Positions 1 through 21,694 of a DNA stretch of 21,694 nucleotides are shown here, piece after piece (position 1 is the first letter of the stretch; each line of letters opens with the position of its first letter). The position numbers and the translations under genes are program-made. The DNA is from a virus. Below the pieces are notes generated by a model, which saw nothing but the letters and a program-made list of their open reading frames with translations, did not search any database and was not told the origin of the DNA. The DNA lies in the IMG/VR virus record IMGVR_UViG_3300027881_000098, positions 1 through 21,694 of that record. One strand, written 5' to 3'.

Positions 1-297
1 TCATGTCTTGCTCCTTACCCAGACCACGCTGGGAAGTATGTTGCCAGAGCGGCGAATGAAGCGCATGCGTTCGGTACCCAGGAGGGCACGACCGACACGC
101 AAGGACAGGCTGACAAACAGACCAGCGATAACGCCAGTCATCATGCCTGCGTAAGAACCAGCGAACGCGATGACAAAGCCACCGGTTACGATGATGTCCA
201 CGTATGCTGTGTATGCGAACACCCGGCGGAAGCCGATGTACGAGAGCAACCACAGCAGAGTGACTGCAGCAATAAAGCCTTGAACGATCATATCCAC
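1..297 (-). CDS. Small membrane protein, unknown function
   Basis: A 98-residue protein. The start is taken as GTG at 295-297 because AAGGAG (304-309 on the plus strand as its complement) lies 6 nt upstream; an ATG two codons further in has a 12-nt spacing and fits less well. The open frame extends much further upstream, but that part overlaps the neighbouring gene and a hairpin and is not credible. Hydrophobic stretches at about residues 4-22, 33-50 and 52-66 indicate two or three membrane segments, followed by a basic C-terminal tail. It is the last gene of the leftward cluster seen here, with its TGA at the window edge. I recognise no family. Inner-membrane location is inferred from hydrophobicity only. 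Confidence 0.75.
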   Translation of the reverse strand: MDMIVQGFIAAVTLLWLLSYIGFRRVFAYTAYVDIIVTGGFVIAFAGSYAGMMTGVIAGLFVSLSLRVGRALLGTERMRFIRRSGNILPSVVWVRSKT

Positions 298-337
298 GTC
301 TGTCTCCTTATATGAGGGAATGGATAACAACACGAAT

Positions 338-369
338 AGGACAACCGGCGCGTAAGCGCCGGCCATCCT
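338..369 (-). repeat. Intercistronic hairpin 1 (covarying UNRC-loop family)
   Basis: A 32-nt perfect hairpin in the minus-strand RNA: outer 7-bp stem AGGAUGG/UUGUCCU with G-U wobbles, inner 7-bp stem CCGGCGC/GCGCCGG, loop UUAC. Read as plus-strand RNA the wobbles become C-A mismatches, so the minus transcript is the better-folded one. It sits just past the stop of the 133-aa gene and about 40 nt before the start of the 98-aa gene. The sequence after it, ATTCGTGTTGT, recurs after hairpins 4 and 5. No strong U-tract follows, so a terminator role is uncertain here. Confidence 0.8.
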
Positions 370-376
370 ATGGTAA

Positions 377-778
377 CTACCACGATGGTGGTGGGGTTGT
401 GTCCTTGAGCCAGCAGAAGCGTGACTGGTCCAGGTGTGGGAGGAAAACGTAACCGAAGTACGAGTAGCTAGTGCCGCTCGGCCCTTGATCGTCTGGATCC
501 AGGGCGATGTACAGGTCACATGATTCAACTATTTGATGATCCTTGTAAAAGGTCTTGAAATAGTTGTTGACCTGCAACATCTTGTGCTCTTCGAGCGCTT
601 CGAGCGCACGTGCTGCGTAATTAGCGTCACGCGATGTGAGTTCGGTACTCTTGATGGGCATGGCCAGGCTGGTGCCACCCTTGTACTTCCAGTACTGAGG
701 GCATGCGCCTTCGCCGTCCCAATCATGGGCACCGTAGTTCTCGAGGTCTTGCGTGTGGATCACGAGGTAATAGCTCAT
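377..778 (-). CDS. Hypothetical phage protein, 133 aa
   Basis: ATG at 776-778 with AAGGAG 5 nt upstream. That Shine-Dalgarno site lies inside the last codons of the upstream 71-aa gene, and ATG overlaps that gene's TGA (ATGA), so translation is probably coupled. The protein is soluble-looking, with no membrane segment. The N-terminal motif YLVIHTQDLENYGAHDWDGE followed by CPQYWKYKGG resembles a small uncharacterised protein I have met in other phage early regions. The middle part (about residues 45-85) looks helical and charged. No catalytic motif is visible. Function unknown; its place among small leftward genes suggests an early accessory role. Confidence 0.82.
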   Translation of the reverse strand: MSYYLVIHTQDLENYGAHDWDGEGACPQYWKYKGGTSLAMPIKSTELTSRDANYAARALEALEEHKMLQVNNYFKTFYKDHQIVESCDLYIALDPDDQGPSGTSYSYFGYVFLPHLDQSRFCWLKDTTPPPSW

Positions 779-990
779 GTCAGCTCCTTATAGTAGCTAT
801 TGGGAAGGTCGAAGCACACGGGTGAAAGTGGTGGCTTACCTGCCTTCTCTCGTGCGGCGTTTATCGAACGGAACTCGGCGAGGTTGCGCTCGCGGTTCTT
901 CTCGGCGAGATACTCACCGAGCTTGTCGCCCGCGTAGTAAGTCAGAGCGAACACGCCTGCGTAGTAGGCTAAACGGATCATGAGATCCAT
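775..990 (-). CDS. Small single-pass membrane protein, 71 aa
   Basis: ATG at 988-990 with GGAGG 6 nt upstream. Residues about 4-26 form one hydrophobic segment rich in Ala and Tyr (LAYYAGVFALTYYAG). A charged helical stretch follows (EYLAEKNRERNLAEFRSINAAREKAG), then a short C-terminal tail. The stop overlaps the start of the next leftward gene by ATGA, making a two-gene cassette with the 133-aa protein. The topology (short N-terminus, one membrane helix, charged helix) would suit a small inner-membrane-anchored protein, but I recognise no family and no partner. Function unknown. Confidence 0.78.
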   Translation of the reverse strand: MDLMIRLAYYAGVFALTYYAGDKLGEYLAEKNRERNLAEFRSINAAREKAGKPPLSPVCFDLPNSYYKELT

Positions 991-1027
991 GGGACACCTC
1001 CAGGGTGTAGTGGATAGACACTCGGAA

Positions 1028-1055
1028 AGGGACAGCGGCGCAAGCCACTGTCCCT
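1028..1055 (-). repeat. Intercistronic hairpin 2 (family member)
   Basis: In minus-strand RNA: AGGGACAG, a U-G wobble, GGC, loop UUGC, GCC, then CUGUCCCU, giving a continuous 12-bp stem. In plus-strand RNA the wobble is a C-A mismatch. It differs in sequence from the other copies but keeps the 4-nt loop pattern and the intercistronic position, lying between the 60-aa gene and the 71-aa gene. It is followed by UUUCCGAGUGUC, so it could act as a weak terminator. Confidence 0.65.
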
Positions 1056-1062
1056 GTGAACG

Positions 1063-1245
1063 CTACGCGTCCTTCGGCTTCGGCACACGGATGTGCAGCT
1101 TGCCGTCGGTGGGGAGCGCATCCAACACGACGTTAAACGAACCGTCTTTGTTGGTCCAGGCGGAGCCGATCTTCAGCCAGTAGGCCTTCTGATCTTCGCC
1201 GCGGTCCTTAATGCTGTAAACAGCATGTGTCGGGAGGTTACTCAT
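1063..1245 (-). CDS. Small conserved-type protein, 60 aa
   Basis: Starts at ATG 1243-1245 with AAGGAG 6 nt upstream. The open frame continues upstream through a hairpin, which is not credible as coding. The core WLKIGSAWTNKDGSFNVVLD, then ALPTDGKLHIRVPK, resembles a short family of uncharacterised proteins in phages, plasmids and integrative elements with the pattern W.(R/K)IG.A(F/W).(N/H)KDG..FN..LDALP..G(R/K)L..R. It is predicted to be a small beta-rich fold. No catalytic residues can be named. The family is spread across mobile elements, which fits an accessory role, but function is unknown. Confidence 0.8.
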   Translation of the reverse strand: MSNLPTHAVYSIKDRGEDQKAYWLKIGSAWTNKDGSFNVVLDALPTDGKLHIRVPKPKDA

Positions 1246-1285
1246 ATCCTTCTCCTTGTGAAGGTGGTTGGAGTACACCACAAAA

Positions 1286-1317
1286 AGGACAACCGGCTCG
1301 TGAGAGCCGGCCATCCT
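1286..1317 (-). repeat. Intercistronic hairpin 3 (family member)
   Basis: Minus-strand RNA: outer AGGAUGG/UUGUCCU, inner stem CCGGCUC/GAGCCGG, loop UCAC. Compared with copy 1 the inner stem changes at two paired positions with both partners changed (compensatory). It is followed on the minus strand by UUUUUGUGG, so this copy looks most like an intrinsic terminator. It lies 7 nt past the stop of the 100-aa gene. Confidence 0.8.
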
Positions 1318-1324
1318 GTGGTGG

Positions 1325-1627
1325 TTACTGCTGGGTGTATCCAGCGGTGAGGTCCATGTCGACACGAAGCATGTCAACACGCTGGGAGGACACAATCTTG
1401 AACTCGTCGTGATCGTCCAAGATGTAGTGCGTGAGGTTAGCGAGCATGCTCGCGTCCACGCGCAGCTCGAAGGTGACCTCGCTGTCCATCCAGGTCTCGA
1501 AGTCGATGCAGGACTCAACGATGTCCTTGCAGTATTTGAGACCACCACCACCGGTGATGAAGCGTACCATCTTGATGAGGCCGATCTTGTACCGGGGACC
1601 GGTAATCATGATGATGAAGTCATGCAT
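1325..1627 (-). CDS. Hypothetical protein, 100 aa
   Basis: The start is placed at ATG 1625-1627 because GGAG (complement of 1634-1637) lies 6 nt upstream. An ATG four codons earlier overlaps that Shine-Dalgarno site and has none of its own. The protein begins MHDFIIMITGPRYKIGLIKM and has a glycine run GGGG near residue 28. Acidic and helical segments follow (FETWMDSEVTFELRVDASML, then HYILDDHDEFKIVSSQRVDM). No membrane segment and no recognised motif. It forms a one-gene cassette between two family hairpins. Function unknown. Confidence 0.75.
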   Translation of the reverse strand: MHDFIIMITGPRYKIGLIKMVRFITGGGGLKYCKDIVESCIDFETWMDSEVTFELRVDASMLANLTHYILDDHDEFKIVSSQRVDMLRVDMDLTAGYTQQ

Positions 1628-1662
1628 ATTTATCTCCATGTTGGGTTAGTGACAACACGAAT

Positions 1663-1694
1663 AGGACAACCGGGGCGTAAGCCCCGGCCATCCC
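1663..1694 (-). repeat. Intercistronic hairpin 4 (family member)
   Basis: Minus-strand RNA: outer GGGAUGG/UUGUCCU, inner stem CCGGGGC/GCCCCGG, loop UUAC. The middle stem pair is inverted relative to copy 1 (C-G to G-C), preserving pairing. It is followed by AUUCGUGUUGU, shared with copies 1 and 5. It lies 7 nt past the stop of the 64-aa gene and about 35 nt before the next start. Confidence 0.8.
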
Positions 1695-1701
1695 GGTCGT
1701 G

Positions 1702-1896
1702 CTAGTGCTTGGGGTCACTGTTGAAGTCCAGCGGCTCCTCGGAAGCATCCAGGCGCTCTTGACGGTTGTACTCGTCAGCGAACTCTTGGGCACTGATGTC
1801 ATACGTGGTGCCGAACCACGTGCACAGCTCAACTAACACATCGAGCTGTTCTTCGATACTGCACATTTCTTGCGCAGTGAGGCATACATGCGACAT
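1702..1896 (-). CDS. Small acidic protein, 64 aa
   Basis: Two ATGs are possible. AGGAG abuts the first (1900-1902), leaving no spacer, but lies 6 nt before the second (1894-1896), so the second is chosen, giving 64 residues. The Shine-Dalgarno site overlaps the TAG of the upstream 130-aa gene, indicating translational coupling. The protein is acidic and mostly helical (SIEEQLDVLVELCTWF, then AQEFADEYNRQERLDASEE), with three Cys in the N-terminal half but no CxxC pair. No family recognised. Small acidic phage proteins often bind host proteins, but nothing in this sequence proves that. Confidence 0.75.
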   Translation of the reverse strand: MSHVCLTAQEMCSIEEQLDVLVELCTWFGTTYDISAQEFADEYNRQERLDASEEPLDFNSDPKH

Positions 1897-1905
1897 ATCC
1901 ATCTC

Positions 1906-2298
1906 CTAGAGGTTGGTGAAGCACGTGAGGCAGATGTCATTCGGGTCTTGCGAGTTATCGCAGTAACCACAGGGCTCATCTACGTTGCCCTCGATCTCGT
2001 CTTTGGTGAGGCGTGTGCAGCACTTGCCACGGCCATCATCGAACAGGTACTTGACTGGTTTGTCGCACTGATAACAGTACAGAGTCATGTCCATCTCCTT
2101 CTCAGGTGAAAGGTCGAAGTCGGCCAGGTAATTGCCATCAACGACGAATACCTCGCAGGCACCATCGCGGTACAGCTGCTTGGTGTCGCTGATGATTGTG
2201 TCCAGTTCGATCGCGGTGTATGTCTTTGCGACCTCGTGAACGAACTCGTCGTAGCCATAACCGCTGCAACGAATATATTGTGCAACCAAGTAGATCAT
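1906..2298 (-). CDS. Two-part protein with Cys-rich C-terminal domain and internal start
   Basis: ATG at 2296-2298 with AAGGAG 6 nt upstream gives 130 residues. Residues 1-70 form a charged, probably alpha/beta domain. Residues 71-130 are a separate Cys-rich domain with CYQC, KCC, CGYC and CLTC at residues 75-126, consistent with binding one or two zinc ions. At the domain boundary (complement of 2086-2100) AAGGAG is followed after 6 nt by an in-frame ATG (2086-2088), which would give a free 60-residue zinc protein. The AGGAG-ATG-GAY-ATG arrangement is the same as at the next gene downstream. It may be a fusion of two formerly separate genes or one gene with two products. No specific family recognised. 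Confidence 0.75.
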   Translation of the reverse strand: MIYLVAQYIRCSGYGYDEFVHEVAKTYTAIELDTIISDTKQLYRDGACEVFVVDGNYLADFDLSPEKEMDMTLYCYQCDKPVKYLFDDGRGKCCTRLTKDEIEGNVDEPCGYCDNSQDPNDICLTCFTNL

Positions 2299-2335
2299 GT
2301 CTGTCTCCTTGAGGTGATTTGATTACAACACGAAT

Positions 2336-2367
2336 AGGACAACCGGCGCGTTAGCGCCGACTGCCCT
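2336..2367 (-). repeat. Intercistronic hairpin 5 (family member)
   Basis: Minus-strand RNA: outer AGGGCAG/UUGUCCU, inner UCGGCGC/GCGCCGG, loop UAAC. Relative to copy 1 the outer stem changes U-G to C-G and G-U to A-U, so every change keeps a pair in the minus RNA. It is followed by AUUCGUGUUGU. It lies 13 nt past the stop of the 70-aa gene. Confidence 0.8.
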
Positions 2368-2380
2368 AGTGTGGATTTCT

Positions 2381-2593
2381 TTAGGTGATTTCGAAGTACC
2401 ACTTACGCGTGTTGTTGCCACGGCGGAAGTCGATATCGTGGTCGATACTGGCGGCGCCTACGATGCCCGCGGCAGCGAAGCAGCGACCGATCAGTTTCGG
2501 AGAGGGGAGACCACCGGAGCGCGTGAGCGCTGCGTTGGTCTGGGGGTGATTGATGCGATAGACGTTATCGCGAACTTGGGAAAGAGTTTTCAT
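2381..2593 (-). CDS. Hypothetical protein, 70 aa
   Basis: ATG at 2591-2593 with AGGAGG 5 nt upstream. The sequence has a charged N-terminus (MKTLSQVRDNVYRINHPQTN), an Ala/Gly-rich middle (GRCFAAAGIVGAASID) too short and interrupted to be a clear membrane helix, and a basic-aromatic end (RRGNNTRKWYFEIT). No motif or family is recognised. It forms a one-gene cassette between two family hairpins, supporting its being a real gene despite its length. Function unknown. Confidence 0.72.
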   Translation of the reverse strand: MKTLSQVRDNVYRINHPQTNAALTRSGGLPSPKLIGRCFAAAGIVGAASIDHDIDFRRGNNTRKWYFEIT

Positions 2594-2634
2594 AGCAGCC
2601 TCCTGGCCCTCGGTGAAAGAAAGTTCAAAAAGAA

Positions 2635-2666
2635 AAGACAGCCGGCGCGTAAGCGCCGACTGCCTC
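2635..2666 (-). repeat. Intercistronic hairpin 6 (family member)
   Basis: Minus-strand RNA: outer GAGGCAG/CUGUCUU, inner UCGGCGC/GCGCCGG, loop UUAC, all 14 positions pairing with wobbles. It is followed by UUCUUUUUG, so this copy is also terminator-like. It lies 8 nt past the stop of the 81-aa gene and about 40 nt before the next start. Confidence 0.8.
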
Positions 2667-2674
2667 GGGGTTAT

Positions 2675-2920
2675 CTACGAAGTGCGATACTGGGACCAGG
2701 TGGGGAGTTTCATCTTTAGCCACAGGCGTTTGATCTCGGGGAGATACGTGTCTACAGCAACGACGCAGCAAGCAACGAGAAACAAAAGGACGAAGAAGCG
2801 CCAGAAGACGTTCAGGAAGATAGTGCCGAAGAAGGCAAGCCAGAAAGCGCAGAAGCTAAGGACCAAGACGGACAGTGTATACACTGCAGAGACCTTCAGT
2901 ACTGAGAGGATGCGATACAT
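2675..2920 (-). CDS. Small membrane protein, 81 aa
   Basis: ATG at 2918-2920 with AGGAG 6 nt upstream. It is very hydrophobic from about residue 5 to 57, with two probable membrane helices (about 10-36 and 40-57, Phe-rich), then a short basic tail (EIKRLWLKMKLPTWSQYRTS) that would be cytoplasmic by the positive-inside rule. It is the first gene of the leftward cluster, next to the divergence region, so it would be transcribed earliest from any leftward promoter there. No holin or other known signature is certain; a holin-like role is possible but no endolysin is seen nearby. Function unknown. Confidence 0.75.
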   Translation of the reverse strand: MYRILSVLKVSAVYTLSVLVLSFCAFWLAFFGTIFLNVFWRFFVLLFLVACCVVAVDTYLPEIKRLWLKMKLPTWSQYRTS

Positions 2921-2956
2921 GTCGTACTCCTAATGGGGAATTGGATACACCCGTAC

Positions 2957-2990
2957 TAGACAGCCGAATCGTTAGATTCGGTCATGTTTG
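2957..2990 (-). repeat. Hairpin 7, upstream of the first leftward gene
   Basis: The core stem CCGAAUC/GAUUCGG (2964-2981) with loop UAAC in minus-strand RNA matches the family in loop and length. The inner stem differs at several paired positions and stays fully complementary; the outer stem is only partly paired. No gene lies upstream of it on the minus strand for over 380 bp. This copy therefore cannot be ending an upstream leftward gene in this window, and it argues for a role at the 5' end of cassettes. Confidence 0.65.
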
Positions 2991-3017
2991 ATACAGGGTA
3001 TTTTGTTTGACGTACTG

Positions 3018-3113
3018 AGTAACTCAGCTACGGAGTGACTTAGTAACCCAGTGCGTAGATCACTCAGTCACCCAGTAACTCAGCGACCAGGTGCTAAGTT
3101 ACTCCAGTCTGGA
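3018..3113. repeat. Array of degenerate 8-bp repeats (AGTNACNN), array 1
   Basis: Twelve consecutive octamers in one 8-bp register start at 3018: AGTAACTC, AGCTACGG, AGTGACTT, AGTAACCC, AGTGCGTA, GATCACTC, AGTCACCC, AGTAACTC, AGCGACCA, then three weaker units. The core GTNAC is itself near-palindromic, with a freely varying middle base and a free 2-bp spacer. It is non-coding on both strands. Candidate roles are a protein-binding array or replication/partition element; none can be shown from sequence. Confidence 0.75.
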
Positions 3114-3174
3114 AGGTTCCTTGGAAAGTTGGGAGTACGACTCTCTGTCTCGCCTTGCTCGGTTTTGTGGACGG

Positions 3175-3206
3175 GGTGACTTCGTGACTACGTTACTAAG
3201 TCCCTC
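3175..3206. repeat. Array of degenerate 8-bp repeats, array 2
   Basis: Four units in one register: GGTGACTT, CGTGACTA, CGTTACTA, AGTCCCTC. Three contain the GTNAC core found in array 1 (3018-3113) and array 3 (3749-3788). It is out of phase with array 1, so it is a separate array and not a decayed middle of one long array. Confidence 0.6.
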
Positions 3207-3256
3207 ACTACTACCCGGCTTTCTCTTTTTTCTACATATAATTTTTCACCCGTCAG

Positions 3257-3278
3257 GGGGTTGACTACAGCCCCTTTT
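3257..3278 (+). terminator. Terminator-like hairpin overlapping a promoter -35
   Basis: GGGGTTG (3257-3263), loop ACTA, CAGCCCC (3268-3274) form a 7-bp stem with one G-U pair, followed by TTTTAT. The left arm and loop contain the TTGACT -35 element of the promoter at 3261-3289. Transcripts arriving from upstream would carry the whole hairpin, while those starting from the promoter would not. Confidence 0.5.
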
Positions 3279-3289
3279 ATACCTATAGT
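3261..3289 (+). promoter_or_regulatory. Sigma-70-type promoter P1 for the rightward genes
   Basis: TTGACT (3261-3266), a 17-bp spacer and TATAGT (3284-3289) match the sigma-70 consensus in 5/6 and 5/6 positions. Transcription would start near 3296, about 78 nt upstream of the Tad2-like gene. The -35 lies inside a terminator-like hairpin. Confidence 0.7.
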
Positions 3290-3321
3290 ATGGACTCAGC
3301 CGAAGTGGGCTGTAACACGAA

Positions 3322-3354
3322 ATGACACAATCGTGTCATAGCGAATGATATAAT
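3322..3354 (+). promoter_or_regulatory. Extended -10 promoter P2 with operator-like inverted repeat
   Basis: TGATATAAT (3346-3354) is an extended -10 box with a perfect TATAAT. A start near 3361 would give a leader of about 12 nt before the ATG at 3374, containing GAGG as ribosome site. Just upstream, ATGACAC (3322-3328), AATC, GTGTCAT (3333-3339) is a perfect 7-bp inverted repeat covering the -35 region. A second, overlapping pair, ACACGA (3315-3320) and TCGTGT (3331-3336), shares its right side. This is the layout of an operator where a repressor would block polymerase; no regulator gene is seen in the window. Confidence 0.6.
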
Positions 3355-3373
3355 CAATCTAGAGGTAGCACTC

Positions 3374-3697
3374 ATGAATGACACCGACACGATCGATCCC
3401 AACTATGACGAATTCGAGCGCGACGCAATCCCCCGCGGTGACGTTGTTACCATCGATTTCAGCACGGCGCTCGCGCTGCTCAAAGGCGGTCAGTGCGTCT
3501 CGAGGCTGAACTGGAACGGACCCGGCCAGTGGCTGCATCTGCAGGTACCGGATTGGGGCTCGAAGATGACGCTCCCGTACATCTACATCAACACCGTGCA
3601 GAACGGTCGTGTACCGTGGCTGGCCTCTCAGACCGACCTGTTATCGAACGACTGGTATGTCGTTGCCGGCATCCGCGCCGACGACTCGGAGACATAA
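3374..3697 (+). CDS. Tad2-like (DUF2829) putative anti-Thoeris protein
   Basis: 107 residues; ATG 3374 with GAGG upstream. From residue 28 the sequence follows the DUF2829 pattern: DFSTALALLKGGQCVSRLNW (residues 28-47, with R44 and W47), NG-G at 48-51, PYI at 68-70, VPWLASQTDLLSNDW at 80-94. Known family members such as Tad2 of phage SPO1 form oligomers that bind and sequester the cyclic ADP-ribose-type signal made by Thoeris ThsB, so the effector is not activated; some relatives also bind CBASS signals. Residues 1-27 are an acidic N-terminal extension I do not recall in typical members. It is the first gene behind two promoters, as expected for an early-expressed inhibitor. The family call is strong; the ligand is inferred, and DUF2829 also contains proteins of unproven function. 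Confidence 0.82.
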   Translation: MNDTDTIDPNYDEFERDAIPRGDVVTIDFSTALALLKGGQCVSRLNWNGPGQWLHLQVPDWGSKMTLPYIYINTVQNGRVPWLASQTDLLSNDWYVVAGIRADDSET

Positions 3698-3713
3698 GGG
3701 TAATGGAATCAGA

Positions 3714-3735
3714 GAGGGGGCAATCAGGCCCCCTT
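3714..3735 (+). terminator. GC-rich hairpin after the Tad2-like gene
   Basis: AGGGGGC (3715-3721), loop AATCAG, GCCCCCT (3728-3734): a 7-bp perfect stem 16 nt past the stop codon, followed by TGTTAC. The U-tract is poor, so it may only attenuate transcription or protect the 3' end of the Tad2-like message. Confidence 0.55.
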
Positions 3736-3748
3736 GTTACCCCCACTC

Positions 3749-3788
3749 AGTCACCAAGTAACGGAGTAACGGAGTGACCAAGTCATGA
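3749..3788. repeat. Array of 8-bp repeats, array 3, next to the lipoprotein start
   Basis: AGTCACCA, AGTAACGG, AGTAACGG, AGTGACCA, AGTCATGA run in one register from 3749. Four of five carry the AGTNAC core of array 1. The last unit contains the ATG (3785-3787) of the lipoprotein gene, and GGAG within units 3 and 4 (3771-3774) is the only ribosome site available to it, 10 nt upstream, so the repeat doubles as translation signal. Confidence 0.7.
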
Positions 3789-3937
3789 AGAAACTAATCA
3801 CGATCGCAATCGTCCTGATGTTGTCAGGATGCGTCAGCGCCCCCGCCCTCATCGAGTGCGCAGGGGATTCGAATGTCTGTTACGTGGTACGTGACGGATT
3901 CTATTCCGAAGTCATCTACCTGCGGAGGAAGCCATGA
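3785..3937 (+). CDS. Small phage lipoprotein, 50 aa
   Basis: Translation from ATG 3785 gives a 50-residue protein starting MKKLITIAIVLMLSGCVSAP. It has a classic lipoprotein signal: two Lys, a hydrophobic stretch, and lipobox LSGC with the acylated Cys at residue 16. The predicted mature part is only about 35 residues, with two more Cys (25, 32) that could form a disulfide, and a basic end YLRRKP. TGA overlaps the next start by ATGA. Small phage lipoproteins are known as Rz1 spanin subunits or superinfection-exclusion proteins such as T5 Llp. Rz1 is unlikely because no Rz, endolysin or holin is adjacent and the Pro-rich mature region of Rz1 is missing. A role in blocking a receptor or DNA entry is an inference from class and context. 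Confidence 0.72.
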   Translation: MKKLITIAIVLMLSGCVSAPALIECAGDSNVCYVVRDGFYSEVIYLRRKP

Positions 3938-4389
3938 AGGAAGGAAGCAAGGGCATGCCCGCTGCCGAGTTCGAAATTTCACGCCTCCAGAATCTCGTCG
4001 CTGAGTTGGAAGAGGATAACCAAGAGGACCGGAATATGAGCACTTTCACGTACACTGACCTACCCGAGACGGCCATCGCAGTCTTCTGCGACGACGACAT
4101 CATCATCTACTACGACAAGCCGAGCGGCGCCATCTACGTCGACGAGGCACCGGATCGGGATCCGTATCGTTGCAGTCCGGCGACCCCAGCAGCACTCCGA
4201 CAGCTGTACCGTGATGGCGAGGCCCTGACGCGGGAAGAGTTGGCGATTGCTTATCCGGATGATTACCGTAAAATGACGTCCGGGCAGTGCGAAGAAGAGT
4301 GCACTTCGGAGCCCACGGACGACGAGATTTACATCGAGGACGCAATCGCGGCCATCAATCTTTTATCACGCTACTTAGGAGCGAAGTGA
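3934..4389 (+). CDS. Unknown acidic protein between Tad2-like and Acb2-like genes
   Basis: 151 residues; ATG 3934 overlaps the lipoprotein stop (ATGA) and has GGAGG 5 nt upstream. Residues about 12-32 look like a coiled coil (FEISRLQNLVAELEEDNQED). A likely folded core follows from about residue 35 (MSTFTYTDLPETAIAVF). An internal ATG at 4036 preceded by GAGGA could yield only that core. The protein is strongly acidic, with DDDIIIYYDKPSGAIYVDE resembling two beta strands and ALRQLYRDGEALTREELAIA resembling helices. Two Cys lie close together (CEEEC). No family recognised. Its position between two predicted immune-signal sponges, in the same coupled transcript, makes an anti-defence role worth testing. 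Confidence 0.78.
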   Translation: MKEGSKGMPAAEFEISRLQNLVAELEEDNQEDRNMSTFTYTDLPETAIAVFCDDDIIIYYDKPSGAIYVDEAPDRDPYRCSPATPAALRQLYRDGEALTREELAIAYPDDYRKMTSGQCEEECTSEPTDDEIYIEDAIAAINLLSRYLGAK

Positions 4390-4598
4390 TGACAGTGGCA
4401 AGACTGGAAGCAATGTTTAACCCCGCCACGCGGGACCTAACGCCCCTTGAGAATCAGCGCATCCAGCGCATCAGGGATCTATCCATGCAGTTGGCCCAGC
4501 AGTTCTACCCGGCCGACGGCCACGAGAAGCAGCAGGCCCTGGTCCACTTGGAGGCAAGTTGCATGTGGGCCATCAAGGGAATCACCCATGGCGAATGA
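4389..4598 (+). CDS. Acb2-like putative anti-CBASS cyclic-nucleotide sponge
   Basis: 69 residues. Start ATG 4389 is chosen because AGGAG (4377-4381) lies 7 nt upstream and the codon overlaps the previous TGA (TGATG). The sequence fits the helical-hairpin Acb2/Tad1 pattern: a short N-terminal segment with F10-N11-P12, a first helix RIQRIRDLSMQLAQQFYP (24-41), a charged turn (ADGHEKQQ), then ALVHLEASCMWAIKGI (50-65), matching the family ending of AL..LE.a.MWA...I. Characterised Acb2 proteins (for example T4 Vs.4) assemble into hexamers that bind cyclic di- and trinucleotides made by CBASS cyclases and so prevent effector activation. The match is from memory of the motif; the ligand is not proven. 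Confidence 0.75.
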   Translation: MTVARLEAMFNPATRDLTPLENQRIQRIRDLSMQLAQQFYPADGHEKQQALVHLEASCMWAIKGITHGE

Positions 4599-4902
4599 TG
4601 CGAACATCAAAGTAGGCCGCAAGGTCCTGATGGTGGGAGGTCCGGATGCAGGACGCATCCGGGTTATCCCCGAGTCAGCCGGCGAGTTCGTCAGGGGCGA
4701 GAACGATTGGGTGTATCAAATCCGCACGCTGAGGTTTGGATCCGGCGAGCAACCCATCCACTTCGCCTTCGCCGCTGACCAGCACCCCGGGCAGATGTTT
4801 GTGCAACTGTGGCGAGAGTACGCCCCGGCCATCCAGATTAAGGGTGACGAGCTGTACCATTCGTATCAGAAGATCCGCGAAAGACAGCCCAGCAGCACTT
4901 GA
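4588..4902 (+). CDS. Unknown protein, 104 aa, anti-defence cluster
   Basis: ATG 4588 overlaps the end of the Acb2-like gene by 11 nt; AAGGGA 7 nt upstream is a moderate ribosome site inside that gene. The sequence begins MANDANIKVGRKVLMVGGPD and continues with beta-like segments (RIRVIPES, WVYQIRTLRF, IHFAFAADQ), ending in a helical charged tail (ELYHSYQKIRERQPSST). The N-terminal half suggests a small beta-barrel or SH3-like fold, but I cannot assign one. The TGA is 3 nt before the next start, so the HNH gene is probably translated by re-initiation. No catalytic motif is evident. Function unknown; guilt by association with the Acb2-like gene. Confidence 0.78.
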   Translation: MANDANIKVGRKVLMVGGPDAGRIRVIPESAGEFVRGENDWVYQIRTLRFGSGEQPIHFAFAADQHPGQMFVQLWREYAPAIQIKGDELYHSYQKIRERQPSST

Positions 4903-4905
4903 TCT

Positions 4906-5553
4906 ATGCCATGGCCTAAAGGCAAGCCTCGACCGAATGCGGCGGCCACACGTGCTACGCAGCACTTCAAGACGTGTGGGCATTGCGGCGAGGAAAAGAG
5001 TCTGGCGGAGTTCCCCTTCGCGCACTGGCGCAAAGGGTGGAAAAAGAAGAAGGCCGCTGACCCTACGAAGTATCGGGACAACTGCAAGGATTGCACGCGT
5101 TATCAAAACGCGGTTGAGGCCGACCCGGACTTCCCTGTTGACCGGGGAGTACGTCCGGGTAGGCCCCCCAAGGATCGGCCGCATCGTAAGCTGACTGAGA
5201 GGGAGAAGAAGGATCGAGACAATGAATATAAATCCAAAATACGGCGCAAGACTCGCATCGCCTGCCTACGTTACCTCGCTCAGAAGGGGTGCGGGGTTTG
5301 CGGTTGTAAAGACCCTCGCGTCCTTGAGTTTGATCACCTGGATCCACGAAAGAAAAAAGGATCAATTGCCACTCTGATCTCACAAGGGTATAGTTGGGCA
5401 AATGAGAAGCTTCGGAAGGAGATTCGCAAGTGCCGTGTACTGTGCGCGAACTGCCACAGACTCCATACAATAGAACAACAGGGGTACTACCAGCATGATG
5501 ACGTTAGACGAGAGCTTAACAAGTTGCTCGAAGCGGCGGGGGTTGACCAGTGA
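4906..5553 (+). CDS. HNH endonuclease with N-terminal zinc finger and AT-hook-like motif
   Basis: 215 residues. The N-terminal module has C24-x2-C27 and C60-x2-C63, a likely zinc finger. RPGRPPK at 83-89 resembles an AT-hook for minor-groove DNA binding. The C-terminal HNH module has C129-x2-C132, FDH at 142-144 (the metal-coordinating D-H pair), and LCANCHR at 179-185, giving a four-Cys zinc-stabilised nuclease of the ββα-metal type. There is no Shine-Dalgarno site before ATG 4906; re-initiation from the TGA 3 nt earlier is likely. HNH genes near terminases can be free-standing homing nucleases or packaging partners (as HK97 gp74). Here it is two genes away from TerS, so either is possible. 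Confidence 0.85.
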   Translation: MPWPKGKPRPNAAATRATQHFKTCGHCGEEKSLAEFPFAHWRKGWKKKKAADPTKYRDNCKDCTRYQNAVEADPDFPVDRGVRPGRPPKDRPHRKLTEREKKDRDNEYKSKIRRKTRIACLRYLAQKGCGVCGCKDPRVLEFDHLDPRKKKGSIATLISQGYSWANEKLRKEIRKCRVLCANCHRLHTIEQQGYYQHDDVRRELNKLLEAAGVDQ

Positions 5554-5767
5554 ACTCATTGCGCAAATGCAGGCCGGTACCGCTGCCTTGGACCAGATTA
5601 CCGTACAAGACTGGCTACAGATCGCTTTTATCCACGCCATCGACTCTGGGATCATACATTTGGAACAGCCTGTCGTGTACGGCGGGCAGCGCTTCAACGT
5701 CCACATGTGCATCGACAACATCGGACCATCACAGTCGCTAGACGACGCACTGAGTAGCAAACAATGA
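5495..5767 (+). CDS. Hypothetical protein, 90 aa
   Basis: The frame overlaps the HNH gene end by 59 nt. ATG 5495 has AGGGG 10 nt upstream; alternatives are TTG 5543 after a G-run and ATG 5567, which would remove the overlap. The conserved-looking part starts at the third option: LDQITVQDWLQIAFIHAIDS, then GIIHLEQPVVYGGQRFNVHM. This suggests a small alpha/beta domain. No motif is recognised. TGA overlaps the next start (ATGA). Start uncertain; function unknown. Confidence 0.65.
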   Translation: MMTLDESLTSCSKRRGLTSELIAQMQAGTAALDQITVQDWLQIAFIHAIDSGIIHLEQPVVYGGQRFNVHMCIDNIGPSQSLDDALSSKQ

Positions 5768-6075
5768 CAGACAAACAAAGCTTTTTTCCCGAAAAGAAAG
5801 AATCCTCGAACCTTTCTTTGGTCGAGGAGCCAACGCTGCCGGAAGACCCGCGGCTGTCGGAACTGTTCGAATTTTATCGCGAAGAGGGCATGGTACGCGT
5901 CGTGCCCATGACCGTGAAAGAGGACCCGACCGATACTCGGCTGCTGCTCCTCGTAACAGGTGACATCGAGACTTCCTCGGTGATCTTTGCGCAACTCTAC
6001 CAAGCGGTCACGGATTTGGCCGACATTCAGGCACAGCAGGAAGCTAACGATGAGTCTCGCATCATTACTCGTTGA
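5764..6075 (+). CDS. Hypothetical protein, 103 aa, before TerS
   Basis: ATG 5764 overlaps the previous TGA by ATGA, so translation is probably coupled. The protein has a disordered-looking charged N-terminus (TDKQSFFPEKKESSNLSLVE), a middle with strand-like segments (MVRVVPMTVKED, RLLLLVTGDIE) and a C-terminal helix (VIFAQLYQAVTDLADIQAQQ). It ends 26 nt inside the next gene. No family recognised. Position just before the packaging genes could mean a packaging or late role, or simply the last of the accessory genes. Confidence 0.75.
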   Translation: MTDKQSFFPEKKESSNLSLVEEPTLPEDPRLSELFEFYREEGMVRVVPMTVKEDPTDTRLLLLVTGDIETSSVIFAQLYQAVTDLADIQAQQEANDESRIITR

Positions 6076-6532
6076 CCTGACGCCCAAGGAAGCACGGTAC
6101 GTCGAGCTACGGCTCGGCGGGATGGGGAAAGTCGCCTCTGCCCGAGGCGCCGGCTACGCAGACCCCGGCAAAAACGCAACTCGGCTCGAGAAACACAAGA
6201 AGATACAAGCAGCGTTGGTTGAAGGGATGCATGAAACCGCCCAAGAGGTTGGTTTCACGCGCAAGGACGCGCACGACATGCTCTACTCCGCTTATCTGAG
6301 CGCCGCCACGGCCACCGAACAGGTCATGGCAGTGCGCGCGATGATCGACTTGCACGGCATTGCCGTTCCGCAGAAGGTCGAGGTCGAACACAAGCACACT
6401 CACACCATGCAACTCGAGCATCTCGAGACGTCCGAGCTGATGAAGTTGGCCAACATGGACGGGCTGACGCTCGAGGGTGAGTACGAAGTGGTGTACGACG
6501 ACGACCCAGAGCTTATCGAGCATGACAAGTAG
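6050..6532 (+). CDS. terS: Terminase small subunit (TerS)
   Basis: 160 residues from ATG 6050, which has AGGA 8 nt upstream; the longer open frame upstream lies inside the previous gene. The N-terminal third, LTPKEARYVELRLGG followed by ASARGAGYADPGKNATRLEK and HKKIQAALVEGM, has the helix-turn-helix DNA-binding layout of small terminase subunits. A helical oligomerisation region follows (EQVMAVRAMIDLHGIAVPQK), then an acidic tail typical of the part that contacts TerL. TerS rings recognise the packaging site and regulate TerL. The final codons overlap the TerL start by 11 nt. The call rests on the pattern and on direct adjacency to TerL. Confidence 0.82.
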   Translation: MSLASLLVDLTPKEARYVELRLGGMGKVASARGAGYADPGKNATRLEKHKKIQAALVEGMHETAQEVGFTRKDAHDMLYSAYLSAATATEQVMAVRAMIDLHGIAVPQKVEVEHKHTHTMQLEHLETSELMKLANMDGLTLEGEYEVVYDDDPELIEHDK

Positions 6533-8312
6533 CGACTATATCCAGAAACAGTGCCCAACGTGCGAAGAAGAGACGTCCCATTGGGTAGATAACATGAAAT
6601 GCATTCCCTGCACCGACAGGGAAGCCGCCGAAATGCTCGTTGCGACCAAAGCCAACACGGCCGCGAAGAAGAGAGCCCGGAAAAAGAAGAAAAAGCGGGA
6701 ATCTGAGCGCAAGAGGTCCGCAAAAAACCGCGCCGCGGACATTTTGACCGACAAAACGGACACTGAGCGCGCTCAAGAGGAGTTGGCACGCCGCGAACTC
6801 GCAAAACGGCACCTTTTGGCCTTCATTTTGCGCTATGAGCCGAAATACTTGGTTGGCTGGATGCACAAAATGCTCGCCGACGAGTTGATGGCGTTTTCAG
6901 AGGCTGTCGCGAACGGAGAATCGCCCAGATTGATGATTACGATGCCCCCGCGGCACGGAAAGTCCATGCAGGCGTCGCAGTACTGGCCGGCATGGCACCT
7001 CGGCAGGTATCCCGAGCACGAATTCATTAACACGTCGTATGCGCAGTCGCTCCAGATGGACTTCTCGCGCAAGATCCAGGAATTAGTAAAGTCGCATGAC
7101 TATCACTTGCTCTTTGGTAACCTCGGCGTTACTAAGAAAAACGAAGCGATCGAACGCTGGAGTCTCTATGACTACGATAACGAATGCAGGACTGGAGGCG
7201 GAATTCTGGCGGCTGGTGTCGGTGGCCCGATTACAGGGCGTGGCGCCCATGTACTGCTTATTGACGACCCCGTTAAGAACCGCGAAGAGGCTGAGTCCGA
7301 AACTGTCCGCGAAGGCGCTAAGGCGTGGTATTCGTCGACAGCATATACCCGTCTTGCCCCCGGCGGGGGAGTCCTCGTTATTCAAACCCGGTGGCACGAT
7401 GACGACCTGTCTGGTTGGCTACTGTCCGAGATGCGAGAGGCTGAGAAAGAACTTCAAGCGACCGGTGTGTGGCCAGAAGACGCAGACCACTGGCGCGTCA
7501 TTGATTTCCCTGCGATTGCTACAAAAGATGAGAAGTACCGGCGCAGGGGCGAAGCCTTACACCCCGACAGGTATCCGATCGCTGCTCTCAAGAAAATCAA
7601 GCGCACGCTGGCTCCGCGAGATTGGGCAGCGCTTTATCAGCAAAATCCGCAGGTAGAAGAGGGCGCATACTTCCAGAAGAAGTTCATGCGCATGTACAAG
7701 GACAGGCCGGCGTACCTCGACATCTTCGCCGCCGGTGACCTCGCTATTTCCAAGAAAGAACACGCGGATTGGTCCGTCTTCTATGTGGCGGGGCTCGACG
7801 AGCAAGGCAACGTCTACATCCTGGACGAGTACCGAGGTAAGTGGGATGCCAGCGAGATCATTGACGTTATGTTCGAGATCCACCGTGTGTGGAAACCGAA
7901 GGCGTTTGGCTTGGAAAAAGGGCAGATTTCGCTTACACTTGACACATTCCTCCAAAAGCGAAAGGAGGAGGAAGGGCTGGTTGATCTGTATGTCGAGGAG
8001 TTACCACCCGGCAAGCAGGACAAGGAGCTTAGAGCAAGAACGATTCAGGGCATGATGGCGCTTGGTAAAGTTTGGTGGCCAGAAGGTGCTCTGTGGGTTG
8101 ACGAGGCAATTAACGAGTTGCTCCGTTTCCCATCCGGTGTAAAAGATGACCGTGTGGACGCCGTCGCATGGATTGGCAAAATGATTGCTGAGCGCAGGTT
8201 CGCTGGCGGGGGACGAGTAAAAACCCCTGACAGCAAAAGCTGGCGTAAGAAGCTTGCCGGTTATTTAGGCAAGCAAGGTTCACCGAGCAAGAAACCACAC
8301 ATGGCGGCGTAA
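6522..8312 (+). CDS. terL: Terminase large subunit (TerL) with N-terminal zinc ribbon
   Basis: 596 residues. ATG 6522 is the first start near the TerS stop; its ribosome site is weak. ATPase motifs: Walker A PPRHGKSM (142-149), Walker B LLIDD (245-249), and the coupling segment TRWHDDDLSG (289-298). The RNase H-like nuclease domain begins with the acidic strand AAGDLAISKK (D406) and ends with KDDRVDAVAW (541-549). This matches the large terminase group with a psiM2-type C-terminal domain. Unusual is the N-terminus: C11-x2-C14 and C27-x2-C30 make a zinc ribbon, followed by a very basic stretch at about 49-70, before the usual helical lead-in to the ATPase. The enzyme translocates DNA into the prohead and cuts concatemers, acting at the portal. 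Confidence 0.93.
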   Translation: MTSSDYIQKQCPTCEEETSHWVDNMKCIPCTDREAAEMLVATKANTAAKKRARKKKKKRESERKRSAKNRAADILTDKTDTERAQEELARRELAKRHLLAFILRYEPKYLVGWMHKMLADELMAFSEAVANGESPRLMITMPPRHGKSMQASQYWPAWHLGRYPEHEFINTSYAQSLQMDFSRKIQELVKSHDYHLLFGNLGVTKKNEAIERWSLYDYDNECRTGGGILAAGVGGPITGRGAHVLLIDDPVKNREEAESETVREGAKAWYSSTAYTRLAPGGGVLVIQTRWHDDDLSGWLLSEMREAEKELQATGVWPEDADHWRVIDFPAIATKDEKYRRRGEALHPDRYPIAALKKIKRTLAPRDWAALYQQNPQVEEGAYFQKKFMRMYKDRPAYLDIFAAGDLAISKKEHADWSVFYVAGLDEQGNVYILDEYRGKWDASEIIDVMFEIHRVWKPKAFGLEKGQISLTLDTFLQKRKEEEGLVDLYVEELPPGKQDKELRARTIQGMMALGKVWWPEGALWVDEAINELLRFPSGVKDDRVDAVAWIGKMIAERRFAGGGRVKTPDSKSWRKKLAGYLGKQGSPSKKPHMAA

Positions 8313-8313
8313 T

Positions 8314-10596
8314 ATGGCACCTCATCAAAATATCTATGGCGGCGACGAGCTTCTCGAGTCTGACAAGCACCCGGTCACGAACGACACCGCCACCGAAGAC
8401 AGCATCGTCGAAAATCAATGGAGAGCTTACACGCGGGCACGCGACGCCGGCCACCTGGATTGGGTGGAAGAGGCACGCGGGTTCGACGACTACTACTACG
8501 GTGATCAGTGGGACACTGACACCAAGACCACACTCGACTCAGAAGGTCGACCATATCACACCGTAAACCTCGTTTTATCGACCGTTAACGCGGTTACTGG
8601 TGAATATATCAAATCCCGACAGGACATCAGCTTCCGGCCGATGGGCAAGGGAGCAAACCAAGAGACAGCGACCGCACTGCGATTCCTATTCAAGCAGATT
8701 GCGATCAACAACAAGACCGAACACATCGAGAAGATGATGTTCATGGACGGGTTGATCCAAGACCGCGGTTTCATATACTACTACATGGACTTCACCGACA
8801 ACCTTGACGGAGAGGTACGCGAAGAGGCTATCGACCCCACCGACGTTATTCTAGACGCCGGCGCAACAGATTATGACCCGCGTACGTGGAGCGAGGTCCA
8901 CATCAGCCGGTGGATGACACCGGACGAGATTGGCGCGCTGTACGGGCTGAAGTATAGAGAGCGGGTCGAACTCGCAGCAGCAAACGGCACATTCGGGCAT
9001 GACAGCCTCGAATGGGAGGCACCGACGTTCAGCGGCGAACGCTATGATTCGGAGGTCTTCTTCGAGGCTTCTGGCGAAGAGGTCAAGCGCGTCAAGCGGA
9101 TCAGAGTCATTGAGCGCCAGTACCGCAAGCTGGCCCGCACTGCGTACTTCGTAGATCGAGAGCGAGGCGACATGCGTCGCGTCCCCGAAGGTTGGGACCT
9201 AGACAAAGTCAAAGCATTTGCAGAGGTCAACGAGCTGGGCCTCATGTGGAAGCCCGAACGCCGGATCCGCGTAACGATCACAGCCGACAAGATTCTCTTG
9301 CACGACAAGTGGTCGCTGTTCGACCAGATCAGCATCATCCCGTTCTTCCCGTACTTCCGCCGCGGTCGTCCGTTCGGCGTCGTACGCAACCTCGTCAGCA
9401 TTCAGGATATGCTGAACAAGGTATCCTCGCAGGAGCTGCATGTAGTCAACACCACCGCGAACAGCGGCTGGGTGTTCCAGCAGGGCTCGCTCATCAATAT
9501 GGACGCGGATGACTTGCGCTCGCAGGGCTCGAAGACCGGGCTCGTGCTCGAGATCGCCCAAGGCTATGAGCCGCCAGTGAAGATTCAGCCGAACCAGATC
9601 CCCACCGGCCTCTCCGAGATCAGCTCGAAAGCCGGCATCTACTTCCGCGAAGTGTCAGGCGTTAACGAGGCCCAGCTGGGTATCGGTCGCTCTGACAGTT
9701 CGAAGGCGCTAGAGTCGCGCCGCCGGGGTGGATTGATCCAGCAGGAGATTGTGTTCGACAACCTCGAACTCACCCGCAAGCTGCGCTCGGAAATTATACT
9801 CGAAGCAGTGCAGCGCTACTACACTGAGACCCGGCTCATTAACATCCTCGAGAAGAACGAGGATGGTGACGACGAGCAGATCGAGCTTCAAGTCAATCAG
9901 CCTACATTCGAGGTAGATCCCGAGACTCAGGAAGCGATCGAGATAATCCGCAACGACCTGACCATCGGCGAGTACAGCACAGTCATATCCACCGTGCCCC
10001 GCCGTGACACGTACGAGGAAGCCCTGTTCGACCAGCTCATGCAGATGCGTGAAGCCGGCGTTCGGATCCCCGACTACGTGTTGGTCGAGGCATCACAGCT
10101 GCCTGACAAGAAGGACGTTGTCGAGGTCATCAAGAAGATGGAAGGCCTCGCCGCCCCGACCCAGGAAGAGATGGAACGGCAGAACCAGCTGGCCGATCTC
10201 GAAATGCGGTTGCTCAGTGCAGAGGTCATGGAGAAGGAAGCACAGGCGCAAGAACGGCAGGCCAACGCCCAGCGTTATCAGGCGCAGGCCGGCGCCGAGT
10301 TGCAGAAGCCAGAGGTCGAGAAGTTGCGCATCGGAACAGAGGCCCGCACCAAGATGGAAGGTATGGGCATGCAATACCAGTCAAATCAGGACGATTTGAT
10401 GACCAGGATTCGCATTGCCCAAGGAAAAGAGGGTACAATGCGGGATATCGCGAAGATCGAGTCGATGACTCGTCGGAACGAAGCAGGGATGAAGAGAGCA
10501 GCGTCTCTACAAGATTCCCTGATGACTATCAGAGACAAGGCCCGGGATCGTGCCGCCGGTGCTGCCGAGAAGGCGGCGAAGAAAGAACAGGCATGA
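8314..10596 (+). CDS. Portal protein, P22 type
   Basis: 760 residues, close to the P22 portal (725). The start follows the TerL stop by one base. The N-terminal signature is AGHLDWVEEARGFDDYYYGD, then TVNLVLSTVNAVTGEYIKSR, typical of P22-like portals where the first helices precede the wing. The stem and crown follow. From about residue 610 to 735 a long Gln/Glu/Ala-rich helix (EEMERQNQLADLEMRLLSAE and onward) forms the barrel-like extension seen in this family. Twelve copies form the ring at one capsid vertex through which TerL pumps DNA. Order TerS-TerL-portal-scaffold-capsid supports the assignment. Confidence 0.92.
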   Translation: MAPHQNIYGGDELLESDKHPVTNDTATEDSIVENQWRAYTRARDAGHLDWVEEARGFDDYYYGDQWDTDTKTTLDSEGRPYHTVNLVLSTVNAVTGEYIKSRQDISFRPMGKGANQETATALRFLFKQIAINNKTEHIEKMMFMDGLIQDRGFIYYYMDFTDNLDGEVREEAIDPTDVILDAGATDYDPRTWSEVHISRWMTPDEIGALYGLKYRERVELAAANGTFGHDSLEWEAPTFSGERYDSEVFFEASGEEVKRVKRIRVIERQYRKLARTAYFVDRERGDMRRVPEGWDLDKVKAFAEVNELGLMWKPERRIRVTITADKILLHDKWSLFDQISIIPFFPYFRRGRPFGVVRNLVSIQDMLNKVSSQELHVVNTTANSGWVFQQGSLINMDADDLRSQGSKTGLVLEIAQGYEPPVKIQPNQIPTGLSEISSKAGIYFREVSGVNEAQLGIGRSDSSKALESRRRGGLIQQEIVFDNLELTRKLRSEIILEAVQRYYTETRLINILEKNEDGDDEQIELQVNQPTFEVDPETQEAIEIIRNDLTIGEYSTVISTVPRRDTYEEALFDQLMQMREAGVRIPDYVLVEASQLPDKKDVVEVIKKMEGLAAPTQEEMERQNQLADLEMRLLSAEVMEKEAQAQERQANAQRYQAQAGAELQKPEVEKLRIGTEARTKMEGMGMQYQSNQDDLMTRIRIAQGKEGTMRDIAKIESMTRRNEAGMKRAASLQDSLMTIRDKARDRAAGAAEKAAKKEQA

Positions 10597-10641
10597 TAAC
10601 TCGCCCCGGTAGGGCGTTAAACGAAAACAGGAGCAGTACCC

Positions 10642-11781
10642 ATGTCCAAGAGCAAACAGGACACGTCGGGCCGCCCGGATGATCCGGATCTGGCACCAGA
10701 CGCAGCGTTGGCGGAAGACCTCGGTGACGAGGATGAACGTCGGACTAAACAACTTGAGTACACGGGCGGCGACGTCGATGACATCGACGATTTCGACCCA
10801 ACAGGACTCGATGACGGAAGCGACCTGAACTTTACAGCCCCGGACAACGCAGAGGGCAGTGACGACGGGGAAGCTGGCAAGGAAGAGGAAGATGGCGAAG
10901 AGTCTGCTGGAGAAGATGAAGGAAAAGAAGGAGAAGACGAAGCCGCCGCTGCTGCTGCCGGCGAGGCCGACGAGTCCGGAGAAGAAGCTGAAGCAGAAGC
11001 AGCCGAGGCCGAGGGCGACGACGACGGAGAAGCTTCTGGAGAAGCTTCGAAACCGCAAGGCATCCCGAAGCGCCGCTTCGACGAAGTAAACGAACGCCGC
11101 AAGGCAGCTGAACAGGAACTCGCCGATCTGAAAGCCGTGAAAGTGGCTGAGGAAGAGGGCGAGGCCGAGACGTTTGACTTCGACGCCAAAGAGGACGAGT
11201 ACATGGAACTCCTCCTCGACGGCAAGACCGACGAAGCCAAGGTAATCCGCCGCGAGATCCGCACAGCTGAACAGGCTGCCTGGACGTCGCAGACCAAGAG
11301 CGAGACCCACTCCGAGATCCAGCAGTCAGATGCCGAGGGAGAGATCACTTCCCTGTCGACCGAAGCCGAGAAGATGTTCCCCTGCTTCGACGAGGACCAC
11401 GAGGACTACGACTCAGCGATCACCGGCAAGGTGTTGACGTACTACCGCGGCTACTTAGTCGGCGAAGAGTTCGACAACATGCCTGATGCCTTCGTGGCAG
11501 CGCTCGCCGACGTGGTTGAGCAGTACGGTCTGGTCGATAAGTACAAGGTGGACATGGGCGGCGAGCCGAAACCCAAGCCCAAGAAAGATGATCCGCCGCC
11601 CAAGAAAGACACAGCGAACAAGGAAAAGCTGAGTGAGCAGGCCCACACACCGGCGATTAAAGCCGGCAAGGGTGCTGACGAAGCAGGAGTAGCTGCTCCT
11701 GACATCATGGAAATGACCGACGAGGACATGGACAAGTTGTCAGAGAAGCAACTCGCGCGGATGCGAGGCGACTACGTCTAG
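10642..11781 (+). CDS. Scaffolding protein
   Basis: 379 residues; ATG 10642 with AGGAG 8 nt upstream. The first 135 residues are extremely acidic and low in complexity (runs of Glu, Asp, Ala and Gly), probably disordered. The segment IPKRRFDEVNERRKAAEQEL at about 141-160 is the classic start of the helical part in phage scaffold proteins. A Lys/Pro-rich linker (PKPKPKKDDPPPKKD) and a helical C-terminus (MTDEDMDKLSEKQLARMRGD) follow; in P22-type scaffolds the C-terminal helices bind the coat protein. It directs procapsid assembly and leaves before packaging. It lies directly before the capsid gene but is separated from it by a strong terminator. Confidence 0.85.
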   Translation: MSKSKQDTSGRPDDPDLAPDAALAEDLGDEDERRTKQLEYTGGDVDDIDDFDPTGLDDGSDLNFTAPDNAEGSDDGEAGKEEEDGEESAGEDEGKEGEDEAAAAAAGEADESGEEAEAEAAEAEGDDDGEASGEASKPQGIPKRRFDEVNERRKAAEQELADLKAVKVAEEEGEAETFDFDAKEDEYMELLLDGKTDEAKVIRREIRTAEQAAWTSQTKSETHSEIQQSDAEGEITSLSTEAEKMFPCFDEDHEDYDSAITGKVLTYYRGYLVGEEFDNMPDAFVAALADVVEQYGLVDKYKVDMGGEPKPKPKKDDPPPKKDTANKEKLSEQAHTPAIKAGKGADEAGVAAPDIMEMTDEDMDKLSEKQLARMRGDYV

Positions 11782-11783
11782 TT

Positions 11784-11880
11784 TATACCGCAAAAAAACT
11801 GCACTGAGCCCGCAGGAATTCACGTTTTTCGTGAATTATGCGGGTTCTTTTATACCGTAGGTATTGACATCTGCGGTATA
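11784..11880. promoter_or_regulatory. Operator-like TATACCG repeats around the capsid promoter
   Basis: TATACCGCA occurs at 11784-11792, TATACCGTA at 11851-11859 and the inverted TGCGGTATA at 11872-11880. The last two form an inverted repeat with 7-bp arms (11851-11857 and 11874-11880) that brackets the TTGACA -35 box. The first copy lies just past the scaffold stop codon, upstream of the terminator. Three matching sites around one promoter suggest binding of a dimeric regulator, possibly with looping. No regulator gene is in view. Confidence 0.5.
11806..11851 (+). terminator. Strong intrinsic terminator after the scaffold gene
   Basis: GAGCCCGC (11806-11813) pairs with GCGGGTTC (11840-11847) and AATTCACG (11817-11824) with CGTGAATT (11830-11837), giving a two-part stem with a small internal loop and a T-rich apical loop. 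TTTT follows at 11848-11851. This should stop most transcripts from the packaging genes and allow the capsid gene to be expressed separately from the promoter just downstream. Confidence 0.85.
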
Positions 11881-11893
11881 TATCGTCGATAAT
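11864..11893 (+). promoter_or_regulatory. Sigma-70 promoter for the capsid gene
   Basis: TTGACA (11864-11869, perfect -35), an 18-bp spacer, GATAAT (11888-11893, 5/6). Transcription would start near 11900, giving an untranslated leader of about 130 nt before the capsid ATG. The -35 is enclosed by inverted TATACCG sites. Confidence 0.75.
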
Positions 11894-11900
11894 CAGACCT

Positions 11901-12021
11901 CGTCCTACGCTCCGGACGGAAAACCTGCAGCGGAGCCGTCCTCCTAAAAAGCGAAATCACGGCAGGCACGCCGGTAAACTGATCCAAAAGTGATTGATTT
12001 CGTTTTTTCCGTTAAGAGGAG
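11901..12021 (+). promoter_or_regulatory. Structured capsid mRNA leader with possible attenuator
   Basis: Mutually exclusive stems can form early in the leader: CGTCC (11901-11905) with GGACG (11914-11918), GCTCCG (11909-11914) with CGGAGC (11931-11936), and GGACGG (11914-11919) with CCGTCC (11936-11941). Further on, CGAAATCA (11952-11959) pairs with TGATTTCG (11995-12002), enclosing a small CGGC/GCCG hairpin, followed directly by six T (12003-12008): a terminator-like element 23 nt before the start codon. GAGGAGG (12016-12022 region) is a near-perfect ribosome site. Alternative folding upstream of an apparent terminator is what an attenuator looks like, but the fold was judged by eye only. 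Confidence 0.5.
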
Positions 12022-12030
12022 GACAGTCTA

Positions 12031-13137
12031 ATGACTGTTACAAATTTTAATGCGCTAACCGACGAGCAAAAGACCGTATGGTCCCGTCAGGTATGGAAAG
12101 CCGCCAGGAATCTGGCTTTCACGACCAAGTTTACGGGATCGGGTCCAAACTCGATGATCCAGCGCATCAAGGAACTCACGAAGAGCGAGAAAGGAACTCG
12201 CGCCGTTATTACACTGGTAGCCGACCTCGAAGAGGACGGTGTCGCCGGTGACCGCCAGTTGGAAGGCAATGAAGAAGAGATCAAGGCGTATGACCAAGTC
12301 ATAACGATTGACCAGCTTCGTCAGGCTAACCGACATAAAGGTCGCCTCGCGGACCAGAAGAGCGTCGTAAACTTCCGTTCGAACTCGCGTGACGTTCTCG
12401 CATACTGGCTGGCCGACCGTATCGACCAGCTTGCTTTCCTGACGCTTTCTGGCGTTGCCTATACGTTCACGAACCGCGGCGCAAGCCGTAGCTCGGCCGC
12501 TCTCTCGGAACTCGAGTTTGCTGGGGACGTAACTGCTCCCTCGACGAATCGTTACCGTCGTTGGGATGCCACGAGCGGTTTGGTCGCCGGCGCAACGAAT
12601 GTTGTTGCTGCTGCTGACACGCCATCGTGGGCCATGCTGGTTGAGCTGAAAGCCTACGCCAAGGACAAGTACGTCCGCGGTATCAAGGGCCCGGGTGGAC
12701 AAGAGTTCTACCACGTGTTCATGAACCCGCAGGGCATGGCTAAGCTGCGCCAGGATCCTGATTACCTCGCTAACGTCCGTAACGCTGGCGTCCGTGGCGG
12801 CTCGAATGAGCTGTTCAAGGGCACCGACAGCGTGATGGTCGACGGCCTGATGATCCATGAATTCCGTCATGTCTACAACACTCAGGGCGCCGCAAGTGGC
12901 TCGAAGTGGGGTTCAGGCTCGACGGTTGACGGACAAGCCGCTCTGTTCTGTGGTGCGCAAGCACTCGGACTGGCAGATATCGGCGCTCCGGAATGGGTCG
13001 AGAAGGGCTTCGACTACGACAACCAGCAGGGCATCAGCATTGGCAAGTTGTTCGGCTTCTTGAAGCCTGTCTTCCGTTCACAGATTGACGCATCCGATGA
13101 AGATTTCGGTGTAATCCGCGTCAACACTGCAATTTAG
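12031..13137 (+). CDS. Major capsid protein, N4 gp56 family
   Basis: 368 residues; ATG 12031 with a strong GAGGAGG site 8 nt upstream. The sequence MTVTNFNALTDEQKTVWSRQ, then VWKAARNLAFTTKFTGSGPN, and VITLVADLEEDGVAGDRQLE, QVITIDQLRQANRHKGRLAD, is characteristic of the N4 gp56-like (DUF4043) major capsid family with an HK97 fold. Length is near the usual range. It is the main shell protein, made in hundreds of copies per particle, which explains the separate promoter, long leader and strong ribosome site. Its combination with a P22-type portal and a T7-like tail marks a phage related to N4 only in the capsid. Confidence 0.93.
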   Translation: MTVTNFNALTDEQKTVWSRQVWKAARNLAFTTKFTGSGPNSMIQRIKELTKSEKGTRAVITLVADLEEDGVAGDRQLEGNEEEIKAYDQVITIDQLRQANRHKGRLADQKSVVNFRSNSRDVLAYWLADRIDQLAFLTLSGVAYTFTNRGASRSSAALSELEFAGDVTAPSTNRYRRWDATSGLVAGATNVVAAADTPSWAMLVELKAYAKDKYVRGIKGPGGQEFYHVFMNPQGMAKLRQDPDYLANVRNAGVRGGSNELFKGTDSVMVDGLMIHEFRHVYNTQGAASGSKWGSGSTVDGQAALFCGAQALGLADIGAPEWVEKGFDYDNQQGISIGKLFGFLKPVFRSQIDASDEDFGVIRVNTAI

Positions 13138-13150
13138 GGAGGGTTGAACA

Positions 13151-13555
13151 ATGAGCCTTACATCTGACGTCCGTCAGTTCCCCGTCGTGGCATACGTAGA
13201 GTTTACGTACGCTGAAATTCCAACCACAGCGACTGCTTACACATCAGTTGCCGTCCCCGTTGGCTCGATTTTCACCCTGATGAAGATCTTCATTACCACA
13301 GCTTGGGCTGCTGGTGACCATGATCTTGACTTCGGTGATGCGACCGACGCGGACGAATACTCCGGTACGATCGTCGAACTGGATGGCTCGGCTGGCTTCC
13401 CGGCCAACCAGCCCGTCCTGAGCGGCTTTCAAACCACGCTCTCTGAGCCAGACCTTGTCTTGACGCCGACGCATAGCGCGGGAGCAACGGCAGGCGCCGC
13501 CCGGTTGTACGTTGAGTACATCACGGAAGGCCGGTTCCACGAGAACTACGAGTAA
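13151..13555 (+). CDS. Small virion protein, possibly capsid decoration
   Basis: 134 residues; GGAGG 7 nt before ATG 13151, 13 nt after the capsid stop. The protein is almost entirely beta-prone: SVAVPVGSIFTLMKIFITTA, GTIVELDGSAGFPANQPVLS, and ARLYVEYITEGRFHENYE at the C-terminus, with few Lys and no Cys. This would suit a jelly-roll or Ig-like outer-capsid protein. Co-transcription with the capsid gene and a shared terminator downstream suggest it is made in high amounts. A decoration or cement role is inferred from position and composition, not from a recognised family. Confidence 0.78.
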   Translation: MSLTSDVRQFPVVAYVEFTYAEIPTTATAYTSVAVPVGSIFTLMKIFITTAWAAGDHDLDFGDATDADEYSGTIVELDGSAGFPANQPVLSGFQTTLSEPDLVLTPTHSAGATAGAARLYVEYITEGRFHENYE

Positions 13556-13583
13556 CCGACTGCTACCTGTAGGTCCGCCTACG

Positions 13584-13611
13584 CCCCCCCGGTAATCCGG
13601 GGGGGATTTTT
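13584..13611 (+). terminator. Strong terminator ending the capsid transcript
   Basis: CCCCCCCGG (13584-13592), loop TAAT, CCGGGGGGG (13597-13605): nine perfect GC pairs, followed by ATTTTT. It lies 28 nt past the stop of the 134-aa gene. Confidence 0.92.
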
Positions 13612-13620
13612 GGTGCAAAA

Positions 13621-13656
13621 GAGCCTACCAGTCTGGTATGATTGGTGGGTTCTTTT
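13621..13656 (+). terminator. Second tandem terminator
   Basis: GAGCCTACCA (13621-13630) pairs fully with TGGTGGGTTC (13643-13652), with two G-U pairs and a 12-nt loop, followed by TTTT. Upstream AAAA (13617-13620) can pair with this T-run, so it could also stop leftward transcription. The loop contains a possible extended -10 promoter. Confidence 0.78.
13634..13642 (+). promoter_or_regulatory. Candidate extended -10 promoter inside the terminator loop
   Basis: TGGTATGAT is a TG-N extended -10 with TATGAT (13637-13642). The -35 region 17 bp upstream is poor (3/6). A start near 13649 would give transcripts lacking the left arm of the terminator, so they would not be terminated, and would lead directly into the gene at 13679. 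Speculative: it rests on the motif and the need for a promoter here. Confidence 0.35.
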
Positions 13657-13678
13657 AATTACAACAGAGGAAAATCCA

Positions 13679-14101
13679 ATGCCTTGGATGAGAGCCCCGT
13701 ATACGTCAGTGGTCAACTCGCTGACAGGACACTGCATAGCAGCAGCAGCAGACGAGATCGTCCACGTCCCCGAAGATGTCTTCGAAGAAGCCAAAGGAAT
13801 TGGCTGGGTTTTACACGAAGCACCCGCAGAGGAAGAGACGGTAGAAGCCCCCAAGCAACTGAGCGACAATGTCACAGAGTCACCTAGTGTCGAAGTAGAC
13901 GACTTCCAAGTCGAGCTGGACCAGGCTGTGCTCAGAGTGATCACGCGTAATCTCGAATCCGATTTCAAACCCGACGGTAAGCCGAAGGTGAACTCGGTAG
14001 TTGCTGAAATGTCCCCGGATGTGAAAAAGCGTCCATCGGCGGGCCAGATCGGCAAGACGTTCGAGCGTATGCAGGACAACGTCAATCTGTCAGACGTATA
14101 G
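13679..14101 (+). CDS. Hypothetical virion-region protein, 140 aa
   Basis: Start ATG 13679 has AGAGGA 7 nt upstream; the longer frame reaching back to 13610 crosses a terminator and is not credible. The N-terminal part (about 1-50) is compact: VVNSLTGHCIAAAADEIVHV, then PEDVFEEAKGIGWVL. An acidic, Ser/Thr-rich linker (about 52-80) follows, whose DNA (13870-13901) again shows 8-bp GTNAC-like units. A C-terminal helical domain closes it (VELDQAVLRVITRNLESDFK, then VVAEMSPDVKKRPSAGQIGK). Small two-domain proteins of this kind occur between capsid and adaptor genes in related phages, but I know of no proven function. Confidence 0.8.
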   Translation: MPWMRAPYTSVVNSLTGHCIAAAADEIVHVPEDVFEEAKGIGWVLHEAPAEEETVEAPKQLSDNVTESPSVEVDDFQVELDQAVLRVITRNLESDFKPDGKPKVNSVVAEMSPDVKKRPSAGQIGKTFERMQDNVNLSDV

Positions 14102-14110
14102 GACAAGTAA

Positions 14111-14785
14111 ATGGCAACCGCGCAAGTATTGATTACGGAAGTCCGTCGTGTCATCCATGATGAGAGTTCCCCATATCGCTGGTCAGACTTAGAGCTGATC
14201 GACTACATAAACGCGGGAATGCGCCAAATCGTGCAACTTCTCCCGGAAGCCAACACCATCACATCAGCGGTGCAGCTTACGAACAATCTGGCCAGACAGG
14301 TATTACCGTCAGGGGGCATCAAATTTATCAAAGCGTCGCACAATTTCAACGACGCCGGCACAGTCCGCTCTGGCACCATACGTTACGCAGAGAAGGACGC
14401 GCTCGATACGTACGACCCGGATTGGGAAACCGACGTTGCGATCAAGGCGGACACCGACAACTTCTATCTCCACTATTGCCATCTGTCGGAAGAGCCGAAG
14501 GTCTACTACATGTATCCGCCCTGCTCGGCGTCGAAGTACATCGGGCTGGTCTACTCGAAGATCCCCACGGCTCTGACTGCTGTCGGCGATACCTACGGGC
14601 TCGACGACGAGTACATCAACGCGGGGATCACGTACGTGACCTACCGCGCACTCACCAAGGAAGCGCGGGACACTTTACCCGACGCATACCGCAATGAGTT
14701 GTGGAACAACTTCCTGAACACGCTCGGCCTTGAGAAAGAGTCGAAGTGGAAGGCCCGACCGCCCGCACCACCGGAGGGTGAATAA
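14111..14785 (+). CDS. Head-tail adaptor (DUF6682-like)
   Basis: 224 residues. The N-terminus VRRVIHDESSPYRWSDLELI, then DYINAGMRQIVQLLPEAN, is the helical pattern of DUF6682-type phage adaptor proteins: a short helix, an aromatic W-S/D-x-E-L motif, and a helix beginning IDYINAG. The middle is beta-rich (KVYYMYPP and neighbours). The C-terminal helices contain DEYINAGITYVTYRALTKEA. Twelve copies would bind under the portal and open the platform for the tail. It ends in a TAATG overlap with the next gene. Position between capsid and nozzle genes, the normal place of gp4/gp11-like proteins, supports the call. Confidence 0.82.
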   Translation: MATAQVLITEVRRVIHDESSPYRWSDLELIDYINAGMRQIVQLLPEANTITSAVQLTNNLARQVLPSGGIKFIKASHNFNDAGTVRSGTIRYAEKDALDTYDPDWETDVAIKADTDNFYLHYCHLSEEPKVYYMYPPCSASKYIGLVYSKIPTALTAVGDTYGLDDEYINAGITYVTYRALTKEARDTLPDAYRNELWNNFLNTLGLEKESKWKARPPAPPEGE

Positions 14786-15462
14786 TGACTGTTGCTATTT
14801 CAACGATGGTTCCCGAGCTGCGCGTAGAGCTGCCGGGGATGATCGAGCCCGTCCTCGAGGCGGCGATATTCAGGGGACTGCGCAAGTTCTTCTGGTTCTC
14901 TGAGGCATGGAAGTACACCTGTGACAACGGGCTCGACTACACGTCCGGACAGCAGGCTATGAACTTGCCGGTCGCTGGTACGGACATCCCGGCCAAGACT
15001 GTACTCAAGCGCGTCGACACTGTCCTTTGGGACGCCGGTGGCGACGATTGGGAGAAGCGGATCGAGTTCCGGACTCGCGACCAGCTCGATCGCATCGATG
15101 GCAACTGGTTTACGACGACGGGCTCCGAGCCGAAGTACTGGACGTATGACAACACGCTGCCGATCTGGTATCCCATATCAACGGCTACCGTCACTGACGG
15201 GGCGCTCCTGCGCTGTGTTATCGCTCCCGTGTTTACACTGGTGGCGGACACACTCCCGGATCTGCTCTACTACGAGTTCGAAGACATATTTAAGGCCGGC
15301 ATCCTCGCCGACCTGATGAAGATGCCAGGGAAGGATTGGTCGAATCCGGAAATGTCCGTGTACTACGCGGCCATCTATAAAGCCGGCGTCGATGCAGCCA
15401 AGTCCCGGGCAGAGGCCGATTTCGGTCAGCCTAACAGGACGATGGCATATGGCGGGCTTTAA
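14785..15462 (+). CDS. Second head-tail connector / tail-completion protein
   Basis: 225 residues; ATG 14785 shares a base with the previous TAA, with GGAGG a few bases upstream. The N-terminus STMVPELRVELPGMIEPVLE, then AAIFRGLRKFFWFSEAWKYT, is a pair of helices with an aromatic stretch seen in small podovirus tail-tube or stopper proteins. The middle is strand-rich with tryptophans, and the C-terminal half returns to helices (LLYYEFEDIFKAGILADLMK, then SVYYAAIYKAGVDAAKSRAE) like the T7 gp11/adaptor class. It probably joins the adaptor ring to the nozzle. The final codons overlap the start of the nozzle gene by 14 nt. The exact counterpart in model phages is uncertain. Confidence 0.75.
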   Translation: MTVAISTMVPELRVELPGMIEPVLEAAIFRGLRKFFWFSEAWKYTCDNGLDYTSGQQAMNLPVAGTDIPAKTVLKRVDTVLWDAGGDDWEKRIEFRTRDQLDRIDGNWFTTTGSEPKYWTYDNTLPIWYPISTATVTDGALLRCVIAPVFTLVADTLPDLLYYEFEDIFKAGILADLMKMPGKDWSNPEMSVYYAAIYKAGVDAAKSRAEADFGQPNRTMAYGGL

Positions 15463-18400
15463 GCTAGACTTTTTCAAGGGGCTGCGACCGCGCATCACCG
15501 CAACGAAACTTGGTGTGGGTGAAGCGCAAACAGCGCAGAACTTGCTCCTAGGCTCTGGTGATCTCGAGCCGATCCCCGACAAGGCGACAGAGCAGGCGCT
15601 CAGCATCGAGGCCGGCACGATCTATCGGTACAAGGATACCTCCGGCAACCTGTGGTTTGAGTGGATCGCTCGCGTCAACGTCGCGCAGGGCCCGATCAAG
15701 AACGACTCGTACAACCGCGTCTACTACACCGGTGCCCTGCAGGGCGACGGCAAGCCGAAGTTCACGACCAACGAGCTGGCAGACATAGACAGTGTAGGTC
15801 CATACCCCGAGGGGTGGCAGTACATTGGTGTGCCCGCGCCTACGTCCCCGCTGACAGCCAGTGTTGTGCAGCTGCCAGAAGACGTTGACCCCGGCCTCCG
15901 ACAAGCGAATCAGTTCTTCACAGATACATTTGAGGTCGATCAAATCCTGTACAAGACATACCCCGGGTCTGGCGACGACGTCGAGATCTGGAATCTCGCC
16001 AGCGGCGCCGAGGGGGGCATTCTATTCGACTTGCTACCCGGCACGGCTTTCCGCGTCAAGTCCGTCATCAACAACAGCAGAGTAACGCTAGAGTCCGCTA
16101 CTGAACCCGGCATCACTATGCGGACACTCAATAGCGACAAGACGACCGTATACGATTGGGATCCGTTTGACTACAGCGGGTCGACCAGAACGGCTGACTT
16201 CATCGGCTGGCGCGTACCGGCTGGCATGCAGGTAACGATCCCGGATCACAAGCTGTCTGTCGGCGATATCATCGTCTGTTCCGCGACTAACTTCGCCCCG
16301 ATTCTTTTCCCGGGCGCCGCGCAGGATTTCCACGAGAATGATTGGGCAGTGGATGCTTCGCACTACCTTGCCGGTCTCACCGTCTGGGACGTGCGCGATG
16401 CATCCGTGACCCCCACTGCAACCGAAGGTGAAGATCAGTTCTTCATGCTTGGTTCGTTTTACTACGACGTGGACCGGGCAAGCTCTGAGGTCAGTGAATT
16501 GGAAGACCGTACGTACGTATATACGTACGTCAATTCCTACGGTGAGGAAGGTCCGCCGAGTGACCCGAGTGAAGTAACTCCGCAGCTCGACGGCAAGGAC
16601 GTAACGCTAACAGACATCGCCATGCCCCCGACCATCGGGTATGACGTAACCAACATACGCATCTATAGGTCGAACTCGACAGAGGCCGGCACTGAGTATC
16701 AGTTCGTCAAAGAGATTGGCCTGTCGGTCTCGGCCACCGATGACGTGCTGTCTGAGGATCTCGGTGAGGTCATCCCGAGCACGTCGTGGGATCCGCCACC
16801 GTCAAACATGAAGGGCATTGTCGACATGCCGAACGGCATGATGGTTGGATTCAGCGGTAAGACGGTCCACTTTGCTGAGCCGTACTTCCCGCACGCTTAT
16901 CCGCCCGAGTACGACCAAGCCATTGCCTATGACATCGTCGGTACGGCAGCATTTGGTACGTCCGTGGCCATCCTCACAACTGGTTGGCCGTACATCGTTA
17001 CCGGCACTCACCCGCGCAACGCTAGCGTGCGACCGATCAAGGTCAACTACGCATGCGCCTCTGCTGAGTCGATCGCTACTGATGGCGACAATGTTTATTA
17101 TGCTGCGGAAGAGGGGCTGGTAGAAGTTGGTGCGCGTGGCGCACGGCTCGTGACAGAGACGTTTGCAGACAAGAGCGACTGGTCCGCCTACTCACCGTCG
17201 TCCATGATCAGCGGGTTCTTTGACGGCCGCTACTACGGATTCTGGGGATTCGATGCGGAGTCGGTCGCGACTGAGATCGTCGCAGAAGTTAGCGGCACGG
17301 TTACCGATGCCGACGAGAGCGATATCAGGGATGGCGGCAAGACGATCATCCTGACGCTCACGAATGATTTGTGGGTTACTGCGGGCACGTCCTTCGACAA
17401 TCAGCGACAGAACATAATCGACGGCATCAGCGACACCGCTGCGTCGCCGCAGACCAACGGCTGGGACAACATCCTCCGCGATACGACTTTGGTTGTAGGT
17501 AACGTGGTACGTACCAGTGACACAGTCGTGACGATCACGTTACCTGCGAGCGTGACATACTCAATCGATTCCGCAGAGACCATTCAACCGACGATCCCCG
17601 CCTCCGCTTTGCAGGTATCCAACGCTGCAATAGCGACCGGGTCAACTTTCAAGATCACATATGAGCGCGCAGTTTCGTCCGTCGCTATCACCGGTACCAT
17701 CGATGGTGCTGCCGAGGCAGATATCGTCACGGGTGGCGACACGGTCATACTGACGCTCACGAACGATACTTGGATCTCCGTCGCTGACGGATTCAACGCC
17801 TTCCGCTCCGTACTTGCGTTAGGCTTGATCGCATCGACCAACGAGACATTTGGGTGGAACGACACCGTTCCACACGAGATACTCGTCGCCAGCGTCGTTC
17901 GTACCAGTGACACAGTCGTGACAATCACGCTGCCTGCTATCGCAGACTACGCTGTGACTGATAACGAGTCGGTCACTGCCGTGGTGCCGCACGGGATCCT
18001 CGAGACGCAGGAAGACGTCGACGTAACGGCAGGCAACTCAGTTGGCATCCTCGCAACAGGCGAGCCATCTGCCCTGTTCAGTGGTACAGCAACTGCCAGC
18101 ATGACCGAGAACGAAGTTATCGCCGGCGCCAAGGTACTGGACATCACGCTGACCAACGAGACCTTCGTCGCAGCAGGCACCGGGCCGATTGGCACGACTG
18201 CGCAGTCAGAAGCGTTACTCGCCGCAATCTCCGCGGCTGCGGATCCGACCACCGGCTGGAACGCCGAGGTAAGAGACAACTTCGTAGTTGGTGACCTCAC
18301 TCGAGTGTCGAGCACGGTCGCCAGGGTCACGCTGGGCGCAGAATCCGCTTACAGCATTGACGGTAACGAAACGATCAGCTGCATCATCCCCGCGGGCGTA

Positions 18401-20389
18401 CTGACAGGCGCCATTGCGCTCGCGGTCTCGAATTCATTCAGTGTCATCAACCAGAACCCCGTCACTGCGGTACTGAGTGGCACAGTCGATGTTACCCCGA
18501 ACATTCAAGAAGACGTTATCGTAGACGGTGGCAAGACGATCATCCTCACGCTGAGCCAAGATACATGGCTCGCAGCCGGCACTGGCCCGATAGGATCAAC
18601 TGCTAATACGCAGGCCATCATCGATGGCATCGATTCCGCGCAGGCAGAGGGCACTGGCTGGGATGCCGAAGTGAAGGCGAACCTCGTACCGGCCACAGAC
18701 GTAGTGCGCACCAATGACACGGTATGTACGATCACTCTACCCGCTTCGGCCTCTTACGATATCACCGCCCAAGAGACCATTACAGCGACCATACCCGCGG
18801 CAGCTTTGAACATAAGCGCGTCAGAGGTAGTCGCATCACCTACGTTCGAGATTGACGTGGACGTAGCCGCATCGTGCGCAGTTACCGGTACGGCAGATGG
18901 TGCTGCGGACACTGACATCATCACCGGCAGCAAGACGATCTTGCTGACGATCTCTGATGATGAATGGGTCGCCGCTGGCACCGCATTCGATAATCAGCGC
19001 CAGAACATCATCGATGGGCTCGACGCTGCATCCTCACCGGCTGGGGGCTGGAATACTCAGGTCCGTGATGTGATGGGCGTGAGCACGGTAGTACGCACCA
19101 GCGCCACGCTCGTAACGATCACACTCCCAGCCACCGCTGCCTACGACATCAACGCCGCGGAAGTGATCACCGTCACCGTTCCGGCAAGTGCGCTCGAGCA
19201 GAGCGGCATAGCCGTAACCGGGGACGTTACAGTCGATGTGTCCGCTACGACCAGCGCTACAACGAAGCTGGTATTCACGTATTCGGACGCATCTTCTAGC
19301 GACGACTTCATCCAGCAAACGCATTACGACATAGCCTACCAGTACACAGCCGTAGAATCATTCGGCGGCGCAACTAGCGGCGAGAGCGCGCATAAGGGCG
19401 CCTACTCTGCCAGCCTTGACCGGTGGGTATTTTGGGTTGGCGATGTGTTCGGATTTGATAGCCTGTACTCGATCGAGGGCGATACATACGGCACCGCCAC
19501 CGCTAGAACTTCGGCCATGGCGAGCCAAGACTCCACTGGCCAAGTGTTCAGATCTGACGCACTCGGCTACTTCTTGAACCGTAGCAGGGCCGGCCTGGAG
19601 TATTCCGTTAACGGACAAACTGGCTGGACCGACATTACGTCCGCTGCGGAGAACCCGCTGACAGCCGGTGGCTCGCCGACTTGGGACTTACACAACGAGT
19701 CTGGTTATGCCAGACATGACATCCTTTATGGCGGCGCAGACTACCTGTACGCAGTCATCAAGAATTACAACCACAACATACTGGTGCGCAGCGCCGATAT
19801 GTCGGGTGCCAATACACCAGCGACCAACTGGACGCACGAGCTTACGACTCCGTTCACGACCACGAACGACCTGTACGCCGCCTACGGCTCCGGCAACGGG
19901 CGCATTGTCATGTGGGGTTCGGATACCGTCGACGGCAATGCGCAGTACCAAGGCATCGGGTATGTCGCACACGGCGGCACCACACTCCTCCAGTGCACCA
20001 ACTTAAGTAGCACCCCATCGTTCGGGTCAGGCGGAGCCGATATGCCGAAGTGGGTTGTGTTCGGTAACGGTGTGTGGCTCGCCATGAACACGGATGGCGA
20101 GATCGCTACCGTCGCCGCGGACAGTGAGACCGACGCATCAAACTGGGCCAAGGGCACAACGATCGGCATTGGCACGGACCACATAGTACGATCGGTGTGG
20201 TACGATATCGGCACAGGATCCGACGACGGGCACGGCTTCGTTATGGTGGCAACTAAGTACCTGACTGGTGAGTTCGAAGTGTGGACTAGCACGAACGGTA
20301 CCAGCTGGACGAAGGAAGTCGATGACACCGACAAAAGGAGCCTCCGCGCCTTCACCAAGTACTTACCTGATGGATCGGACTTAGCATAA
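15449..20389 (+). CDS. Giant tail nozzle fusion: nozzle N-terminal part, five Ig-like repeats, propeller-like domain
   Basis: 1646 residues; start ATG 15449 (AGGA upstream) overlaps the previous gene. Residues 1 to about 605 match the T7 gp12-like nozzle: AGFKLDFFKGLRPRITATKL near the N-terminus, the tell-tale YVYTYVNSYGEEGPPS at about 354-369, and SMISGFFDGRYYGFWGF near 587-603. Where nozzle proteins normally continue to their C-terminal propeller blades, this one has five repeats of about 120-136 residues (615-1264), each with GGKTIILTLTNDxW, GW, VVRTSDTVVTITLPA and ETITxTIPASAL motifs. About 380 residues follow that look like a beta-propeller (YSASLDRWVFWVGDVFGFDS; EVWTSTNGTSWTKE resembles an Asp-box). 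The expected nozzle end is the next gene. Likely forms the tail tip with added surface domains. Confidence 0.85.
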   Translation: MAGFKLDFFKGLRPRITATKLGVGEAQTAQNLLLGSGDLEPIPDKATEQALSIEAGTIYRYKDTSGNLWFEWIARVNVAQGPIKNDSYNRVYYTGALQGDGKPKFTTNELADIDSVGPYPEGWQYIGVPAPTSPLTASVVQLPEDVDPGLRQANQFFTDTFEVDQILYKTYPGSGDDVEIWNLASGAEGGILFDLLPGTAFRVKSVINNSRVTLESATEPGITMRTLNSDKTTVYDWDPFDYSGSTRTADFIGWRVPAGMQVTIPDHKLSVGDIIVCSATNFAPILFPGAAQDFHENDWAVDASHYLAGLTVWDVRDASVTPTATEGEDQFFMLGSFYYDVDRASSEVSELEDRTYVYTYVNSYGEEGPPSDPSEVTPQLDGKDVTLTDIAMPPTIGYDVTNIRIYRSNSTEAGTEYQFVKEIGLSVSATDDVLSEDLGEVIPSTSWDPPPSNMKGIVDMPNGMMVGFSGKTVHFAEPYFPHAYPPEYDQAIAYDIVGTAAFGTSVAILTTGWPYIVTGTHPRNASVRPIKVNYACASAESIATDGDNVYYAAEEGLVEVGARGARLVTETFADKSDWSAYSPSSMISGFFDGRYYGFWGFDAESVATEIVAEVSGTVTDADESDIRDGGKTIILTLTNDLWVTAGTSFDNQRQNIIDGISDTAASPQTNGWDNILRDTTLVVGNVVRTSDTVVTITLPASVTYSIDSAETIQPTIPASALQVSNAAIATGSTFKITYERAVSSVAITGTIDGAAEADIVTGGDTVILTLTNDTWISVADGFNAFRSVLALGLIASTNETFGWNDTVPHEILVASVVRTSDTVVTITLPAIADYAVTDNESVTAVVPHGILETQEDVDVTAGNSVGILATGEPSALFSGTATASMTENEVIAGAKVLDITLTNETFVAAGTGPIGTTAQSEALLAAISAAADPTTGWNAEVRDNFVVGDLTRVSSTVARVTLGAESAYSIDGNETISCIIPAGVLTGAIALAVSNSFSVINQNPVTAVLSGTVDVTPNIQEDVIVDGGKTIILTLSQDTWLAAGTGPIGSTANTQAIIDGIDSAQAEGTGWDAEVKANLVPATDVVRTNDTVCTITLPASASYDITAQETITATIPAAALNISASEVVASPTFEIDVDVAASCAVTGTADGAADTDIITGSKTILLTISDDEWVAAGTAFDNQRQNIIDGLDAASSPAGGWNTQVRDVMGVSTVVRTSATLVTITLPATAAYDINAAEVITVTVPASALEQSGIAVTGDVTVDVSATTSATTKLVFTYSDASSSDDFIQQTHYDIAYQYTAVESFGGATSGESAHKGAYSASLDRWVFWVGDVFGFDSLYSIEGDTYGTATARTSAMASQDSTGQVFRSDALGYFLNRSRAGLEYSVNGQTGWTDITSAAENPLTAGGSPTWDLHNESGYARHDILYGGADYLYAVIKNYNHNILVRSADMSGANTPATNWTHELTTPFTTTNDLYAAYGSGNGRIVMWGSDTVDGNAQYQGIGYVAHGGTTLLQCTNLSSTPSFGSGGADMPKWVVFGNGVWLAMNTDGEIATVAADSETDASNWAKGTTIGIGTDHIVRSVWYDIGTGSDDGHGFVMVATKYLTGEFEVWTSTNGTSWTKEVDDTDKRSLRAFTKYLPDGSDLA
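17291..19240 (+). repeat. Five tandem coding repeats (Ig-like)
   Basis: Units begin at 17291, 17690, 18080, 18476 and 18884, spacing 399, 390, 396 and 408 bp, all multiples of three. Mostly diverged, but patches are nearly identical in DNA: 17510-17539 and 17900-17929 differ at one of 30 positions. Units 1 and 5 share FDNQRQNIIDG. Units 3 and 4 share AAGTGPIG plus TA. This pattern suggests duplication with occasional recombination between units. Confidence 0.85.
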
Positions 20390-20826
20390 TGCCGGGACTA
20401 ATCATATTTGACCCCAACGACCAGAACATCGGTCTCTCGGTGGGGGACGACCAAGCGAACTCAGTGTTCCTCGACATTGAAGAGGGCAAACTGTACATCG
20501 CTGATCTGTCCAACATCTACGAGTGGGAAGGCGACTCAGCTAACATGACGTACACGTGGAAGTCTGGCAAGATCCGGCTGCCGCGCGAAGTGAACATGGG
20601 GGCTGCAATGATCGAGGCCGAGTCATACGACAGCATTACGTTCAAGCTGTTCACAGTACTTGCCGGCGTCGACACACAGATTACTTCTGTATCAGTGGCG
20701 AGCGAGGTTCCGTTCCGGTTGCCGGGTGGGCACACCGGAAATGTGTACTGGGTTGAGATCATAAGCACGGATCGCATATCGCGTGTGAGCGTCGGTCAGA
20801 GCGTATTCGATTTGGCAGAGGGGTAG
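20389..20826 (+). CDS. Separate C-terminal part of the tail nozzle
   Basis: 145 residues; ATG 20389 uses the last base of the previous TAA (TAATG), so it is translated by coupled re-initiation; no clear ribosome site of its own. The sequence LIIFDPNDQNIGLS, then LDIEEGKLYIADLSNIYEWE, MTYTWKSGKIRLPREVNMGA, and EVPFRLPGGHTGNVYWVEII, is what normally forms the last 140 or so residues of T7 gp12-like nozzle proteins (pattern G-F-I-F-D-P, D-x-Y-x-W, L-T-Y-T-W-K-S-K, P-F-R-L-P-x-G). Here it is a stand-alone chain that presumably re-associates with the preceding protein. Confidence 0.82.
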   Translation: MPGLIIFDPNDQNIGLSVGDDQANSVFLDIEEGKLYIADLSNIYEWEGDSANMTYTWKSGKIRLPREVNMGAAMIEAESYDSITFKLFTVLAGVDTQITSVSVASEVPFRLPGGHTGNVYWVEIISTDRISRVSVGQSVFDLAEG

Positions 20827-20827
20827 C

Positions 20828-21694
20828 ATGGCAGGCTCCGGCACTGGCATCTCGGCTGGCAAGCGTGCACAACAGTCGCGCGCCCGCACACGTCGACTCC
20901 CGTACCTCGACGTTCCGAAGGTAGAGGACCCCGCGCTCGCGCGTGCGTTCGATACCATCGCAGAACACTTCCGTGTGTATGACGGGGAGTCCAATGCGCC
21001 CAAGGAACGCTTCGTAACTCTCCAGGAACTCGTCGACGCCGGCCTCGTAAGCGCCAGCACGAAGGGTGGGCACTCGTACATAGCACAGATTCTCAACCAG
21101 GACGTGTCGCAGAAGGCGGGCTCGACTGCTAACCCGTCTCTCAAGGGCACCGTCCTGAAAGACACAGCACTCGGCTCCCGCACACCGGGTGGCGCGGGCG
21201 GCAGTAATAACCCGATCGAGCAGGGCAAACGCGGACTGATCAACAAGCTGAGCGACATCGGCAATGTCAAAGTGCAGAGCCCAGCGCAGCGTGACTTCTT
21301 GTATAACGATGGCGGCAAGTGGACCAACTACCCGCTGTTCAAGCGCAGCAACGCATGGAACGCTCGGCAGGACTTCGCTGGTGGTATCACAGTCGAGGGT
21401 GTCGCGTATTCGGCGCCAGCTGCCGAGGTCAACGACCTCTCGGCTGCTGTTACGTGGGCCAATGTACCAGACGCGAACATTACGGAGTCCTCAGTAACAC
21501 AACACTCCGCAGCAATAAGCACGGCTCTTAGTCTCAACGTAGCAAATTGGGATACAGCTTACGGGTGGGGAGACCATGCAGGTCTCTACGAAGCAGCGGA
21601 TGCGGCCATCGTCAAGTCAGACGAAGCGGAGGTAATTACCGCCGCATGGAACTTTGCTACACCAGACCTCATAATGAACGCTCGGACCGCGCTC
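20828..21694 (+). CDS. Tail fibre protein, incomplete at the right end
   Basis: The frame opens at ATG 20828, one base after the previous TAG, and stays open for 289 codons to the window end. The N-terminal 45 residues are basic and probably bind the tail (GTGISAGKRAQQSRARTRRL). A helical part follows (ALARAFDTIAEHFRVYD), then a glycine/serine-rich stretch. Next is the fibre motif SDIGNVKVQSPAQRDFLYND with GGKWTN, found in many phage fibres before a shaft repeat. VANWDTAYGWGDHAGLYEAA (about residues 237-256) is a common trimeric fibre-shaft motif. The receptor-binding end lies outside the window. Position directly after the nozzle agrees with a fibre attached to the tail. Confidence 0.85.
   Translation, partial: MAGSGTGISAGKRAQQSRARTRRLPYLDVPKVEDPALARAFDTIAEHFRVYDGESNAPKERFVTLQELVDAGLVSASTKGGHSYIAQILNQDVSQKAGSTANPSLKGTVLKDTALGSRTPGGAGGSNNPIEQGKRGLINKLSDIGNVKVQSPAQRDFLYNDGGKWTNYPLFKRSNAWNARQDFAGGITVEGVAYSAPAAEVNDLSAAVTWANVPDANITESSVTQHSAAISTALSLNVANWDTAYGWGDHAGLYEAADAAIVKSDEAEVITAAWNFATPDLIMNARTAL

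Follow-up and report, generated by a model that had tools for sequence, protein, structure and literature searches.

A clade of viral nozzle genes split by an Ig-like string and a propeller-like tip probably encodes a two-chain nozzle with a built-in fibre

The tail channel of podoviruses is closed by their nozzle proteins, which sit at the end of the tube for DNA ejection. As far as structures are known in this family, a protomer is to our knowledge a single chain and the fibres are separate proteins. A first-pass annotation of the 21,694-nucleotide viral stretch analysed here (the window; IMG/VR record IMGVR_UViG_3300027881_000098) had proposed that a nozzle gene is split in it by a 3.1-kb insertion, with its C-terminus now encoded by a separate gene. 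The question raised by this locus is then whether two neighbouring genes together encode one nozzle and what the sequence lying between its halves might be. The tail genes of the window and the parts of the two chains are as follows:

14111..14785, + strand: SU10-type adaptor protein (PF24175, E 7e-21; phrog_399)
14785..15462, + strand: virion structural protein (phrog_437)
15449..20389, + strand: large chain, 1646 aa; nozzle N-part, then Ig-like string, then tip
15449..17248, + strand: nozzle N-part, residues 1-600; N-terminal platform strands and most propeller blades, as predicted
15875..16480, + strand: extra domain of about 200 aa, residues 143-344; a gap in the alignment, well folded in the model
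17249..17287, + strand: linker, residues 601-613; low confidence; the chain leaves the nozzle propeller here
17288..17650, + strand: Ig-like repeat 1 (iterated HMM, 154 bits)
17687..18043, + strand: Ig-like repeat 2 (iterated HMM, 134 bits)
18077..18439, + strand: Ig-like repeat 3 (iterated HMM, 116 bits)
18473..18847, + strand: Ig-like repeat 4 (iterated HMM, 147 bits)
18881..19234, + strand: Ig-like repeat 5 (iterated HMM, 139 bits), modelled together with the tip
19235..20386, + strand: tip domain, beta-propeller-like, 384 aa (BLAST, alignment A5, Foldseek)
20387..20391, + strand: TAATG, where the large-chain stop overlaps the small-chain start by one base
20389..20826, + strand: small chain, nozzle C-part, 145 aa (phrog_511, 8jov_A, hhalign)
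20828..21694, + strand: downstream gene, cut by the contig end; weak tail-fibre match (phrog_9729, E 5e-4)

The ORF of the large gene spans positions 15392-20389 of the window, and 15449 is very probably the true start of its chain since MAGF is common to nearly all split relatives. A PHROG search matched residues 1-599 to positions 319-710 of phrog_511 (E 6e-108), and a profile of the N-part (alignment A1) matched 8jov with an E-value of 1e-108. The boundaries of this part were taken from an alignment with ten unsplit nozzles (Itty13, Skulduggery, BcepMigl, PEp14, Parlo, POI1126, CF418P1, phiARM81mr, 1F273_PE002 and 1.205.O). Nozzle-like sequence had been described up to DGRYYGFWGF, and it indeed reaches FDGRYYGFWGF, the final residue of which ends at about 17251. 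The AF2 model of residues 1-745 had a pLDDT of 80 and its best PDB matches in Foldseek were the 8jov (GP4), SU10 and cyanophage A4 nozzle/tail complexes, with 8jov as the top structural match to the N-part (E 5e-14) and SU10 chains second; core TM-scores to known nozzles were low (0.2-0.3 in Foldseek), partly because the small chain and the domain arrangement are missing from the model. Modelled without the small chain, residues 1-47 stayed unfolded (block means of pLDDT 33-47) and most of the N-part exceeded 80. Confidence then dropped below 50 at residues 601-612, right behind strands at 587-591 and 594-598, with the first Ig domain coming next. Residues 143-344 are additional compared with Bcep22/GP4-type nozzles and would lie approximately where T7 and SU10 nozzles have their tip domain (PMC9509320, PMC6702177); since unsplit relatives have this domain too, it is not part of the split.

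The small chain starts with MPGLIIFDPNDQN and contains the TYTWKS and PFRLPGG motifs, in agreement with the first-pass annotation, and its residues 3-144 matched positions 718-860 of phrog_511 (E 8e-21 in the PHROG search), which leaves a gap of seven profile positions between the matches of the two chains. When split small proteins were compared with unsplit C-parts by hhalign, with split and unsplit rows kept separate, the probability was 99.7 and the E-value 4.6e-27. Similarly, residues 130-374 of 8jov_A matched the large chain and residues 384-576 the small one, both parts lying within one 577-aa chain that is present in six copies. That the two parts are contiguous in ordinary nozzles was borne out by the ten annotated relatives, in which both are found in one ORF (524-591 aa) with a short joining loop. 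The alignment placed the junction at this same loop, exactly where the window gains sequence, and its HMM-defined halves are 3,144 nt apart, as expected for the proposed 3.1-kb insertion. Thus, rather than belonging to independent families, the two proteins correspond to neighbouring stretches of phrog_511 and of a single solved chain, and they share their ancestry with single-chain nozzles; the two PHROG E-values are independent and the layout is shared by nine distinct records, which is far from chance.

Between the halves lie exactly five Ig-like repeats, the number given by the first-pass annotation, with 118-125 aa each (about 119 aa) and pairwise identities of 29-55% (iterated HMM), followed by the 384-aa tip, for which a propeller-like domain had been suggested. 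Seven other split relatives have tips homologous to that of the window (alignment A5), and BLAST found those of L105 (5e-21) and L017 (2e-13; L numbers designate nozzle loci and other records from our scans). Its model is all-beta and of modest confidence (pLDDT 68), and its PDB matches in Foldseek are beta-propellers (E about 1e-9), so that the domain is likely a propeller according to this prediction. A check of the tip for a binding or enzymatic domain returned the propeller fold alone, from this weak model, and no Pfam family; no receptor or enzyme motif was identified in the tip. Neither the Ig repeats nor the tip matched a family in Pfam, PHROG or PDB sequences, and the Ig region and the tip gave no matches to cultured phages. 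The Ig-like module of about 119 aa is widespread in unrelated phage proteins (L093, L183, L187, L190, L192 and others), where as many as seven copies stand in tandem; Pfam has no family for it. GC content is the same in the insert and in the rest of the gene (0.57-0.58); a recent foreign insertion was also considered, and this uniform composition gives no sign of one.

We then turned to the distribution of this arrangement. IMG/VR scans yielded 145 distinct nozzle loci: 115 carry both halves in one ORF, the junction spanning no more than 139 nt, and nine consist of two ORFs split at the same loop, with 1.5-3.2 kb between the halves (the window, L013, L014, L015/L016, L017, L092, L105, L106 and L119). 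The contigs of four more loci (L012, L113, L114 and L116) end within the same insert, and the remaining loci either carry insertions of other kinds or have a C-part whose divergence or truncation kept it from scoring. A tree built from the core puts the split records and the four insert-truncated contigs on the same side of a single branch (SH-aLRT 100); L121 lies inside the same clade and was scored as 'one' merely because its contig ends within the core. A single event with nine descendants, not nine events, is most simply compatible with these data, and the joint occurrence of insertion and split can therefore not be counted as independent trials. Each of the eight related split records has one N-part and one C-part, with no second C-part and no complete nozzle beside the small gene in any of these fragmentary records. 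The split is thus a conserved trait of a clade that is not private to the window genome, and it is real rather than an error, since at least eight relatives share the arrangement. This clade was recovered only with alignment queries and with the Ig query, P0002 as a lone query against IMG/VR having found no relative; neither a host nor a prophage emerged when bacterial genomes were scanned with an alignment of the clade.

Comparing members of the clade, the tip was found to diverge fastest. The window and L105 are 62% identical in the core, 52% in the small chain and 35% in the tip; against L105 and L017 together, the tip of the window is 30-35% and its core 55-62% identical. Other pairs point in the same direction, with 80, 77 and 60% for core, small chain and tip between L013 and L106. 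The number of Ig repeats varies from one to seven among the split members, six of the nine having a single repeat. L092 has seven (L092:8135-13195) and finishes with a short, different domain instead of the propeller tip, so that this tip is not universal; L092 is also the closest relative of the window Ig string, possibly reflecting a natural exchange of tips. Adhesion-like domains are carried elsewhere by related nozzles. The small chain of L016 (L016:12670-13887) contains an extra stretch of about 250 aa with a lectin-like Laminin_G_3 domain above the Pfam cut-off, which sits in the loop where Bcep22-type nozzles have an insertion of about 60 aa. BNR/sortilin-like repeat domains are inserted one loop further on in L018:6494-7858, L019:10739-12103 and L021:6111-6950, which implies that nozzle loops gained propellers more than once or moved them.

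Other genes around these loci also drew our attention. An ORF at window positions 4906-5553, upstream of the terminase, holds CxxC pairs and a DHLDP motif and looks HNH endonuclease-like by eye. Annotated reverse-transcriptase genes are found just upstream of the nozzle in L005 (L005:2151-3437) and L007 (L007:1666-3317), with an Avd-like gene in 1F273_PE002, suggesting that diversity-generating elements are aimed at tail genes in these two relatives.

The small gene is under purifying selection: pN/pS is 0.19-0.55 over eight uninterrupted copies, and the closest pairs (0.24 for L013-L106 and 0.19 for L013-L119) are the most reliable, because most pairs are close to saturation at synonymous sites. 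How the second chain would be made can be considered from the junctions themselves. The TAATG anticipated in the window is found at the split in eight of the nine records, L092 having instead a TAG, 12 nt and an ATG in the same frame. As the large and small ORFs overlap in the -1 frame in those eight and share their frame across the TAG in L092, ribosomal frameshifting or stop readthrough could be thought to yield one long chain with the insert tethered at both ends. We nevertheless consider this very unlikely: the eight overlaps (about 6-19 codons each) contain no slippery heptamer, the frame relation is different in L092, and the small chain keeps an ATG start with M-(P/A)-G in nine of nine split records, at a position for which R/K-G or the like is usual in unsplit nozzles. 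At 14785, moreover, a further pair of window genes is joined by the same one-base TAATG overlap. Since the overlaps lack such heptamers and Shine-Dalgarno sequences are scarce in them, re-initiation after termination appears to fit better than frameshifting.

Considering all of this, our best explanation, which we hold to be probable, is a two-chain nozzle in which the C-terminus of the large chain is a fibre with a probable receptor-binding tip. According to this model, the ancestor of the clade would have gained the Ig-like string and the propeller tip in a loop between two strands of a late propeller blade. Translation would end after the tip and restart one base back, at the TAATG, to give the separate 145-aa chain. 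This small chain would associate with the large chain, finish the blade and close the propeller, and together with the first 47 or so residues of the large chain it would form the platform docking on the adaptor. By analogy with solved nozzles, it would contribute the last part of the propeller and the platform strands from the C-terminus: the T7 platform is C-terminal except for three strands, which come from residues 1-45, and a velcro in blade 1 closes the propeller (PMC6702177); SU10 is built in a similar way (PMC9509320). The freed C-terminus of the large chain would then be a fibre, so that each protomer has one and each hexameric nozzle six, and its probable receptor-binding end would be the propeller. 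Tip divergence, the lectin-like and BNR-like insertions and purifying selection on the small gene argue for a two-chain nozzle and for receptor binding.

The most serious competitor keeps the two chains and sees the Ig-like string as an extensible part of the nozzle that would, as in SU10, straighten upon contact to make the ejection tube longer; there, four Ig-like nozzle domains rearrange from an L into a 28-nm extension (PMC9509320). The match of the window model to SU10 chains in Foldseek and the variable number of Ig repeats would suit such a role, but SU10 has its domains placed between blades 2 and 3 and the window has its string at a later loop, and eight of the nine split members end in a homologous, fast-diverging tip. 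Because most split members (six of nine) have only one Ig repeat and the tip diverges fastest, and because adhesion-like domains of other kinds are found in related nozzles, a fibre is favoured and we regard the tube as improbable, if less so than the readings that follow. What speaks against the fibre is its assumed outward exposure: the SU10 channel is lined by blades 4-6 (PMC9509320), and a late-blade loop might therefore point into crowded surroundings. If the small gene were a relic or had another job, the large chain would form the nozzle alone, as the good fold of the modelled N-part might allow; this is highly improbable given that the small gene is retained in all nine records with the pN/pS values above, that its product has the strands that close the propeller and form the platform in single-chain nozzles, and that residues 1-47 remain unfolded without it in AF2. 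Finally, the window is a metagenomic contig without a cultured close relative, as might be expected if the split came from errors of assembly or sequencing or were a one-off pseudogene. This is scarcely credible and is contradicted by independent records: the same break point occurs in nine distinct records from several datasets with 54-65% core identity, and the insert has the GC content of the remaining gene.

If the two-chain nozzle with its fibre is correct, the fibre would be tethered solely to the large chain and the small chain would be a non-covalent closer. The large chain might even be DNA gate and receptor-binding fibre in one, with receptor binding pulling directly on the gate and a single molecule linking adsorption to channel opening, an idea that we put forward tentatively and think somewhat doubtful. 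Receptor action on the gate would thereby become testable, and a natural split site in a nozzle is marked by this clade. The kinds of components are already known (podovirus nozzle, Ig-like modules and propeller tips), and no split nozzle, let alone one with a built-in fibre, was found among the open-access papers searched. More generally, a late blade is evidently a place at which a nozzle propeller can be opened and can accommodate large additions. Such loci also risk misannotation: the small gene would end up as a hypothetical protein, and the large gene as an incomplete nozzle or a fibre.

Among nozzles related by sequence or fold, the sister nozzles L018, L019 and L021 are near the split clade in the tree and have BNR-like propellers within the C-part; their insertion, however, is at the next loop, and the nozzle remains one ORF in L018 and L019, L021 being cut by the contig end. 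T7 gp12 resembles the window nozzle in having a platform of N- and C-terminal segments, a seven-bladed propeller and a tip domain in a loop of blade 3 (PMC6702177), with no detectable sequence match between the two, but it is a single chain and its fibre (gp17) is a separate protein. SU10 gp17 also has a platform and a seven-bladed propeller into which Ig-like domains are inserted (PMC9509320), and the window has an SU10-type adaptor gene upstream. In contrast to the window nozzle, however, SU10 gp17 is one chain whose Ig-like domains, between blades 2 and 3, make the extending tube, its fibres being separate proteins; the Ig string of the window starts in a late loop, from residue 601 on, and residues 143-344 hold a different domain. 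Closest are the Ralstonia phage GP4 nozzle (8jov) and the Bcep22-like 'internal virion proteins', which belong to the same phrog_511 family over both halves. The N-terminal two thirds, the C-terminal third and the fold of the window nozzle all match this solved family, and the single polypeptide that is typical of phrog_511, without being definitional, is replaced by two ORFs in the nine split records. GP4/Bcep22 nozzles are single chains with a short junction loop and neither Ig string nor tip, whereas the window has both.
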